Positions 1 to 64,000 of a stretch of 64,000 nt of DNA are shown in pieces (within the stretch, counting starts at the first letter, position 1; each line of letters starts with the position of its first letter). Made by a program: the position numbers and the translations under genes. The DNA is taken from the NCBI GenBank assembly GCA_029254375.1, contig JAQWXR010000003.1:1-64000 (forward strand), given 5' to 3'. This DNA is from Schleiferiaceae bacterium (GTDB lineage: Bacteria > Bacteroidota > Bacteroidia > Flavobacteriales > Schleiferiaceae). The notes under the pieces are model-generated. The model had not been told where the DNA came from. It ran no database searches and was given only the letters and a program-made list of their open reading frames with translations.

Positions 1-1542
1 GCCAAGCCGCACCAGTTGGAGCATATCTGGGATGCCGACAATGCCATTACGACGCAGTTTCAGTACAACACCAGCGGCAGCATCACGCAGATCGACGACC
101 CCAGTCAGGGCATCCCCCAAGAGTTTTATTGGAACGAGGCGCAGCAGCTCACGGGCGTGAAGAACCAACAAGGGGTGCACCACTACATCTACGACCACCA
201 GGGAGAGCGCATCATGAAGTCCTCGCTGATCACTTCGACGGTCTACCTCAACGACCAGGTCATCGATGATGTGAATAACCTAGATCCCTATACCGTCTAT
301 GTGAATCCCTTCTATGTGGTCACGGGGTTCATGGGAGGTGACCGCGTGTCAAAGCACTACTACATGAACCAGCAGCGCGTGGCCACGGACATTTCCATTA
401 ACTACGACCCCAACGGGAATGGTGGCGCGGAGGCTCGAGAGGCTTCCCCACGGGCAAACGCACAAAACCTAGCGCTTGTGGACCTATCGAAGGTGTTGCG
501 CGCGCTGGACCAACCCGAATTGGATACCACGGCACTAACCTTACCGCGTATTGAATCCGTTTATCCGGAACTCCAGCCATCATCCACCACCAGCACAGCT
601 CTCACCGAGAACATCACCAACCGAATTCTGTTCTGGTACCACCCGGACTACCTGGGCAATGTGGACCTAGTAACCGAAAAAGACGGCTATGCCTACGAAT
701 TCTTCGTCTACACCCCCTGGGGAGAAGAAATGCACCAATGGAACGCCAATACGTTCAATTTCAGCTCCCCCTACCGCTTTAACGGCAAAGAACTCGACCC
801 TGAAACCGGACTAGCCTATTACGGCGCCAGGTACTACCAAAATAAAATCGGAGTGTGGTTGAGTGTGGACCGCTTTGCTAATAAATATCCAAATGTGTCA
901 CCATATAGTTTTTGCTACAATAATCCTCAAATATTTAATGACCCAACAGGTGATACAATAGTAAATAAGGCACAATCTGGAACTGAAGAATATATAAGAT
1001 TAGAAAATGGAATATTAAATTTTAAAATTAAATGCCCATCGGCTTATGCCGAAATGCACGCTGCTCCCCAATTGATAGAAATAAACTTCTCTGATAATAA
1101 CCTAATTTCGGATTTAGGACGTGAATTAAATGGAAACACAACTACGAATTATTTGGTCGAAAATAATACTTCAATCTTGCCTCAATCACTAACTAGACTA
1201 GTTATAGAAAATGATGAGATTTTTCCTGAAAAAATATTCAACGGTATTTTTGAAATAAAAAGAGGTCATGACCCATCTGAGTGGATGACGATTTACACAA
1301 GAAACCAATCAATAGTGGAGGTTCAAGGGTTTCAGATTACTATAGATCGACATTTATCCGGATCTGAATTGAATTCAACAATAGGTCATGAATTTGGCCA
1401 TTCGCTTTTTGCACTTCAAAATCCGCTATTGAGTTATATATGGGGGTTAATACAGAATAATTCTCATCCAAATGGACGCGGACATGATAAATATAATCCC
1501 TCAGGACATGAAGCAGTATATTATGGCAATCAAGCAAGGTAA
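1..1542 (+). CDS. RHS repeat-associated core protein, C-terminal part with zincin-like toxin tip (5' truncated by window)
   Basis: The reading frame is open from base 1, so the gene starts outside the window. The visible part is the end of an RHS/YD-repeat shell followed by the conserved RHS core (DPETGLAYYGARYY, about residues 259-275 counted from the ATG at 16), ending at NNPQIFNDPTGD (about residue 310). RHS proteins encase a C-terminal toxin and release it after cleavage near this boundary. Past it the sequence turns AT-rich and unlike the core. This roughly 195-residue tip carries GHEFGHS (HExxH at residues 458-462), the zinc-binding motif of metallopeptidases, with later His residues (RGHDKY, SGHEA) as possible third ligands. 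I infer a metallopeptidase effector; family and target are unknown. The 3' end overlaps the next gene. An inactive or orphan tip cannot be excluded. Confidence 0.85.
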   Translation, partial: AKPHQLEHIWDADNAITTQFQYNTSGSITQIDDPSQGIPQEFYWNEAQQLTGVKNQQGVHHYIYDHQGERIMKSSLITSTVYLNDQVIDDVNNLDPYTVYVNPFYVVTGFMGGDRVSKHYYMNQQRVATDISINYDPNGNGGAEAREASPRANAQNLALVDLSKVLRALDQPELDTTALTLPRIESVYPELQPSSTTSTALTENITNRILFWYHPDYLGNVDLVTEKDGYAYEFFVYTPWGEEMHQWNANTFNFSSPYRFNGKELDPETGLAYYGARYYQNKIGVWLSVDRFANKYPNVSPYSFCYNNPQIFNDPTGDTIVNKAQSGTEEYIRLENGILNFKIKCPSAYAEMHAAPQLIEINFSDNNLISDLGRELNGNTTTNYLVENNTSILPQSLTRLVIENDEIFPEKIFNGIFEIKRGHDPSEWMTIYTRNQSIVEVQGFQITIDRHLSGSELNSTIGHEFGHSLFALQNPLLSYIWGLIQNNSHPNGRGHDKYNPSGHEAVYYGNQAR

Positions 1543-2050
1543 CTGTAAATACTTTTCACGGAAAATAATAATATCCATATTTTTTCTTCTAATTGGTTTT
1601 TCATTGACATCACAAACACTGCAGTTGGACGTAGTACAAATCAAAAAGATATTTAATCAAATATGTGATGAAAATAATGCTAGTTTAGAAATTCGTCTTT
1701 CAACAAACGACAGTGTTTCAATTGTTCCAATATTGATATGTAGTGATTGTGTTAATAATGACACAATGTTTATGAAATTATTGAACAGATTAATTGCATT
1801 GGATCAGGTTAAAATACTTGATCATCGGTTTGAATCTAAAATACCTAATAAAATTGGCCACATAAGTTTTTCAAGTCATTTTCCTGAAATTCGAATAATT
1901 AGCATTTACTATTGTGCTAACGAAATTTTTCGTATTGAAGGGATTGATTTGAATTTATTATTAAAAGTTGATGGGATATTTGGACTTTCTGATAAACTTG
2001 AATTTATCCGTATTTTTCAGGAGCTTTATTTAGTCGATCCTTCGCATTGA
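1508..2050 (+). CDS. Small exported protein, candidate immunity protein for the RHS toxin tip
   Basis: I do not recognise the family. The ATG at 1508 lies inside the last codons of the RHS gene (35-nt overlap), and a second in-frame ATG at 1523 would also work; the track start at 1472 is less likely. After a short basic stretch the N-terminus has a hydrophobic segment (IIISIFFLLIGFSL) ending in TSQ, which looks like a signal peptide or membrane anchor. The mature part is about 150 residues and contains a CSDC pair. Composition is AT-rich like the toxin tip and unlike the rest of the window, which suggests both moved in together. Position directly after a polymorphic toxin tip is the classic place for an immunity gene. 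That role is inferred from position only. Confidence 0.65.
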   Translation: MKQYIMAIKQGNCKYFSRKIIISIFFLLIGFSLTSQTLQLDVVQIKKIFNQICDENNASLEIRLSTNDSVSIVPILICSDCVNNDTMFMKLLNRLIALDQVKILDHRFESKIPNKIGHISFSSHFPEIRIISIYYCANEIFRIEGIDLNLLLKVDGIFGLSDKLEFIRIFQELYLVDPSH

Positions 2051-2425
2051 TATGGGTCACGGGATATTTCTGGGGACCTAAGGGTTAAAACAAAGATTTT
2101 CTCAAGCCGATAAAGGAAGAATTGGGTATCAATTACCCCAAGCTGACTTTTAGCTTCGCAGGGAGCATTATCCGCAAGCTTCATATTTGTTCAGTAATTG
2201 CTGAACCACGTTTTGGAATGCCCGGAGGCCTGCAAGTCTTAATGGGTCACGGGTTTCGGCCAAAGGGGACTTATGCCGAAAGGGCATATCGTAACATGTT
2301 ACGTTACGCCCTATTTCAGATGATTTTGCACCACTTGTAATCTGTAGTAGCCATATAATCAGAATATTACGGACCTCATTAGAGCGTAACGCCGTGTTAC
2401 GATCGGGCCAAAACGTAACATCATG
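2051..2425. other. Non-coding stretch after the RHS tip, with repeats
   Basis: These 375 bases hold no convincing gene; the 72-aa ORF at 2122-2340 has no recognisable feature. The stretch contains two copies of a 12-bp direct repeat, a small hairpin around TATGCC...GGGCATA (about 2274-2288), and the first two of three inverted repeats that run up to the stop codon of the next gene. It separates the AT-rich toxin tip from the mobile-element-like genes. Confidence 0.5.
2052..2253. repeat. 12-bp direct repeat ATGGGTCACGGG, two copies 190 bp apart
   Basis: ATGGGTCACGGG occurs at 2052-2063, immediately after the stop of the putative immunity gene, and again at 2242-2253. The copies are identical. 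They could be scars of cassette exchange behind the RHS gene, where displaced toxin tips and repeated core ends often accumulate, but chance or a regulatory role is also possible. Confidence 0.5.
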
Positions 2426-2430
2426 TTACG
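2290..2430. repeat. Three inverted repeats CGTAAC-N2..5-GTTACG
   Basis: Three copies share the half-sites CGTAAC and GTTACG: CGTAACATGTTACG at 2290-2303 (perfect 14-bp palindrome), CGTAAC-5 nt-GTTACG at 2385-2401, and CGTAACATCATGTTACG at 2414-2430. The third contains the stop codon of the minus-strand ATPase gene. Dyads of this kind are typical binding sites for dimeric DNA-binding proteins or plasmid-type replication and partition proteins. The varying centre (2 to 5 nt) is unusual for a rigid operator. No binding protein can be assigned from sequence alone. Confidence 0.6.
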
Positions 2431-3388
2431 CTTTATCCTTGGAGTCTTTTCGTGCGAGTATTCGGCTTACGCGCATTTTATTGACTCCTGCTTGGCGTGC
2501 AATTTCTGCTTGAGAGAGATCGGGGTTTTGAAAATGCAGAGCGAGGACTCGGTCGCTGATGCCGGGGTGGTCGGCGGCACGCAGCAAGTCGGACTCCTCG
2601 CAATAACCGTCAAACACAAATCCGAGTAATCCATTTCTTGGGGCAAGCCGGCATTTGACTACGTTTTCGGCGCCATAGTTGAGCATTGCCGAGCGCACCT
2701 TGATCTGCTTGATGTAGCGCTGGTCGGTGGACTCGCAGCCTTTACCGATGGCGATAAGGCTGTCGGCCAAGCGCGACAAGCCGGCAGATCCTGCGAGGTC
2801 TGCTTCGCTGATCGATAAACTCTTGTTGCGCTTGGGGGTATGGGCTAAGAGCATGATCGACAGGCGAAATTCCTCTTTAAGGACTTTCATCTCGCGCATA
2901 AAGTCAATGGCCTCCTGAGCGGTTTCAAGGGAATTCCCTGCGAAGTAGGATAGGTTGTCGATGATTAGCACACGGGAGCGGTAGCTTTCAATGTGGCTGC
3001 GGATTTCGGCAAAGACGTCTTGGTTCCCCACTCGCTGTGCTTGGCAGTCGGGATTGTAGCCGATTCGGTACAAATTGGGTGAGAAGGTGTAGGAAATTCC
3101 GGAATGGCTGTAGCGCTGCTCAAACTGCTTGTCGTTGAATTCAAAGTCATAGTACAGCACTCCCTGCCCCGGGACGCCAAGTTGAAATCCGGGGATTGCC
3201 GTCCCGCTGGCTATGGATTGGGCGACCTGTACGGCCAGCAGAGACTTCCCCACGTTGGTGTCGGCAAACAAGATGCACAGCTCCTGCTCAAACCAGAGTT
3301 CGTCGAAGAGCATCATGGGCGTGGGTATCTGCTTGGCGTCTTCCAGACAGCGGTTGGCGGTGCGCACGGTGAAGATGGGCGATTTCAT
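2426..3388 (-). CDS. AAA family ATPase, RepA/RecA-like helicase of mobile elements
   Basis: The 320-aa protein has a P-loop (ADTNVGKS, near residue 45), a Walker B strand (RVLIIDNLSY, near residue 140) and a later LLAHTPKR segment, the layout of RepA/RecA-like (AAA_25-type) ATPases that plasmids and integrative elements use for replication or DNA processing. The C-terminus adds a helix-turn-helix (DLSQAEIARQAGVNKMRVSRIL), which suggests direct DNA binding. The start ATG overlaps the stop of the 105-aa gene by 4 nt (ATGA), so translation is probably coupled. It is the last gene of a three-gene minus-strand cassette. The family call is confident; whether it still acts in replication of an excised element is inference. 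Confidence 0.8.
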   Translation of the reverse strand: MKSPIFTVRTANRCLEDAKQIPTPMMLFDELWFEQELCILFADTNVGKSLLAVQVAQSIASGTAIPGFQLGVPGQGVLYYDFEFNDKQFEQRYSHSGISYTFSPNLYRIGYNPDCQAQRVGNQDVFAEIRSHIESYRSRVLIIDNLSYFAGNSLETAQEAIDFMREMKVLKEEFRLSIMLLAHTPKRNKSLSISEADLAGSAGLSRLADSLIAIGKGCESTDQRYIKQIKVRSAMLNYGAENVVKCRLAPRNGLLGFVFDGYCEESDLLRAADHPGISDRVLALHFQNPDLSQAEIARQAGVNKMRVSRILARKDSKDKA

Positions 3389-3702
3389 GTTCCGTGGTAC
3401 AGGGCGTTAAGGGACAGGTAGTAGGGACAGCCCGCGGGACAGTCCTCCCGAAATCGATACACCGCCAAGACGGTGTTCACCTCGGGGTGGTGCTTGAGAA
3501 TGTGCCGCAAGGCACGACGAAGCGGCGTCTCCCCTATGGAATTCTCATTGGAGCCATCCAGAATCCGTTTCAAAACGTCTAGATGCCGCGCCATGGATTC
3601 CTTAGAAAGTGTGACGGCACCCTCTGCTGAGGATTCTGCAGCGAGCGCGGTGTCGATGGCGCAAATGAGATCCTGCAGCTCTGAGCGTTGGGTGCGGGTC
3701 AT
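3385..3702 (-). CDS. Hypothetical protein, 105 aa, middle gene of mobile-element cassette
   Basis: No family recognised. The protein is mostly helical in appearance, with a charged N-terminal half and a C-terminal FREDCPAGCPYYLS segment whose two cysteines could bind metal. It overlaps both neighbours by ATGA junctions (HTH gene upstream, ATPase gene downstream), strong evidence that it is a real gene co-translated with them. Bacteroidota integrative elements often carry such a small unknown protein between the excisionase-like gene and the ATPase. Confidence 0.65.
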   Translation of the reverse strand: MTRTQRSELQDLICAIDTALAAESSAEGAVTLSKESMARHLDVLKRILDGSNENSIGETPLRRALRHILKHHPEVNTVLAVYRFREDCPAGCPYYLSLNALYHGT

Positions 3703-3989
3703 TGCGCGGTGCCGCGTTGCTTGGCATCCAACCAGGCGTCGAGCTGGCTCTTGCGAAACAGCACGCGCTTTCCCTGCTTGATGTGGGGAATGCTTCCCTT
3801 GGAGGTATAGCCGTAGAGGGTATTCTTTGAGATGCGCAGGTACTCGACGGCTTCATCGACGGTTAGCAGCGGCTGCGGGTCAATGGTGATGATGGTCGGC
3901 ACGGGCTCTTCGCCCTCGCGAAGTGCCCGGTAGGATTCGCGGATTAACACTTGAAGTTCTTCTTTGCTGGTGAGAATGATGGGGTCCAT
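3699..3989 (-). CDS. Helix-turn-helix protein, excisionase-like (HTH_17 type)
   Basis: The 96-aa protein (start MDPIILTSKEEL, ATG at 3989; the longer track ORF runs through upstream repeats) carries a MerR/excisionase-type winged helix: LLTVDEAVEYLRISKNTLYGYT followed by GSIPHIKQGKRVLFRKSQLDAWL. This architecture is standard for small DNA-binding proteins of Bacteroidota conjugative and mobilizable elements, where they act as excisionases or local regulators. Two 15-bp direct repeats lie just upstream and are candidate binding sites. It overlaps the 105-aa gene by 4 nt. No integrase gene is visible nearby, so its partner, if any, is missing or outside the window. Confidence 0.85.
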   Translation of the reverse strand: MDPIILTSKEELQVLIRESYRALREGEEPVPTIITIDPQPLLTVDEAVEYLRISKNTLYGYTSKGSIPHIKQGKRVLFRKSQLDAWLDAKQRGTAQ

Positions 3990-4036
3990 GTGGCAGTTGT
4001 ATTTATGATTACTGCGCAAAGGTTTTGGGAGCCTGT

Positions 4037-4075
4037 CCCTTAGGGTCACCCCACCGAGTACCCTTAGGGTCACCC
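4037..4075. repeat. Two 15-bp direct repeats CCCTTAGGGTCACCC upstream of the HTH gene
   Basis: CCCTTAGGGTCACCC occurs at 4037-4051 and 4061-4075, offset by 24 bp, in the 85-bp gap between the stop of the 312-aa gene and the start of the HTH gene. Each copy contains the near-palindrome GGGTCACCC. Position suggests an operator or excisionase-binding repeat controlling the downstream cassette. Confidence 0.6.
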
Positions 4076-5013
4076 TAGATTCTCAGCTTCTGCATCTCTT
4101 TGTTGAATTTCAGCATGATGGATTCATTCCTGAGGTCCTCAATTAATGGCTTAATTCGGAGCATTCGCTTCAAAACCATGCGTTGATTGCCTTGAAAGGG
4201 GTCGCGGATTTTCTTGTAGAGGTTGTCGTATCCCCTTCCGCTTAAGGCCACCGTGAGCCGCGTGACGGCGGTCATGTCGCACTGGTTAATGTTGGCTTCA
4301 CGAAGCAGAAAGTGCATGACCATGGCCATCTCGGCGTTTTCAAGAGTTTTTGAGTCGCTGAAATCTCCGCCCTCGTCATGGTGCTCGTCTTCGTCCAAGC
4401 AAGTCTCCCGAATTTCTTCCATCAACTCTGGCATACAGGCCATGAGCTCCTTCAGCAAAAGCTCGGGCACCTCGACCAAATCCATTAGGGTCCGCTGGCT
4501 TGAGGTGAGAAGGGCGTTGATGGAGGGCTGCTCTAGAACCAGGACGGCCCACACCATTTTGGTAGCGAGCATGACCTTGTAAATAAAAGCCATCTCACTG
4601 TACATGCCGCGGCGGCAAATCTGCGGCACAGGGGCTATGGCATCGACAGGGTCGGTAAATTCCATGGCGTCTGCGCGGCCGTGAAAAAACTCACGTGCCG
4701 CGACAATCCATTCGCTGAGCCAAGCGCGGTTGCCGTCGTAGAATGTGCCGATGCAACGCTGCAGACCGCGCGTGTCCAATTCACCTATTCCGTTTGGAGA
4801 ATTACTGAGGTGCGTGCTTAGTATCTCGCGCAGTATCGGCCTAGCAAATTCAAGGCAATAAGGGAAAAAATACTCGGGGACCACATTGAACAGCCCCAAG
4901 TCCAACTCTTGAAATCGCCGGGATGGCTGAAATCGAGTCAGTTCATCCAATTTGTCACACAGGTCTTGGCACGGGGCCACTTCGTCCAAAGAGAGTAAGG
5001 TAAATGCGTTCAT
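4075..5013 (-). CDS. Hypothetical protein, 312 aa, associated with mobile-element cassette
   Basis: No domain is certain. I use the ATG at 5013 (MNAFTLLSLDEVAP); the longer ORF to 5058 begins with TTG and adds an implausible hydrophobic leader. The protein is acidic in the middle (DEDEHHDEGGD, about residues 210-220) and ends with a basic segment including GRGYDNLYKKIRDPF. From memory this end resembles the C-termini of unknown proteins carried next to excisionase-like and replication genes in Bacteroidota elements. It lies upstream of, and in the same direction as, the HTH/105-aa/ATPase cassette, separated by 85 nt that hold the direct repeats. Confidence 0.65.
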   Translation of the reverse strand: MNAFTLLSLDEVAPCQDLCDKLDELTRFQPSRRFQELDLGLFNVVPEYFFPYCLEFARPILREILSTHLSNSPNGIGELDTRGLQRCIGTFYDGNRAWLSEWIVAAREFFHGRADAMEFTDPVDAIAPVPQICRRGMYSEMAFIYKVMLATKMVWAVLVLEQPSINALLTSSQRTLMDLVEVPELLLKELMACMPELMEEIRETCLDEDEHHDEGGDFSDSKTLENAEMAMVMHFLLREANINQCDMTAVTRLTVALSGRGYDNLYKKIRDPFQGNQRMVLKRMLRIKPLIEDLRNESIMLKFNKEMQKLRI

Positions 5014-5500
5014 AGTGGCGACAAGTAACAGCAAAAAACCACCGACAATGATCCGCAAACCTGGAGGGCCAACACCTGTTAATAACCGTGAACCGAGGTT
5101 AAAAGACTATTATTTAACGCGTTATAATGGCAGAGATACCAAAAGTGTGCTCAAGTGCTGCTTAGAATTGCAGGTTTTTGCGCAATGAATAACTGTAAAT
5201 GTTGATAAATTATGGTTTTCAACCACCTGAAAGCGAACAGTTTGGAACACTTTCGGACGGTATGGTACAGGCAGATCATGGGACAAACGGCAGTTTTTGG
5301 CGCGACAAGTGTCGAAAAGCGAACAATCTCAATCAGCCGAGGAGTCCCCAAAAGAGGCTAGAACGACCACCCAAACGAACACAACAAACCCAAAATCATG
5401 ACTCAGCTGCACTGGCCAGAGGGTCGCATCTTTGCCGTCATTTGCGGACTCATTTCAACGTTTTGGTCTGATTTTGTATGCAAATTGTATGCAAATAATG
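5014..5500. other. Intergenic region between accessory cassette and tRNA-Asn fragment
   Basis: About 490 bases without a supported gene. ORFs of 60-90 aa on both strands look like noise. Visible structure: a 10-bp palindrome TAACGCGTTA at 5115-5124, and the tandem 11-mer at 5474-5495. The region should hold the promoter of the minus-strand 312-aa gene, but I see no clear -7 box. If the neighbouring tRNA fragment is an attachment site, this is where an integrase gene or integrase arm sites would be expected; no integrase is present. Confidence 0.45.
5474..5495. repeat. Perfect tandem 11-mer TTGTATGCAAA x2 next to the tRNA fragment
   Basis: TTGTATGCAAA is repeated head to tail (5474-5484 and 5485-5495), ending just before the terminator of the tRNA-Asn fragment. 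Short direct repeats beside a tRNA attachment site are typical integrase arm-type binding sites; this role is inferred. Confidence 0.5.
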
Positions 5501-5534
5501 AAAAAAGCACCTACGTCTTTCGATGTAAGTGCTT
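5501..5534 (-). terminator. Rho-independent terminator of the tRNA-Asn locus
   Basis: On the minus strand AAGCACTTACATC-GAAA-GACGTAGGTGCTT forms a 13-bp stem with one mismatch and one G-U pair, followed by a T-run. It lies directly after the 3' end of the tRNA-Asn fragment and is probably the native terminator of the original tRNA gene. Confidence 0.8.
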
Positions 5535-5545
5535 GATTTTAAGAG

Positions 5546-5590
5546 CTCCTCCTGCTGGACTTGAACCAGCGACCCTCTGATTAACAGTCA
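5546..5590 (-). pseudogene. 3' half of tRNA-Asn(GTT), candidate attachment site
   Basis: On the minus strand the sequence from the anticodon loop (CTGTTAA, anticodon GTT) through the 3' anticodon stem, T-arm (GCTGG TTCAAGT CCAGC) and 3' acceptor strand (AGGAGGA) matches a tRNA-Asn. Upstream of the anticodon loop it diverges after only a few stem bases: no TCCTCCT acceptor strand and no D-arm follow. So this is a 45-nt fragment, not a working tRNA. Such fragments are left when an element integrates into a tRNA gene by recombination at the anticodon loop. No integrase gene is visible on either side. Confidence 0.75.
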
Positions 5591-5833
5591 TAAACATAAG
5601 CCAATTAGGGCAAACCAAGGGTTCGATTACCACACTCTGCGTCGCAACTAACTGAACAACAGTACCATTATGTACCATTTTGTAACAGTGCTGGGTTGCT
5701 TTTTTTAGAGTTGCAAAAAAGCAACCCGCTAAGCAACCCAATGTGGGTACATTTCGTTACACCGGTTCGGACAAAAAAAATGCCCAAAACGTTGGTTTTG
5801 AGCACTTTGATACAGTTTGGTACTGTAGTCTTG
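5591..5833. other. Non-coding spacer between tRNA-Asn fragment and tRNA-Ser
   Basis: These 243 bases sit where the 5' half of tRNA-Asn should be. They hold a direct repeat GTACCATT (twice within about 5671-5690), a strong hairpin (5693-5727), a third GCAACCC copy just after it, and no gene. This may be a leftover end of an integrated element. Confidence 0.5.
5693..5727. terminator. Strong hairpin with T/A tracts, bidirectional terminator-like
   Basis: GGGTTGCTTTTTT and AAAAAAGCAACCC form a perfect 13-bp stem around a 9-nt loop. It could terminate transcription from either side, for example read-through from tRNA-Ser on the minus strand. Confidence 0.55.
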
Positions 5834-5920
5834 CGGAGAGAGGGGGATTCGAACCCCCGATACAGTTTCCCGTATACACACTTTCCAGGCGTGCTCCTTA
5901 AACCACTCGGACACCTCTCC
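5834..5920 (-). tRNA. tRNA-Ser(GGA)
   Basis: The minus strand folds into a complete tRNA: acceptor GGAGAGG/TCTCTCC (one G-U), D-arm, anticodon stem CACGC/GTGTG with loop CTGGAAA (anticodon GGA), a long variable arm (TATACGG-GAAA-CTGTAT) as expected for class II tRNA-Ser, and T-arm GGGGG TTCGAAT CCCCC. Discriminator base is G; CCA is not encoded. Confidence 0.95.
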
Positions 5921-5992
5921 AAAGCTTATGTGGGCGGCAAAGATACATAAAAGGCATGCCAAGAGAGCCTTTCATAATCTCTGCTTGTGAAG

Positions 5993-6000
5993 GACCTTTG
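5993..6000 (+). promoter_or_regulatory. Weak -7-like box GACCTTTG, 5 nt before the thioredoxin-like start
   Basis: GACCTTTG differs from the Bacteroidota consensus TAnnTTTG at its first base. It is 5 nt upstream of the ATG at 6006, a spacing shared with several genes in this window. Confidence 0.35.
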
Positions 6001-6005
6001 GGCCC

Positions 6006-6587
6006 ATGAATTCGGACCTTTCCTATCAAACCTTTTGGGAAAAAGCCTTGCCTGTAGATGCATATTTGGAAGACCTGCTGCATGCGGATCCAAAAAACCT
6101 CGAAGGCATGGACCGCTACCTCCCAATCAATCAACAAAGAGTGAAGCGACTCCTCGGCCGTTTTCAGCTAAATCCAGAGGTAGAAGTGGCCTGCCTAAAT
6201 GCCCCACAAGGTAGCAAGTGGTTGATCCTAAACGAACATTGGTGTGGCGATGGGGCGCAGAGCATTCCCGTTCAAGCAGCGATGCAAAGAGCGAGCAATG
6301 GACGTCTAGAAATTCGGGTGCTCTTCCGCGACCAAAACCTGGAACTGATGGATGCCCATCTCACCAACGGGGGACGAAGCATTCCCATGACCCTTGCCCT
6401 CACGTCCGATTGGACCGTTGGCAAAACCTGGGGCCCTCGTCCCGCATATGCCATGGACCTGGTGGCGCGCATTAAAGCGGATCCGAACATTGCGCACACC
6501 TATTCCGAGGAGCTCCACAAGTGGTATGCCCTAAACAAACAGCAAGCGATTCAAGTAGAGCTTGCCCAGGCCCTTTTGGATCTATAA
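6006..6587 (+). CDS. Thioredoxin-family protein with single-cysteine WCGD site
   Basis: The 193-aa cytoplasmic protein has the thioredoxin-like segment KWLILNEHWCGDGAQSIP (WCGD near residue 79) and a cis-Pro-like motif GRSIPMTL. It has only the first cysteine of the usual CxxC, so it cannot work as a standard dithiol thioredoxin; a peroxide-reducing, glutathione-linked or non-redox role is possible. This WCGD group is common in Bacteroidota and annotated only as thioredoxin family. There is no signal peptide. Its stop overlaps the convergent ansA stop by 6 nt, with no terminator between them. Confidence 0.85.
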   Translation: MNSDLSYQTFWEKALPVDAYLEDLLHADPKNLEGMDRYLPINQQRVKRLLGRFQLNPEVEVACLNAPQGSKWLILNEHWCGDGAQSIPVQAAMQRASNGRLEIRVLFRDQNLELMDAHLTNGGRSIPMTLALTSDWTVGKTWGPRPAYAMDLVARIKADPNIAHTYSEELHKWYALNKQQAIQVELAQALLDL

Positions 6588-7592
6588 ACTGCGCTCGCCT
6601 GCCAAATTGGACGCGAAGCCTTCGCAAAACGCGGCTCCTTGCTTCCCCTGACCTAAGAGCCACATAGACTTAGTGATGACCGCCTCCAGCGTCATATCCC
6701 CCGCCGATAAGACGCCGGCATGGCGCAAAGTTCTAGACGCCGCATAGGCAGGCTGTCGCACCCCGCCCATAGGACATTGAGACGCATTGATAAAGAGAAC
6801 GCCGCGCTCTTGTCCTTCGTCCAAAATCACTGGGAGCCATGGCCAATTCGGTGCATTCCCACTGCCAAAGCTCTGGAGGATGATGACATCTCGACCTGAG
6901 TCCAAGCAGATGCTCCGCGCCAAACGCTCATCCATACCCGGGAAAAAGCGAAGCACCCCAACACGGGTGACCGTCGCAGGCGCAAAAGCCATAGGACCCG
7001 TGGGTTGCCAAAGTGATGCCGTATGAAGCTGGAGGGTGACTCCTGCCTCCGCTAATGGGGGATAATTGGGACTTTCAAAGGCATTAAAGGCCTGTGACGA
7101 ACGCTTGTACGCTCGATTTGCCCGCAGGAGTTGGTATTCAAAATAGATCGCCACTTCCTGCAGAATGGGCTCCCCACGCTCCTCCTGCATGACGACCTCC
7201 AACGAGGTAATTAGATTTTCACGCGCATCGGATCGGAGCACTCCAATGGGCAATTGGCTGCCCGTGAAGACAATGGGCTTGCCCAAATTCTGGAGCATGA
7301 AGCTCAATGCCGAAGCCGTGTAGGCCATGGTATCTGTGCCGTGCAACACGACAAAGCCCGAATACACTTCTCGTCGCTCATAGATACCCGCCGCCAAAAG
7401 CTCCCAATGGAAGGGCTGCATCTCACTGCTGTCTATCGGCTGCCAGGGCTGCCAGGTTTCCACCGTGGCCGGGAGCTGGGCAAGCTCCGGAACGTGGCTC
7501 AATACTTGCGCAAAGTCAAAAGGCTGCAAATCTCCTTCCGGCCCTTGAACCATGCCAATGGTGCCTCCGGTGTATATGAGTAAGACCTTCAT
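6582..7592 (-). CDS. ansA: Type I L-asparaginase
   Basis: The 336-aa enzyme hydrolyses asparagine to aspartate and ammonia. The first catalytic Thr motif (YTGGTIG, residues 7-13) and the second (HGTDTMAYTA, about residue 85) are both present, followed by the conserved FTGSQLP and SDARENL segments. No signal peptide is seen, so it is the cytoplasmic type. It is the last gene of the sucA-sucB-tatD-ansA run, 12 nt after tatD, without its own visible promoter. Family call is secure; substrate preference (Asn versus Gln) is not readable from sequence. Confidence 0.93.
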   Translation of the reverse strand: MKVLLIYTGGTIGMVQGPEGDLQPFDFAQVLSHVPELAQLPATVETWQPWQPIDSSEMQPFHWELLAAGIYERREVYSGFVVLHGTDTMAYTASALSFMLQNLGKPIVFTGSQLPIGVLRSDARENLITSLEVVMQEERGEPILQEVAIYFEYQLLRANRAYKRSSQAFNAFESPNYPPLAEAGVTLQLHTASLWQPTGPMAFAPATVTRVGVLRFFPGMDERLARSICLDSGRDVIILQSFGSGNAPNWPWLPVILDEGQERGVLFINASQCPMGGVRQPAYAASRTLRHAGVLSAGDMTLEAVITKSMWLLGQGKQGAAFCEGFASNLAGERSL

Positions 7593-7604
7593 GTGGGTTG
7601 TGCT

Positions 7605-8372
7605 TTAAGGGCGGAAGATACGACGGGCATTGTCGCTCGTGATGCGATCCACTTCCTGTAGCGTCAGGCCCAAGTGGTCTGCTAGGTGCTCTGCCACACG
7701 ACGCACATACGCAGATTCATTGCGTTGCCCGCGGTACGGCGTAGGGGCCAAATAGGGACTGTCTGTCTCCAAAACCACATGCTCCAGTCCAACAACAGCC
7801 AGGACTTCCACCACTTTGGCCGTTTTGAACGTGGCGACGCCACCAATGCCCAGATGGTGTCCCATGGCCACAAGCTCCTGCGCAATGTCCAGAGATCCTG
7901 TAAAGCAATGAAGCACACCCGACAACTCTGGACAGGCACGCTGTCGAAGAACGTCCATCGTAGGGCCCCAGGCTTCCCGCACGTGCATGCTGAAAGGCTT
8001 TTGAAAGCGAATACACCAGTCCAATTGGCGATGTAAAGCCTGGATTTGGCGGTCTAGGGTGCTTTTGTCCCAGTACAAATCCAAGCCGATCTCCCCCACC
8101 GCGACGAAGGCGTCAGGATTCGCCTCCCAGAGCGCCTCATAGCGGTCTAAGACCACCTCCCAGTCCTCGGGGACATCGCAAGGGTGTAGGCCCAGCATGA
8201 GCCGAATAGCCTCCGGATAGCGGGCCTGCAGCGCCTGCATTCGGGGCAAGCTCTCATCGTTCACATTGGGCAAAAACATGTGACTAACGCCTACTTCCAT
8301 CGCACGCGCCATCACCGCATCCAAATCGTCCGCCAACTGCGGATTGTCCAAATGCGTATGGGTATCAATCAA
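7605..8372 (-). CDS. TatD family metal-dependent hydrolase/DNase
   Basis: The 255-aa protein opens with the metal motif DTHTHLDN and carries GEIGLDLYWD, HVREAW, HCFTGS and ETDSPYL, the ordered metal and active-site motifs of TatD enzymes, which are Mg2+/Co2+-dependent 3'-5' exonucleases or phosphodiesterases. The start appears to be TTG at 8372, because no ATG fits before the motif HTH at residues 4-6. It lies 12 nt after sucB in the same frame. The precise cellular substrate is unknown. Confidence 0.9.
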   Translation of the reverse strand: MIDTHTHLDNPQLADDLDAVMARAMEVGVSHMFLPNVNDESLPRMQALQARYPEAIRLMLGLHPCDVPEDWEVVLDRYEALWEANPDAFVAVGEIGLDLYWDKSTLDRQIQALHRQLDWCIRFQKPFSMHVREAWGPTMDVLRQRACPELSGVLHCFTGSLDIAQELVAMGHHLGIGGVATFKTAKVVEVLAVVGLEHVVLETDSPYLAPTPYRGQRNESAYVRRVAEHLADHLGLTLQEVDRITSDNARRIFRP

Positions 8373-8384
8373 AATGCAGGGGAT

Positions 8385-9584
8385 TTACAATCCGAGGCCC
8401 TTCTTAGCGTCGCCGCCCAGCAAGTGTTCAACGGGGTTCTCCAAGGCCTCCTTAATAGCCACTAATGTACCCACGGATTCGCGTCCATCGATAATTCGGT
8501 GATCGTAGCTCAACGCCACATACATGATGGGACGAACCACAATCTCGCCATCTACCACCACCGGACGCTCCACGATGTTGTGCATGCCCAAAATGGCGCT
8601 CTGCGGAGGATTGATAATGGGGGTACTCAACATGGAGCCAAATACACCGCCATTCGTGATGGTAAAGCAGCCTCCGGTCATTTCATCGACCGTGATTTTG
8701 CCGTCGCGCACTTTGATGGCCAGGTCTTTAATGGTCGATTCAACGCCCGCAAAATCTAGGGTGTCGGCATTGCGCATCACAGGAACCATCAAGCCTTTAG
8801 GGCCACTCACGGCTACAGAGATATCGGTGCTGTCAAAGCTCACCATGTCGTCGCCATCTATCATGCTAGCTACGGAAGGGTACATTTTCAAGGCACGCAC
8901 CACAGCTAAAGTGAAGAAGCTCATAAAGCCCAAGCCCACACCGTGCTTTTCTCCAAAGGCTTCCTTGTACTGCTTGCGCAAATCCATGATGGGCTTCATG
9001 TCCACCTCGTTAAAGGTGGTCAACATGGCCGTTTCATTCTTCACGGAAACCAAGCGCTGGGCCAATTTTCGGCGTAAGGAACTCATTCGCTGGCGTGTTT
9101 CTCCACGACCGGAGACCGCAGATCCCATAGCCACTTTAGCGTTTACGGCGTCCTCCTTTGTAATGCGTCCGTCCTTACCCGTTCCTTGAACGTGAGCGGC
9201 CGAAATGCCTTTCTCATCGAGAATTTTCTTGGCAGCAGGACTAGGGGTGCCCGTTGCGTAGGTATGGGTAGCAGAGCTAGCCGCCACCGGCATAGGATTG
9301 GGGGCCGTCGTTGCCGCAGGCTTTGATGTGCCACCCGCAGGAGCTTCTGCAGAAGTGTCAATCTTGCATACCACTTGGCCTACCGATACGGTAGTCCCGG
9401 GCTCAACCAGAATTTCTATCACTCCACTCATTTCTGCAGGCAATTCCAAGGTTGCCTTGTCTGAATCCACTTCTGCAATGGCTTGGTCCTTTTCGACGTA
9501 GTCGCCTGAGCTAACTAACCAGCTAGCGATTTCCACTTCGGAGATAGACTCACCAGGGGAAGGAACTTTCATATCTAGAATCAT
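8385..9584 (-). CDS. sucB: 2-oxoglutarate dehydrogenase E2, dihydrolipoyl succinyltransferase
   Basis: The 399-aa protein has an N-terminal lipoyl domain with the lipoylation motif EVDSDKATLEL (Lys near residue 43), a Pro/Ala-rich linker, a peripheral-subunit-binding domain (SPAAKKILDEKGI...GRITKEDA) and the C-terminal catalytic domain with the active-site HRIIDGRE near residue 362. It moves the succinyl group from E1 to CoA in the TCA cycle. Adjacent sucA, 12 nt upstream, identifies it as the succinyl- rather than acetyl-transferase. The E3 subunit is not in the window. Confidence 0.95.
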   Translation of the reverse strand: MILDMKVPSPGESISEVEIASWLVSSGDYVEKDQAIAEVDSDKATLELPAEMSGVIEILVEPGTTVSVGQVVCKIDTSAEAPAGGTSKPAATTAPNPMPVAASSATHTYATGTPSPAAKKILDEKGISAAHVQGTGKDGRITKEDAVNAKVAMGSAVSGRGETRQRMSSLRRKLAQRLVSVKNETAMLTTFNEVDMKPIMDLRKQYKEAFGEKHGVGLGFMSFFTLAVVRALKMYPSVASMIDGDDMVSFDSTDISVAVSGPKGLMVPVMRNADTLDFAGVESTIKDLAIKVRDGKITVDEMTGGCFTITNGGVFGSMLSTPIINPPQSAILGMHNIVERPVVVDGEIVVRPIMYVALSYDHRIIDGRESVGTLVAIKEALENPVEHLLGGDAKKGLGL

Positions 9585-9596
9585 GGCACAGAATTT

Positions 9597-12320
9597 TTAG
9601 CAGTCAAATGTTTTTTGGATGGTCGCTTTTTGAATATGGTGCGCAGCTTGGTGCGATCCAGAGGCAGAGGCAGCAGAGGCTGAAGGCGAAACACGCTGAA
9701 GCGGTAAATCAGTATTTGTTCGCAGGTAGGACCATGCACCCATGTTGGCGGGCTCTTCTTGGGCCCAAACTAACTTCACATTAGGGGCGTATTTGCCTAA
9801 TTCTGCCTCAAGGGCCTCCTCAGGCAAGGGATAGAGCTGCTCCAGTCGAATTAAGGCCGTCGTGGTGTCCTGACGATTTTCGCGCTCCTCTAGCAGTTCA
9901 TAGTAAAGCTTACCTGAACACAGCACCACCTTCTTCACGTTTTTGGGATCCAAATCGTCTCCCATCACAGGTTGGAACTGCCCTCCGCTGAGCTCTTCCA
10001 TGGTGGACGTGGCCTTGGGGTGACGCAACAAACTCTTGGGGCTCATCACCACCAAGGGCTTGCGGAATTTCTGATGCATCTGACGGCGCAGCAAATGGAA
10101 ATGGTTGGCTGGCGTGGTGGTGTTACACACAAACATGTTGTTTTGCGCACAAAGCTGAAGGAATCGCTCTAGACGTGCCGAAGAGTGCTCCGCCCCCTGT
10201 CCTTCATAGCCATGAGGAAGCAAAAGGACGATCCCACTCTGCACTTTCCACTTATCCTCTGCTGCTGCCAAGAACTGATCAATGATGATTTGGGCGCCGT
10301 TGGAGAAGTCGCCAAACTGCGCTTCCCAAATGACCAAGGTCTCCGGGCTCGCCATGGCGTAGCCATAGTCATAGCCCAGCACGGCATATTCAGACAAGTG
10401 CGAATTGTAGATCGCGAATCGGCCACGCTTATTGGCTACCTGATCTACTAAGCATACTTTTTCTTCGGAGTCTTCTAATTTAATAATGGCATGGCGGTGG
10501 CTAAACGTTCCGCGCTCTACATCTTCTCCAGAGATTCGAACATTAAAGCCATCCTGCAACAGGGTTCCGTAGGCCATCATTTCTGCCATACCCCAGTCCA
10601 GCGCATTGCGCTCAAAGGCCATTGCGGCGCGATCGCCAATGAGGCGAACAATCTTAGTGAAGAACTTTTTGTCGTCTGGAAGCGTCGTCAAGGCTTTAGC
10701 CACCCTATCTAAACGCTCACGCTCGACTTTCGTGTTTGGTCGGTGGTGCACATCGCCGTTTTTGGCGGCAGGGAAGTTTTGCCACTCATCCAGCATGAAT
10801 GGAACAATGACGTTCTTTTCGATTTTTTTGGCGGTATCAAACTGGCCCTCTAACATGCCCTTGAACTCCTCTTCCAATTGCTTTAGCCACGGGCTAGCCA
10901 CCTGACCCTCTCCAAGTAATTTCTGGAAGTAAATCTCCCGCGGGTTAGGATGGCGTGAGATCTCCTTGTATAGCAAGGGCTGGGTGAAGCGCGGTTCATC
11001 CCCCTCGTTGTGCCCGTATTTACGGTAACACAAGAGATCTATAAAAACATCGCGATGGAAACGCTGACGGTATTCCATCGCAAAGCGAAATGCGTGTACT
11101 ACCGCTTCTACGTCATCCCCATTCACATGAAGGACAGGGGCTAACACTACTTTGGCCACATCGGTGCAGTACGTGGATGAACGCGCATCTATGTAGTTTG
11201 TGGTAAAGCCCACCTGGTTGTTGATCACCAAATGAATGGTGCCACCGGTGGAATACCCAGCAAGGCGCTCCATCTGCAACGTTTCGTAAACAACGCCCTG
11301 TCCTGCCACCGCGGCATCCCCATGAACCAAAATGGGCAGTACGTGATCAAAATTATTGTTGTATTTCGTGTTGCCTTTCGCACGAGCAATGCCCACCACA
11401 ATGGGATCAACCGCCTCCAAATGGGAGGGATTGGGTGCGATGTTCATCTTGATCTTCTTCTGGTTGGCTAAGGTGCGCTCGGTTGAATAGCCCAAATGGT
11501 ACTTTACATCGCCGTCAAAATCATCTTCGGCAAATTCTTTCCCTTCAAATTCAGAGAAAATCTGCGACGCTGGCTTTCCGAATACATTCGTTAAAACATT
11601 CAATCGACCTCGGTGCGCCATCCCGAGCACTACTTCTTTTACGCCTAACTCTGCGCCACGCTGAAGCATAAAGTCCAAACCGGGAATGAGCGATTCAGCT
11701 CCTTCGATGGAAAAGCGCTTTTGACCTACGAACTTGGTATTCAAGAATGACTCAAAGGCCACCGCTTCATTGAGCTTGTGTAAAATATGGTGTTTTTCCG
11801 TCTGACTGAGAATCGGGTAATTGTCATTGGGGTGAATGAAGGACTGAACCCACTTGATCACATCAGGTTGACGAACATACATGTACTCCACCCCAATGGA
11901 ACGACAGTAAATCGCTTCGAGGTGGGCAACAATTTCACGCAATGAGGCCGGACCAGGCAAGCCTACCTCCATGGCCGCTTGAAACACTAAATCCAAATCT
12001 GAGGCATGTAGCCGGAAGTTCTCAAGATCTAGTGTTGGACTATATGCCCTACGCTGACGTACTGGATTGGTATGGGTAAAGAGGTGTCCGCGGGTTCGAT
12101 AACCATTGATCAAATCGAGGACGGCAAATTCTTTGCGAACCTCATCGGGAACGGCTGTCTCTAACTCAAGCAGGTCGCCATATTCCGAACGTGAAAAGTC
12201 ATATCCCTGAAAAAATGATCGCCACGAAGGTTCAACCTCATCTGGATTATTAACATACTGTTCGTAGAGGTCATCCAGAAAGCCAACATGTGAGGTTCCT
12301 AAGAAGGAAAAGCGGTCCAT
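9597..12320 (-). CDS. sucA: 2-oxoglutarate dehydrogenase E1 component
   Basis: The 907-aa thiamine diphosphate enzyme decarboxylates 2-oxoglutarate and passes the succinyl group to SucB. It begins with the short N-terminal E1o motif (VGFLDDLYEQYVNNP) that binds the complex core, and contains LGMAHRGRLNVL, VHGDAAVAGQGVVYET (near residue 333) and HNEGDEPRFTQP. Length fits the family. A minus-strand box TAATTTTG at 12343-12350 is a likely promoter 22 nt upstream. It heads the run sucA-sucB-tatD-ansA. Confidence 0.97.
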   Translation of the reverse strand: MDRFSFLGTSHVGFLDDLYEQYVNNPDEVEPSWRSFFQGYDFSRSEYGDLLELETAVPDEVRKEFAVLDLINGYRTRGHLFTHTNPVRQRRAYSPTLDLENFRLHASDLDLVFQAAMEVGLPGPASLREIVAHLEAIYCRSIGVEYMYVRQPDVIKWVQSFIHPNDNYPILSQTEKHHILHKLNEAVAFESFLNTKFVGQKRFSIEGAESLIPGLDFMLQRGAELGVKEVVLGMAHRGRLNVLTNVFGKPASQIFSEFEGKEFAEDDFDGDVKYHLGYSTERTLANQKKIKMNIAPNPSHLEAVDPIVVGIARAKGNTKYNNNFDHVLPILVHGDAAVAGQGVVYETLQMERLAGYSTGGTIHLVINNQVGFTTNYIDARSSTYCTDVAKVVLAPVLHVNGDDVEAVVHAFRFAMEYRQRFHRDVFIDLLCYRKYGHNEGDEPRFTQPLLYKEISRHPNPREIYFQKLLGEGQVASPWLKQLEEEFKGMLEGQFDTAKKIEKNVIVPFMLDEWQNFPAAKNGDVHHRPNTKVERERLDRVAKALTTLPDDKKFFTKIVRLIGDRAAMAFERNALDWGMAEMMAYGTLLQDGFNVRISGEDVERGTFSHRHAIIKLEDSEEKVCLVDQVANKRGRFAIYNSHLSEYAVLGYDYGYAMASPETLVIWEAQFGDFSNGAQIIIDQFLAAAEDKWKVQSGIVLLLPHGYEGQGAEHSSARLERFLQLCAQNNMFVCNTTTPANHFHLLRRQMHQKFRKPLVVMSPKSLLRHPKATSTMEELSGGQFQPVMGDDLDPKNVKKVVLCSGKLYYELLEERENRQDTTTALIRLEQLYPLPEEALEAELGKYAPNVKLVWAQEEPANMGAWSYLRTNTDLPLQRVSPSASAASASGSHQAAHHIQKATIQKTFDC

Positions 12321-12342
12321 TGAATCCGTTGATTATTCAAAA

Positions 12343-12350
12343 CAAAATTA
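12343..12350 (-). promoter_or_regulatory. -7 promoter box TAATTTTG for sucA
   Basis: It matches TAnnTTTG on the minus strand, 22 nt before the sucA ATG; a TTG about 17 nt further upstream could serve as the -33 element. Confidence 0.55.
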
Positions 12351-12414
12351 CGGCAAAAACCACGCCCCAAGCCTGCGAATTCCGCAGAAAATCAAAGGTT
12401 CTATTGAGGGATTT

Positions 12415-13380
12415 TTAGGCTTTTCGGTGGAATATCCATTTGGCCAGCGCGCTGAGATCTGTCGTTTCAGCACCTAATTCCTTGGAGCGCCCTAAAGCTT
12501 CCATGGCTAGTTTAAAATGATGACTGCGCTGTGTTTCCGCATGGGCTAAACTCCCTGCCTCTACCATCGCTGTCTTGATTGCCTCGACTTTTTCTTCACT
12601 TTTTTGCCCCTCCCAAGTGCGAAGTAAGCTCCCATGGGTTTTGGCGAGGTGAATCCAAAGCATCGTTTTTTTATTGGAGCGAATGTCTCCACCTACTTGC
12701 TTTCCTACTAACTCTGCATCCCCAAAAGCGTCCAAAATATCATCGTGAATTTGAAACGAAGTACCCAATTCTAGGCCGAAAGCATACATAGCTTTTGCCA
12801 TTTCTCGGGAGCCCTCAGCCGCAAGAATGCCTAGTTCGAGCGCGCAGCCAAGCAATACAGAAGTTTTGTAGCGAATCATCTGCACATATTGCCCCTCCTG
12901 CACGTGTTCTTCTGTCTCAAAATCCATATCCCATTGCTGGCCTTCACACACTTCAAGGGCGGTTCGATTGAAGACCTCGAGTGCCTCAGGTAATATGCTC
13001 GCCGGCAACGCCCTCAGGCTTTCGTAGGCCATGACAAGCAGGGCATCGCCACTTAAAATAGCCGTATTGTTTCCCCAGGTTTCATGAACCGTTGGCTTGC
13101 CTCTGCGAACAGGAGCTTGATCCATGATATCGTCGTGAATCAAAGAGAAATTATGAAAACGCTCCACCGCATGGGCGGCAGGTAGGGCAACCGTGGCCGA
13201 TTTACCTAGCGCTTCGGCAGCCATTAAGGACAATACCGGACGCAGTCGCTTGCCTCCCATGCCCAAAATGTAGCGCTGAGGCGCATAAAGTCGATCCGGT
13301 TGCCTATTCCATTCTGGCTCGCCAAAACCCGACTCTAAACTTTGCAGAAAAACGCGTTGTAATCGCTCTACCGCCGTCAT
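12415..13380 (-). CDS. Polyprenyl (isoprenyl diphosphate) synthase
   Basis: The 321-aa trans-prenyltransferase condenses isopentenyl diphosphate onto allylic diphosphates. Both aspartate-rich motifs are present: LIHDDIMD (near residue 87) and FQIHDDILD (near residue 213), with GGKRLRP near the N-terminus. The first motif is the short DDxxD form typical of bacterial enzymes. Product length (farnesyl, geranylgeranyl or longer) cannot be read with confidence. It overlaps rfbA by ATGA and is the last gene of the minus-strand cluster that begins with the histidine kinase. Confidence 0.92.
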
Positions 13381-14237
13381 CCCAGCAAAGATTTCAGATA
13401 TGCCCCGTACCCGCTCTTGAGTAAGGGCTTAGCCAAGGCTTCTAGCTGAATAGAATCAATGAATCCCATGCGATAGGCCACTTCTTCAATGCATCCCACC
13501 TTGAGCCCCTGCCGGCGCTCCATAATTTGGACAAACTGGGCCGCCTCCATTAAGCTATCAAAAGTACCTGTGTCCAGCCATGCTGTACCTCGGTCCAAAA
13601 CGCCCACATGCAACGCACCGCGCCGCAGATATTCGCGGTTGATATCGGTAATCTCATATTCACCGCGTGCCGAAGGTTGCAGATTTGCGGCTATTTCGAC
13701 GACTTGGTTGTCATAGAAGTATAAGCCAGGAACTGCGTAATTACTTTTTGGTTGAGCAGGCTTCTCCTCGATGGAAAGGACCTTTCCATTTGCGTCAAAA
13801 TCAACCACGCCATATCGCTCTGGGTCACTAACCGGATAGGCAAAGACAATTCCGCCCTGCGGCTTAGCGCTCTCTTGCAAGAGTTGGGGCATTTGAGTGC
13901 CATAAAAAATATTGTCTCCCAGTACCAATGCTACGCTATCAGACCCAATGAACTCCTTGCCCAACACAAATGCCTGGGCTAAGCCATTGGGCTCGGGCTG
14001 GACGGCGTACTGGAAGGAGCACCCTAATTGACTTCCATCCCCCAGGAGGTTCTGGAACAACGGGGCGTCATGCGGGGTGCTAATAATCAGAATCTCCCGA
14101 ATGCCCGCCTCTAATAGCGTGCTCAAGGGATAATAGATCATCGGTTTGTCATACACTGGCATGAGCTGCTTGCTCACAGAATGCGTGAGCGGGTGGAGGC
14201 GCGTGCCAGATCCTCCAGCGAGAATGATTCCTTTCAT
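13377..14237 (-). CDS. rfbA: Glucose-1-phosphate thymidylyltransferase
   Basis: The 286-aa nucleotidyltransferase makes dTDP-glucose, the first step of dTDP-rhamnose and related sugars for surface polysaccharide. The N-terminal signature [43 protein letters not shown] and [20 protein letters not shown] are all family hallmarks, and length is normal. No rfbB, rfbC or rfbD is beside it. It shares a TAATG junction with the RND exporter and an ATGA junction with the polyprenyl synthase, so the three are probably one transcript. Confidence 0.95.
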
Positions 14238-16588
14238 TATTCGTCTTCGGCTAAGTCAATCAAAATATCTTCCATGTCTGACGCACTCATCACCTTGTCC
14301 ATCGACACTAAAAGACTCGGAAGTAGGATCAAATTCGAGAACATGGCGAACACCAAGGTAATAGAAACCAATAGACCAAGAGCCTGCGTTCCGCCAAAGC
14401 TGGAAGCCAGGAAAATAAAGAAGCCAGCAAACAAAACGATGGATGTATAAAACATGGAAGGTCCAGTTTCCCGGATCGCTGATATTGAGGCTTTGGCAAT
14501 ATTGTGTCCATTGCTTATCAATTCCTGACGATAACGGGCCAAGAAGTGTAAGGTGTCATCTACACTTATTCCAAAAGCTATGGAAAAAATGAGGACCGTG
14601 GATGGCTTGACTGGGATTCCAAACCAGCCCATGATTCCTGCCGTCATCACCAAGGGGAGCAGATTTGGGATAATAGCCACCAAGACCATACGGAAGGTTT
14701 TAAACAAGGCTGCCATCAAAAGAGAAATCACGATGATCGCAAGGAGCAGACTCACAACTAAGTTGTTCAAAAGGAACTTTGTCGAGCGCAAGAAAATAAT
14801 ACTAGCCCCTGTGTAGGACAGGTCGTAATCTGATTGACTAAAAATAGCGTTGCTTAACGTTTGTATTCTAAGAACCAAGGCCATCATCTCTGGTCGGGTT
14901 AAGTCTTCTACTTGAACGGATACACGAAGCTTCTGGTGAACATCATCTATGAATCCATTTGTCAAGAACGACATATTTTTCGCGTCGAAACGCGGCATGG
15001 AAGTGGCAATCATTGTACGTTCTTGACTATTTGGCAAGGCATAAAACAATGGATCACCCCCATAATAGGCTTGACGTCCAAACTTGAGTACATCGACCAA
15101 AGAAAGCGACCGACTGACATGTTTCATTGTGTCTAGGGCGCTCTGAAGGCGATCTACGCGCTTCAATACTTTAGATTTTTCTGCCCCGTTTTCTTCTCTC
15201 GTATCAATGAGGATTTCTAATGGAATCACTCCGCCCATTTCACGCTCAAAAAAACGCATTTGGGTAACCAAGGGGTCGGATTCATGGATGTCAGTGGTGA
15301 GATTGCCCGTGGTTTGCATTTTAGACATGCCGATTAGGCCCAGGATGGCAAGAATAAAAGCCCCTAAATACACTTTTTTACGGTTTCCTTCGGCGGTGCG
15401 GATGAGCCATTCAATCCACTTGACCAACCATTTCTGACTCAAGTGTTTGTAGTGACGCTCTTTGGGGGCGGATAAGTAGGAGTAGATCACTGGGATGATA
15501 CTCATACTCATGAGGAAGACCATGAAAATATTGATCGACGCGGCCACGCCAAAATGGACCAAGGCATCGGACGAGGTGAGAATAAATGTGGCAAAGCCCA
15601 TTGCGGTGGTAGCATTGGTCAGGAATGCGACACCTCCTATTTTTTTTATCGTATGAAGCAATGCCGCTTGGACATTCTTATCCTTTGAGAACTCTTGGTG
15701 GTATTTGTTGATAAAGAAGATGCAGTTGGGCACCACGATGACAATTAACAATGGCGGAAGTAAGGCGCTGAATAGCGTGATTTTATAGTCCAACAAGCCC
15801 ATGATGCCATAGAGACCAATCACCCCCACGGTAACAACGACCAGCGCGATCAATGCTGCGCGCAAACTCCGCAATAATATGAGCATAATGAACACCGTCA
15901 TCAGTCCCGTTAAAATCAAGAATAGGTTGATTTCTCCTTTAATGCTGCGCGCATTATTTAGCCGCAAATAAGGGAGGCCAGAAATTTGAATTTCAATCCC
16001 TGTTCGTCGCTCGAAACGTTTTGTTTCAGCGTGTAAGCGATCGAATAAATCAAAAATGATGGCACTGTAATTCGCCTTGTCCGTAATGGTGATCGCCATT
16101 AAATGCGTCTTGTTGTCTCGACTACTCAAGAGGCCGTGATAGATCGGCAACGCATTGTAATGATTCCGGATAGCAAAGGCTTCTTGCGGGCTGTCTACTC
16201 GACCATCCATGATGGTGGAAGTTTCCATTTTTGCCCCCTCTTCGCTTCCTAGATATAGGTCCACCGCATTGTGAAGAGAGAAGACCCCAACCACTTCTTC
16301 TTCCTTTTCAAGCTTTTCGGCCATCTGGGTCCACGCGTTGAGTACGGAAGGGGTAAAGAATGCATCATCTTTTGCGGCAAGAACGATGGTATTTCCCGAT
16401 TCCGTGAAGTCCTCATGAAAATCGATGTACGTGGTATATACCGAATCGGTGGAGGGCAACATTTTGGCAAACTCATAGCTGATATCTACCGATCGGCCGA
16501 AAAAAGCCATGAATGCAATGTAAAGGACCCAGAAGGCTAAAACCCCTTTTCGGTACTTTATTAAAAGTTTGCCAACACGTTCCCACAT
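14237..16588 (-). CDS. RND/MMPL-family transporter
   Basis: The 783-aa membrane protein has the RND layout: an N-terminal TM helix ([16 protein letters not shown]), a periplasmic loop, a five-helix block ([17 protein letters not shown] onward), a second loop and a second helix block ending near [31 protein letters not shown] matches the conserved segment of the MMPL/patched-like branch. I choose the ATG at 16588 (MWERVGKLL): the longer ORF starts with TTG inside the box TACCTTTG. Substrate is unknown; lipid or hopanoid-type cargo is a common guess for this branch. It overlaps rfbA by one base. Confidence 0.85.
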
Positions 16589-16594
16589 AGTCAT

Positions 16595-16602
16595 CAAAGG
16601 TA
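16595..16602 (-). promoter_or_regulatory. -7 box TACCTTTG, 6 nt before the RND transporter start
   Basis: Perfect TAnnTTTG match on the minus strand. With a transcription start a few bases downstream, the mRNA would begin at or very near the ATG at 16588. Confidence 0.55.
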
Positions 16603-16661
16603 CAATTGCTTGGAATGCTTATCTCAGGATTGTCCACCCCAAGAATTTAATCAATTTGAGC

Positions 16662-17405
16662 TCAAATAAATTTTCTAAAAACCATCGGGCGGCATGGAGC
16701 CGCATCATTCTCTATGGACGCCACATTCATTTGCAGATGCCAACGACCATCCGCCACGGTGGCGGGTATGTGTAATAATTCTGAAATAGTCGCATCTACC
16801 CGAGAATCAGGCTGGGCTTCGGATAGCCCTAAGGGTACGTTCCAAAAAGCCCTATGGCAGGCTAGGGCGCCCCCATCTTCTTCTCGGTCTACCGAAGGAA
16901 GGTCAACCATCCAATGAAGAATGCCTCCCTCTGCCAACTTGGAACCAACAAGGGGCTCAAAATAAGGGGCATCCGTATTTGAATGATCCATCTCAGGAAC
17001 CCCGGCCACCTCTGAAAAAGCACGGACCAAAAGGGCGGTGGCTCCTTGCAGTCCACCAGCGGTTTCAATAGCCTCTTCGAGCTGAGCCCAACGAATGCAT
17101 TGGCCCATATCCGGATCAATTTGAGAACGAACCGTGACAATCAAGGCTTCTTGCATCCACGGAATGTCTATCTGGTTCACTGGGAAGTGGCCACGGCAAA
17201 CATGCCCTAAGGTCTCCGTATGGCTACCATGGGCATGCGGATTAAACTCGAGTGTTAAGAAATTCACGGCACCGCCTTCATTCAACGATCCCACCCAGTC
17301 GCCTAGGCGGACCGGTCGACGTTGCATTCCTTCAATATACCAAGCGCGCTTTCTGCCGATTTCAACGGCTAAGCTTAAATCAAATGGCCCCTCCACATCG
17401 TTCAT
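16662..17405 (-). CDS. Cyclase family protein (KynB-like metal hydrolase)
   Basis: The 247-aa protein has the metal-binding core of the cyclase/kynurenine formamidase family in the variant form HAHGSHTETLGH (family consensus HxGTHxDxPxH), so the usual Asp ligand is Glu and the Pro is replaced. A later segment GILHWMVDLPSVDREEDGG is also typical. Members hydrolyse formylkynurenine or other amides and lactones with Zn2+ or Mn2+. It overlaps hemW by ATGA. An SDR/aldehyde dehydrogenase pair of the aminomuconate type lies 5 kb away, but a kynurenine role here is unproven. Confidence 0.8.
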   Translation of the reverse strand: MNDVEGPFDLSLAVEIGRKRAWYIEGMQRRPVRLGDWVGSLNEGGAVNFLTLEFNPHAHGSHTETLGHVCRGHFPVNQIDIPWMQEALIVTVRSQIDPDMGQCIRWAQLEEAIETAGGLQGATALLVRAFSEVAGVPEMDHSNTDAPYFEPLVGSKLAEGGILHWMVDLPSVDREEDGGALACHRAFWNVPLGLSEAQPDSRVDATISELLHIPATVADGRWHLQMNVASIENDAAPCRPMVFRKFI

Positions 17406-18538
17406 GCCTCTAAGGTACCAAGGCCTCCTGCCGCCACAAAGCCCTCCATCGCAATCCGGTCGCTTAGGAACAGACCCTCATCGCTGAGCACCCATGCATT
17501 GGCCGTTTGTATCATTAGGCCCTGCGCGATGTACGTAGACCAAAGATTATCCAAGGTACTAGCGTAGGCTCCCACTGAGGTTCGAAGCAATCCTTCCATT
17601 CGTCGAAGTTGGGTCATAATCTGTTCATTGACCAACTCCTCAGGGCGAAGCTGCTCCTCTTCAAACCACGATTGGCTTGTTCCAACCTGCCGCAAATACT
17701 GGCCATTATTAGAGACATTCCAGCGCCGAACAGAGGTCCCATCAAAAGAGTGTGCACCTGGTCCAAGTCCTACATATGAAGCCCCCGACCAGTAGGCCGA
17801 ATTGTGCCGAGAGCGATAGCCCGGTAGCGAAGCATTACTCAATTCATACGGCTCCCAGCCCTCTTCTCTCAGCTGCGAGCGAAGCCACAAAAAGTCTTCG
17901 ATCGCTCGATCTTCTTTTGGCGCTTGAGACAGGCCCCGGCGTATATGTTGATGTAAGGCCGTGCGCTCTTCTACCGTCAATGCATAGGTGGATAAGTGCG
18001 GAACCCCTAAGGCCAGCGCCTCCCCCACATTATCCTGCCATTCACCCAGACTCGTATCTGGCAATCCATAGATCAAATCGACTGAAATTGACGCTATACC
18101 GGCATCTTGTGCCCGTCTAATTCCATCGCGTGCATCCTGCCCACTGTGGCTCCGATTCATCCACTGCAAACGACGGTCTACAAAGCTTTGAATTCCCACA
18201 CTTAATCGGTTCACTCCCAATGTCTTCCAACCATTTAAAGCCTCATGACTTAAATCCTCTGGGTTCGCCTCTAAGGTGAATTCTCCTCCTGATATCAATG
18301 GGAAATTATTTGAAAAACTGTCACAGATTTCTTGAGCCATTGCAAATGGGAGAACGGAAGGACTCCCGCCACCCCAATACCAAGTTTGCTTTGGGTGCGG
18401 CTCCTCCGAACGGAGCTTCGCTTCCACTTGGAGCTTTTCTACCATCTGTGGCAGCGTATTTAGCTGCGTCGAAAAGTGAAAATCACAGTAATGGCAAGCC
18501 TTTCTACAATAAGGCACGTGCAAATACAGGCCGGCCAT
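17402..18538 (-). CDS. hemW: Radical SAM heme chaperone HemW
   Basis: The 378-aa protein begins MAGLYLHVPYC and has the radical SAM cluster motif C11xxxC15xxC18 (CRKACHYC), then YWGGGSPSVL and the HemW/HemN-like C-terminal domain. HemW delivers heme to respiratory enzymes; it is often misannotated as coproporphyrinogen oxidase. The tracked start at 18541 is TTG; the ATG at 18538 shares one base with the kinase stop (TGATG), so translation is probably coupled to it. It overlaps the cyclase gene by 4 nt. Confidence 0.9.
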   Translation of the reverse strand: MAGLYLHVPYCRKACHYCDFHFSTQLNTLPQMVEKLQVEAKLRSEEPHPKQTWYWGGGSPSVLPFAMAQEICDSFSNNFPLISGGEFTLEANPEDLSHEALNGWKTLGVNRLSVGIQSFVDRRLQWMNRSHSGQDARDGIRRAQDAGIASISVDLIYGLPDTSLGEWQDNVGEALALGVPHLSTYALTVEERTALHQHIRRGLSQAPKEDRAIEDFLWLRSQLREEGWEPYELSNASLPGYRSRHNSAYWSGASYVGLGPGAHSFDGTSVRRWNVSNNGQYLRQVGTSQSWFEEEQLRPEELVNEQIMTQLRRMEGLLRTSVGAYASTLDNLWSTYIAQGLMIQTANAWVLSDEGLFLSDRIAMEGFVAAGGLGTLEA

Positions 18539-19689
18539 CAACAGGGAAGCTCAATTCGGAACGTACTTCCTTCTCCCAGTGAAGAACGGAGGACGCTTAG
18601 ACGACCCCTGTGGCCCGATTCTACAATCCGCTTAGCTAGCGATAATCCCAATCCCCAACCTCGCGTTTTGGTGGTGAATCCCGGATTAAATACCGAACGT
18701 TTCGTTCGAGCACTCATCCCACGGCCCGTGTCACTCACATCAATCCATACTTTTTGGTTTTGATGTACGGCGGTAATCGTGACTTCTCCTTTTCCTTCCA
18801 TCGCATCCATGGCATTGCGCAATAAATTTTCAATCACCCAACCCAAAAGAACCGGCTGCATGGGAATCTGTGGCAGGTCTTCTGTAACATCCAGGTGGAG
18901 ATGCATTTCGCCAGGGCTTCGACGCTGCAGATAATCCACCGTATGACGAAGTAATTCTGCCAAATCGCCCAGATCTCCTTTGTTCTCAGCGCCGATTTTC
19001 GAAAATCGATCTGCCACGGTTTGCAATCGGGTCAGGTCTTTTTTGATTTCAGAGACGGCTGCGGGGGAGGCTCCTTCCTCCTCGAGTAAGGTTGTCCATC
19101 CATATAAGGCAGACAATGGCGTCCCGAGCTGATGCGCAGTTTCGCGCGCCATACCGGTCCAAACGCGGTCTTGTTCAGCTTTTCTCGCTCGACTAAAGCC
19201 AAAATAAGCGAGGACAATGTACGCGGCGATGATGGCTAAAAGGAATCTCGGATAGTTGTGCAATCGTCGAACATTAACGGATTCATTTCGATAAATGAAC
19301 TGATCAACCCCGGGGAGTAAATTGACTTGGATGGGCTTTGCATAGGCCATCATCACTTTGAGTTCGCGCTCAATGGCTACACCACTCGTATCAGGACCAG
19401 GCAAATTGCGATGATTGAGAATTACCCCATGTGCGTCGGTAAGAATCAGGGGAATAGTTGTATTCAATTCGATGATTCGAGTCGCCAGAGTCAGGTCCGC
19501 TTCGGGATTGCTTTGAACAATACTTTCTATGGCCTCGGCCCATAGCTCTACTCGCCGTTCTTCCTCAGCTTGAAGATGACTTGCAAATTGCTCAGTATAC
19601 CAGAGTGTAAGCGCACCAATGCCCACCGCAGAAAGCAGTAAGCCCCCTTTCCACAGATTTTTCATTTTGTACACGTCAAAGAATGTCAT
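18538..19689 (-). CDS. Sensor histidine kinase
   Basis: The 383-aa protein has an N-terminal TM helix, a periplasmic sensor of about 120 residues, a second TM (FLLAIIAAYIVLAYFGF) and a kinase core: H-box ETAHQLGTPLSALYG (His near residue 185), N-box ENLLRNAMDAM, G-boxes DTGRGM and GWGLGLSLAKR. It lacks an obvious HAMP domain and no response regulator gene is adjacent. Start: ATG at 19689, 5 nt after a TACCTTCG box; an ATG at 19665 is the alternative. It heads a cluster whose genes overlap down to hemW and the cyclase. Confidence 0.9.
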   Translation of the reverse strand: MTFFDVYKMKNLWKGGLLLSAVGIGALTLWYTEQFASHLQAEEERRVELWAEAIESIVQSNPEADLTLATRIIELNTTIPLILTDAHGVILNHRNLPGPDTSGVAIERELKVMMAYAKPIQVNLLPGVDQFIYRNESVNVRRLHNYPRFLLAIIAAYIVLAYFGFSRARKAEQDRVWTGMARETAHQLGTPLSALYGWTTLLEEEGASPAAVSEIKKDLTRLQTVADRFSKIGAENKGDLGDLAELLRHTVDYLQRRSPGEMHLHLDVTEDLPQIPMQPVLLGWVIENLLRNAMDAMEGKGEVTITAVHQNQKVWIDVSDTGRGMSARTKRSVFNPGFTTKTRGWGLGLSLAKRIVESGHRGRLSVLRSSLGEGSTFRIELPC

Positions 19690-19694
19690 CGGAA

Positions 19695-19702
19695 CGAAGG
19701 TA
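19695..19702 (-). promoter_or_regulatory. -7 box TACCTTCG, 5 nt before the histidine kinase start
   Basis: Minus-strand TAnnTTYG match directly before the ATG at 19689; probable promoter of the kinase-hemW-cyclase cluster. Confidence 0.5.
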
Positions 19703-19774
19703 AAGGGTCTTTTTCATCTTATTTTGAACTACGGAGTGTTTTTTAGGTTCAAGAAGTGTCATTTTTGCACCACG

Positions 19775-20992
19775 ATGCGCAGCCCTCTTTTCCTACTCTT
19801 TCCTTTGGTCTTTTTTTTCGTCCTAGACCTTTTGGCCTTCCAAACGTTCAAAGCATTGGATTTAGGGAAGGTATTCGGGCGTATTTACTGGTTAGTCCAT
19901 GGATTGGGTTATGCGTATATCCTCTATGCAATAATTCAATTCAACCCGCAGGCAAGTCCCGCTGAATTACGCCGAGGAATGCAGGGGTTTATGGTCTACG
20001 CCATTGCACTTTATGTGCCAAAACTTTTTCCCGTCGCTGTAGGATTCATCGAAGATGTATTTCGCTCTGGTGCTTGGGCTACTGGCAAGGGCTGGCAAAG
20101 TCGTCGTCAATTCGTAGCAACCCTAGGTTGGAGCTTGGCCGCCATCCCATTCTTGGGCATTCTCCATGGAGTTTTTCGCGGACGCTCTAAGTATCGTGTG
20201 CTCAACAATGTGGTACGCATTAAAGGATTGCCCAACGCTTTCCATGGCTTTAAAATTTTACAAATCAGCGATATTCACAGCGGCAGCTTTAGTGATCCGG
20301 ATGAAGTCCAAATCGGAATTGACATGGTCATGGCTCAGTCGGTGGATGCCATCGCGTTTACAGGGGACTTGGTCAACAATGTGGCCGAAGAGATGAGCCC
20401 TTGGATTAGCACTTTCCAAAAAATTCAAGCACCATTTGGGGTTTTTTCTATCCTCGGAAACCATGATTATGGGGATTACGTTAAATGGGACAGTGAAAAG
20501 GAAAAATCCGACAACTTCCAAGCCCTCTGTGACACTCACGCCCAGCTGGGATGGGACTTGCTCAGGAATGAACACCGCTTCATTGAAAAAGACGGTGAAC
20601 GCCTAGAGATCGTTGGGATTGAGAACTGGGGGAAGCCTCCGTTCCCACAACACGGAGATCTAAGTAAAGCATTGGAGGGCCTCCATCAAGAAACGCCTAA
20701 GATCCTATTAAGCCACGACCCTTCACATTATGATGCGCAAGTGTCTCAGCACCCTGCGAACATTGCTTTGACCATGAGCGGTCATACCCACGGGATGCAG
20801 TTTGGCATTGAAATTCCGGGTTGGTTAAAGTGGAGTCCAGTTAAATTTAAATATCCAAAATGGGCGGGAAGCTACCCCGAGGCTGATCAGGCTCGAACGC
20901 TCTATGTCAACCGTGGATTTGGCTATTTGGCTTTCCCTGGTCGCGTAGGTATTTGGCCTGAAATTACCATCCACGAACTTCAATCTGCTTAA
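19775..20992 (+). CDS. Membrane-anchored metallophosphoesterase (YkuE-like)
   Basis: I start at ATG 19775 (MRSPLFLLFPLVFFFVLDLL); the longer ORF runs back into the divergent kinase gene. The 405-aa protein has several N-terminal TM helices and then a calcineurin-like phosphoesterase domain with ordered metal motifs ISDIHSG (near residue 164), FTGDLVNN, LGNHDYGDY (near 227), LLSHDP and SGHTHGMQ (near 335). Proteins with this layout act on lipid-linked phosphates such as UDP-diacylglucosamine-like substrates, but the substrate here is not readable. Divergent from the kinase gene. Confidence 0.9.
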   Translation: MRSPLFLLFPLVFFFVLDLLAFQTFKALDLGKVFGRIYWLVHGLGYAYILYAIIQFNPQASPAELRRGMQGFMVYAIALYVPKLFPVAVGFIEDVFRSGAWATGKGWQSRRQFVATLGWSLAAIPFLGILHGVFRGRSKYRVLNNVVRIKGLPNAFHGFKILQISDIHSGSFSDPDEVQIGIDMVMAQSVDAIAFTGDLVNNVAEEMSPWISTFQKIQAPFGVFSILGNHDYGDYVKWDSEKEKSDNFQALCDTHAQLGWDLLRNEHRFIEKDGERLEIVGIENWGKPPFPQHGDLSKALEGLHQETPKILLSHDPSHYDAQVSQHPANIALTMSGHTHGMQFGIEIPGWLKWSPVKFKYPKWAGSYPEADQARTLYVNRGFGYLAFPGRVGIWPEITIHELQSA

Positions 20993-21004
20993 ACGGCTTG
21001 TTTC

Positions 21005-21012
21005 TACCTTGC
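21005..21012 (+). promoter_or_regulatory. -7-like box TACCTTGC, 4 nt before the T9SS cargo start
   Basis: TACCTTGC is close to TAnnTTTG and ends 4 nt before the ATG at 21017, the same arrangement as at purQ and several other genes. Confidence 0.4.
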
Positions 21013-21016
21013 GACT

Positions 21017-21835
21017 ATGAAAAAAAATCTACTCAAAAGCATCCTTGCCCTGATGGCATTGTTCATCATTTCATTTCCAGCATTAACGAATAAAAATGGC
21101 GCTCCCGCGGGCAAAACAGGTTCGCCTCTCAGCAATGGACAAACCTGTTACAGCTGTCACTCCGGACCTTCCGTGAGTACTCAAGGGGTGACTATTTCTT
21201 CCGATATTCCTACAGATGGCTACTTAGACAACACCTCGTATACTATTACGATCACTTCAGATGCCGGATCGGCAGGAATGTCCACAGCGGGATTTGAAGC
21301 CTCCGTAGAAAAAGCAGGTAGCCACCAAGGTAGTCTGACAGCCTCGAGCGGAACTCAACTGAAGCAAAGCAACTTTGTGACGCACACTAGTTCCTCCACC
21401 TCAGCAAGTAATGGGGTCAAATCATGGAGCTTTTCTTGGAATAGCGCAACAGGGTCTGATAGTGTTACGGTATATGCCGCTGGACTTTTTGCCAATGGCA
21501 ACAACCAAAATTCAGGTGACGCTCTGGTTACCTCATCTTTGGAATTCAAGAAGAGTCATGTAGGCCTTGGGGAGTCCAGCTCGCTCATCGAACTGAGTGC
21601 TAGTCCAAATCCCGCCCAAAACGTACTTCGCCTTAGCGCTCCAGATGCGCACGCAGAAGGTCAATTGACGGTCGTCGATGCGCTGGGAAGAGTGGTCCTA
21701 GATTCGCCATGGAATGCCCAGGATGCCTCTGGACGAGTTTTGGAAGTAACATATTGGCCTACAGGGATTTATACCGCATTGATTCGTTTAAATACGGGTA
21801 CAAATGCTCAAGTTCGATTCCAAGTTCTCCATTAA
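21017..21835 (+). CDS. Secreted choice-of-anchor V-type protein with T9SS sorting tail
   Basis: The 272-aa protein has a signal peptide (KSILALMALFIISFPALT), then GQTCYSCHSG near residue 42, a CxxCH motif that could bind heme c and is typical of the Bacteroidota choice-of-anchor V family. A Ser/Thr-rich beta domain follows. The last 80 residues (SASPNPAQNVLRLSAP... WPTGIYTALIRL) are a type A T9SS sorting domain that directs export and surface attachment. Function is unknown. A strong terminator follows at 21944. Confidence 0.85.
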   Translation: MKKNLLKSILALMALFIISFPALTNKNGAPAGKTGSPLSNGQTCYSCHSGPSVSTQGVTISSDIPTDGYLDNTSYTITITSDAGSAGMSTAGFEASVEKAGSHQGSLTASSGTQLKQSNFVTHTSSSTSASNGVKSWSFSWNSATGSDSVTVYAAGLFANGNNQNSGDALVTSSLEFKKSHVGLGESSSLIELSASPNPAQNVLRLSAPDAHAEGQLTVVDALGRVVLDSPWNAQDASGRVLEVTYWPTGIYTALIRLNTGTNAQVRFQVLH

Positions 21836-21943
21836 ATTTTGTTCACGATAAAGTTTGGCACGCTTTTAGGAATAAGTTTAGCGAGAGCTTCTGCGTTTAG
21901 GTGATTTTGTTTTAGCGACTCGTTCGTTAGTGAATGCTCTCTG

Positions 21944-21970
21944 AAAACCCCGCTTCTGCGGGGTTTTTTA
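21944..21970. terminator. Bidirectional rho-independent terminator
   Basis: AAAACCCCGC-TTCT-GCGGGGTTTT is a perfect 10-bp stem with T-runs on both strands. It lies between the convergent T9SS cargo gene and the aldehyde dehydrogenase gene and can serve both. Confidence 0.9.
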
Positions 21971-23410
21971 TTCCCCTAAATCGATGTAGACGTTTTTGGG
22001 CTCGGTAAAGAAGCGCAGGGCCTCAAAGCCCCCTTCGCGTCCAATTCCAGAGGCTTTTACTCCGCCAAAAGGCGTTCGTAGGTCGCGCACCAACCAATTG
22101 TTAACCCAAACTATACCGCTGTGAATCTGGGCGGCTACGCGATGAGCGCGCTTGAGGTTTTCCGTCCAAACCGTGGCGGCCAAGCCATATTTGGTCGCAT
22201 TGGCTAGGGCGACAGCCTCTTCCTCGCTCTCAAAGGCTTGGATAGTCACGACTGGCCCAAAAATTTCTTCCTGGTTCGTGCGGCAGCTCATGGAAAGTCC
22301 TGTAATAACGGTTGGGGCGATATAAAAGCCACCCTGAACACCTTCTGGATGCAGGGCCATGCCGCCACATTCTACCGTACCCCCCTCTTCTTGGGCGAGC
22401 TGAATGTAATGGAGTATTTTGGCCTGGTGGTCTTGGGAGACGACGGCACCCACTTGGGTGCTGGGATCATCCGGGCGGCCCACCTTGAGGGCCTTGACTC
22501 GTTCAACAAAGGCCGCAACAAATCGATCATAGATGGGTCGCTCCACCAAAATCCGACTACCGCATAGGCAGATTTGTCCCTGATTCGCAAAAGAGGATTG
22601 CAGCGTAGTTCGCAGCATTTTGTCGAAGTCGCAATCTGCAAAAATCACATTGGGGTTTTTACCGCCTAGCTCTAAACTGAGCTTTTTAAACATGGGTGCA
22701 GCAATACTGGAAATACGGGCGCCTGTGGCGGTGCCCCCAGTAAAGGAAATCACGGGTACCTCTGGATGGCTGACCAAGGGTTCGCCAACATTAGGTCCGG
22801 TACCGTGAATAATATTGAGCACCCCGGGTGGGAATCCAACCTCATCCAAAATCTGACTCAGTAGGTAAGCGGTGACAGGTGTCACTTCCGAAGGTTTAGC
22901 TACAACGGTATTTCCAGCCGCAAGTGCAGGTGCAATCTTCCACGTGAAAAGATAAAGAGGCAAATTCCACGGGCTGATACACGCCACGACTCCAATGGGT
23001 CGGCGCAGGGTATAGTTAAAGCCCTGCGCGCCCATGTCATGGCTCTCAGAAGCTTCGTGTAAAATAGCCGTAGCATAAAATGCAAAATTGTCCCGGGCGC
23101 GCGGAATATCCACACGGGTGGCCAGCTTCAAGGGCTTTCCGTTGTCTTTTGATTCGGCAGCAGCTAGCTCATCCAATCGCTCTTCAATGCGATGAGACAC
23201 GCGGAGCATATGCGCACTGCGTTCGGCGGCGGTTAAGCTAGACCAGGTAGGAAAGGCTTTTTTCGCTGCCGCAATGGCGCGTACTACATCTTCGGACCCA
23301 CTGTCAGGTATGTCGCCATAGACCTCCCCCGTGACGGGCGTGATATTCGGAAAGTATTGGCCATTCGCAGGGTCTAAAAACTGTCCGTCAATGTAGTTTT
23401 GGAGACGCAT
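21968..23410 (-). CDS. Aldehyde dehydrogenase, 2-(amino/hydroxy)muconic semialdehyde dehydrogenase type
   Basis: The 480-aa NAD(P)-dependent enzyme oxidises an aldehyde to its acid. Visible motifs: SPWNLPLYLFTWKIAPALAA, FTGGTATG, LELGGKNP (catalytic Glu) and GQICLCGS (catalytic Cys near residue 278). The overall pattern resembles aminomuconate/hydroxymuconate semialdehyde dehydrogenases of aromatic meta-cleavage and 3-hydroxyanthranilate breakdown. I use ATG 23410; a GTG at 23416 overlaps the SDR stop. The SDR partner next door supports the pathway, but the dioxygenase and decarboxylase genes are absent from the window. Confidence 0.88.
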   Translation of the reverse strand: MRLQNYIDGQFLDPANGQYFPNITPVTGEVYGDIPDSGSEDVVRAIAAAKKAFPTWSSLTAAERSAHMLRVSHRIEERLDELAAAESKDNGKPLKLATRVDIPRARDNFAFYATAILHEASESHDMGAQGFNYTLRRPIGVVACISPWNLPLYLFTWKIAPALAAGNTVVAKPSEVTPVTAYLLSQILDEVGFPPGVLNIIHGTGPNVGEPLVSHPEVPVISFTGGTATGARISSIAAPMFKKLSLELGGKNPNVIFADCDFDKMLRTTLQSSFANQGQICLCGSRILVERPIYDRFVAAFVERVKALKVGRPDDPSTQVGAVVSQDHQAKILHYIQLAQEEGGTVECGGMALHPEGVQGGFYIAPTVITGLSMSCRTNQEEIFGPVVTIQAFESEEEAVALANATKYGLAATVWTENLKRAHRVAAQIHSGIVWVNNWLVRDLRTPFGGVKASGIGREGGFEALRFFTEPKNVYIDLGE

Positions 23411-23412
23411 AC

Positions 23413-24201
23413 TCACAAATTAGGGGTTCGTCCGCCATCTACAGGGATGTTGACCCCGGTGATGTAGCTGGCGGAAGGAGAGGCCAGGAATGCCACGGCT
23501 TCAGCAATTTCCGCAGGGTCGGCAAAGCGGCCCATGGGGATTTCGTCTAACATGGCTTGTTTCACCGCGTCTTGGCTTTGGCCCGTCTTAACTGCGCGGC
23601 CGTCAATGATGTTGCCCAGACGCTCTGTCAAAGTAGCCCCAGGGAGCACATTGTTCACTGTAATGGCCTGAGATGCAAGCTCATTGGCTAAGGTCTTGGA
23701 CCAGTTGGCTACCGCGGCGCGAATCGTATTGCTCACCCCTAAACCATGCAACGGGGCTTTCACGCTAGTCGATATGATATTGACAATTCGGCCATAGCCT
23801 TCGTTACGCATTCCAGGCACTAGTAATTGTACCAAACGGTGATTATTGATCAAATGGTTGGTAAAGGCCGAATAGAAGGCCTCCGGTGTTGCGTCCACAA
23901 TGGGGCCTGCGGCGGGACCACCGGTATTATTCACTAGGATATGAATCGGATGACCTTCCTCCAAATATTCTTCAAGGGCGGCCTCAACGGTTTCGGGCTC
24001 ATTGTAGTCTGCAACAAGGAAGGAATGTCCCTGGCCGTGGCGACGGTCTAATTCTTTTAGGGTGATTTCTAGTTTTTCACGATTGCGCGCCAGTAGCACC
24101 ACGTGTGCGCCATGAGCTGCCAATACTTTGGCAACCGCCTTTCCAATTCCCTGAGTGGAGCCTGCAACTAAGGCACGCTTTCCGACCAAATTTAGTTCCA
24201 T
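23413..24201 (-). CDS. SDR-family protein with degenerate catalytic site
   Basis: True start is ATG 24201 (MELNLVGKRALVAGSTQGIG); the long ORF to 24450 runs into the methyltransferase gene. The 262-aa Rossmann protein has the glycine motif GSTQGIGK (residues 14-21), NNTGG and the C-terminal GRFADPAEIAEAVAFLAS...NIPVDGG of classical SDRs. At the YxxxK active site it has SNTIR: Tyr is Ser and Lys is Arg. This matches a recognised SDR-like group that lacks the full tetrad and is often found beside aminomuconate-type dehydrogenases. Activity as a normal dehydrogenase is doubtful. A TACCTTCG box ends 4 nt before the ATG. Confidence 0.88.
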   Translation of the reverse strand: MELNLVGKRALVAGSTQGIGKAVAKVLAAHGAHVVLLARNREKLEITLKELDRRHGQGHSFLVADYNEPETVEAALEEYLEEGHPIHILVNNTGGPAAGPIVDATPEAFYSAFTNHLINNHRLVQLLVPGMRNEGYGRIVNIISTSVKAPLHGLGVSNTIRAAVANWSKTLANELASQAITVNNVLPGATLTERLGNIIDGRAVKTGQSQDAVKQAMLDEIPMGRFADPAEIAEAVAFLASPSASYITGVNIPVDGGRTPNL

Positions 24202-24205
24202 ACCC

Positions 24206-24213
24206 CGAAGGTA
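24206..24213 (-). promoter_or_regulatory. -7 box TACCTTCG, 4 nt before the SDR start
   Basis: Minus-strand TAnnTTYG match in the 34-nt gap between the methyltransferase gene and the SDR gene; suggests an internal promoter giving a leaderless SDR-ALDH mRNA. Confidence 0.5.
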
Positions 24214-24235
24214 GTCAAGGCGTAGGTTTAGCCGT

Positions 24236-25078
24236 TCACGAAAAGACGACGATGTCCTGAAAGTCGGTAGTTTGACCCGAGCGTCCCGACCAACGGCCCA
24301 GGTGGATGCGCGCCTCCGTCCAGCCGGCCTCTTCCGCCCAACGCTGAATGTTTTTTGGGGTAAATCCCACGTTAGCCCCCTTGACTTCGGCATCCATGTA
24401 CCAGTCTTCACCCCGTTGAACCTTAAATTCATAGGCACTGCCTCGAGCACTCGCTAATGCTTCTGTGTCCGTTAAAAAGAAGGTGGCCAAAAAGCGTCCG
24501 CCGGGCTTTAGCACGCGGCGCGCTTCGCGGAGATAGTTTTGGACTTCGGTCCGTTCCATGTGGGTAAAGACGGAAGTAGCCCAAGCAAAGTCAAATTGAT
24601 CCTCCGAATATGGGAAGGTAAAGGCGTCGGCAGAAGCCCCCTCGAGGGTATAGAGGTCGTTTACTAAGGAGACATGCTGAAAGTGAAAGTGCGGAAAGCG
24701 CGAAGTAATGCGATGCTGGCAGTCCGCTACCGCCGAGGGCACTACATCAAATCCGTGGTATTCCGCTGAAGCTTCTAAGTAGTCGGTAAGGGGAATCGCC
24801 ATTCGGCCCAACCCGCTACCAATGTCCAGCACAGACTCGTTGGGCTGCAGTCCGCCTAGCCTTTGGAAATAGGACTTAAAAAGCAGCCCGTTCTCCAAGA
24901 AATTTCCGCCGCCTGTGAAGATCTCACCCGGCAAGGGCAAAGGGATGCCGTTGTATCGCGAACGCCCACCATAGCGTAGCAGCGCATAAAGGTCCACCGG
25001 AGCAAAGGCCAGTCGACGCACTACACGACGCGTATGTGGCCCAAAGGCATAGAAAAGACTGCGTAAAATACGTTTCAT
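24236..25078 (-). CDS. Class I SAM-dependent methyltransferase
   Basis: The 280-aa protein has a methyltransferase fold with motif I SVLDIGSGLGRMAIPL, the acidic strand YHGFDVVPSAV, FDFAWATSVFTHM and LREARRVLKPGGRFLATFF, all standard for Methyltransf_11/25-type enzymes. The N-terminus is basic (MKRILRSLFYAFGPHTRRVVRR) and could associate with membranes. Substrate is unknown. It lies 22 nt downstream of the pepP-like gene and 34 nt upstream of the SDR gene on the same strand. Confidence 0.85.
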   Translation of the reverse strand: MKRILRSLFYAFGPHTRRVVRRLAFAPVDLYALLRYGGRSRYNGIPLPLPGEIFTGGGNFLENGLLFKSYFQRLGGLQPNESVLDIGSGLGRMAIPLTDYLEASAEYHGFDVVPSAVADCQHRITSRFPHFHFQHVSLVNDLYTLEGASADAFTFPYSEDQFDFAWATSVFTHMERTEVQNYLREARRVLKPGGRFLATFFLTDTEALASARGSAYEFKVQRGEDWYMDAEVKGANVGFTPKNIQRWAEEAGWTEARIHLGRWSGRSGQTTDFQDIVVFS

Positions 25079-25100
25079 GAAAAGTGTGCTTTGAGGCGGG

Positions 25101-26399
25101 TTAGTAGCGACCGGCCATCAACGCTTCAATTTCATCTACCTCTTTTGGAATGGCCTTCGTCAAATTAATATGACCCTCCTTCGTGACGACAATGTCGTCT
25201 TCGATGCGAATTCCCAAGCCTTCTTCCGGGATATAAATACCAGGCTCGCAGGTGAATACCATCCCTTCTTCGATGGGCGAACCATCCCACAAACCATAAT
25301 CGTGTACATCAATACCCAAGTAGTGACTCGTCCCGTGCATGAAGTACTTTTTGTACGCCGGCCAGGCTGGATCTTGTGCATTTACCTCGGCGGCTGTTAT
25401 CAAGCCTAAGCCAATGAGTTCTTTGGTCATCAACTCCCCAACCTGCACATGGTACTCGGCCAAAATCGTTCCAGGACGTAGTAAGTCAATGGAGGCTTTC
25501 TCCACGCGAAGCACAGCCTCATAGACTTGTCGTTGGCGGGGGCTAAAGGTTCCGTTCACGGGGAAGCAGCGCGTCACATCGCAGGCGTAGTTGGCGTATT
25601 CTGCGCCTACATCAAATAGAACAAGATCGCCCGAGTGGCATTCTCGGTTGTTTTCGATGTAATGCAGAACACAGGCACTTGGGCCACTGCCTATAATTGG
25701 CGTATAGGCAAAGCCACGAGACCGTCGGCGCAAAAACTCATGGGTGAATTCTGCTTCTAACTCAAATTCAGTAACTCCTGGCTTTAGAAACTTTAGAACA
25801 CGATCATAGCCCGCTGCTGTGATGTCTGCCGCAATCTGCATGACCTCTACTTCTTCGGCGGTCTTAACCGCACGTAGGGCATTTAAAGCAGGCGCCGATC
25901 GTTTGTAACTATGGTGAGGAAAGGTCTCCTTGAGCACCTTATTCAATCGCATTGTTCTTGTTTCAACGGGATTGTTTCTACGTAAATGCTCTTCTGTAAC
26001 AAGGTATACATGTTCCGTTTGGCTCATGACTTCCTTGATGATGCGATCCCAATCTTGGAGCCAATGCACCGTTTTAATCCCGCTCACTTCGAATGCTTGA
26101 GAGGCATCCAGCTTGGCCCCTTCCCACACAGCGATATGTGCATTTGTCTCCGTCAAGAAAAGCATCTCGCGATGTTCCGGCTTGCGCGCATCTGGGAACA
26201 GTACGAGGATCGATTCTTCCTGATCCACACCGCTCAGCCAAAAAATATCTGAGGCTTGCTTAAATGGCAAGGTTCCATCGGCCCCGGTGGGGTAGAGGTC
26301 ATTCGAATGGAATACAGCCAATGAATTCGCGGACATCGTGGCGGTAAAGCGGGCACGATTCTGAGCGAAAATGGAAGATTTTAAAGGAAGGTATTTCAT
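25101..26399 (-). CDS. pepP: M24B family Xaa-Pro aminopeptidase
   Basis: The 432-aa enzyme removes an N-terminal residue before proline. The N-terminal aminopeptidase-P domain is followed by the pita-bread catalytic domain with the five metal ligands: LFDVGAEYANYACDVTR (two Asp), MHGTSHYLGIDVHD (His), CEPGIYIPEEG (Glu) and IRIEDDI (Glu). No signal peptide, so cytoplasmic. It is first in a run with the methyltransferase, SDR and aldehyde dehydrogenase genes, and has a TACCTTCG box 6 nt before its ATG. Confidence 0.92.
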   Translation of the reverse strand: MKYLPLKSSIFAQNRARFTATMSANSLAVFHSNDLYPTGADGTLPFKQASDIFWLSGVDQEESILVLFPDARKPEHREMLFLTETNAHIAVWEGAKLDASQAFEVSGIKTVHWLQDWDRIIKEVMSQTEHVYLVTEEHLRRNNPVETRTMRLNKVLKETFPHHSYKRSAPALNALRAVKTAEEVEVMQIAADITAAGYDRVLKFLKPGVTEFELEAEFTHEFLRRRSRGFAYTPIIGSGPSACVLHYIENNRECHSGDLVLFDVGAEYANYACDVTRCFPVNGTFSPRQRQVYEAVLRVEKASIDLLRPGTILAEYHVQVGELMTKELIGLGLITAAEVNAQDPAWPAYKKYFMHGTSHYLGIDVHDYGLWDGSPIEEGMVFTCEPGIYIPEEGLGIRIEDDIVVTKEGHINLTKAIPKEVDEIEALMAGRY

Positions 26400-26405
26400 A
26401 GTGAA

Positions 26406-26413
26406 CGAAGGTA
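26406..26413 (-). promoter_or_regulatory. -7 box TACCTTCG, 6 nt before pepP
   Basis: Minus-strand TAnnTTYG match directly upstream of ATG 26399; transcription would start at or within a few bases of the start codon. Confidence 0.5.
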
Positions 26414-26432
26414 ATCGCTTTTGTGTTTATCC

Positions 26433-26463
26433 TTTGCAGCGCGTCACTTGGGCTGTACTTTTG
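26433..26463 (+). promoter_or_regulatory. sdhCAB promoter: -33 TTTG and -7 TACTTTTG
   Basis: TTTG at 26433-26436 and TACTTTTG at 26456-26463 are 19 bp apart, the spacing of the Bacteroidota primary sigma factor promoter. The sdhC ATG is 25 nt further on. Confidence 0.75.
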
Positions 26464-26488
26464 TAACAACCTTGAATTTATCCCTTTT

Positions 26489-27166
26489 ATGGCGACCACA
26501 CGCGGACTCTTTGGATCTTCTCTTGCACGCAAATATTGGATGGCCCTGACGGGGCTCTTCCTGTGCAGCTTTTTGGTAATCCACTTGATAGGCAACCTCC
26601 CGTTGCTCATGGGTAATAAGGAGGCATTTAATGCCTATGCGCATTTTATGACAACCTTTCCTTTGATCAAGGCGGTAAGCTACTTGCTGTATGCGAGTAT
26701 TGTGATTCATTCCGTGGATGGCCTGATGCTCGCTAAGCAAAACATGGCGGCACGTCCAGCCAACTATGTGAAATACAACGGAGCAGCTAACGCAAATTGG
26801 TCTTCACGCAACATGGCCTTGTTGGGTACGTTCACCTTGCTTTTCCTCATCATTCACATGAAGAGCTTTTGGTACGAGATGCACTGGGGTTCTGTTCCAA
26901 TGATTACGGATGCAGAAGGTTCTACTTACAAAGATTTATACACGATTACGGTAGCTGCTTTTGAGCAAGTTTGGTACAGTCTTTTTTACGTCGTGGCGAT
27001 GATTTCATTGGGCTTCCACCTTTGGCACGGCTTCGCTAGCGCCTTTCAAACGATGGGCTGGTCTCACCCTCGATATACCCCATTGATTAAGGCCATTGGT
27101 TACGGTTTTGCGGTACTTATACCTGCCACGTTTGCCAGCATACCGCTGTATATCTTATTGACTTGA
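26489..27166 (+). CDS. sdhC: Succinate dehydrogenase cytochrome b subunit (type B)
   Basis: The start is ATG 26489 ([22 protein letters not shown]), since the longer ORF covers the promoter. The 225-aa membrane protein has about five TM helices with His residues suited to heme b binding ([34 protein letters not shown]). It anchors SdhAB and passes electrons to menaquinone. A single fused anchor subunit is the type B arrangement expected in Bacteroidota. First gene of sdhCAB. Confidence 0.93.
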
Positions 27167-27185
27167 TTTTTTAGCTCATTCTGCT

Positions 27186-29192
27186 ATGTCCACATTAGAC
27201 GCCCACATTCCCGAAGGTCCCATTGCGGAAAAATGGACCAAACACAAGGCTAAAATTCCATTGGTTAGCCCCGCCAACAAGCGCCAAATCGATGTGATTG
27301 TCGTGGGCACAGGCTTGGCCGGCAGTTCAGCCGCAGCATCCCTAGCTGAACTTGGATACAATGTGAAAGCTTTTTGCTTCCAAGATTCTCCACGACGGGC
27401 GCATTCTATTGCAGCGCAGGGTGGCATCAACGCCTCAAAGAATTATCAGAACGATGGAGACTCTACGTTCCGTCTTTTTTATGATACCATCAAGGGAGGC
27501 GACTATCGCAGCCGCGAAGCGAATGTGCATCGCCTAGCTGAAGTTTCCGCAAGCATTATTGACCAATGTGTGGCCCAAGGAGTTCCTTTTGCACGCGATT
27601 ATGGCGGTCAATTGGACAACCGCTCATTTGGAGGGGTTCAGGTCAGTCGCACGTTTTACGCCAAAGGGCAAACCGGTCAGCAGCTTCTTTTAGGTGCTTA
27701 CTCCGCCCTATCTCGTCAAGTCGCTAAAGGCCGTGTACAAATGTATGCGCGCCATGAAATGGTCGAATTGGTTGTAGTGGACGGAAAGGCACGGGGCATT
27801 ATTGCTCGCGACCTCGTTTCCGGTGAACTCGAGCGTCACTCGGCGCATGCCGTTCTACTTTGCACCGGCGGCTATGGCAACGTATTTTACCTCAGCACCA
27901 ATGCGATGGGTTCCAACGTCACTGCGGCATGGAAAGCCCACCGAAAGGGAGCCTACATTGCAAATCCTTGTTTCACTCAGATTCACCCCACATGTATTCC
28001 TGTGAGCGGAACCTTCCAGTCCAAGCTGACCTTGATGTCCGAGTCCCTTCGAAATGATGGACGTATTTGGGTTCCGAAGAAAAAAGAAGATGCCGAAGCG
28101 ATACGCGCAGGTAAACTTCAGCCAGTTCAACTAGCCGAAGAAGACCGAGATTATTATTTGGAGCGTCGTTATCCGGCCTTCGGTAACCTTGTTCCTCGAG
28201 ACGTGGCCTCACGAGCTGCAAAAGAGCGCTGCGACGCCGGCTTCGGGGTAAATAAAACGGGGGAAGCGGTGTATCTCGACTTTGCATCGGCCATTGAACG
28301 CTACGGAAAAGAAGCCGCGCACGTTCAAGGCATACACCATCCAAGCGATGAAAAAGTTCGTGAACTTGGCGAAGCCATTGTAGAAAGCAAGTACGGCAAC
28401 CTCTTCCAGATGTATGAAAAGATTACTGCCCAGAATCCCTACAAAACGCCCATGATGATTTACCCTGCGGTACACTATACCATGGGGGGCGTCTGGGTGG
28501 ATTATAACTTGATGACCACGGTTCCTGGCTTGTTTGCCTTGGGTGAAGCCAACTTCTCCGATCACGGGGCGAATCGTCTAGGTGCTTCCGCCTTGATGCA
28601 AGGTCTAGCGGATGGCTACTTTGTGGCTCCATACACGGTAGGAACATATTTGGCGGATGATATTCGGACTGGAAAGATTTCTACCGAATTACCTGAGTTC
28701 GCCGAAGCAGAAACTACCGCGCGCCAACGCATGGAAGGATTCCTCAGCAATGCAGGGAACACTCCCGTAGAAGTTTTCCATCGCGAACTAGGAAAAATCA
28801 TGTGGGACCAATGTGGCATGGCCCGCAACAAGGAAGGCCTAGAAAAAGCCATCCAAGACATTCGCAGCTTGCGTGAGCGATTCTACAAGGAAGTGAAGGT
28901 GCCCGGAAAGATGCATGAGATGAACCCAGAATTAGATAAAGCTGGCCGCGTAGCCGACTTCCTCGAGCTGGGCGAATTGATGTGTTTAGATGCCTTGAGT
29001 CGTGAAGAATCTTGTGGAGGTCATTTCCGTGAGGAATACCAGAGCGAGGAGGGTGAAGCCGTTCGTCGTGACGATGAATTCGCTTACGTCTCCGCATGGG
29101 AATTTGCCGATCAGGATCCCGGAAAAGCAAAACTTCACAAAGAACAACTGGTCTTTGAAAATGTTAAACTGATTACACGCTCCTACAAATGA
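27186..29192 (+). CDS. sdhA: Succinate dehydrogenase flavoprotein subunit
   Basis: The 668-aa FAD subunit oxidises succinate to fumarate. It has the dinucleotide fold [21 protein letters not shown], the FAD-linking region [14 protein letters not shown], and [20 protein letters not shown] and [21 protein letters not shown] of the catalytic core. Length fits type B enzymes. It lies 19 nt after sdhC and overlaps sdhB by 4 nt (ATGA). Confidence 0.97.
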
Positions 29193-29938
29193 AATTTACC
29201 CTCAACGTTTGGCGCCAAAACGGTCCTCAAGACAAGGGCCGCATGGAAACCTACCAGGTGGATCAGGTCAGCGACGATATGTCTTTCTTGGAAATGATTG
29301 ATGTGCTCAACGAGCAGTTGATTGGCCAAGGGGTGGACCCAGTTGTTTTTGACCATGATTGCCGTGAAGGAATTTGTGGAATGTGTTCCATGTTTATTAA
29401 TGGAGAAGCGCATGGCCCAGGTCGTGGCGTCACTACCTGCCAATTGCATATGCGCGAGTTCAAGGATGGGGATGAAATCACCATCGAACCTTTCCGCGCT
29501 AAGGCTTTCCCTGTCATAAAAGATTTGATGGTGGATCGCAGCGCATTTGACCGAATCATCCAAGCTGGTGGCTATGTGTCCGTTAACACCTCGGGCAACC
29601 TGCCTGATGCCAACGCGACGCTCATTGAAAAGCCCCATGCGGATGCAGCCTTTGACGCAGCGACGTGTATAGGATGCGGCGCTTGCGTGGCCACATGTAA
29701 AAACGCTTCGGCAATGCTCTTTACTTCGGCCAAGGTCAGCCAGTTTGCTCTCCTTCCCCAGGGCCAAGTGGAAGCCAAGGAACGCGTGCTCCACATGGTA
29801 AACCAAATGGATTTAGAAGGATTTGGCAACTGTACGAACACCGGTGCATGTGAGGTAGAATGCCCCAAAGGCATCTCCATCGAGAACATTGCGCGCATGA
29901 ACCGCGAATTCCTTTCTGCATCTATTACATCCAAGTAA
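29189..29938 (+). CDS. sdhB: Succinate dehydrogenase iron-sulfur subunit
   Basis: The 249-aa protein carries three Fe-S cluster motifs: the [2Fe-2S] site CREGICGMC, the first ferredoxin-like group [12 protein letters not shown] and the second [12 protein letters not shown]. It carries electrons from FAD to the cytochrome b subunit. Its ATG overlaps the sdhA stop. Third gene of the operon; no terminator is seen before the lipoprotein gene 17 nt downstream. Confidence 0.97.
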
Positions 29939-29943
29939 TTGAC

Positions 29944-29951
29944 TACCTTTC
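29944..29951 (+). promoter_or_regulatory. -7-like box TACCTTTC, 4 nt before a lipoprotein gene
   Basis: TACCTTTC differs from TAnnTTTG only at the last base and ends 4 nt before ATG 29956. It may be a weak leaderless promoter behind sdhB. Confidence 0.35.
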
Positions 29952-29955
29952 CCTT

Positions 29956-30444
29956 ATGAAAAAGATTCTCGCGGCAGGACTAGTGCTAGTAGCACTGGCC
30001 GCCTGTAAAAAAGATCCCACCTTATCTGATCGACTTGAGGGCACTTGGTTGGTCAATGACATCGTTGCCTCGGGCCAACTAGCCTTTGGTGGCCAAAACA
30101 TCCCTTTGGTGGCGAATGATAAAGACATTGCTGCAACGTCTTTATTTACCATGATTCAAGAGCCAAACTCCGTGAATTATGCTGTAGATGCCACCTTAAG
30201 TGTGTCTGCTGGTACCACGTTGGATGTGCCTTGGGCCCAAAGCGGCACAGGCACCTGGATGACCATCGATGGCGGTGGTGTGGCTCCTGACTCGGTGCAT
30301 CTAATTGGCAACGATGGGACCGTCACCAAGTATGAAGTCTTAAGCCTCTTGGATGCGAGTGTTCGTATGCGTACCAAACAGATCGTAGATTTTCAAGGCC
30401 AAGGCGTCGATATGACGATTGAATTCGGCTTCGCCAAGCAGTAA
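29956..30444 (+). CDS. Lipocalin-like lipoprotein, copy 1
   Basis: True start is ATG 29956 (MKKILAAGLVLVALAAC), a lipoprotein signal peptide with lipobox LAAC, Cys at residue 17. The 162-aa protein then has DRLEGTWLVNDIV, the lipocalin-like opening seen in many Bacteroidota lipoproteins, and a run of beta strands. It is a paralogue of the next gene (shared pattern: LxGxW, GxW.. DGGG.APDSV/I, YEVLS/FEVLS, EFGF/EYGF endings). Ligand and role unknown. Confidence 0.8.
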   Translation: MKKILAAGLVLVALAACKKDPTLSDRLEGTWLVNDIVASGQLAFGGQNIPLVANDKDIAATSLFTMIQEPNSVNYAVDATLSVSAGTTLDVPWAQSGTGTWMTIDGGGVAPDSVHLIGNDGTVTKYEVLSLLDASVRMRTKQIVDFQGQGVDMTIEFGFAKQ

Positions 30445-30467
30445 AACGTACCTCTTACAATGTTCTA

Positions 30468-30490
30468 ACGGCGTGCCAGTGGCACGCCGT
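30468..30490 (+). terminator. Hairpin between the two lipoprotein genes
   Basis: ACGGCGTGCC-AGT-GGCACGCCGT is a perfect 10-bp stem with a 3-nt loop. The following T-run is short (TTGCATTT), so termination may be partial. Confidence 0.65.
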
Positions 30491-30537
30491 TTGCATTTGA
30501 GCCTGTGTTAATTCGATTAAACCCTCAACCTCATCCC

Positions 30538-31038
30538 ATGAAAAAACTCCTTTCTATTTTGGGCCTCGCTGCTTTGGCCATCTCCTGCGTTAAAGCGCCT
30601 TCTTTGGAAGAAGAATTAGCCGGCATGTGGAATTTGAATGATATCTCAATCACCGGCTCCATGAACATTGCTGGGCAAAGCCTCTCCTTCACTGGACAAG
30701 ACTCATTAATTCGTGCCAACAATATTCTAGAACTGACCTATGTCGAAGACATGGAAAACACATTCACGTGGAACCAAGATGTTCGCATCACCCTTAACAT
30801 GATGGGTCAAATGTTTGGTTCCGACATCCAAGACAACCTATCTGGCACATGGTACGCAGTGGACGGTGGCGGCGCAACCCCAGACTCTATCTATATGACA
30901 GCCAACGGTGAAACGCTAGGATTTGAAGTGCTTTCATTCTTGGAGACGACCTTGAGATTCCGTAATCAAACCTCCGAAGTTGATCCCACCTTTGGTGAAA
31001 CTCTGATGACCACAGAGTACGGCTTCGACAAGCTTTAA
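30538..31038 (+). CDS. Lipocalin-like lipoprotein, copy 2
   Basis: Start is ATG 30538 (MKKLLSILGLAALAISC), lipobox AISC, Cys at residue 17. The 166-aa protein follows the same plan as the previous gene: ELAGMWNLNDI after the lipobox, a beta-rich body, GTWYAVDGGGATPDSI, FEVLSFLETTLRFRNQ and EYGFDKL at the end. The pair looks like a tandem duplication that has diverged. Function unknown; outer-membrane lipoprotein by signal. Confidence 0.8.
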   Translation: MKKLLSILGLAALAISCVKAPSLEEELAGMWNLNDISITGSMNIAGQSLSFTGQDSLIRANNILELTYVEDMENTFTWNQDVRITLNMMGQMFGSDIQDNLSGTWYAVDGGGATPDSIYMTANGETLGFEVLSFLETTLRFRNQTSEVDPTFGETLMTTEYGFDKL

Positions 31039-31062
31039 GCGACGTTTTAACACTCACTAAGG

Positions 31063-31096
31063 AACCCGCTCGGCGAAAGCCAGCGGGTTTTTTCTT
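31063..31096. terminator. Rho-independent terminator between copy 2 lipoprotein and thiL
   Basis: AACCCGCT and AGCGGGTT form an 8-bp stem around an 11-nt loop, followed by a run of T. Located between convergent genes. Confidence 0.8.
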
Positions 31097-32145
31097 TATA
31101 ATTCGCCTTGAAATGCCGTCCAACCTTGAGCTTCCAGCGGAATGCTTTGGCCCGCGTTGGTAAGCATCTGGAAAACCTTGTCTTGGGTCATGTGTCCAAT
31201 GGGCGTCAGGCTCGGATTGCCTTTAATCTTATCCCAATCGGCAATCGGAATGGTAAATAAGATCTCATAATCCTCCCCTCCATTGAGCACCGCTGTAATG
31301 GGGTTGATGCCAAATTCTTCCGCCAAATGCATCATTTGAGGGTCCATTGGAATCTTGTCTTCATAAATCGTACAGCCCAAGCCACTCTGGGTGCCAAGGT
31401 GTAAAATTTCCGAACTCAGACCATCCGAAACATCCATCATGCTTGTTGGCGTCACCCCCAAATCCTTCAGAAGTGGTCTTAGATCTTTACGGGCTTCGGG
31501 TTTGAGTTGGCGCTCCAATACATACTCATGGCCCTGTAGTTCTGGTTGTAAATTGGGATTAGCTTGATACGCCGCTTTTTCGCGCTCAAGCACTTGAAGC
31601 CCCATGTAGGCCGCACCCAAATCTCCCGTCACGACCAGCAAATCGCCAGCCTGTGCGCCGTCCCGACGGACTGCCGTCCCTTTGGGTACATGCCCCACGG
31701 CCGTCACACTTAAAATCAAGCCCGATTGGCTCGACGTTGTGTCTCCACCAACTAAATCCACCCCATACCTGGAGCAAGCTAGGAGCATTCCGGCGTAAAT
31801 TTCTTCGAGTGCCTCGACGGGAAATCGATTACTTACCGCCATGCCGATCAACAATTGACTAGGTATTCCATTCATCGCATAGATGTCTGAGAAGTTCACC
31901 ACAGCCGCCTTGTAGCCCAAATGCTTCAAGGGGACATAGCCCAAGTCAAAATGCACTCCTTCAACCAGTAAATCCTTGGATACCAGCACTTCGGAATCTT
32001 CAAAATCGAGAATTGCCGCATCATCTCCCACCCCTTTTTTGGTGCTGGGGGCCTTGATTTCAATGGCCGCTGTTAAACGATCAATCAAGGCAAATTCACC
32101 GAGATCAGACAATGGTGTTCTTTGGGGGGAGGGAGAATCAAGCAT
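31096..32145 (-). CDS. thiL: Thiamine-monophosphate kinase
   Basis: The 349-aa ATP-dependent kinase makes thiamine diphosphate from thiamine monophosphate. It has GVGDDAAIL (Mg-ATP binding), SKDLLVEGVHFDL, NFSDIYAMNG, LVGGDTT, VTAVGHVPKG and MMDVSDGLSSEI, the expected motif order of ThiL. No other thiamine genes are adjacent. It is divergent from gdhA with a 41-nt gap. Confidence 0.95.
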   Translation of the reverse strand: MLDSPSPQRTPLSDLGEFALIDRLTAAIEIKAPSTKKGVGDDAAILDFEDSEVLVSKDLLVEGVHFDLGYVPLKHLGYKAAVVNFSDIYAMNGIPSQLLIGMAVSNRFPVEALEEIYAGMLLACSRYGVDLVGGDTTSSQSGLILSVTAVGHVPKGTAVRRDGAQAGDLLVVTGDLGAAYMGLQVLEREKAAYQANPNLQPELQGHEYVLERQLKPEARKDLRPLLKDLGVTPTSMMDVSDGLSSEILHLGTQSGLGCTIYEDKIPMDPQMMHLAEEFGINPITAVLNGGEDYEILFTIPIADWDKIKGNPSLTPIGHMTQDKVFQMLTNAGQSIPLEAQGWTAFQGEL

Positions 32146-32153
32146 GACGCTAA

Positions 32154-33542
<1,389 letters not shown>

Positions 33543-33561
33543 TTCAACCCCTTTTGAATGC

Positions 33562-33595
33562 AAAAGGCCGCCCCGAAAGGAGCGGCCTTTTTTGT
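33562..33595 (+). terminator. Rho-independent terminator after gdhA
   Basis: AAAGGCCGC and GCGGCCTTT pair around CCCGAAAGGA (which can extend the structure), followed by TTTT. Confidence 0.85.
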
Positions 33596-33610
33596 TCAAG
33601 GGGAAAAGGA

Positions 33611-33642
33611 CCGAAGGGCCGAAGGGCTGAAGGGCCGAAGGG
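33611..33642. repeat. Tandem 8-bp repeat CYGAAGGG x4
   Basis: Four head-to-tail copies: CCGAAGGG, CCGAAGGG, CTGAAGGG, CCGAAGGG. The same unit in the form TTGAAGGG recurs three times at 63322-63345. Both arrays sit at or just after the 3' end of a plus-strand gene. Confidence 0.8.
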
Positions 33643-33701
33643 CGCTGTACGTTGGTCAAATCAAGGGAAAGTTCCGGCGCGCGGCGAAGGTCCGCCAGCC
33701 A

Positions 33702-33734
33702 GTTTAAGGGTAAAAGAGATTAAGCGTTTAAGGG
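33702..33734. repeat. Pair of GTTTAAGGG repeats
   Basis: GTTTAAGGG at 33702-33710 and 33726-33734. The bridging AAGGGTAAAAG also occurs on the opposite strand after rnr, in the 37377-37396 region. Confidence 0.5.
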
Positions 33735-33791
33735 ACAGGGCCTCGCATTCCCCAACTAACGAACAAACAGAGCTCGGGCGAAGTCCTCGCT

Positions 33792-34856
33792 CTAATTCAA
33801 ATCCCAACCCAAGATCAAGGAGGATACATACACGTCTGGGGCCACAATGTCCAAGCCCGGGTTGAATAACGGGGTTACCGATTGACGGGCGGTAAGGTGG
33901 AATTTTTTAAAGCCAACACGGAATTGAACTCCGGCAGTTAGGGGGTTGGTATAATAGCGGGAGCGGACGCGTTCGCGGGTCCAACCATTGTTGCTGTCCA
34001 TGTACTGGAGGGTGCGGGTGGGTGAGCCAAGGCGGATGCCCCCGTAGACACCGGCGGCGGCGCTGAGGCCTTTTTGGCCCGTTCGGCTGCCATTGAGGTA
34101 GAACCAAAGGGGAACCGTGAGGTAGCTAGTGGAAAGCGAACTGTTTCGGAAAGTGATGGAAGGGTTCTCCACCAGGTAGATGCCGTTCAGGTTGGGAATG
34201 AGATCAGTGGTCAAGTAGGCGTGCGTGCCAAAGTCCACGTTATAAAAGTCCAAAGTCAAGCCGGAGCGCAGCCACAAGGGAGAACGCCCCAAACGACGCT
34301 GATGGAAGAATAAATCCCAAGAGATGACGCCGACGCCGCCTGTTTCGGGGAGCCAATCAGAGGGCACAAAGTCCTGGTTGAGGTCCAGGGTGGTCAGGGC
34401 AGCAACGCCAATGTTCAGGCCGCTTCCGGTAAAATTTCGCTTGCGTTTTTTCCATTTGCCCTTGGTGTCGTTTTTGGGTTCGCCGACTTCTTCGATCCAT
34501 TCGGACTGGGCTTTGTTGGCTTCGTGCACTGCGGCATAGGCGCTGGCGATGTCTTCTTCGGGTTCGACGGAGGCTTCTTCGCCGTCTTCAACCCACAACT
34601 GGTCGCCTGCTTTCACTGTGTAGCGCATTAAGTCCGATTGAAAATTCTCCTTGAGGTCGAATTCCCAGGCTTGGGCACTGTCTTTGGTGATGGCGCCAGC
34701 TTCGAGGGCTTCGTTCACGATGTCTAAACGTGCCTGGTACATGACGTAGGCGTTTTCAATGTTGGTGAAGAGGCTCACTTTCGTTTCGTCATCATTAGAC
34801 TGGGCGAAGCTGGTGAATGCCAAAAAGAAGGATACGAGGGTAACTAGTCGTTTCAT
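33792..34856 (-). CDS. Outer-membrane beta-barrel protein with N-terminal helical region
   Basis: Start is ATG 34856 (MKRLVTLVSFFLAFTSFAQ), a signal peptide. The 354-aa protein has a charged, helical N-terminal third (about residues 20-125) and a C-terminal half of alternating aromatic strands, ending in YVSSLILGWDLN as expected for a porin-like barrel. The middle KGKWKKRKRNF is a basic linker. No named family recognised. It is convergent with gdhA and divergent from rnr. Confidence 0.75.
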   Translation of the reverse strand: MKRLVTLVSFFLAFTSFAQSNDDETKVSLFTNIENAYVMYQARLDIVNEALEAGAITKDSAQAWEFDLKENFQSDLMRYTVKAGDQLWVEDGEEASVEPEEDIASAYAAVHEANKAQSEWIEEVGEPKNDTKGKWKKRKRNFTGSGLNIGVAALTTLDLNQDFVPSDWLPETGGVGVISWDLFFHQRRLGRSPLWLRSGLTLDFYNVDFGTHAYLTTDLIPNLNGIYLVENPSITFRNSSLSTSYLTVPLWFYLNGSRTGQKGLSAAAGVYGGIRLGSPTRTLQYMDSNNGWTRERVRSRYYTNPLTAGVQFRVGFKKFHLTARQSVTPLFNPGLDIVAPDVYVSSLILGWDLN

Positions 34857-34861
34857 GGTCT

Positions 34862-34869
34862 CAAAGATG
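34862..34869 (-). promoter_or_regulatory. -7-like box CATCTTTG, 5 nt before the beta-barrel gene
   Basis: One mismatch to TAnnTTTG on the minus strand, ending 5 nt before ATG 34856. Confidence 0.35.
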
Positions 34870-34975
34870 CGTGGTAAAATAGTTCTAAGCATTCTCCACA
34901 TACAACTTCGGTGCCATTGTTAACTTGCCTGTCACATTTTGCGCTTGAAAAAGGCCGACCTTTGGCCTATCAAAT

Positions 34976-37321
34976 ATGAAGAATTCAAAAAAAAACAAGG
35001 CCCATCGGTCTATGGACGCTGGCTCTTTAGCCTCTCGAATTTTACGCTCTATGGAGCGCCGACCCAGTGTGGTTTTCCCTCTGGGAGATCTGGCCTTGGA
35101 GATGGGGATGATGGAGCGCAGTGGCCGGATTTTGACCAAAGCGGCGATGGATATCTTGATCTCCGCCGGTCATATTAAGGAAATCCAATCCGAAAAGTAC
35201 CAATTAGCCCTGGAAGAGAATCTGATGGAGGGCACCTTACAGCTAACTTCAAGTGGAACCGGCTATGTGGTTCCTGGAGGAGGGCAAGATGATGTGTTTA
35301 TTAAGGAAACGGATTTGGGCGTTGCTTTTGGGGGCGATCGGGTGCGGGTTCAGCTGTTTCCAAGTCGAGCGCGAAAAAAATTAGAAGGTCAAATTATTGA
35401 GGTGCTCAAGCGAGGACGAGATCGCTATGTCGGCACTTTGCAAATCACCCCGCAACACGCCTTTCTGGTTACGGATTCCCGCAAAGTCGGTCCCGATTTT
35501 TACATTCCTCTCAAAGAATTGAATGGGGGTAAGGATGGAGAAATGGTCGTTGTCCAATTGCTCCGATGGGACGACGCTAGTCGCCAGCCCCAAGGAAAAG
35601 TACTCGAAGTTCTTGGCGAGCGAGGAGATCACGATACCGAAATCCATGCTATCCTAAATGAATATGGCCTGCCCTATGCATTCCCCGAGGCGGTAGAAAA
35701 GGAAACCGAGGCGATATCGGAGACCTTGGACCCCAAAGAGATTGCGCGCCGACGTGACCTACGCGAAACCCTAACCTTCACAATTGACCCTGTTGATGCG
35801 AAGGACTTTGACGATGCACTAAGCATTCAGCCTCTCGAGGAGGGGCGCTGGGAAATTGGTGTCCACATTGCTGACGTCACCCATTATGTCCGCCCTGGAA
35901 CTGCTTTGGAGGAAGAAGCACAAAACCGAGCCACCTCGGTGTATTTGGTCGACCGGGTTGTGCCTATGCTTCCTGAAAAACTCAGTAACAAGGTCTGTTC
36001 CCTCCGTCCTAATGAAGATAAATTCACTTTTTCTGTCCTCTTCCAGATGGATGCAGAGGGGAATGTTTTGGACCGCTGGTTCGGAAGAACCGTCATCCAT
36101 TCTGACCGCCGCTTCACCTACGAAGAAGCGCAAGCAGTTTTAGAGGGCGAAAAAGATCCCTTGAGTTCGGAGCTACTCACCATGAACCACATGGCCCAAG
36201 CGCTGCGCAAAGCCCGCATGAAGGCCGGTGCCATTGCATTTGATCGAGCCGAGGTGAAGTTTCGACTCGATGCAAACAACGAACCGATAGGAGCCTACCT
36301 CAAACAGGCCGGTGACAGCAACAAGCTGATTGAAGAGTTCATGTTATTGGCTAATAAACATGTGGCGCATTTCGTCGGGCGTCAAGATGATGGAAAACGG
36401 AGCACGCGCACCATGGTTTACCGTATTCACGACCAGCCAGATCCAAAGAAGTTGGAAACGCTTTCATTGTTTGTTCGACCCTTGGGCTATGCCATGGCTA
36501 CCCAAGGGACCCAAGCAGTGCGCAAATCCATTAACGACCTGCTCAAGCGAGTGAAGGGCACGCCAGAAGCAAATATGCTCGAAACGCTAACCGTCCGTAC
36601 CATGGCCAAAGCGGTATACAGCACCCAAAACATTGGGCACTACGGATTAGCTTTTGATGACTACGGTCACTTTACTTCACCCATTCGTCGATACCCCGAC
36701 ATGATGGCGCATCGACTCCTGCAAGGGTTTCTCGATAAAGAAAAAAACCCTTCCGCTTCGGTGTTTGAAGAGCTCTGCGAACATTCCTCTTCTCGTGAGC
36801 AAAATGCCTCAGAGGCCGAACGCGCATCCATCAAATACATGCAGGCCAAATACATGGAGAAATACCTGGGCCACGAATTCGATGGTATCATCTCGGGCGT
36901 AACCGATTGGGGTGTATTTGTAGAGCTTCCGGGGATGGGCTGCGAAGGTTTGGTGCGTCTACGCGAATTCACGGATGACTACTACTATGTCGAAGCCGAG
37001 AAGTTTCAAATCGTAGGCGAGCGACACGGTCGAACCTATCGACTTGGCGATCCTATTCGAATTAGCGTGAAAGAAGTAGACGTTTTGAAAAAAACGATTG
37101 ACTTTGGCATTCCTGGGAGCAAAATAGCTCGCCATTCTGAAGGCCGATCAAATCAGGGTAAATTTTCGGGTACTCGCCCAACGGAAGCGGGTGGCCGATG
37201 GTCTAGTGGCGGGGCTCGGAGTAGCCATCGTGGCAGCTCTTCGCCTGATTCAAGCGGTCGCGGGCCCAAGTCATTTAAAGCTAAAGGATCCCAGACTACG
37301 CCTAAGAAAAAGCGCCGTTGA
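34976..37321 (+). CDS. rnr: Ribonuclease R
   Basis: The 781-aa 3'-5' exoribonuclease has an N-terminal winged-helix/cold-shock region (GTGYVVPGG.QDDVFI), the RNB catalytic domain with the metal-binding FTIDPVDAKDFDDALSI (near residue 270) and TSPIRRYPDMMAHRLL, and a C-terminal S1 domain (GVTDWGVFVEL, near residue 640). A Gly/Ser/Arg/Lys-rich tail ends in KKKRR, probably binding RNA. It degrades structured RNA. Divergent from the beta-barrel gene. Confidence 0.95.
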   Translation: MKNSKKNKAHRSMDAGSLASRILRSMERRPSVVFPLGDLALEMGMMERSGRILTKAAMDILISAGHIKEIQSEKYQLALEENLMEGTLQLTSSGTGYVVPGGGQDDVFIKETDLGVAFGGDRVRVQLFPSRARKKLEGQIIEVLKRGRDRYVGTLQITPQHAFLVTDSRKVGPDFYIPLKELNGGKDGEMVVVQLLRWDDASRQPQGKVLEVLGERGDHDTEIHAILNEYGLPYAFPEAVEKETEAISETLDPKEIARRRDLRETLTFTIDPVDAKDFDDALSIQPLEEGRWEIGVHIADVTHYVRPGTALEEEAQNRATSVYLVDRVVPMLPEKLSNKVCSLRPNEDKFTFSVLFQMDAEGNVLDRWFGRTVIHSDRRFTYEEAQAVLEGEKDPLSSELLTMNHMAQALRKARMKAGAIAFDRAEVKFRLDANNEPIGAYLKQAGDSNKLIEEFMLLANKHVAHFVGRQDDGKRSTRTMVYRIHDQPDPKKLETLSLFVRPLGYAMATQGTQAVRKSINDLLKRVKGTPEANMLETLTVRTMAKAVYSTQNIGHYGLAFDDYGHFTSPIRRYPDMMAHRLLQGFLDKEKNPSASVFEELCEHSSSREQNASEAERASIKYMQAKYMEKYLGHEFDGIISGVTDWGVFVELPGMGCEGLVRLREFTDDYYYVEAEKFQIVGERHGRTYRLGDPIRISVKEVDVLKKTIDFGIPGSKIARHSEGRSNQGKFSGTRPTEAGGRWSSGGARSSHRGSSSPDSSGRGPKSFKAKGSQTTPKKKRR

Positions 37322-37396
37322 TAGGCTTTTGGGTTGAGGCGGCCAATCATAGATGTTGAACCGCCAAGCCATTAGCTCTTAAACCCTTTTACCCTT

Positions 37397-39205
37397 TCAC
37401 TCCCCCCAAACGTTATCCTCCCGATTCGCATCGGCGGTCCAACGCTCAGGATCTACCACGACGCGCTCAATTTGCTCTGCGGGCACCTCCACTTGGAAAG
37501 TGAATGTCTTCTGAGTATAATTCCATGGTCCCACCAAAGCCTTGCCTGGCTTGGAGCCAAACATGGCGGCGAGAGGCACGGTATAGTGCAGCACTGTCTT
37601 GTTCTTTAGAATTACATCCACATCCACAGGAAGGGCGAGAGAGCCTTTCCGTGACAATTGAATGTTTGTAAGGTTGCCTCCCGTTGTAAACACCGAGTCG
37701 ATAGCCACATCCGGTACTTTATTCGTTTCAATCCACTGATTCATATACCAGTCCAAAATCATTCCCGATTCTTGTTCAGCAATGCGCAAAAAGTTCTCAG
37801 GGCGAGGATGTTTGAATGCCCATTCATTTTTGTAGCGTTGCATGGTGGACCAAAAGGCCTCCTCGCCGACGATGCCGCGAAGCTGCACAAGGAAGAGGGA
37901 GCCTTTCATGTAGGCGGCCATTTGATACGGGAATTTGCCGTCGAAGTAGTTGGCGAGGGTGCTGGCGGGCTCCATCCAATCTTCGTGGGCGACACGTCCG
38001 TAGCGACCCAGATAGCCAAGATGCGCATTTGGGTAATTCTTACCCGAAACTACATTCATTGCTTCATCCTCTGCGAAGCTCGTGAATCCCTCATCCATCC
38101 AATAATAACGCTGCTCATCGGTCCCCAGCATACCATAAAACCACATGTGGGAGGCCTCGTGGATGATGGTACCTAGCAAACCGTCATAGCTGCCATGCAC
38201 TTGCATGATGGTGGCCATCGGGTATTCCATAGCCCCTTCTCCCCCTTGAATCACGCTAAACTGGGGCCAATCATAGCTGCCAAATCGCTGATGCATGAAG
38301 GCAAAATAGGCTTCGACATCTGATTGAAGTTTCTCGGAGGCCATGTGCTTGCTGGAAGCCGTATCATTCTGGTAAAAGAAGTGAACAGGTAAGCCCGAGG
38401 CGGTCACTCGAATGTCATGTTGCAACTCCTGGTCCGCAACCCAAGCGAAGTCATGTACTTTTTCTGCTTTAAATCGCCATGTAATCCGATCTTTCTTTTT
38501 GAATTTAATCGGAGCCGGTGAGTAGCCATGCCCGATTTCATCGGGGTTTTGAAGCACACCGGAACCTCCAATCATATAGCTGGCCGGCGCCGTTATGTCT
38601 ACTTGAAAGTTGCCGAAATCACCAAAGAACTCCCGGGCCACATAGATGTCTGGGTGCCAGCCGTCCGTATCGTAGACGACCATTTTAGGATACCACTGGG
38701 TGAAGGTGTAGGCTATGCCTTCGGGGTTGTTGCGGCCCGCGCGCTCCACGAGCAAGGGAATGCGGGTAGTGTAGTTCATGTGAAATGTGACCGTTTGGCC
38801 AGGCGCAATGCTAGAAGGAAGCTTCCCATGAAGGATTGTTTGGTCCACTACAAATGAAATGGGCTCCCCATTCAGCGTCAAGCTTTGAATGATTTGCTCT
38901 CCATACTCATTGGACGCGTAGTTTTCCACCTTGTCCCCAATGGCGCGGTCGCGAAATTTTGTCGGAATATTCGCCATGTTGGAAAGCATACTCCCAGGCT
39001 GAAATGCATTCCAATAGAGATGAAAATAGACTTCATCTAATTCATCTGGACTGTTATTGGTGTATTGAAGACTCAAGTCTCCTTGAAGCTGGTGATTTTT
39101 ATCGTCCAAATCCACCTGGATGCGGTAATTGACGTCTTGTTGCCAATACTGAGCATGGCTTGGAAAGCTGATAAGAGCCAAAAGTGAGGCGAGGAAATAC
39201 TTCAT
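37397..39205 (-). CDS. M1 family metallopeptidase, exported
   Basis: The 602-aa protein has a signal peptide (KYFLASLLALISFPSHAQ), an N-terminal beta domain and a thermolysin-like domain with IIHEASHMWFYGML (HExxH near residue 350) and DEGFTSFAED (third ligand Glu). The exopeptidase motif GAMEN appears as GGEGAMEYPM. It is a periplasmic or secreted zinc aminopeptidase-like enzyme; such proteins are frequent in Bacteroidota. It lies 6 nt downstream of the MBL-fold gene and probably shares its transcript. Confidence 0.9.
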   Translation of the reverse strand: MKYFLASLLALISFPSHAQYWQQDVNYRIQVDLDDKNHQLQGDLSLQYTNNSPDELDEVYFHLYWNAFQPGSMLSNMANIPTKFRDRAIGDKVENYASNEYGEQIIQSLTLNGEPISFVVDQTILHGKLPSSIAPGQTVTFHMNYTTRIPLLVERAGRNNPEGIAYTFTQWYPKMVVYDTDGWHPDIYVAREFFGDFGNFQVDITAPASYMIGGSGVLQNPDEIGHGYSPAPIKFKKKDRITWRFKAEKVHDFAWVADQELQHDIRVTASGLPVHFFYQNDTASSKHMASEKLQSDVEAYFAFMHQRFGSYDWPQFSVIQGGEGAMEYPMATIMQVHGSYDGLLGTIIHEASHMWFYGMLGTDEQRYYWMDEGFTSFAEDEAMNVVSGKNYPNAHLGYLGRYGRVAHEDWMEPASTLANYFDGKFPYQMAAYMKGSLFLVQLRGIVGEEAFWSTMQRYKNEWAFKHPRPENFLRIAEQESGMILDWYMNQWIETNKVPDVAIDSVFTTGGNLTNIQLSRKGSLALPVDVDVILKNKTVLHYTVPLAAMFGSKPGKALVGPWNYTQKTFTFQVEVPAEQIERVVVDPERWTADANREDNVWGE

Positions 39206-39211
39206 GGGATT

Positions 39212-40057
39212 CTAGTCGTTTAATGGGCGAATTTGAGCCAAGCGCGGGCCTTTTTCCGTGAGTTCGAGGGTACAGGTTTCGTTGGCCGGATCGTGTTCTA
39301 AAAATAAGCGATAGCCTCGATCAGCGGCTTCCGTTAATATCTCCTTTTTTTCGCCCAAGGTTACAAGGGGCCGTGTATCATACCCCATGACATAAGGCAA
39401 AGGGATATGCCCAACCGAAGGCAGAAGATCTGCCATGAAAACCACTTTCTCGCCGCGGTAATCAAGGATAGGACACATCTGGGCATCGGTGTGGCCATTG
39501 ACCACAAAGGTGTCAAACCCCAAGGGGGTGCGCACGCGCTGCTGACCTTCGGGGGCGTCGATGAAGGCGAGTTGACCGCTTTCTTGGAGGGGGAGGATGT
39601 TATCGGCAAGAAAGGAGGCTTTTTCGCGCGCATTCGGCATACTAGCCCATTGCCAATGGCGCTCATTCGTCCAATACGTCGCCTGGGTAAACGCCGGGCG
39701 AAGGCCCTTTTCCGTCCGCTCCACCGCACCTCCTACGTGATCAAAGTGCATATGCGTCAAGAAGACATCCGTGATATCACTTCTTTGGAAGCCCAATGCC
39801 TTTAGATTTCCGTCTAGGCTGTCCGTGCCGTGTAAGTGGTAATGGCTAAAAAACTTGTCATCCTGCTTGTTGCCGATGCCGGTATCCACCATGATGAGGC
39901 GATTCCCATCTTCAATAAGCAGCGAGCGCATGGCCCACGTGCAAAGATTGTTTTCATCAGCAGGATTGGTCCGCTGCCATAATTGCTTGGGAACCACCCC
40001 AAACATGGCACCGCCATCTAGCTTGAAAAACCCTGTATTTAAGGAATGCAACTTCAT
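39212..40057 (-). CDS. MBL-fold metallo-hydrolase
   Basis: The 281-aa cytoplasmic protein has the metallo-beta-lactamase zinc motif LTHMHFDHVGG (near residue 100), VNGHTDAQM and a late FLEHDP. The opening with VDTGIGNK and a 280-residue length resemble lactonase-type hydrolases (AttM/AiiA-like), but substrate cannot be fixed; a glyoxalase II-like role is less likely. A TAGCTTCG box ends 4 nt before its ATG, directly behind the terminator of tadA. Confidence 0.85.
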   Translation of the reverse strand: MKLHSLNTGFFKLDGGAMFGVVPKQLWQRTNPADENNLCTWAMRSLLIEDGNRLIMVDTGIGNKQDDKFFSHYHLHGTDSLDGNLKALGFQRSDITDVFLTHMHFDHVGGAVERTEKGLRPAFTQATYWTNERHWQWASMPNAREKASFLADNILPLQESGQLAFIDAPEGQQRVRTPLGFDTFVVNGHTDAQMCPILDYRGEKVVFMADLLPSVGHIPLPYVMGYDTRPLVTLGEKKEILTEAADRGYRLFLEHDPANETCTLELTEKGPRLAQIRPLND

Positions 40058-40061
40058 AGGA

Positions 40062-40069
40062 CGAAGCTA
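40062..40069 (-). promoter_or_regulatory. -7 box TAGCTTCG, 4 nt before the MBL-fold gene
   Basis: Minus-strand TAnnTTYG match; the upstream sequence is the tadA terminator hairpin, so no -33 element is available. Confidence 0.45.
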
Positions 40070-40075
40070 AAAAAG

Positions 40076-40101
40076 AAAGGGCCGTCCTCCGACGGCCCTT
40101 T
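40076..40101 (-). terminator. Rho-independent terminator of tadA
   Basis: AAAGGGCCGTC and GACGGCCCTTT form a perfect 11-bp stem with a 4-nt loop; on the minus strand it is followed by TTCTTTTTTA. Confidence 0.9.
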
Positions 40102-40186
40102 CCAACCTACACTTACGAATGTACCTAGACGTTGTAAAACACATTTTTTCCAATTCAAAAGCATTGCCATTACCGGAAAAATAGAC

Positions 40187-40627
40187 CTATTTCTTGCGCT
40201 TGGAGCGGAAGAATTCACTCATGAGATCTCCGCAGACCTCTGACTCAATTCCGGTCGTCACCTGCGTTTTTGGGTGGAATTGCCCCCCCATGGTTTGGTA
40301 TCCACGCTTTGCATCGCTTGCCCCATAGACAATTCGGCCAATCTGGGACCAAAAAAGGGCTCCAGCACACATGCTGCAAGGTTCAAGGGTCACGTATAAG
40401 GTGCAGTCTGGCAAATACTTGGCTCCGAGGTAATGCGAAGCGGCGGTGATGGCTTGCATTTCCGCATGTGCCGTCACATCATGAAGCTGTTCTGTCAAGT
40501 TGTGTCCTCGGGCAATAATCTGATTGTTCGACACCACAATGGCCCCCACAGGGACCTCATCTACCTCAAAGGCTTTGAGCGCTTCTCGGATCGCTTGGCG
40601 CATAAAATAAACATCATCAAACTCCAT
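40187..40627 (-). CDS. tadA: tRNA-specific adenosine deaminase-type nucleoside deaminase
   Basis: The 146-aa zinc enzyme has the deaminase signature HAEMQAI (near residue 54) and TLEPCSMCAGAL (near residue 80). TadA converts A34 of tRNA-Arg to inosine. Length, the N-terminal FMRQAIREALKAF and the KRGYQTMGG segment fit TadA, although guanine deaminase-like relatives look similar. It has its own terminator and a weak TAGTTTTA box before the start. Confidence 0.88.
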   Translation of the reverse strand: MEFDDVYFMRQAIREALKAFEVDEVPVGAIVVSNNQIIARGHNLTEQLHDVTAHAEMQAITAASHYLGAKYLPDCTLYVTLEPCSMCAGALFWSQIGRIVYGASDAKRGYQTMGGQFHPKTQVTTGIESEVCGDLMSEFFRSKRKK

Positions 40628-40632
40628 GGGGA

Positions 40633-40640
40633 TAAAACTA
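40633..40640 (-). promoter_or_regulatory. Weak -7-like box TAGTTTTA, 5 nt before tadA
   Basis: One mismatch to TAnnTTTG on the minus strand, ending 5 nt before ATG 40627. Confidence 0.3.
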
Positions 40641-40660
40641 CGCAGCCGCTAACGCTTTTT

Positions 40661-40668
40661 TACCTTTG
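40661..40668 (+). promoter_or_regulatory. -7 box TACCTTTG for aspS
   Basis: Perfect TAnnTTTG match 17 nt before the aspS ATG; it is divergent from the tadA promoter region. Confidence 0.6.
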
Positions 40669-40685
40669 CAATTCATTTCACGACC

Positions 40686-42443
40686 ATGTATCGTACTCAC
40701 ACTTGCGGCGAACTACGCCTTTCTCATATTGGACAAACCGTCACACTTAGTGGCTGGGTTCAGCGCCGACGGGACTTTGGAGGCATGTCCTTCATTGATT
40801 TGCGCGACCGATATGGCCTGACGCAACTCGCATTTAATGAGGGAGTAGACCCTGCAATGTTGGAGATTGCGCGCAGCGCTCAGCGGGAGTTTGTGGTTCA
40901 AGCAGTCGGTAAAGTAGTCGAGCGAGAGAATAAAAATGGAAACCTCGCGACGGGTGAAGTGGAAATTTTGGTGAGCGAGTTCACCGTGCTCAACCGCGCT
41001 AAGACCCCACCCTTTACGATTGAATCAGAGACGGATGGCGGCGAAGAATTGCGCATGAAGTATCGCTATTTGGACATTCGCCGCGCGCCCGTTCGCGAAA
41101 AATTATTGCTTCGCAACCGCATCAATATGATGGTTCGAACCTACTTGAACGACTTGGGCTTTGCCGATGTGGAGACTCCTTTTCTGATCAAGAGCACACC
41201 CGAGGGTGCGCGCGACTTTGTCGTTCCTTCGCGCGTTCATCACGGCCAGTTCTATGCATTGCCTCAGTCACCGCAAACGTTTAAGCAGTTGCTTATGGTA
41301 GCTGGGATGGACCGCTATTACCAGATTGTCCGCTGCTTCCGAGACGAGGACTTGCGTGCCGACCGCCAGCCCGAATTCACGCAGATAGACTGCGAAATGG
41401 CTTTTGTCGAGCAAGAAGATATCATCGAAACCTTTGAAGGCCTGCTCAAGCATGTACTTCGCGAGGTTCACCATTATGAAGTGGGTAGCATCCCTCGCAT
41501 CACCTATGACGAGGCCATGCGCCTCTATGGTAATGACAAGCCAGACATTCGCTTTGGCATGACCTTCGTCGAACTCAACGACCGCGTCAAAGGCAGTGGT
41601 TTCGCCGTATTTGACAACGCGGAGTTGGTCGTGGGCATCAAGGTGGAAGGCGGTGCGGGCTATACCCGTAAGCAACTGGACGGGCTCACCGACTACGTGA
41701 AGCGTCCTCAGCTTGGAATGTCTGGCCTGATTTGGATGAAAGTCGACGATCAAGGCCAAGCCACATCCAGCGTCAACAAGTTCTTTGACGAAGCCGCTTT
41801 GGCCGGTTGGGCGGAGGCCTTTGACGCCATGGCCGGCGATTTGGTGCTAGTCCTCGCAGGCAACGCGAACAAAACCCGCAAGGCCTTGAGCGAGCTGCGC
41901 ATGCATTTGGCGCAAGAGCTGGGCCTCCGCAAGTCGGATGTATTTGCCCCGCTGTGGGTGCTAGACTTCCCGCTTTTGGAATGGGACGAAGAATCCGGCC
42001 GCTGGTTCGCCATGCATCACCCCTTCACTAGCCCCAAGCCCGAAGACATCCCCCTGATTGATAGCGACCCCGGCGCCGTGCGAGCCAACGCCTATGACTT
42101 GGTCCTCAACGGCAACGAGATCGGCGGTGGCTCCATACGTATCCATGACCGCTCCCTCCAGCAACGCATGTTTGACCTGCTCGGATTCAGCAAGGAAGAG
42201 GCTTTGGAACAGTTCGGCTTCTTGATGAATGCATTTGAATTTGGAGCTCCTCCCCACGGTGGCATTGCCTTTGGCTTTGACCGTTTGGTGGCGTTGATGG
42301 GCGGTGACGAGGTGATTCGCGACTACATCGCCTTCCCAAAAAACAACGCCGGCCGAGACGTCATGATTGATGCGCCTTCACACATCCAAATGACACAATT
42401 GACGGAACTCTCCTTGGGGATTACCCCAAAGGAACAGGCATGA
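40686..42443 (+). CDS. aspS: Aspartyl-tRNA synthetase
   Basis: The 585-aa class II synthetase has an N-terminal OB-fold ([21 protein letters not shown]), class II motif 2 ([18 protein letters not shown]), a bacterial GAD insert in the middle and motif 3 ([13 protein letters not shown]). Length is that of the bacterial form. Whether it is discriminating or also charges tRNA-Asn cannot be decided by eye. It overlaps the ClC gene by 4 nt (ATGA). Confidence 0.97.
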
Positions 42444-44215
42444 GGCATTCGCTGCAATTATGGGTCAGACGCGTTCTGATTTGGAGGGCTCAGCACCTTC
42501 CCATGCAGCACTTCATTTTCGTTCTGAGCATTTTGGTGGGCCTGATTTCGGGATTGGTTGCAGTTATTCTTAAAAATTCTACCCACGCCATTCAGGAGTG
42601 GATTCGTTCTGAGCGATTTGAGGATTATTACCAACTCTACTATTTTGCTTTTCCACTGGTCGGAATTCTATTGACGGTCGCCCTGGTCCGCACCTTTAAG
42701 TTGCGCACTGGCGAGGGTATCCCATCGGCCATTGAGGCTATTTCGCGTCACGGAGGCATTATTCCCCGATCTCAAATCTATACTTCCTTCCTCACTTCAG
42801 TCGTGACGGTTGGCTTTGGGGGCTCGGTGGGCTTGGAGGGACCGGCCGTCGGCACAGGTTCGGCGATTGGCTCCAATTTGGCTCGTTGGCTTCGGCTGGG
42901 GTTTAAGCAACGCATCTTGTTGATTGCCTGTGCGACGGCCGGTGCGATCGCTTCCATTTTTGGCGCTCCCGTTGCAGCCATCATTTTTACCCTAGAGTTA
43001 TTTAGCATTGACCTCACCCTTAGTTCACTCGTTCCCCTGTTGTTAGCCTCTGCCACAGGTGCTTTGACCGGACTCATGATGAGTGATGGGAGCAAGCTCT
43101 TTTATGCGGAGGGCATTGAGGATTTCGACCCAGTTAACCTCCCATATTATTTGCTTTTAGGGGTCGCCTGTGCCCTGGTGTCCTTGTATTTCAAACGGGT
43201 TTTTGCCTTGAGTGGCCGACTCGTAATGCGCTGGAATAACCGTTGGGCCAAAGCCATAACGGGTGGTGTCTTATTGGGTGCACTCATTTTTGTGATGCCC
43301 CCGCTCTATGGCGAAGGGTTTAGTACGATTCAAGCTGCACTTCGAGGGGATGACTGGTCTATTTTATCCCAAAATTGGCTTGGAGTTGAGGCGGATAATC
43401 TCTTTTGGGGAATCGGATTGCTTATTGGTTTACTCCTTCTGAAAGTCACGGCGGCTTCTTTAACCATTCACGCCGGGGGAATTGGTGGCATGTTTGCTCC
43501 TACCTTGTTCATGGGGAGCATTTTGGGCCTGATTTTCGTGCGGGCATTAGAATTAGCTGGAATTAACGATCTCCCTGCGGTACACTTTGTCTTAATCGCC
43601 ATGGCCGGACTCATGGCCGGCACCATGCATGCCCCCCTAACCGCCATCTTTATGATTTCGGAGATCGGCGGAGGCTATCCGCTGATCTTGCCCTTGATGA
43701 TGACCAGTGCCTTAGCCTTCTTTCTAACGCGTTCTTGGGATCCAAATAGTATCTATACAGAGTACCTCTCTCAACGGGGCCGTCAATGGACCCAGTCCAA
43801 GGATAAAGCTGTTTTGACGCTCCTAGACATGGAAGATGCTATGGAACGAGATATTGAATCTGTCGAACCGGATACCGCCCTGTACCTCTGTCAAGCCACG
43901 TTGGCTCGCTGCCATAGAAACCTTATTGCCGTGACCGAAGATGGCCGAATGGTAGGCTACCTCACTTGGGAAGATATATGGCGGGCACAACGGGAAGATC
44001 ACCATGAGGAAGTCACGGCCAAGGACGCCATGAAATCCGCGCCAGCTCGAATCCAGTACAACGACCCCATGGAGCACGTGCTAAGTCAAATGGAAAAAAC
44101 GGGAATGTGGTACTTGCCTGTCTACCAGGATAATAAGTGGCTGGGTTTAGTTTCCAAAACCAAACTCTTTGAAGCCTACCGAAAACAAGTCCAAGATTTG
44201 AGCCACGAATCCTAA
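42440..44215 (+). CDS. ClC family chloride channel/antiporter with C-terminal CBS domains
   Basis: The 591-aa membrane protein has the ClC selectivity motifs [21 protein letters not shown] (with the external gating Glu) and GGIGGMFAP. Two CBS domains occupy the last 120 residues. The helix H segment reads IIFTLELF; aligned to E. coli ClC-ec1 (IIEEM), the internal proton Glu203 position appears to be Leu, so it may conduct as a channel or use a different proton route. The gene overlaps aspS by ATGA and is probably translated from the same mRNA. Confidence 0.9.
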
Positions 44216-44221
44216 GTAGGG

Positions 44222-44326
44222 GGCGTCGTTCACGCCTTAGTAGAGATTATTTCTAACCTTTCAAAACAAGGGTGAGTCCTTGGTGTTATCTTTAGAGACC
44301 CAAGGCTACTTAACAGCCTTTTTTTT
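44222..44326 (+). terminator. Terminator-like region upstream of the BNR protein, with a competing stem
   Basis: AAGGCT-ACTTAAC-AGCCTT followed by TTTTTT (44302-44326) is a short terminator hairpin after the ClC gene. CCTTGG (44278-44283) can instead pair with CCAAGG (44300-44305), which overlaps and would break the terminator stem. A GGCGT-CGTTC-ACGCC hairpin precedes at 44222-44236. A TATCTTTA box (44287-44294) lies between, so the hairpin may end aspS-clc transcripts rather than attenuate the next gene. Confidence 0.5.
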
Positions 44327-44344
44327 ATTTCACCCTAATAACGG

Positions 44345-47300
44345 ATGCGTATGTTTCGTCCCCTTTTCATTTGCTTCAGCCTTCTTTTTTCGGCTTTTTC
44401 GATGCGTGCCCAAACGACAGCTTCGTATGTCGATTTAATGAATGATCCGACCGTCAATTTTTATGACGTTGTAGAGGCCTTCAACGAATACTGGGAGGGT
44501 AAATCCGTAGAAAAAGGAAAGGGATGGAAACAGTTCAAGCGCTGGGAAGCATTTATGGAGCCCCGTGTCCATCCAACGGGGATTCGTCCCAACGCTCAAG
44601 CACTTTACCAAGGCTATGCTGCAGGCATTCAAGGAACGAGCACTGCCTCGACCGGGGGCTTGGGTCAGTGGTCCATTGTTGGACCCTTTGATGGAAATAG
44701 TTTGGATGGAATTGGGCGCGTCAATGTGATTGCCTTCCATCCTACGATAGCGAATACTTTATATGCCGGAGCCCCAGCTGGTGGTCTGTGGAAGTCCACA
44801 GACGATGGATTAACCTGGTCTACCAATACCGACTTGTTGCCCAACTTAGGCGTTTCGGCCATTTTAATTGATCCGAGCAATCCTTTGATCATGTATATCG
44901 GTACCGGAGATCGCGATGCAGGGGATACGTACTCTTTGGGCGTGATGAAATCGGTTGATGGAGGGCAGACATGGAATCCAACAGGGTTGAGCTTTAATCT
45001 CACGCAATCTGCACGTATTTCCGGAATGGCGATGCACAAAGACAGCACGCATCATTTGGTGGCGGCGACACGTAGCGGAATTTACCGAAGCTTGAATGGC
45101 GGTGCTAGTTGGACTGTTGAAGCGGGAGGCACCTTTGGTTGCCTGGTCCAAGTTCCAGGAACCAATAAGCTTTATGCGGGAACAAGCAGCAACGGCCGCA
45201 TTTGGATGTCTAACGATTTCGGGGATACCTGGACCATGTTAACCAGCGGCCTACCAACGAACGCCGGCCGAGTTGAATTGGCCACAACGGAAGCCGATAC
45301 AAACTATGTCTATGCCCTCTATGGCGCCAATAATAATGGACTGTATGGGGTCTACCGCAGTATCAATGGCGGCACTTCTTGGACGCAGCGACATGGTGCC
45401 TCTCCCAACTTGCTAGATTGGAGCACCAATGGATCGGGATCTGGAGGTCAAGCGTGGTATGACTTGTCGATTGCCGTTTCGCCTTTGGATAAAGACGTCG
45501 TATTAACCGGCGGAGTCAACGTATGGCGCTCCAACAATGGCGGGACTAGCTTCGCGTTAAGTGGCCACTGGTATGGCGGCGGCGGCGCTTCCTTCGTCCA
45601 TGCGGACCACCACTGGATGATTTTCAAATCAGGAACTAATCAAGTCTATGCAGGCTGTGATGGCGGGGTCTATAAATCAGGCAATGGCGGAGTGAACAAC
45701 TCATGGGTTTCCCGCAACATTGGCCTATCTATTACACAGTATTACAAAATTGGAACGACGGAAGCAGATACCACGTTAACTATTGCTGGAGCACAAGACA
45801 ATGGAACCCATCTGAACGATAATGGATGGGACAAAGTCGGAGGCGGTGATGGTATGGACTGTGCTATTTCGGCTTCTGACGGCAACACCATGTACCGATC
45901 AATTTACTACGGGGATTTTGACAAATCCACGAATGGTGGAAATAGCTTCAATTCTTCCTTTAACCTCCCTCCTGCAGGCACAGGCAACTGGGTAACGCCT
46001 TTCTTAGCGAGCCGAATCAACTCTAACACCTTGTATGCCGGCTTCACCAAACTTTGGAAGAGTACCAATGCCGGCGGCAGCTTCAGTGCTACGAGCAGCA
46101 ACAACGTTCAAGGATCGAGCAACATTGACTGCATTGCAGAGGCATTAAGTAATTCTAACGTGCTTTATGTGAGCATTGATGAACGACTATTCCACAGTTC
46201 AGATGGCGGACAGACCTGGAACTGGATCACCTCTAATGTGGGTAGTAGTAATGTTATAAGCGGAATCACGGTGGACCCTAGCAATGAAAACCACGTTTGG
46301 ATTTCCAAATCAGGCTATTACGCGGGCACTAAGGTCTACGAAACCTTTAATGCAGGTGGCTCTTGGTACAACCGCAGCGGCAGCTTGCCCAATATTCCCG
46401 CGAATTGCATTGCTGTTCAGCCAAACAGCAACGGCATTGTATACGTCGGAACAGATCTCGGCGTCTATTACCGCGACGCCTCGATGAGCGATTGGGTTCC
46501 TTTTATGCAGGGATTGCCTAACACGGTCATCAATGACATCGAGATTCTCAACAATGCTGGTATCATCCGCGTGGGAACGTATGGACGTGGCGTCTGGCAG
46601 AGTCCCTTGGCGACGGCTTTCTTGGATCGCCCCGAAGCTAATTTTTCAGTTTCCTCTGAAGTCTTGTGTAGTATCGCTGATACGATTTCCCTGACCGACC
46701 AGTCCAGCAACCTACCAAGCTCATGGTCCTGGACGATTTACCCATCGACCTTTCAGTTTGTGAACGGTAGTAGCTCAACTTCTTCCGATCCTCAAGTGTC
46801 CTTTAGCGCTTCAGGGGCGTACACCATTCAATTGGTGGTGGAAAATGCCTACGGAAAAGACACCCTCACTCGTCCCGCGTACATTCATGTGGGTGGAATT
46901 CAATCCCCCGTAGTGGAGGAATTTGTTGCTGCCATCCCTTCACGATGGACCCTGGAGAATCCAGACTTTGGTCAAGGGTGGGGTATCGCTCCCGTAGGCA
47001 GTGCCAACGATAATACCTCGGCTATTTTCCGAGGATATGGCTACAGTGCCGCCGGACAGACGGACAATTTAATTTCTCCGAGCTACCTCATCGATACGGC
47101 GAGCACCTTGGTCTATGATTTGGCCTACCGCCCGCTGACTGGTGGAGCATCCGATACCCTCACGGTGTTTATCAGCACGGATTGTGGCGACACATGGACG
47201 TCTCTTCGTCAATACGTAGAAACCGGTAATAATACCTTCGCAACGGGGGCCGCTCAAGGCAATGCTTTCGTGCCAAGCTCTAGCAGTGATTGGCGGACGG

Positions 47301-48868
47301 ACAGCATCGATTTGACCGGTTATGCGGGCCAAGTGCAGTTTAAGTTCGAAGCCCGCAATGGCAATGGCAACCATGTGTATTTGGACTTTTTGCGTATCAC
47401 ATCCGCTAGCGTCCCGGCGCCGACCGCTGATTTCTTCAGTGATACGACCACATGTATTAATAAAGCGACTCCATTCTTCTTTGCGGGTACAGGAAGCGGA
47501 TTGAGTTATTCATGGAGTTTCCCCGGAGCTTCTCCAAGTAGTTCTTCTTCGGCTAAGCCCGTGGTTTCCTATCCTTCCGCTGGTCTTAAATCTGTCACAC
47601 TCACTGTGAGCAACAGTGCCGGAAATGCCACGTTGACAAAAACCAGCTACCTCGCGGTTGGAACGCTTTCTAGTCCCTCCGTTTCGATTGTTTCCAGCTC
47701 CACAGCCGCCTGTATAGGGGACACCATCACCTACACGGCAAGCCCAGTTAACGCAGGATCCAACCCGATCTATAAGTGGATTGTCAATGGAGGCCAACGC
47801 GGAGGAAATGCAGCCTCCCTAACGTTGTTTAACTTGAATAATGGAGACAGCGTTCGCTGTGTGGTGACTTCTTCCGAGGATTGTGCGGCCCCTCTTCGCG
47901 CCTCCTCCAACACCCTTCAAGCCAATATTCTTGCCTTGCCCACAGTCAATGCCGGTTCCTATAGCTCGGTGTGCGTGGGCGGTGCGCCTATTAACCTCGT
48001 TGGCACACCGAGTGGTGGAAGTTTCTCTGGTCTCGGTGTAAGTAGCAACCAATTCTTGGCCACCACAGTAGGACAGGGAATCTACACCGTGACTTACACC
48101 TACATGAATAGCAACGGCTGTGTCAATACGGCTACATCGGATATTCAAGTACTTCCGTCTCCAAATATTTTTCTCAACCTACCCATGGCTGTGCTTTGTG
48201 AAAACGATCCCGCTTTTAGCGCATCTGGAGGTTATCCAAGCGGAGGAAATTACTTTGTAGATGGCGTAGCGAGTACACAAATCAATGCATCGGCCTTGTC
48301 GGTGGGAATGCACGAACTCAAATACATCTATACCAATGGGATATGTACTTCTGAGCGCGTAGATAGTTTTGAAGTGCGTTCGGCACCCCCAATGCCCACT
48401 GTTCAAGTTTTTGATGGCGATTCTTTATACTGCCCACAAGCTGCCAACGGATGGGATATCCAGTGGCTTGACGGAAATTTGAACCCCATCTCGGGCGCTA
48501 CGCAAGCCTGGTATGTTGCTCCTGCACCAGGCACTTTCTATGCCCGTCTAAAGCTTGGATTGAGCTGCTTCCCCACTTCGAGCCCAACAGCAGTTACTTC
48601 CATGGAGGAGTTTGCTTTCGGCCGCCTCGCGATTCATCCAAATCCAAGCACAAATTGGTTGACGGTGCAAATGAAATCAAGTGCCGGTCAACCCTATACC
48701 TTGCGATGGACCGATGCCTCTGGTGCCTTGATTTATCAAGAAATCCATAGCGGAACGGGTGAGGTGGTTGAGCACCGTTTTAACCTTCAAAGCTGGCCAA
48801 ACGGAATCTACTTCATTGAGCGTCGTGATGCAGAATTCCAAATCACTGAACGTGTAGTGAAATTCTAA
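44345..48868 (+). CDS. Large secreted BNR/sortilin-type propeller protein with PKD modules and T9SS tail
   Basis: The 1507-aa protein has a signal peptide (RPLFICFSLLFSAFSMRAQ), then about 650 residues of BNR/Vps10-like repeats (SxDGGxTW units such as STDDGLTWS, SVDGGQTWN, SSDGGQTWN) forming one or two propellers, a PKD domain (about residues 785-850), a MAM-like domain (about 880-1040), a second PKD (about 1050-1110), Ig-like modules, and a type A T9SS sorting domain (IHPNPSTNWLTVQM...WPNGIYFIE). BNR repeats occur in glycosidases and in non-enzymatic adhesins; no catalytic motif is visible, so a substrate-binding surface protein is as likely as a hydrolase. Confidence 0.88.
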   Translation: MRMFRPLFICFSLLFSAFSMRAQTTASYVDLMNDPTVNFYDVVEAFNEYWEGKSVEKGKGWKQFKRWEAFMEPRVHPTGIRPNAQALYQGYAAGIQGTSTASTGGLGQWSIVGPFDGNSLDGIGRVNVIAFHPTIANTLYAGAPAGGLWKSTDDGLTWSTNTDLLPNLGVSAILIDPSNPLIMYIGTGDRDAGDTYSLGVMKSVDGGQTWNPTGLSFNLTQSARISGMAMHKDSTHHLVAATRSGIYRSLNGGASWTVEAGGTFGCLVQVPGTNKLYAGTSSNGRIWMSNDFGDTWTMLTSGLPTNAGRVELATTEADTNYVYALYGANNNGLYGVYRSINGGTSWTQRHGASPNLLDWSTNGSGSGGQAWYDLSIAVSPLDKDVVLTGGVNVWRSNNGGTSFALSGHWYGGGGASFVHADHHWMIFKSGTNQVYAGCDGGVYKSGNGGVNNSWVSRNIGLSITQYYKIGTTEADTTLTIAGAQDNGTHLNDNGWDKVGGGDGMDCAISASDGNTMYRSIYYGDFDKSTNGGNSFNSSFNLPPAGTGNWVTPFLASRINSNTLYAGFTKLWKSTNAGGSFSATSSNNVQGSSNIDCIAEALSNSNVLYVSIDERLFHSSDGGQTWNWITSNVGSSNVISGITVDPSNENHVWISKSGYYAGTKVYETFNAGGSWYNRSGSLPNIPANCIAVQPNSNGIVYVGTDLGVYYRDASMSDWVPFMQGLPNTVINDIEILNNAGIIRVGTYGRGVWQSPLATAFLDRPEANFSVSSEVLCSIADTISLTDQSSNLPSSWSWTIYPSTFQFVNGSSSTSSDPQVSFSASGAYTIQLVVENAYGKDTLTRPAYIHVGGIQSPVVEEFVAAIPSRWTLENPDFGQGWGIAPVGSANDNTSAIFRGYGYSAAGQTDNLISPSYLIDTASTLVYDLAYRPLTGGASDTLTVFISTDCGDTWTSLRQYVETGNNTFATGAAQGNAFVPSSSSDWRTDSIDLTGYAGQVQFKFEARNGNGNHVYLDFLRITSASVPAPTADFFSDTTTCINKATPFFFAGTGSGLSYSWSFPGASPSSSSSAKPVVSYPSAGLKSVTLTVSNSAGNATLTKTSYLAVGTLSSPSVSIVSSSTAACIGDTITYTASPVNAGSNPIYKWIVNGGQRGGNAASLTLFNLNNGDSVRCVVTSSEDCAAPLRASSNTLQANILALPTVNAGSYSSVCVGGAPINLVGTPSGGSFSGLGVSSNQFLATTVGQGIYTVTYTYMNSNGCVNTATSDIQVLPSPNIFLNLPMAVLCENDPAFSASGGYPSGGNYFVDGVASTQINASALSVGMHELKYIYTNGICTSERVDSFEVRSAPPMPTVQVFDGDSLYCPQAANGWDIQWLDGNLNPISGATQAWYVAPAPGTFYARLKLGLSCFPTSSPTAVTSMEEFAFGRLAIHPNPSTNWLTVQMKSSAGQPYTLRWTDASGALIYQEIHSGTGEVVEHRFNLQSWPNGIYFIERRDAEFQITERVVKF

Positions 48869-48888
48869 ACACAGGTTTTTTAAGCAAC

Positions 48889-48922
48889 AAAAAACCCGCG
48901 GGGATGACCCGCGGGTTTTTTT
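48889..48922. terminator. Rho-independent terminator between BNR gene and purQ
   Basis: CCCGCGGG-GATGA-CCCGCGGG with flanking A- and T-runs; works in both directions between convergent genes. Confidence 0.92.
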
Positions 48923-48940
48923 GTGAGCAGAAGTAATTAT

Positions 48941-49636
48941 TTATGCCGTGACCATATGGTTCAGAAGGCTATGGAAAAGGTCCAAGCCGTCTGTATTGAG
49001 CAATTGGGCATCGGCTGCGCGCTCTGGGTGAGGCATCATTCCCATTACATTGCGACCGGCATTGCAAACACCCGCAATATTTTGGATCGCTCCATTGGGA
49101 TTCGCGTTGTCCGTAATGGACCCGTCGGACTCACAATATCGGAACATCACTTGGCCCTGATCATTGAGCAGCTTTAATGTTTCTTCATCCGCAAAGTAGC
49201 GGCCCTCCCCATGCGCAATGGGGATTTTGTACGCTTTATTTTCGTTCAAATCAGCCGTCATCAGACTAAGGCTTGAGGCAGGACGAAGAAATACATTTTT
49301 ACAAATGAATTTGTGGCTCGCATTGTGTAAAAGCGCCCCTTTCACAAGTTGGGTCTCAGTCAGAATTTGGAAACCATTGCAAACGCCTAAGACATAGCCC
49401 CCGCGATCTGCGTGCTTAAGCACCTCTTCCATGATAGGAGAAAAGCGTGCAATGGCACCTGAACGCAAATAGTCACCGTAAGAAAACCCCCCCGGCAATA
49501 CGACCATATCAACCCCTTTCAGGTCACGGTCTTTGTGCCAAAGAGCTACCGTTTCACACCCCAAGCCATCGCGGAGGGTGTCTATCATGTCTTGATCACA
49601 ATTGGATCCAGGGAAGGAGACTACGCCAAATTTCAT
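48941..49636 (-). CDS. purQ: Phosphoribosylformylglycinamidine synthase, glutaminase subunit
   Basis: Start is ATG 49636 (MKFGVVSFPGSNCDQD), which is the conserved PurQ N-terminus. The 231-aa class I amidotransferase has the nucleophile LGVCNGFQIL (Cys near residue 84) and the His/Glu pair in MMPHPERA. It supplies ammonia to PurL in purine synthesis. A separate PurQ means a split FGAM synthase, so PurL and PurS would be encoded elsewhere. A TACCTTTG box ends 4 nt before the ATG. Confidence 0.95.
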   Translation of the reverse strand: MKFGVVSFPGSNCDQDMIDTLRDGLGCETVALWHKDRDLKGVDMVVLPGGFSYGDYLRSGAIARFSPIMEEVLKHADRGGYVLGVCNGFQILTETQLVKGALLHNASHKFICKNVFLRPASSLSLMTADLNENKAYKIPIAHGEGRYFADEETLKLLNDQGQVMFRYCESDGSITDNANPNGAIQNIAGVCNAGRNVMGMMPHPERAADAQLLNTDGLDLFHSLLNHMVTA

Positions 49637-49640
49637 AGGA

Positions 49641-49648
49641 CAAAGGTA
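49641..49648 (-). promoter_or_regulatory. -7 box TACCTTTG, 4 nt before purQ
   Basis: Perfect TAnnTTTG match on the minus strand; the spacer TCCT then ATG is the clearest leaderless-type arrangement in the window. Confidence 0.6.
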
Positions 49649-49658
49649 GCCAATGCCC

Positions 49659-50735
49659 TTAGATTCTTCCGTTGGATTTTCCCAACAAATTGCATAGACG
49701 ATAGAGAAGTCGGCTTCCCACATTGGCATCCCAATCTCCTTCGGGACCCGGCGCCACTTCGTTTAAATCAAGTCCAATAATCTGTCGACCAGAGGCCATA
49801 ACTTGCTCCACCAGGAACAAAATTTGCTCCACTTCAAAGCCTCCAGCCACGGGTGTTCCTGTATGTGGACAGAGTTTGGGGTCCAGGCCATCAATGTCGA
49901 AACTGAGATAGACCTTTTGTGGAAGTGCTGCCACGATCAAACCAACTTGAGCAGCCCAGGTGCTTCCCTGGAATTGCGCTTGCTTCAGGTCTCGATCGAA
50001 AAACACGGAAATCCGGTCTCCCAAGTCCTGCATCACTTCCAATTCTTCCTCACAATAGTCACGGATTCCTACTTGGACTAATCGAGCGATGCCCTTATGC
50101 TTCATGGCATTGTACATGATGCTCGCATGGGAATACGTGAAGTCCTCGTAGGCCTTACGCAAATCCATATGCGCATCAATTTGGAGAATCCCCATACCTG
50201 GGTTGCGATCAGCTAGCACTTGAATATAGCCTAAGGGGGTGCTGTGATCCCCGCCTAGGAGAGCCACCAACTGGCCTTGATCCAAATATATTTTCACTTG
50301 CTCGGCCACCCAGTCTATCATAAAACGACAAGCGGCTTCAATCTTTTCATGGTTCTTCAACATACGTTGCATTGGCAAGCCTTCTGCCAAAGCTTCCATG
50401 TAGGCCTCCGCGCGTTCGCGATTTCGCTCGGACTTTGCGGCCAATTTGCTTGGGCTTGGGGCCATCCACAGCCCCATTTTCCATGCCATATCCACGGAGG
50501 GGTCATATAGATCTACTTGAGCAGAAGCTTCACGCATCGCCTCTGGACCGCGCGCGGTTCCCGACGCATAGCTGACGGTCACTTCCCATGGAACGGGAAG
50601 AATGACCACTTCCGCCGATTCTGCGTCAAAAGGAAGTCCATAGACTTGGCCCGGCGCTGCTAAACCATTTGGATCAAAATCCTGGGCCTGTGCTTGGCGC
50701 TTCGCCGCACGTTGGCCAGCCTGTTCTTCTGTCAT
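49659..50735 (-). CDS. Agmatinase/arginase-family ureohydrolase
   Basis: The 358-aa enzyme has the binuclear manganese motifs GGDHSTP (near residue 156), QIDAHMDLR and SFDIDGLDP. Ureohydrolases release urea from arginine, agmatine or similar guanidino compounds. The overall pattern fits the Bacteroidota agmatinase-family group, not classical arginase, but substrate is not certain. The tracked start at 50738 is GTG; the ATG at 50735 follows a TACTTTTG box by 7 nt. It lies 22 nt upstream of purQ on the same strand. Confidence 0.88.
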   Translation of the reverse strand: MTEEQAGQRAAKRQAQAQDFDPNGLAAPGQVYGLPFDAESAEVVILPVPWEVTVSYASGTARGPEAMREASAQVDLYDPSVDMAWKMGLWMAPSPSKLAAKSERNRERAEAYMEALAEGLPMQRMLKNHEKIEAACRFMIDWVAEQVKIYLDQGQLVALLGGDHSTPLGYIQVLADRNPGMGILQIDAHMDLRKAYEDFTYSHASIMYNAMKHKGIARLVQVGIRDYCEEELEVMQDLGDRISVFFDRDLKQAQFQGSTWAAQVGLIVAALPQKVYLSFDIDGLDPKLCPHTGTPVAGGFEVEQILFLVEQVMASGRQIIGLDLNEVAPGPEGDWDANVGSRLLYRLCNLLGKSNGRI

Positions 50736-50742
50736 CACCCTG

Positions 50743-50750
50743 CAAAAGTA
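50743..50750 (-). promoter_or_regulatory. -7 box TACTTTTG, 7 nt before the agmatinase-family gene
   Basis: Perfect TAnnTTTG match on the minus strand close to ATG 50735. Confidence 0.55.
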
Positions 50751-50763
50751 GGTGGAGCATGCA

Positions 50764-52953
50764 TCACTCCCGCATTTTTAGCATGAATGCCCGGCGGCGA
50801 ATACCCGAAGAGGGGGAAGTCCATTCCAACTCCCATAGCCAGTCTTTTCCAGGAGGGGGCTCCAAAAGACTGGTCCAAGTGCCTTCCGCTGGAAGGATAC
50901 CGCTGGCCTTCCAAGCTGTCCAAGCATCTCCACGAATATGGAGCCAGCGCTCGCGCAATTGCCACGCCCCCTCCTCTCGAAACTGAAAGGCCACCTGAGG
51001 ACGCTGGATAGAGGACCATTCATCTTGAAGCACCTGTACCCGACCCCATACTGACTTGGCGGATACCTCTGGCTGCCATCGTCCCGGGGAGGCCGAGTCG
51101 CCGGACGTAAACCATCCCCCTTCAGTACTTCGTCCCCACGAAAGACCCTCGCTTTGAGCTCCCAAGGCTGACGAGTGACGCATCCCCTCCATATGCTCTA
51201 GCTCCAGCCCGTCACTTCGGAAAAGTCCCACATATCCCCCCTCTTCAATGGCCCATAGATTTTCTGCCAAGGGTCGAATTTTAGTTGAATCTCCGGCCGA
51301 GTATCGTGCTGCACTCTTCCTCGGGTCCTCACTGTAGGCCCAAACTTCCTTTGGCAGGATAAATTCTCCCATTCGACCCAAGCGCCTCCATTCCATTGGC
51401 CACGGGGCATCCCCTACAAATAGAGCCCCCAAATCAAGCACCTCCTTTGTTGCGTTATAGAGTTCAATAAATCTCGGCTCAAAGGGCAAGGGATCCGCCA
51501 GCAATTCTGTCCATAGGAGCTCGCCAGCTTGTGCCATGCGTGGCAAGCCCCAAAACAAGCTGTCAATTTCCCACCTATCCCCAGCGCAAGTACTCCATAC
51601 GCGTGGGAGGCATAGGGCATAAAGCTGCCCGGGAATGGGTGGGACCAGCGGGCTCCAAATACTCAGTCCAGGGCGAACATGATCCCAACGGCCTTCGGCA
51701 TTTGAAGGCAGTGTACTGGGATCTATAGGGTGCCTCCACTCCACATGAAGATTCCATCGCCCGCTACTATCAGGAAGGGCGCGAAGCGAAGGGTAGTTCA
51801 GCGCGATAGGCTGCCTATCCCCGGCCGGAAATCTTCCCAAACTAGCTCCCGAAAGCTCCGTGCACGAATGCCATGTAGCGGGTAGACATGCCTGCTCCCG
51901 GTGGCTAGGTTCCAAACTATAGCCCCCTTGGGCTTTGCCTTTTGGGTGATGCCATGTTTGGCTATAGGTCCATTGGCCTAGAATCTGTCCTGAACTATGT
52001 TCCAATTCGATGCTGGCGTCGCCCGGCAAATCAATTTCCAGTGGCCACAGGATCGCCTCCGGAGGGAGCTGGGACCTGAGGACTTCGGGACCAATCACCA
52101 CCGCTTGCCCGGCTGGGAGCCAGAGGGAGGCCAGAGGATAGCTCCTTTGATTGACCCTCAAAGTCCAGTCTGCCATGAGCTTTGGCCCCACACCGAGGAT
52201 TTCACCTTCCAAAAAATCTACTGGAGGAGAAATCCCTGGAATTAAGGGTTGTGGATTCGAAAAGACTTCGGTCCATCGCCAGTCTATCCATGGCTGCAGG
52301 GCATGATTCGGCTTACTGACGACCCAAATGGAAGACCAGGTGAATTTATCTCGGCGGCTTGCCGAATATTGAGCCACCCAGCGCAATCTATGGATTGGAG
52401 GGACTAGGCTATCTGGCGGCGAGATCACCTCCCCCCAGGAAGCACTTCCCGGCGATGCATACCATCGAAGGTGATAGCGTTTGAACCGGTCGTAGGAGAT
52501 TTCGATGAAAATCTCTGTCTGGCTGTAGTCCAAAACCCCAGCAGGACTGACGCAAAGAAGATTTTCCCCGCGTCCATCCACCCGAAAGAGCGCCAATTCA
52601 TCTTGATTTGCCCCAATACGCAACTCCAGGTAGGAGGAGGAAGTAGCCTGGCATTGAAACAGGCTGTAATTCACAGAGGAAGGGTTAAAACCAAGGGTCA
52701 ATTGAAAAGATACTTGCCAGTCCCCACTAAGAACACAAGAACGCTCTATAAAGCTCATTCCATCCATAGGTGCATCTAACTGGAGGGTATTTCCTTCCCA
52801 GCGAAAGTGGCCAAGATCGCCGCTGCATCGATTTGAATCGGCCCCAGTCCAGTCTATAAAAAAGGCCGAATCTTGCTGGGCTTTGACCAGGTGAGGGCAG
52901 AGGGTCGCCGCGAGGAACAACATTCCGAACAATCGCTGTAGGATCGCGGTCAT
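50764..52953 (-). CDS. Secreted protein with lamin-tail-like domain
   Basis: I start at ATG 52953 (MTAILQRLFGMLFLAATLCPHLVKAQ), a signal peptide; the longer ORF runs through the asd promoter. The 729-aa protein has a beta-rich N-terminal domain (about residues 25-200) and, near residues 475-625, ELLADPLPFEPRFIELYNATKEVLDLG through a final SPGRW, which matches the layout of lamin-tail (LTD) domains in Bacteroidota surface proteins. It is unusually rich in Trp and Pro. No T9SS sorting tail is visible, since it ends RRRAFMLKMRE. Function unknown. Confidence 0.75.
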   Translation of the reverse strand: MTAILQRLFGMLFLAATLCPHLVKAQQDSAFFIDWTGADSNRCSGDLGHFRWEGNTLQLDAPMDGMSFIERSCVLSGDWQVSFQLTLGFNPSSVNYSLFQCQATSSSYLELRIGANQDELALFRVDGRGENLLCVSPAGVLDYSQTEIFIEISYDRFKRYHLRWYASPGSASWGEVISPPDSLVPPIHRLRWVAQYSASRRDKFTWSSIWVVSKPNHALQPWIDWRWTEVFSNPQPLIPGISPPVDFLEGEILGVGPKLMADWTLRVNQRSYPLASLWLPAGQAVVIGPEVLRSQLPPEAILWPLEIDLPGDASIELEHSSGQILGQWTYSQTWHHPKGKAQGGYSLEPSHREQACLPATWHSCTELSGASLGRFPAGDRQPIALNYPSLRALPDSSGRWNLHVEWRHPIDPSTLPSNAEGRWDHVRPGLSIWSPLVPPIPGQLYALCLPRVWSTCAGDRWEIDSLFWGLPRMAQAGELLWTELLADPLPFEPRFIELYNATKEVLDLGALFVGDAPWPMEWRRLGRMGEFILPKEVWAYSEDPRKSAARYSAGDSTKIRPLAENLWAIEEGGYVGLFRSDGLELEHMEGMRHSSALGAQSEGLSWGRSTEGGWFTSGDSASPGRWQPEVSAKSVWGRVQVLQDEWSSIQRPQVAFQFREEGAWQLRERWLHIRGDAWTAWKASGILPAEGTWTSLLEPPPGKDWLWELEWTSPSSGIRRRAFMLKMRE

Positions 52954-53006
52954 AGTATAGAAACAGGCGCTAAAGGAATAGGGTATCATCGTGGTCATGG
53001 CTAGGT

Positions 53007-53014
53007 TACTTTTG
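53007..53014 (+). promoter_or_regulatory. -7 box TACTTTTG for asd
   Basis: Perfect TAnnTTTG match 27 nt before the asd ATG at 53042; it also argues against the longer ORF starting at 52991. Confidence 0.6.
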
Positions 53015-53041
53015 TGCAGAATTACTAGTGCACTGTCAGTT

Positions 53042-54040
53042 ATGCGTTTAGCCCTCGTTGGTGCCACCGGAATGGTGGGAGAAGTCATGCAAAGCATTTT
53101 GAAGGAACGAGGATTCCCTCTATCTGAATTTATTCCCGTGGCTTCCGCAAAATCAGCGGGCAAGACGCTCACATGGAATGGACAGCCCTATCTCGTGCGA
53201 ACCCCAGAGGAAGCCTTGGCACTTCAGCCTGATGTGGCCCTTTTCTCCGCAGGAGGTGACACTTCACTCGAATGGGCCCCTCGATTTGCGGCGCAAGGCT
53301 GTTATGTCATTGATAATTCTTCAGCCTGGCGTATGGACCCTTCTATTCCTTTGGTCGTGCCTGAAGTCAATCCAGAGGCTTTGGACATGGATTCTCGCAT
53401 CATAGCCAATCCAAACTGTTCCACCATTCAATTGGTTATGGTTCTCAAGCCGCTTCATCAACGCTTCCCTATCAAGCGCGTCATTGTGAGCACCTACCAA
53501 AGTGTTACAGGCACAGGTAAGGCCGCTGTCGACCAATTGGTTAATGAGCGTCAAGGGATCGAAGGAGCCACAGTATACCCCTATCCCATAGATAAAAATT
53601 GCATTCCTCACTGTGATGTCTTTTTAGACAACGATTACAGCAAAGAGGAAATGAAGCTCAGCCACGAGACCAAAAAAATTCTTTCAGATAACACGGTCCT
53701 GGTATCTGCCACAGCCGTAAGAGTTCCTGTTCAAGGAGGTCACTCCGAAGCCGTGAACATAGAATTTTCGGGCGAGCGCCCTTCGATGGAGGCTGTTCGT
53801 GCGTGCTTGAATGAATTCCCTGGCGTGACGGTTTTAGACAATCCTGCGGCCAACTCTTATCCCATGCCACGTTTTGCAGCGGGGCAAGACGACGTTTTTG
53901 TAGGCCGAATTCGCGAGGATCACAGCCATCCACGAGCAATGCATTGCTGGATTGTGGCAGATAACCTGCGCAAGGGTGCAGCTACCAATGCAGTCCAAAT
54001 CGCCGAAGAATTAATCCGCCAAAAGAAACTTCAGGCGTGA
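53042..54040 (+). CDS. asd: Aspartate-semialdehyde dehydrogenase
   Basis: The 332-aa enzyme reduces aspartyl phosphate to the semialdehyde for lysine, threonine, methionine and cell-wall precursors. It has the NADP motif VGATGMVGE near the start, the catalytic Cys in IANPNCSTIQ (near residue 126) and GHSEAVNIEF with the catalytic His (near 235). I use ATG 53042 because the longer ORF includes the promoter box. Divergent from the lamin-tail gene. Confidence 0.96.
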   Translation: MRLALVGATGMVGEVMQSILKERGFPLSEFIPVASAKSAGKTLTWNGQPYLVRTPEEALALQPDVALFSAGGDTSLEWAPRFAAQGCYVIDNSSAWRMDPSIPLVVPEVNPEALDMDSRIIANPNCSTIQLVMVLKPLHQRFPIKRVIVSTYQSVTGTGKAAVDQLVNERQGIEGATVYPYPIDKNCIPHCDVFLDNDYSKEEMKLSHETKKILSDNTVLVSATAVRVPVQGGHSEAVNIEFSGERPSMEAVRACLNEFPGVTVLDNPAANSYPMPRFAAGQDDVFVGRIREDHSHPRAMHCWIVADNLRKGAATNAVQIAEELIRQKKLQA

Positions 54041-54092
54041 TTCTTGTTAAACAATAGAGCGATTCTCGCGTCTAAGTAAAAAATCCAATAGT

Positions 54093-56552
54093 GTGAAATA
54101 CTACATTTTCTTTCTGTTTGCTTTCCTATTTGGGTCCAACACCAGTGCTTTTGCTCAAATGAGCATCCAGGGCCAAGTCGTTGACGGCCAATCCGGAGAG
54201 CCTGTAGTGGCCGCGGTAGTTTCGGCCCTGATTGGTGGCGGCCAAGGACAGCGTCCAACGCCGCAAGTGCTTGGTGTGACGAATACGGAAGGTCAATTCG
54301 AATTTTCCATTCCAGGGACGGCTCGCGGGGTATCCGTAGAGGCTTTTGGTTACAGCCTGAACAGACAACCATGGATTCCAGGAACGACGGATTTGGGTGT
54401 TATTCGTTTGGCTCTAGATGCCAATATTGAATTGGATGAAGCAGATGCAGTAGCCAAAGGGCCCGCTATGCTCAATGGACTTGATCGCAAAGTCTATGAT
54501 GTCGCCGGGGATCTTCAAGTAGCCAGTGGCACCGGGACAGACATCCTGCGTCAAGTGCCCAACGTGACCATGGATATTGATGGTAATGTCGCCCTTCGTG
54601 GAGATGAAAATGTGACTATTCTGATTGATGGTCGCCCTGCTTCGCTCATGGGTTACCAAGGAACCAACGCATTTGACCGTCTTCCCGCGGGCTTGGTCGA
54701 ACGCGTAGAAGTCATTACCAACCCGGGGGCCAAATTTGATGCATCAGGTACCGGCGGCATCATCAATATTGTGACCAAAAAGGGACGCACGATCCCCTTA
54801 AATGGCTCCATTCAGGCGGGAATTGGTACCCGCAACAAATACAATCTTGGTGGAAATGTGTCTATCCCCCTGGGCAACGTTCGCCTGAATGCAAGCATCG
54901 GCGGGGATGATCGACAAATGAGCTCGGGTGGCTATACGTATGGCACCTACCATTACACAGACTCCATCTATAACACCAGCGAAGAATCTACTGGTCTGCG
55001 CCAGAACGTGGGCACAAATGCCCGAATTGGCGTGGATTGGGAAATAGCGAAGAAACATGAAATCGGTTTCTCATTGGGATTCGATCAGGGCAGCGGAGTA
55101 GATTGGGATTCTGCCGTTTTTGTCAACACAGGAAAGGATGGGATTGGGGCAAATGCCATCCAATACACCCGAGAGACCAGTGCTCGCACTAATCAAAATA
55201 TCTCGTTTCGTTATGAACGCAAGTTTTCCGACGAGAATAAAAAATGGACTATTGACCTCAATAACTCCTGGGGGGAAGACCATGATATTGAGGACAGTTA
55301 TTTTACGGTAGACCCCAATTACCCGACGGCCTTTACCTACGGTGCCTACCTCCAACGATTCGATGTTCCAGGGAATTCGTCCCGTGGCAACATTCAAACC
55401 GACGTCGAATGGCCTCTCAATGAAAAAACCCGGGTCGATTTTGGCTGGAGGACCTCCATAAGTAACAATCTGGAAGTTCGAAATGCATCGCAGTTGCTCG
55501 AACCCGTGTCATCGACCTTTATCATGGATACGCTTAGAAGTTTTTTTACGGACATGTCCCAAATCACGCATGCCGGTTATGGAACCTTGGGCTATGTCTT
55601 TTCCCCTAAATGGAAAGGCCAAGTTGGCCTGCGCTACGAAGCCGCCTACATCGACATCGTATTGCGCGATAGTTCCATTCTAAACCGAACTTACCCTGGG
55701 CTGTTCCCGAGCGCTTATCTGACCTACAGCCCAAAACGTGGCCTGGACTTACAAGCCTCTTACTCGATGCGCGTAAACCGACCTGATGGCCGTTGGGGAG
55801 GTAGCCTCAATCCAAACATCGACTACTCTAACCCCAGCGGCTTGCGCAAGGGCAATCCAGATTTGAAGCCAGAATACACTCATTCAGTAGAGATGAGCGC
55901 TGTCCAATTTGGCAAATGGGGATCGGTATCTGGGTCTTTGTATGGTCGTCATACTTTGAACATGATGTCCCGCTATCTAGAAACCTTACCTAGTGGTGTT
56001 CTGATGATGACCTGGCTCAATTTCAACTCTAGGGATAACCTTGGTCTGAGCACCAATGCCATGTTGCGCTTCAACAAATCTATTCAGTTGCAGGCCTCAG
56101 CAGATGCTTTCTATTCGGTCATCAACGGTAGAAATATTGGTTCTAGCCTGATCCAAGGCGGATTTGGCTGGCAAGGCCGGAGTAATTTGATGCTCAACTT
56201 GCCCAAGGAGCAGCAGATTCAAATTACGTTTAATCAATGGGGTGCGGGTCCTACAGGACAAGGCTACCGGCAGGGTATTCAGTTTTGGGATTTGGGCTAT
56301 AAGATTGACCTGATGGATAAACATTGGACCATCTCTGCACGTTTAAGTGATGTGTTTAATCAACGACGTTACCGTTACGATCAATTCACGCCAAGCATCG
56401 ATGTAGAATTTATGCGTCGGCGTGAGAGCCGCATAGGCTTCCTTACCCTCCAATACAATTTCGGCAAGCAAGAAAGAAGCCGCGGGGGTCGTGGGGGACG
56501 CGGGGGCGCCCCAGCAGGTGGAATGGATATGGGTGGAGACCTTGGCTTATAA
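54093..56552 (+). CDS. TonB-dependent receptor-like outer-membrane protein (OMP_b-brl_3 type)
   Basis: The 819-aa protein starts with GTG and has a signal peptide (YYIFFLFAFLFGSNTSAFAQ), a carboxypeptidase-regulatory-like beta domain (SIQGQVVDGQSGEPVVAAVV, about residues 24-105), a plug domain (about 130-225, with LRQVPNVTMDIDGNVALRG and ILIDGRPASLMG) and a long barrel. It ends with a Gly/Arg/Met-rich tail (GGRGGRGG...). Proteins of this group are TonB-linked but often lack a known substrate. It shares a TAATG junction with msrA. Confidence 0.9.
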   Translation: MKYYIFFLFAFLFGSNTSAFAQMSIQGQVVDGQSGEPVVAAVVSALIGGGQGQRPTPQVLGVTNTEGQFEFSIPGTARGVSVEAFGYSLNRQPWIPGTTDLGVIRLALDANIELDEADAVAKGPAMLNGLDRKVYDVAGDLQVASGTGTDILRQVPNVTMDIDGNVALRGDENVTILIDGRPASLMGYQGTNAFDRLPAGLVERVEVITNPGAKFDASGTGGIINIVTKKGRTIPLNGSIQAGIGTRNKYNLGGNVSIPLGNVRLNASIGGDDRQMSSGGYTYGTYHYTDSIYNTSEESTGLRQNVGTNARIGVDWEIAKKHEIGFSLGFDQGSGVDWDSAVFVNTGKDGIGANAIQYTRETSARTNQNISFRYERKFSDENKKWTIDLNNSWGEDHDIEDSYFTVDPNYPTAFTYGAYLQRFDVPGNSSRGNIQTDVEWPLNEKTRVDFGWRTSISNNLEVRNASQLLEPVSSTFIMDTLRSFFTDMSQITHAGYGTLGYVFSPKWKGQVGLRYEAAYIDIVLRDSSILNRTYPGLFPSAYLTYSPKRGLDLQASYSMRVNRPDGRWGGSLNPNIDYSNPSGLRKGNPDLKPEYTHSVEMSAVQFGKWGSVSGSLYGRHTLNMMSRYLETLPSGVLMMTWLNFNSRDNLGLSTNAMLRFNKSIQLQASADAFYSVINGRNIGSSLIQGGFGWQGRSNLMLNLPKEQQIQITFNQWGAGPTGQGYRQGIQFWDLGYKIDLMDKHWTISARLSDVFNQRRYRYDQFTPSIDVEFMRRRESRIGFLTLQYNFGKQERSRGGRGGRGGAPAGGMDMGGDLGL

Positions 56553-57148
56553 TGTCTAGGATGATCCTGATATCCGCCTTTTGCTCCTTGACATTATTTT
56601 CATGCCAGGGAACCTCAAGTCAGTTAACTCCCATGCCTGAGGACTATATATCTTCTATTGATTCAACTATGGAAACAGCCATTTTAGCCAGCGGATGCTT
56701 TTGGGGCACCGAGTACTTTCTCAAGCGAATCGATGGGGTCGTCAGTACCACCGTCGGCTATACAGGCGGTTTTGTCGAAAATCCTACCTATGAGCAAGTA
56801 TGCTCTAAGCGCACAGGTCATTATGAAGCCGCGGAAGTGATTTATGATCCAAGTAAAACGGATTACGAGACTGTTCTTCGAATGTTCTTCGAAACGCATG
56901 ATCCTACCCAAGTCAATGGACAGGGACCAGACATCGGCCCACAGTATCGAAGTGCTGTTTTCTATCTAAACGAAGTTCAAAAAGCGACCGCTGAAAAGCT
57001 CATGGCATTGCTACGAGCAAAAGGCTATATGGTTGCCACAGAATTGCTGCCCGCATCGGTCTTTTATTCTGCAGAAAACTACCACCAAGACTACTATGAC
57101 ATTAAGGGAGGCAGCCCCTATTGCCATGGCTACCGAGCGCTGTTTTAA
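56552..57148 (+). CDS. msrA: Peptide-methionine (S)-S-oxide reductase, exported lipoprotein form
   Basis: The 198-aa protein has an N-terminal lipoprotein-like leader (ILISAFCSLTLFSC) and then MsrA: ASGCFWGTEYFL (catalytic Cys near residue 49), GYTGG, HYEAAEVIYDP, DPTQVNGQGPDIGPQYRS and ENYHQDYY. It repairs methionine-S-sulfoxide in proteins, here outside the cytoplasm. The overlap with the receptor gene suggests co-translation and maybe repair of that Met-containing surface protein, which is inference. Confidence 0.93.
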   Translation: MSRMILISAFCSLTLFSCQGTSSQLTPMPEDYISSIDSTMETAILASGCFWGTEYFLKRIDGVVSTTVGYTGGFVENPTYEQVCSKRTGHYEAAEVIYDPSKTDYETVLRMFFETHDPTQVNGQGPDIGPQYRSAVFYLNEVQKATAEKLMALLRAKGYMVATELLPASVFYSAENYHQDYYDIKGGSPYCHGYRALF

Positions 57149-57224
57149 TCGTTAGAATACTTGTTGAAAACTCCATCTAGCATGGATTCAAACTACATGC
57201 GTTCGAATGTATCTTGAGCACTCG

Positions 57225-58283
57225 ATGCCGAATTTACACTATACTCTTGAGCGCCACATCTTCCACCTTCTTTTTCAAGAAGATAGTGTAGATGTGCCTG
57301 GCTTTGGTCGGCTTGAAGCTCAGCGTTTTGGTGCAGAAATTCAGCTGCAGTCAGGGCTGTTTCTTCCTCCGGCACGCCGTTTGAGTTTTAGCCCGGTGGC
57401 GGGGAAAAGTGAGGTGCTCATCAACCACCTTAGCCGTTTTGAAGGTTTACGCGCTGATGAAGCACGCAGTGCTATTGTCCATGAAGTCAATTCATGGAAC
57501 CGCCAATTGCTTGAAGGAAAGCGCTTGCGTCTAGACGGCCTCGGCTCCTTCTCAAAAACTGGATTGCAATGGGTATTCCAAGCGTCCATTGAAGCAAACT
57601 TTTTACCGGAAGCTTATGGCTTGCCCATATTCCGAGTAACACCCCTTTCTCAGCGTCAAAGCCCCAGTCAACAGATTGCCGCCCCCTTGGCCCTTCCACA
57701 AGTTCGCCAACGCAGAGAACAGTGGTTAGCCCCTCTTCGCACGGCAGCGATGGTTACCGGCGTAATCACCCTTTTAGCTTTAGGTACCACTAAATCCGAT
57801 TTTCGTGATTTCGCCCAAAATGCCTCCTTTCAGCTTCAATGGGACCACCTCACTGAGCAGGTTACATCGTGGTTAGACCGCGGCCCTGCAGTGGTAGCGG
57901 TAAAAGATGAATTCGGCGCTCAAGTCGCACCTGAAATCCCCTTCCTGCAAGAAGAACTGCCCTCAGCCATAGAAAGCAGTATTAACCCAGCAATTGAAAA
58001 CGTTGTCCCTGCTCCAAATGAGCCAAGCAGCCCCGTAGCCAAGCCCAAACCTAGCGTGACCAGCGAATCGTACGCCTTGGTTGTTGGCGCTTTTTCTGAC
58101 ATTCAAAATGCCCGCCGTCTCGTTGCACAATTGAAAGAGGCAGGCTATCCAGCCAAGATGGTTTCGGGCAACGTCGGATTGACCAAAGTGGCCCTTCGTA
58201 CTTATGCCAATCGCGATGCAGCTAATGCAGCAAAAGAAGAGGCTAAGACGGCCTTTCCAGCGGTATGGATTTATAGCGAATGA
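57225..58283 (+). CDS. HU-like (CCDC81-type) domain and SPOR domain protein
   Basis: I start at ATG 57225 (MPNLHYTLERHIFHLLF). The 352-aa protein has two N-terminal HU-like domains of the CCDC81 prokaryotic type (PGFGRLEAQRFGAEI and FEGLRADEARSAIVHEVNSW), one TM helix (about 168-190, MVTGVITLLALG), a Pro/Ser-rich linker and a C-terminal SPOR domain (YALVVGAFSDIQNARRLVAQLKEAGY) that binds denuded peptidoglycan at division sites. This fusion is characteristic of Bacteroidota. It overlaps the thioesterase gene by ATGA. Confidence 0.88.
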   Translation: MPNLHYTLERHIFHLLFQEDSVDVPGFGRLEAQRFGAEIQLQSGLFLPPARRLSFSPVAGKSEVLINHLSRFEGLRADEARSAIVHEVNSWNRQLLEGKRLRLDGLGSFSKTGLQWVFQASIEANFLPEAYGLPIFRVTPLSQRQSPSQQIAAPLALPQVRQRREQWLAPLRTAAMVTGVITLLALGTTKSDFRDFAQNASFQLQWDHLTEQVTSWLDRGPAVVAVKDEFGAQVAPEIPFLQEELPSAIESSINPAIENVVPAPNEPSSPVAKPKPSVTSESYALVVGAFSDIQNARRLVAQLKEAGYPAKMVSGNVGLTKVALRTYANRDAANAAKEEAKTAFPAVWIYSE

Positions 58284-58801
58284 AGCAGAAACCCGCCTCA
58301 GAGTCCCTTTCCGTCATGACGGAAATAGTTCTTCCGAACGACACAAACAATTTGAATAATCTTTTTGGAGGCCAACTATTGAGTTGGATGGATCGTTGCG
58401 CGGCCATTTCGGCCCATCGACATTGCCGTCGGACTGTCGTTACCGCTACCGTGAATCACGTTTCCTTTAAGCAAGCCATTCCTCAAGGAGCCATTGTCAC
58501 GATGGAGGCCAAGATTAGCCGCTCCTTCACTTCGTCTATGGAGATTTTTGTGGACGTCTTTACTGAAGACCAACGTGGAACCGGGGAACGCACAAAATGC
58601 AATGAGGCGATTTACACCTTTGTCGCTGTAGATCAATTAGGAAATCCAATTGAGGTTCCTTCTGTGCTTGCGATAAGTGACCTCGAAAAAACCCGATTCG
58701 ATGGAGCCCTTCGTCGACGCCAATTGGCTTTAATTCTTTCAGGAAAGATGAAACCCGAAGATGCCACGGAGTTGAAGGCCCTTTTCTTTCCTCCAGCCTA
58801 A
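58280..58801 (+). CDS. Acyl-CoA thioesterase, hotdog fold
   Basis: The 173-aa protein has NDTNNLNNLFGGQLLSWMD, the conserved opening of YciA/BFIT-type acyl-CoA thioesterases, followed by the central strand VVTATVNHVSFKQAIPQGA and YTFVAVDQLGNP. It hydrolyses acyl-CoA in the cytoplasm. It overlaps the HU/SPOR gene by 4 nt and ends 3 nt from the convergent membrane-protein gene, with no terminator between. Confidence 0.92.
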   Translation: MKQKPASESLSVMTEIVLPNDTNNLNNLFGGQLLSWMDRCAAISAHRHCRRTVVTATVNHVSFKQAIPQGAIVTMEAKISRSFTSSMEIFVDVFTEDQRGTGERTKCNEAIYTFVAVDQLGNPIEVPSVLAISDLEKTRFDGALRRRQLALILSGKMKPEDATELKALFFPPA

Positions 58802-58804
58802 GGG

Positions 58805-59725
58805 CTATTGGCCTCCCCAGAAGGAGCTAGAAAATGCCGCAGCCAGAAGGCTGATATCTAACAGACGGATCATCCAACTTTTTTTCATGTAGGACTGTAG
58901 GTTCACCATATGAGGTGCTGCAAATACCACTAGAATTGCCGCCGCATTAGATTCTGGCCCCTGCCAGGTATATAATGAGAGCGCCCAAAGAATTCCAATC
59001 CAACTCAGCATTAAGCCTCTACGCTTGGCCTTTTTAGCACTCGTTTGAGCCCGAAAAGTCTCTCCCAAGGCAAGCACGAGCCAAATCCCAATTACCCACC
59101 ATCCCAGCGAGGGCCATTCGTTCACGCCCCAAAATGAATTTAAAGGGACGAAATAGGAGCCTATACTTTGGTTCGTTAGCCCCAAAATGAGGAAGAATAT
59201 GGTTACGCCAATGGCCCATGCCGCCACAATCTGACCATAAATCTTCGCTGATTGTCGTGGATTCTCATTTCGAAGGGCCCACAACGCGGGAAATACTGCG
59301 GACCACCATGCGAGTGAGAAGAGTCCAAGCGACGCAGAATAAAGTCCCAAGTTAGTTCTAGCAATGAGGCCGTTTTTGCGCTCATCTCCTAATTCATAGG
59401 CCATCGCCAACCACACCGAAACGATGACACTCGTCCCAACCGACCCCAATGAGATGCCGTTTGGATGGGTGGCCATAAGCAAGACAAACCAATACCAGCC
59501 TAACACGTAATTCCTACTGAGATAGCCACTTCGGTAGACCAAAACTACGTTGATAAACCAAGCAGCTAGACCAGTGCAGGCAGGAACCAGCCAGCGTGAA
59601 ACCTGATTAATTTCGGACGCCGCGAAAAAGAAATTAAACACCGCAGTGAGTCCTGCCGTTCCCGCAAAGAGAACCACCGCAATGCCCGGGTGAGGATTTC
59701 TGAAAATATGACTTGCTTGGCGCAC
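58805..59725 (-). CDS. Polytopic membrane protein, probably DUF6427 family
   Basis: The 306-aa protein starts with GTG (MRQASHIFRNPHPGIAVV) and has about nine TM helices with little charged sequence between them. No transport or enzyme motif is visible. In Flavobacteriia a DUF6427 gene sits beside a DUF6341 gene and near purD or upp, as here, so family membership is suggested mainly by context and general look. Function unknown. Confidence 0.7.
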   Translation of the reverse strand: MRQASHIFRNPHPGIAVVLFAGTAGLTAVFNFFFAASEINQVSRWLVPACTGLAAWFINVVLVYRSGYLSRNYVLGWYWFVLLMATHPNGISLGSVGTSVIVSVWLAMAYELGDERKNGLIARTNLGLYSASLGLFSLAWWSAVFPALWALRNENPRQSAKIYGQIVAAWAIGVTIFFLILGLTNQSIGSYFVPLNSFWGVNEWPSLGWWVIGIWLVLALGETFRAQTSAKKAKRRGLMLSWIGILWALSLYTWQGPESNAAAILVVFAAPHMVNLQSYMKKSWMIRLLDISLLAAAFSSSFWGGQ

Positions 59726-59734
59726 GCTATAGTG

Positions 59735-59742
59735 TAAATTTG
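59735..59742 (+). promoter_or_regulatory. -7 box TAAATTTG for the small membrane protein
   Basis: Perfect TAnnTTTG match 21 nt before ATG 59764, in the divergent gap with the DUF6427-like gene. Confidence 0.55.
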
Positions 59743-59763
59743 CTCAAAATTAATTGGACTCTT

Positions 59764-59934
59764 ATGCCCCTCCGTTCGTTTTTTGAAGGCCTTGGTGATT
59801 TTCTTGAGTGGACCTTCCAACTTCTTCCCTTTATAGGCAATGCAGCCAACTACGTATTCATGGCAACTATTGCTGGATTAGGGATTTACTGGATTATCCA
59901 AATGCGCAAGCACCAGAAAACGGGCGAAAATTAA
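59764..59934 (+). CDS. Small single-pass membrane protein, DUF6341-like
   Basis: Start is ATG 59764 (MPLRSFFEGLGDFLEW), 21 nt after a TAnnTTTG box. The 56-aa protein has an amphipathic N-terminus, one TM helix (YVFMATIAGLGIYWIIQM) and a short charged tail. The pattern and divergence from a DUF6427-like gene fit the DUF6341 small proteins of Flavobacteriia. A terminator follows. Function unknown. Confidence 0.7.
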   Translation: MPLRSFFEGLGDFLEWTFQLLPFIGNAANYVFMATIAGLGIYWIIQMRKHQKTGEN

Positions 59935-59959
59935 TCGTCTCCATTCGATCAATGGTCTA

Positions 59960-59988
59960 AAGCCGCCTTCTTACAGGCGGCTTTTTTA
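59960..59988 (+). terminator. Rho-independent terminator between the small membrane protein and purD
   Basis: AAGCCGCCT-TCTTAC-AGGCGGCTT, a perfect 9-bp stem, followed by TTTTTA. Confidence 0.9.
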
Positions 59989-60005
59989 TTACCCTGCAGC
60001 GGTCT

Positions 60006-61289
60006 TTATTGCAATCCAAGATCTACCCCAATGTCATTTCGACGGTAGGCTCCATCAAATTGGATTTGATCCAATCGCTCATAGGCTTTGGCTAAGGCCT
60101 CACTTGGATCCGCGGCCATTCCTGTAGCGCAAAGGACACGGCCCCCATGACTGAGAATCTGCCCTTGTTCCTCCTTCGTTCCCGCTTGAAAAATCAAGAC
60201 CCCTTCCACTTCGTTGTCTAGCCCGCTAATTGGTTTTCCTTTTTCATACGCTTCAGGATAGCCCCCGGAGACTTGCATCACGGCACAGGCGGACATCGCC
60301 GACTGGGCCATTGGGCGAGTGAGCAATTTCTTCGAAGCGGCATCGATAAATAAAGGGATGAGATCTTCATCCACTCTCGGTATCACTACTTCCGTTTCTG
60401 GATCCCCCATGCGGCAATTGTATTCAATCACTTTTATCCCTTTGGCGGTGTGAATCAAGCCGAAGAAAATAAAGCCAACATAGTCTAATTTTTCATGCGC
60501 CAATCCACGAATGGTAGGGACAATGATTTTGGATAATACCTCCTTTTTTACCGCAGCATTCATAAAGGGGACAGGGGAAACTGCCCCCATGCCTCCGGTA
60601 TTAAGCCCTTGATCTCCTTCTCCAATGCGTTTGTAATCCTTCGCTTCAGGCATGAGCATAAAGTCCTTCCCATCCGTCAATACAAAGACGGAGAACTCAA
60701 TGCCCTCGAGAAACTCCTCTACAACGACACGGGATGACGCCGCGCCAAATTTGGCTTGCCCTAGCATCGCGTCCATTTCATGCAAAGCATCCGCCAGATT
60801 GTCCAAAATCAACACCCCCTTGCCTGCCGCCAATCCATCGGCTTTGAGAACATAGGGGCCGTCAATGGTGCTGAGGTAGTCCTTCCCCTCGTCTAGTTGG
60901 TCGGCTGTAAACGTTCGATGGGCTGCCGTAGGAATGCCATGGCGGCGCATAAATTCTTTCGAGAAATCTTTTGACCCTTCTAGCTGGGCTGCTTCTTTCT
61001 TGGGGCCAATCACATGGATGTGTGATAGTTCCGGGCTTTCTGAAAAATAGTCCGCCAAGCCATCCACTAGCGGATCCTCTGGGCCGATCACCACCATATG
61101 GATGTTCTCCGCGGTGCAAAAATGTGCTAGGGCATGGCGGTCTTTCCAATCTACTGAAACACAGTTCCCATAGGCCTTCATTCCTGGATTTCCTGGAGCG
61201 ATAAATAGGCTTTCCACCATGGGCGATTGAGCCATTTTCCATGCTAGAGCAGATTCACGGCCACCAGAGCCAAGGAGTAATACATTCAT
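60006..61289 (-). CDS. purD: Phosphoribosylamine-glycine ligase
   Basis: Start is ATG 61289 (MNVLLLGSGGRESALAWKM), the conserved PurD opening. The 427-aa ATP-grasp enzyme makes glycinamide ribonucleotide in purine synthesis. It has VIGPEDPLVDGL, LKADGLAAGKGVLI, FLEGIEFSVFVLTDG, NTGGMGAVSP and EYNCRMGDPETEVV. A minus-strand TACTTTTG box lies 18 nt upstream. Divergent from the symporter gene. Confidence 0.97.
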   Translation of the reverse strand: MNVLLLGSGGRESALAWKMAQSPMVESLFIAPGNPGMKAYGNCVSVDWKDRHALAHFCTAENIHMVVIGPEDPLVDGLADYFSESPELSHIHVIGPKKEAAQLEGSKDFSKEFMRRHGIPTAAHRTFTADQLDEGKDYLSTIDGPYVLKADGLAAGKGVLILDNLADALHEMDAMLGQAKFGAASSRVVVEEFLEGIEFSVFVLTDGKDFMLMPEAKDYKRIGEGDQGLNTGGMGAVSPVPFMNAAVKKEVLSKIIVPTIRGLAHEKLDYVGFIFFGLIHTAKGIKVIEYNCRMGDPETEVVIPRVDEDLIPLFIDAASKKLLTRPMAQSAMSACAVMQVSGGYPEAYEKGKPISGLDNEVEGVLIFQAGTKEEQGQILSHGGRVLCATGMAADPSEALAKAYERLDQIQFDGAYRRNDIGVDLGLQ

Positions 61290-61307
61290 TTTCGTAGGAT
61301 TTGATGC

Positions 61308-61315
61308 CAAAAGTA
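61308..61315 (-). promoter_or_regulatory. -7 box TACTTTTG for purD
   Basis: Perfect TAnnTTTG match on the minus strand, 18 nt before ATG 61289. Confidence 0.55.
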
Positions 61316-61407
61316 CAACCCTGTAATTGCTTGATCCGGTTGTAAACGATTATAAACGTTTAAATCAAATCCCCTTGGCCTCTTGGCCTTGCATCGAAAG
61401 CCCTTCG

Positions 61408-61415
61408 TACCTTCT
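61408..61415 (+). promoter_or_regulatory. -7-like box TACCTTCT, 4 nt before the symporter
   Basis: Close to TAnnTTYG, with spacer CCCC and then ATG 61420, the same 4-nt arrangement seen at purQ and the SDR gene. Confidence 0.4.
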
Positions 61416-61419
61416 CCCC

Positions 61420-63333
61420 ATGGAATCCATACACCTAAGTACCCTGGATATAAGCATCATTGTATCGGCATTAGCCGGGATAATCGCTCTTGGCCTTTGG
61501 GCAGGCCGTTCAACCGAAAAATCTTTGGAAGGCTACTTCCTTGGCGGTCGAAACTTGCCTTGGGCATTAGCAGGGCTTTCCATGGTGGCAACCACATTCG
61601 CGGCGGACACCCCGCTTGCTGTAACAGAGATTGTCGCAATGGACGGGATAAGCGGAAACTGGCTTTGGTGGAATTTGCTTGCGGGCGGCATGCTCACGGC
61701 GGTGGTCTTTGCGCCATTGTGGCGCCGCGCCGGTGTTGTCACCGAAGCCGAACTCATCGAGCTACGTTACCATGGAAAACCTGCTTTATGGCTTCGGGTT
61801 TTTCGTGCACTTTACTTGGGTCTTTTCATTAATCTCTTAATCCTAGGCTGGGTGCATGTTGCCATGACCTCTGTCCTCGAAGGACTCTTTGGGCTGCCTC
61901 CATCCACCGCCTTTTGGCTCACCACCGGCTTGACTGTTTTGGTTGCTATGTACGCGGCCAGCAGCGGCCTTTTTGGTGTTGTATTGACCGATGCGGTCCA
62001 GTTTGTGCTTGCTATGGCGGGTTCAATCGCTCTGGCGGTATTCGTCATTCAATCTCCCGAAGTAGGCGGCTTAGAAGGCTTACAGGCTGCTTTACCCGCT
62101 TCCAGTTTGGACTTTTTTCCGCGTATTGACTCTACTGGCAGCGGCACTGGCTTGGCGATCGGTGTAGGGGCCTTCTTTGCCTATTTCGGGATGATGTGGT
62201 GGAGTGCTTGGTACCCGGGTGCAGAGCCTGGCGGTGGCGGCTATATAGCCCAGCGTGTCATGAGTACAAAAGATGAATCCCATGCCGTGGGTGCGACGCT
62301 CTTTTTCAATTTTGCCCATTATGCCCTGCGCCCTTGGCCCTGGATATTAGTTGGACTGGCAGCGATTACCCTGTTTCAGCTACCCAATCAGGTGCCTGTC
62401 GAGTTGCAGTCCGCATTGTCGGAAGTTCAAGCCATGGAGGGATATCAGCCCAAATGGCTCGTGGGAGAGGCCGCACCGAAGGATCTTCCCTCGGCCACAA
62501 AAGTACTCGTCGTTCGCGAAGGTTTGCGTCAGGCTGCCCAGGATAGCCCTGCCCTTGCGGAGGCCCTCAAATATCACATAGACCCTCGATTCGGCTATAT
62601 TTTTGCCATGAAGCACTACCTCCCCGCTGGATGGATGGGCCTGATGCTCGTGGCCTTCTTTAGTGCCTACATGAGTACGATTTCTACTCAGCTTAATTGG
62701 GGCGCTTCCTATCTCATGAATGACGTTTGGTTGCGCTTGGCAAAGGATACGCCTTCCGGCCGGATCATTGTTCGAAGAAGCTTTGGTTTGGTTCTGGTAC
62801 TGGCTGCCATAAGCTTGATCGTATCGACCCAAATTCACAGTATCAAAAGCGTCTGGCTCTTTATCATGGAATGTGGGGCAGGCCTTGGACTTGTGCTGAT
62901 CCTCCGGTGGTTTTGGGGGCGCATCAATGCCTATGTCGAGATTACCGCCACCTTAGCCCCTTTTCTTGGCTACACTTTGGCGCGAAGTGAATGGCTGTCC
63001 GAAAATCTGAGCACCTTCCCAAATTCGTTCTTTTTTACCGTCGGCTTTACCACTTTGGCTTGGCTGACCGTCCTTTTTCTCACCAAACCTTCCGAGGCTT
63101 GGCCCGGATTTAAGGAGCGTATTTATGCCAAAGGATTGACCTCCCTTCGCGTACTTCTTGCTAGATGGATACTCGCCGTGGTAGCCGCATATAGCCTCTT
63201 ATTTTCTCTCGGTAGTTTCTTGTTGCACGCGAGTACTGAATGGCTTTGGTACGGGCTTTCCTTCCTAATTTCAGGGCTTCTACTCTTGCTTAGCTTCCGA
63301 ATTAAGACGCTTTCACGGATGTTGAAGGGTTGA
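61420..63333 (+). CDS. Sodium:solute symporter family protein
   Basis: I start at ATG 61420 (MESIHLSTLDISIIVSAL). The 637-aa membrane protein has the SSS fold with about 13-14 TM helices, including GYFLGGRNLPWALAGLSMVA near the start and FSAYMSTISTQLNWGASYL (the sodium-site helix region) about two thirds in. An extra soluble insert of roughly 80 residues (about 345-425) precedes that helix and is typical of the longer Bacteroidota members. Solute unknown. The stop codon lies inside a TTGAAGGG repeat array. Confidence 0.9.
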   Translation: MESIHLSTLDISIIVSALAGIIALGLWAGRSTEKSLEGYFLGGRNLPWALAGLSMVATTFAADTPLAVTEIVAMDGISGNWLWWNLLAGGMLTAVVFAPLWRRAGVVTEAELIELRYHGKPALWLRVFRALYLGLFINLLILGWVHVAMTSVLEGLFGLPPSTAFWLTTGLTVLVAMYAASSGLFGVVLTDAVQFVLAMAGSIALAVFVIQSPEVGGLEGLQAALPASSLDFFPRIDSTGSGTGLAIGVGAFFAYFGMMWWSAWYPGAEPGGGGYIAQRVMSTKDESHAVGATLFFNFAHYALRPWPWILVGLAAITLFQLPNQVPVELQSALSEVQAMEGYQPKWLVGEAAPKDLPSATKVLVVREGLRQAAQDSPALAEALKYHIDPRFGYIFAMKHYLPAGWMGLMLVAFFSAYMSTISTQLNWGASYLMNDVWLRLAKDTPSGRIIVRRSFGLVLVLAAISLIVSTQIHSIKSVWLFIMECGAGLGLVLILRWFWGRINAYVEITATLAPFLGYTLARSEWLSENLSTFPNSFFFTVGFTTLAWLTVLFLTKPSEAWPGFKERIYAKGLTSLRVLLARWILAVVAAYSLLFSLGSFLLHASTEWLWYGLSFLISGLLLLLSFRIKTLSRMLKG

Positions 63334-63345
63334 AGGGTTGAAGGG
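63322..63345. repeat. Tandem 8-bp repeat TTGAAGGG x3
   Basis: Three perfect copies spanning the last codons and stop of the symporter gene. Same unit family (YYGAAGGG) as the array at 33611-33642. Copy-number changes would alter little of the protein, because the stop is formed within the first two copies. Confidence 0.8.
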
Positions 63346-63356
63346 TATGAGATTTG

Positions 63357-63371
63357 AACCAAAGCTTGGTT
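63357..63371 (+). terminator. Weak hairpin after the symporter gene
   Basis: AACCAA-AGC-TTGGTT forms a 6-bp stem; the T-rich stretch behind it is broken, so it is at best a weak terminator. Confidence 0.35.
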
Positions 63372-63404
63372 TTGATGTTTTATCCAAATGGAAAAACAGA
63401 ACGT

Positions 63405-64000
63405 ATGACGAGCGCCCTAATTCTCACCAGCCTCCTACACCTGGCGGCTCTAGATAGCGTTTGCACCATTCAGGCGGCCCCAAGTGTGGAGCACTTTGAG
63501 GACTCTGCCTGGCAAATTGGTGCTGTGATTTTTAGCGACCCTGGAGAACTTGATCCATGCTGGTCGAGGACAGATACTGCCGGATATTATTGGACGCCCT
63601 ATGTTGGAATTACTTCCGGCGGTTTTTCAGGGCCTTACAATGGAGTAGGTGGCTCTGGGAAATACCTCTACACCTCCCCAACGGGTCCTGGTCCCTCCAG
63701 CACCTCGTTGATTACTCCACGCTATTATGTGGCCTCTTTAGATACTCCTGCGATCGAGTTTTACACACATATTCTCGCTTTTCCCTCCTCTAATTTTCAG
63801 TCTTTCGTGGTAGCCGCGGATACGGGGAGTGGATGGTTTCCTCTTCAAACGTTTACCTCCTCTACGCAGACGACCAAGTTGTCCCCATGGGATAGACATG
63901 TCCTATACTTAAATCCCTTCCGAGCGGACACGATGCAGTTCAAATTCACTGTGAATCGCTCCCTGAACGCCTTTCTCAAGGTGGGTTTGGATGAATTCTC
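63405..64000 (+). CDS. Secreted protein, N-terminal part (cut by window end), MAM-like domain
   Basis: The ORF is open to the last base, which is why the ORF track omits it. I translated it by eye from ATG 63405 (MTSALILTSLLHLAALDSVC); an in-frame ATG at 63375 would add ten residues. After a signal peptide the sequence VEHFEDSAWQIG... WSRTDTAGYYWTPYVG... SLITPRYYVASLDTPAIEFY is the typical opening of MAM or choice-of-anchor J-like modules in Bacteroidota T9SS cargo, similar in kind to residues 880-1040 of the BNR protein. At least 198 residues are visible; the C-terminus and any sorting tail lie outside. Confidence 0.75.
   Translation, partial: MTSALILTSLLHLAALDSVCTIQAAPSVEHFEDSAWQIGAVIFSDPGELDPCWSRTDTAGYYWTPYVGITSGGFSGPYNGVGGSGKYLYTSPTGPGPSSTSLITPRYYVASLDTPAIEFYTHILAFPSSNFQSFVVAADTGSGWFPLQTFTSSTQTTKLSPWDRHVLYLNPFRADTMQFKFTVNRSLNAFLKVGLDEF

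What the first reader, a model, noticed from the sequence alone, without database searches (positions are those of the whole stretch)
5546..5590. Orphan 3' half of tRNA-Asn with its terminator: an attachment-site scar
Seen: sequence from the anticodon loop to the 3' end of tRNA-Asn plus a terminator, but no 5' half. Known: tyrosine integrases recombine at anticodon loops and leave a 3' tRNA fragment at the far end of the element. The geometry puts the original element on the high-coordinate side of the fragment, yet only about 240 bp separate it from tRNA-Ser, so a deletion or a second event must have occurred.
Basis: partly seen in the sequence, partly recalled or inferred. Interest (0 to 1): 0.55.

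Follow-up and report, generated by a model that had tools for sequence, protein, structure and literature searches.

The report
Mobile element's tRNA-Asn end cassette
The orphan half-tRNA is not a scar left in the host chromosome but the end piece that a mobile DNA element carries to rebuild the tRNA gene it inserts into; here the element sits at an abnormal place beside another tRNA gene, among remnants of earlier insertions, which is a neat but fundamentally familiar situation.

Summary
In detail: window 5546-5590 (-) is an exact 3' half of tRNA-Asn(GTT) with a hairpin terminator and no 5' half. The half, its terminator and 3.1 kb on the LOW-coordinate side (2454-5590) are 92.7% identical to congener G005, where they follow an intact tRNA-Asn. 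They are the left end of a tRNA-targeting tyrosine-integrase element ('N'), not host sequence displaced by an element on the high side. The T-stem differs from the host's own tRNA-Asn. The element's other end (same arm repeats, intact integrase) is probably own contig C32, which synteny with G014 places on the far side of the same tRNA-Ser locus; both ends carry the 14-bp core GACTGTTAATCAGA. The 240 bp up to tRNA-Ser are also element debris: 5642-5832 is the left end of a tRNA-Ser-targeting element ('S'), and 5591-5615 a truncated second N right end. Most likely N inserted in tandem beside an older N copy, and a deletion fused S and N remnants, removing both of those integrases. Ordinary kind, well-preserved example. 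In relatives the same N end is fused to Asn, Arg, Ala and CAT tRNAs.

The parts
5833..5920 (-). tRNA-Ser(GGA), intact; target of the S element
   Evidence: ARAGORN; Rfam 51.8 bits
5642..5832 (-). left end of S element (own terminator 5777-5808, arm-like GGTAC repeats), integrase lost
   Evidence: 82% to G008:C18 next to tRNA-Ser and a 415-aa tyrosine integrase; also at tRNA-Ser in G035, G068, G069, G110
5591..5615 (-). truncated second copy of the N right end
   Evidence: 22/25 identical to own C32 right end, 0 of 2000 shuffles as good; only these two places, both own, carry the att-adjacent motif among 88 family genomes, apart from one 3-mismatch hit elsewhere
5576..5589 (-). attachment core GACTGTTAATCAGA, repeated at C32:4079-4092
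5546..5590 (-). 3' half of tRNA-Asn(GTT), the element's tRNA-restoring cassette
   Evidence: 46 nt identical to intact congener genes
5499..5534 (-). element-borne hairpin terminator
   Evidence: same in G005, G012, G003
5475..5495 (-). two direct TTTGCATACA repeats, likely integrase arm sites
   Evidence: same pair at the C32 right end
4075..5058 (-). unknown 327-aa protein of the N element
   Evidence: 90% in G005, 72% in G012, both directly behind the left end; no Pfam or PHROG match
3699..4073 (-). HTH_17, excisionase-like protein
   Evidence: Pfam 4e-17, PHROG excisionase
3385..3702 (-). 105-aa protein of unknown function, conserved in N elements
2426..3388 (-). AAA_25 ATPase, DnaB/RepA-like
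   Evidence: Pfam 6e-20; relatives across Bacteroidota
2054..2449 (-). further N backbone, 81% to G005
16..1542 (+). RHS-like cargo gene at the contig start
   Evidence: weak Pfam RHS_repeat; G110 element carries a related gene

Best explanation
The fragment is the tRNA-restoring cassette at the left end of an integrative element (N) that fills the low-coordinate side. In the element's circular form the order is right end - core GACTGTTAATCAGA - rest of the tRNA-Asn 3' half - terminator - arm repeats. Insertion into a tRNA-Asn joins the host 5' half to this cassette and rebuilds the gene, the state seen in G005. Here the same right-core-left order stands alone between tRNA-Ser and the element. 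Inferred history: an S element inserted at tRNA-Ser; an N-type element entered the same hot spot; a second N inserted in tandem at the first one's core; a deletion then fused the S left end (5642) to the last ~25 bp of the first N (5615-5591), removing both of those integrases. The second N remains, from window 5590 through a contig break to C32:4092. Shown: identity of the left end and the side it lies on, the S end, the right-end remnant, the 14-bp core at both ends, synteny of C32. Inferred: order of events, linkage of C47 and C32, integrase chemistry.
For: 92.7% identity of 2454-5590 to G005 behind an intact tRNA-Asn; the same body 85.9% behind tRNA-Arg in G012; a different T-stem from the host gene; C32 has the right end, arm repeats and a tyrosine integrase, and its far flank is syntenic with G014 next to tRNA-Ser; S left end with integrase in G008; right-end remnant 22/25, 0 of 2000 shuffles; tandem junctions with orphan halves in G110 and G026; no close S integrase left in the own genome.
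Against: C47 and C32 are not physically joined in the assembly. The remnant is only 25 bp. The junction 5591-5641 is seen in this one assembly. In G014 the core beside the same flank is inverted, which this history does not explain.
Confidence: 0.65

Rival explanations
1. N inserted once, into a fortuitous non-tRNA site beside the S remnant; 5591-5615 is target sequence, not the end of a former N copy.
For: Needs one event fewer; only the 14-bp core is strictly shared by both junctions. The far flank (TTCATG...) is not a tRNA.
Against: 5591-5615 matches the N right end at 22/25, which is not expected of an unrelated target; tandem N junctions exist in relatives.
Confidence: 0.17
2. The join between tRNA-Ser/S end and the N left end is an assembly chimera of the metagenome-derived genome; N really sits elsewhere, for example as a circle or in a tandem array.
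For: The junction is seen in one draft genome only; both contig ends lie in repeats.
Against: No shared word between S end and N end that would mislead an assembler. C32, the presumed other end, independently joins N to the flank that lies beyond tRNA-Ser in G014.
Confidence: 0.12
3. One reading: a host remnant (attR) of a tRNA-Asn that once stood here, with its native terminator, the element having been on the high side.
For: A 3' half with a terminator looks like a displaced tDNA fragment.
Against: Half, terminator and 3.1 kb beyond are element in G005 and, apart from the tRNA part, in G012. No relative has tRNA-Asn here. The T-stem differs from the host's own gene.
Confidence: 0.05

Closest known systems
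tRNA-targeting tyrosine-integrase genomic islands (Islander, PMC4383910)
   Same: attP holds a tDNA 3' fragment that restores the target; anticodon-centred crossover; tandem arrays known
   Different: The cassette here stands beside a different tRNA (Ser) and is not joined to a 5' half; the element's two ends are on separate contigs
10K genomic island of Riemerella anatipestifer (PMC6764341)
   Same: Flavobacteriales island of about 10 kb at a tRNA, with tyrosine integrase; excision and integration shown by experiment
   Different: Targets tRNA-Arg with a 53-bp repeat; no sequence comparison made here
Element behind tRNA-Asn in congener G005 (Flavobacteriales bacterium UBA972) and behind tRNA-Arg(ACG) in G012 (Cryomorphaceae bacterium Ww394)
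   Same: Same genes and left end, 92.7% and 85.9% DNA identity
   Different: Both sit behind a complete tRNA; G012 carries a tRNA-Arg cassette
Tycheposons (marine integrative elements, as described in PMC10872708)
   Same: tRNA at the border plus a tyrosine recombinase in pelagic bacteria; several different tRNA targets
   Different: Described as large cargo elements in other phyla; primary paper not available here, no sequence comparison made

Membership tests
tRNA-targeting tyrosine-integrase island | Element end carries a 3' fragment of the target tRNA that restores the gene on insertion | tested here: met
   Same left end completes an intact tRNA-Asn in G005
tRNA-targeting tyrosine-integrase island | In this genome the element is bounded by an intact tRNA and a fragment of the same tRNA | tested here: not met
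   No 5' half at 5591; the intact tRNA-Asn is on C41
tRNA-targeting tyrosine-integrase island | Tyrosine integrase within the element | tested here: inconclusive
   418-aa integrase beside the matching right end on C32; linkage to C47 rests on synteny
tRNA-targeting tyrosine-integrase island | Direct repeats of the core at both ends | tested here: met
   GACTGTTAATCAGA at 5576-5589(-) and C32:4079-4092, on two contigs
tRNA-targeting tyrosine-integrase island | Excision as a circle | not testable with these tools
   No reads available
Integrative and mobilizable element (IME) | Relaxase or other mobilization gene and origin of transfer | tested here: inconclusive
   None among the window genes scanned; the middle of the element is not assembled
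Tycheposon | Shared recombinase lineage and gene modules of tycheposons | not tested
   Reference sequences not fetched

The most novel reading that the evidence does not exclude
This Bacteroidota element family changes targets by swapping a whole tRNA-3'-half cassette at a fixed boundary while keeping terminator, arm sites and body: similar N ends sit behind tRNA-Asn, Arg(ACG), Ala(GGC) and CAT tRNAs. The window, with a Ser-type and an Asn-type cassette in series, could be a retargeting intermediate rather than a decayed array.
Probability: 0.12. Interest if true: 0.6.

Novelty: new member of a known kind. Interest (0 to 1): 0.33.

Why it matters
It shows how an orphan half-tRNA can be read the wrong way round: without relatives one cannot tell a host remnant (attR) from the element's own restoring cassette, and the two put the element on opposite sides. 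It also points to an element family in marine Flavobacteriales whose conserved end is fused to different tRNA 3' halves, a tractable system for asking how integrases change targets.

Tried and rejected
Host-remnant reading with the element on the high side: rejected. tRNA-Asn beside tRNA-Ser in relatives: none found. Direct overlap of C47 and C32: both start with the same 247-bp RHS core in the same orientation and then diverge, so no overlap joins them. Viral contigs searched with the left-end and junction patterns: no exact match. The AAA protein against plasmids: only distant (<40%) relatives in Bacteroidales plasmids. S integrase elsewhere in the own genome: only weak hits to other tyrosine recombinases. 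Rfam hits RAGATH-19 and Plastid-psbl-rps4 in this stretch are below their gathering scores and treated as chance or tRNA similarity.

Full report
What is there. Reading the minus strand, the window has tRNA-Ser(GGA) at 5920-5833, a non-coding stretch to 5591, then an exact 3' half of tRNA-Asn(GTT) at 5590-5546, a hairpin terminator (5534-5499) and two direct repeats TTTGCATACA. Behind them lie genes for an unknown 327-aa protein, an HTH_17/excisionase-like protein, a 105-aa protein and an AAA_25 ATPase, then RHS-like cargo up to the start of contig C47, which is window base 1. The window genome (G000, 53 contigs, 88.5% complete) has one intact tRNA-Asn match, on C41, with a different T-stem. 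Named relatives of the element come from Cryomorphaceae/Flavobacteriales metagenome-assembled genomes.

Which side is the element? In congener G005 the same sequence, from the tRNA 3' half through 3.1 kb of the same genes, is 92.7% identical and follows a complete tRNA-Asn. In congener G012 the same body (85.9%) follows a complete tRNA-Arg(ACG). The 3' half, terminator and arm repeats are therefore the element's left end, and the element lies towards low coordinates.

The other end. Own contig C32 has a 418-aa tyrosine integrase, the same arm repeats, and the sequence GTTTGCCTGATTTGGCTTATGTTTAC-GACTGTTAATCAGA-TTCATG. From there to its end C32 matches G014:C290 at 80-86%: an X-Pro dipeptidyl-peptidase gene, an arylsulfotransferase-like gene and a further gene. 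In G014 this stretch lies directly beyond tRNA-Ser(GGA), with only an IS and a partial tRNA-Asn 3' half between. So C47 and C32 are, by synteny, the two sides of one tRNA-Ser locus, and the element between them has the 14-bp core at both ends. Both contigs begin with the same 247-bp RHS core, so the assembly probably broke at a repeated RHS gene. The G110 element (10.2 kb, behind tRNA-Asn) has related genes and the same arrangement of ends, with the integrase next to the right end.

What fills the 240 bp. 5642-5832 is 82% identical to the left end of an element at tRNA-Ser(GGA) in G008, where a 415-aa tyrosine integrase follows, and related ends are found at tRNA-Ser(TGA) in G035, G068, G069 and G110. 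G012 and G014 have a different terminator after tRNA-Ser, taken as native. 5591-5615 matches the N right end (22/25; 0 of 2000 shuffles as good). The right-core-left order in the window is thus the order of an element circle or of a tandem junction. Tandem junctions with orphan 3' halves exist in G110:C336 and, at a contig end, in G026:C55.

Mechanism. Best reading: accretion at a tRNA-Ser hot spot, tandem insertion of a second N at the first one's core, then a deletion that fused the S left end to the last ~25 bp of the first N and removed both of those integrases. No close S integrase remains in the assembly. The order of events is inferred. In G014 the core beside the same flank is inverted, which this history does not explain.

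Comparison with the known. tRNA-fragment attachment sites, anticodon-centred crossover and tandem arrays are all described (PMC4383910), and tRNA fragments from integration are widespread (PMC9897764). A Flavobacteriales island at tRNA-Arg has been shown to integrate and excise (PMC6764341). The thing is ordinary in kind. The less familiar part, seen in passing, is that similar N ends sit behind Asn, Arg, Ala and CAT tRNAs, all sharing TGACT at the 5' side of the anticodon loop. That fits the known habit of related integrases using one sub-position in different tRNAs (Williams 2002, known to me and cited in PMC6764341 and PMC9897764, not read here), but the clean cassette boundary at the tRNA 3' end deserves a test.

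Noticed in passing
L090/L123 (G012:C1), L091 (G003:C39), L094 (G098:C43), L095 (G087:C38), L092 (G097:C4), L093 (G098:C68): The N-type left end (terminator plus twin arm repeats) is fused exactly at the tRNA 3' end to Arg(ACG), Ala(GGC) and CAT tRNA 3' halves as well as Asn; similar terminator-plus-repeat ends stand behind tRNA-Lys and CAT tRNAs in other Bacteroidota.
   Followed up: partly
L043 (G014:C290) 9844-9904 and L060 (own C32) 4079-4110: The same chromosomal flank (ATGAATCTGA / TCAGATTCAT) is joined to a tRNA-Asn 3' half in G014 but to the N right end in the window genome, with the near-palindromic core in opposite orientation.
   Followed up: partly
window 1-247 and G000:C32:1-247: Two contigs of the genome start with the same RHS core (98%) and then diverge into different tips.
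   Followed up: partly
L111 (G008:C4) about 2930-3000: A degenerate tRNA-Ser 3' end with a native-type terminator before the X-Pro peptidase gene looks like a genuine host-side scar of the S element in G008.
   Followed up: no
L042 (G012:C16) end, about 17420-17452: In G012 the contig downstream of the same tRNA-Ser ends in a T-arm-like sequence (GAGGGTTCGAATCCC), suggesting yet another element junction at this hot spot.
   Followed up: no
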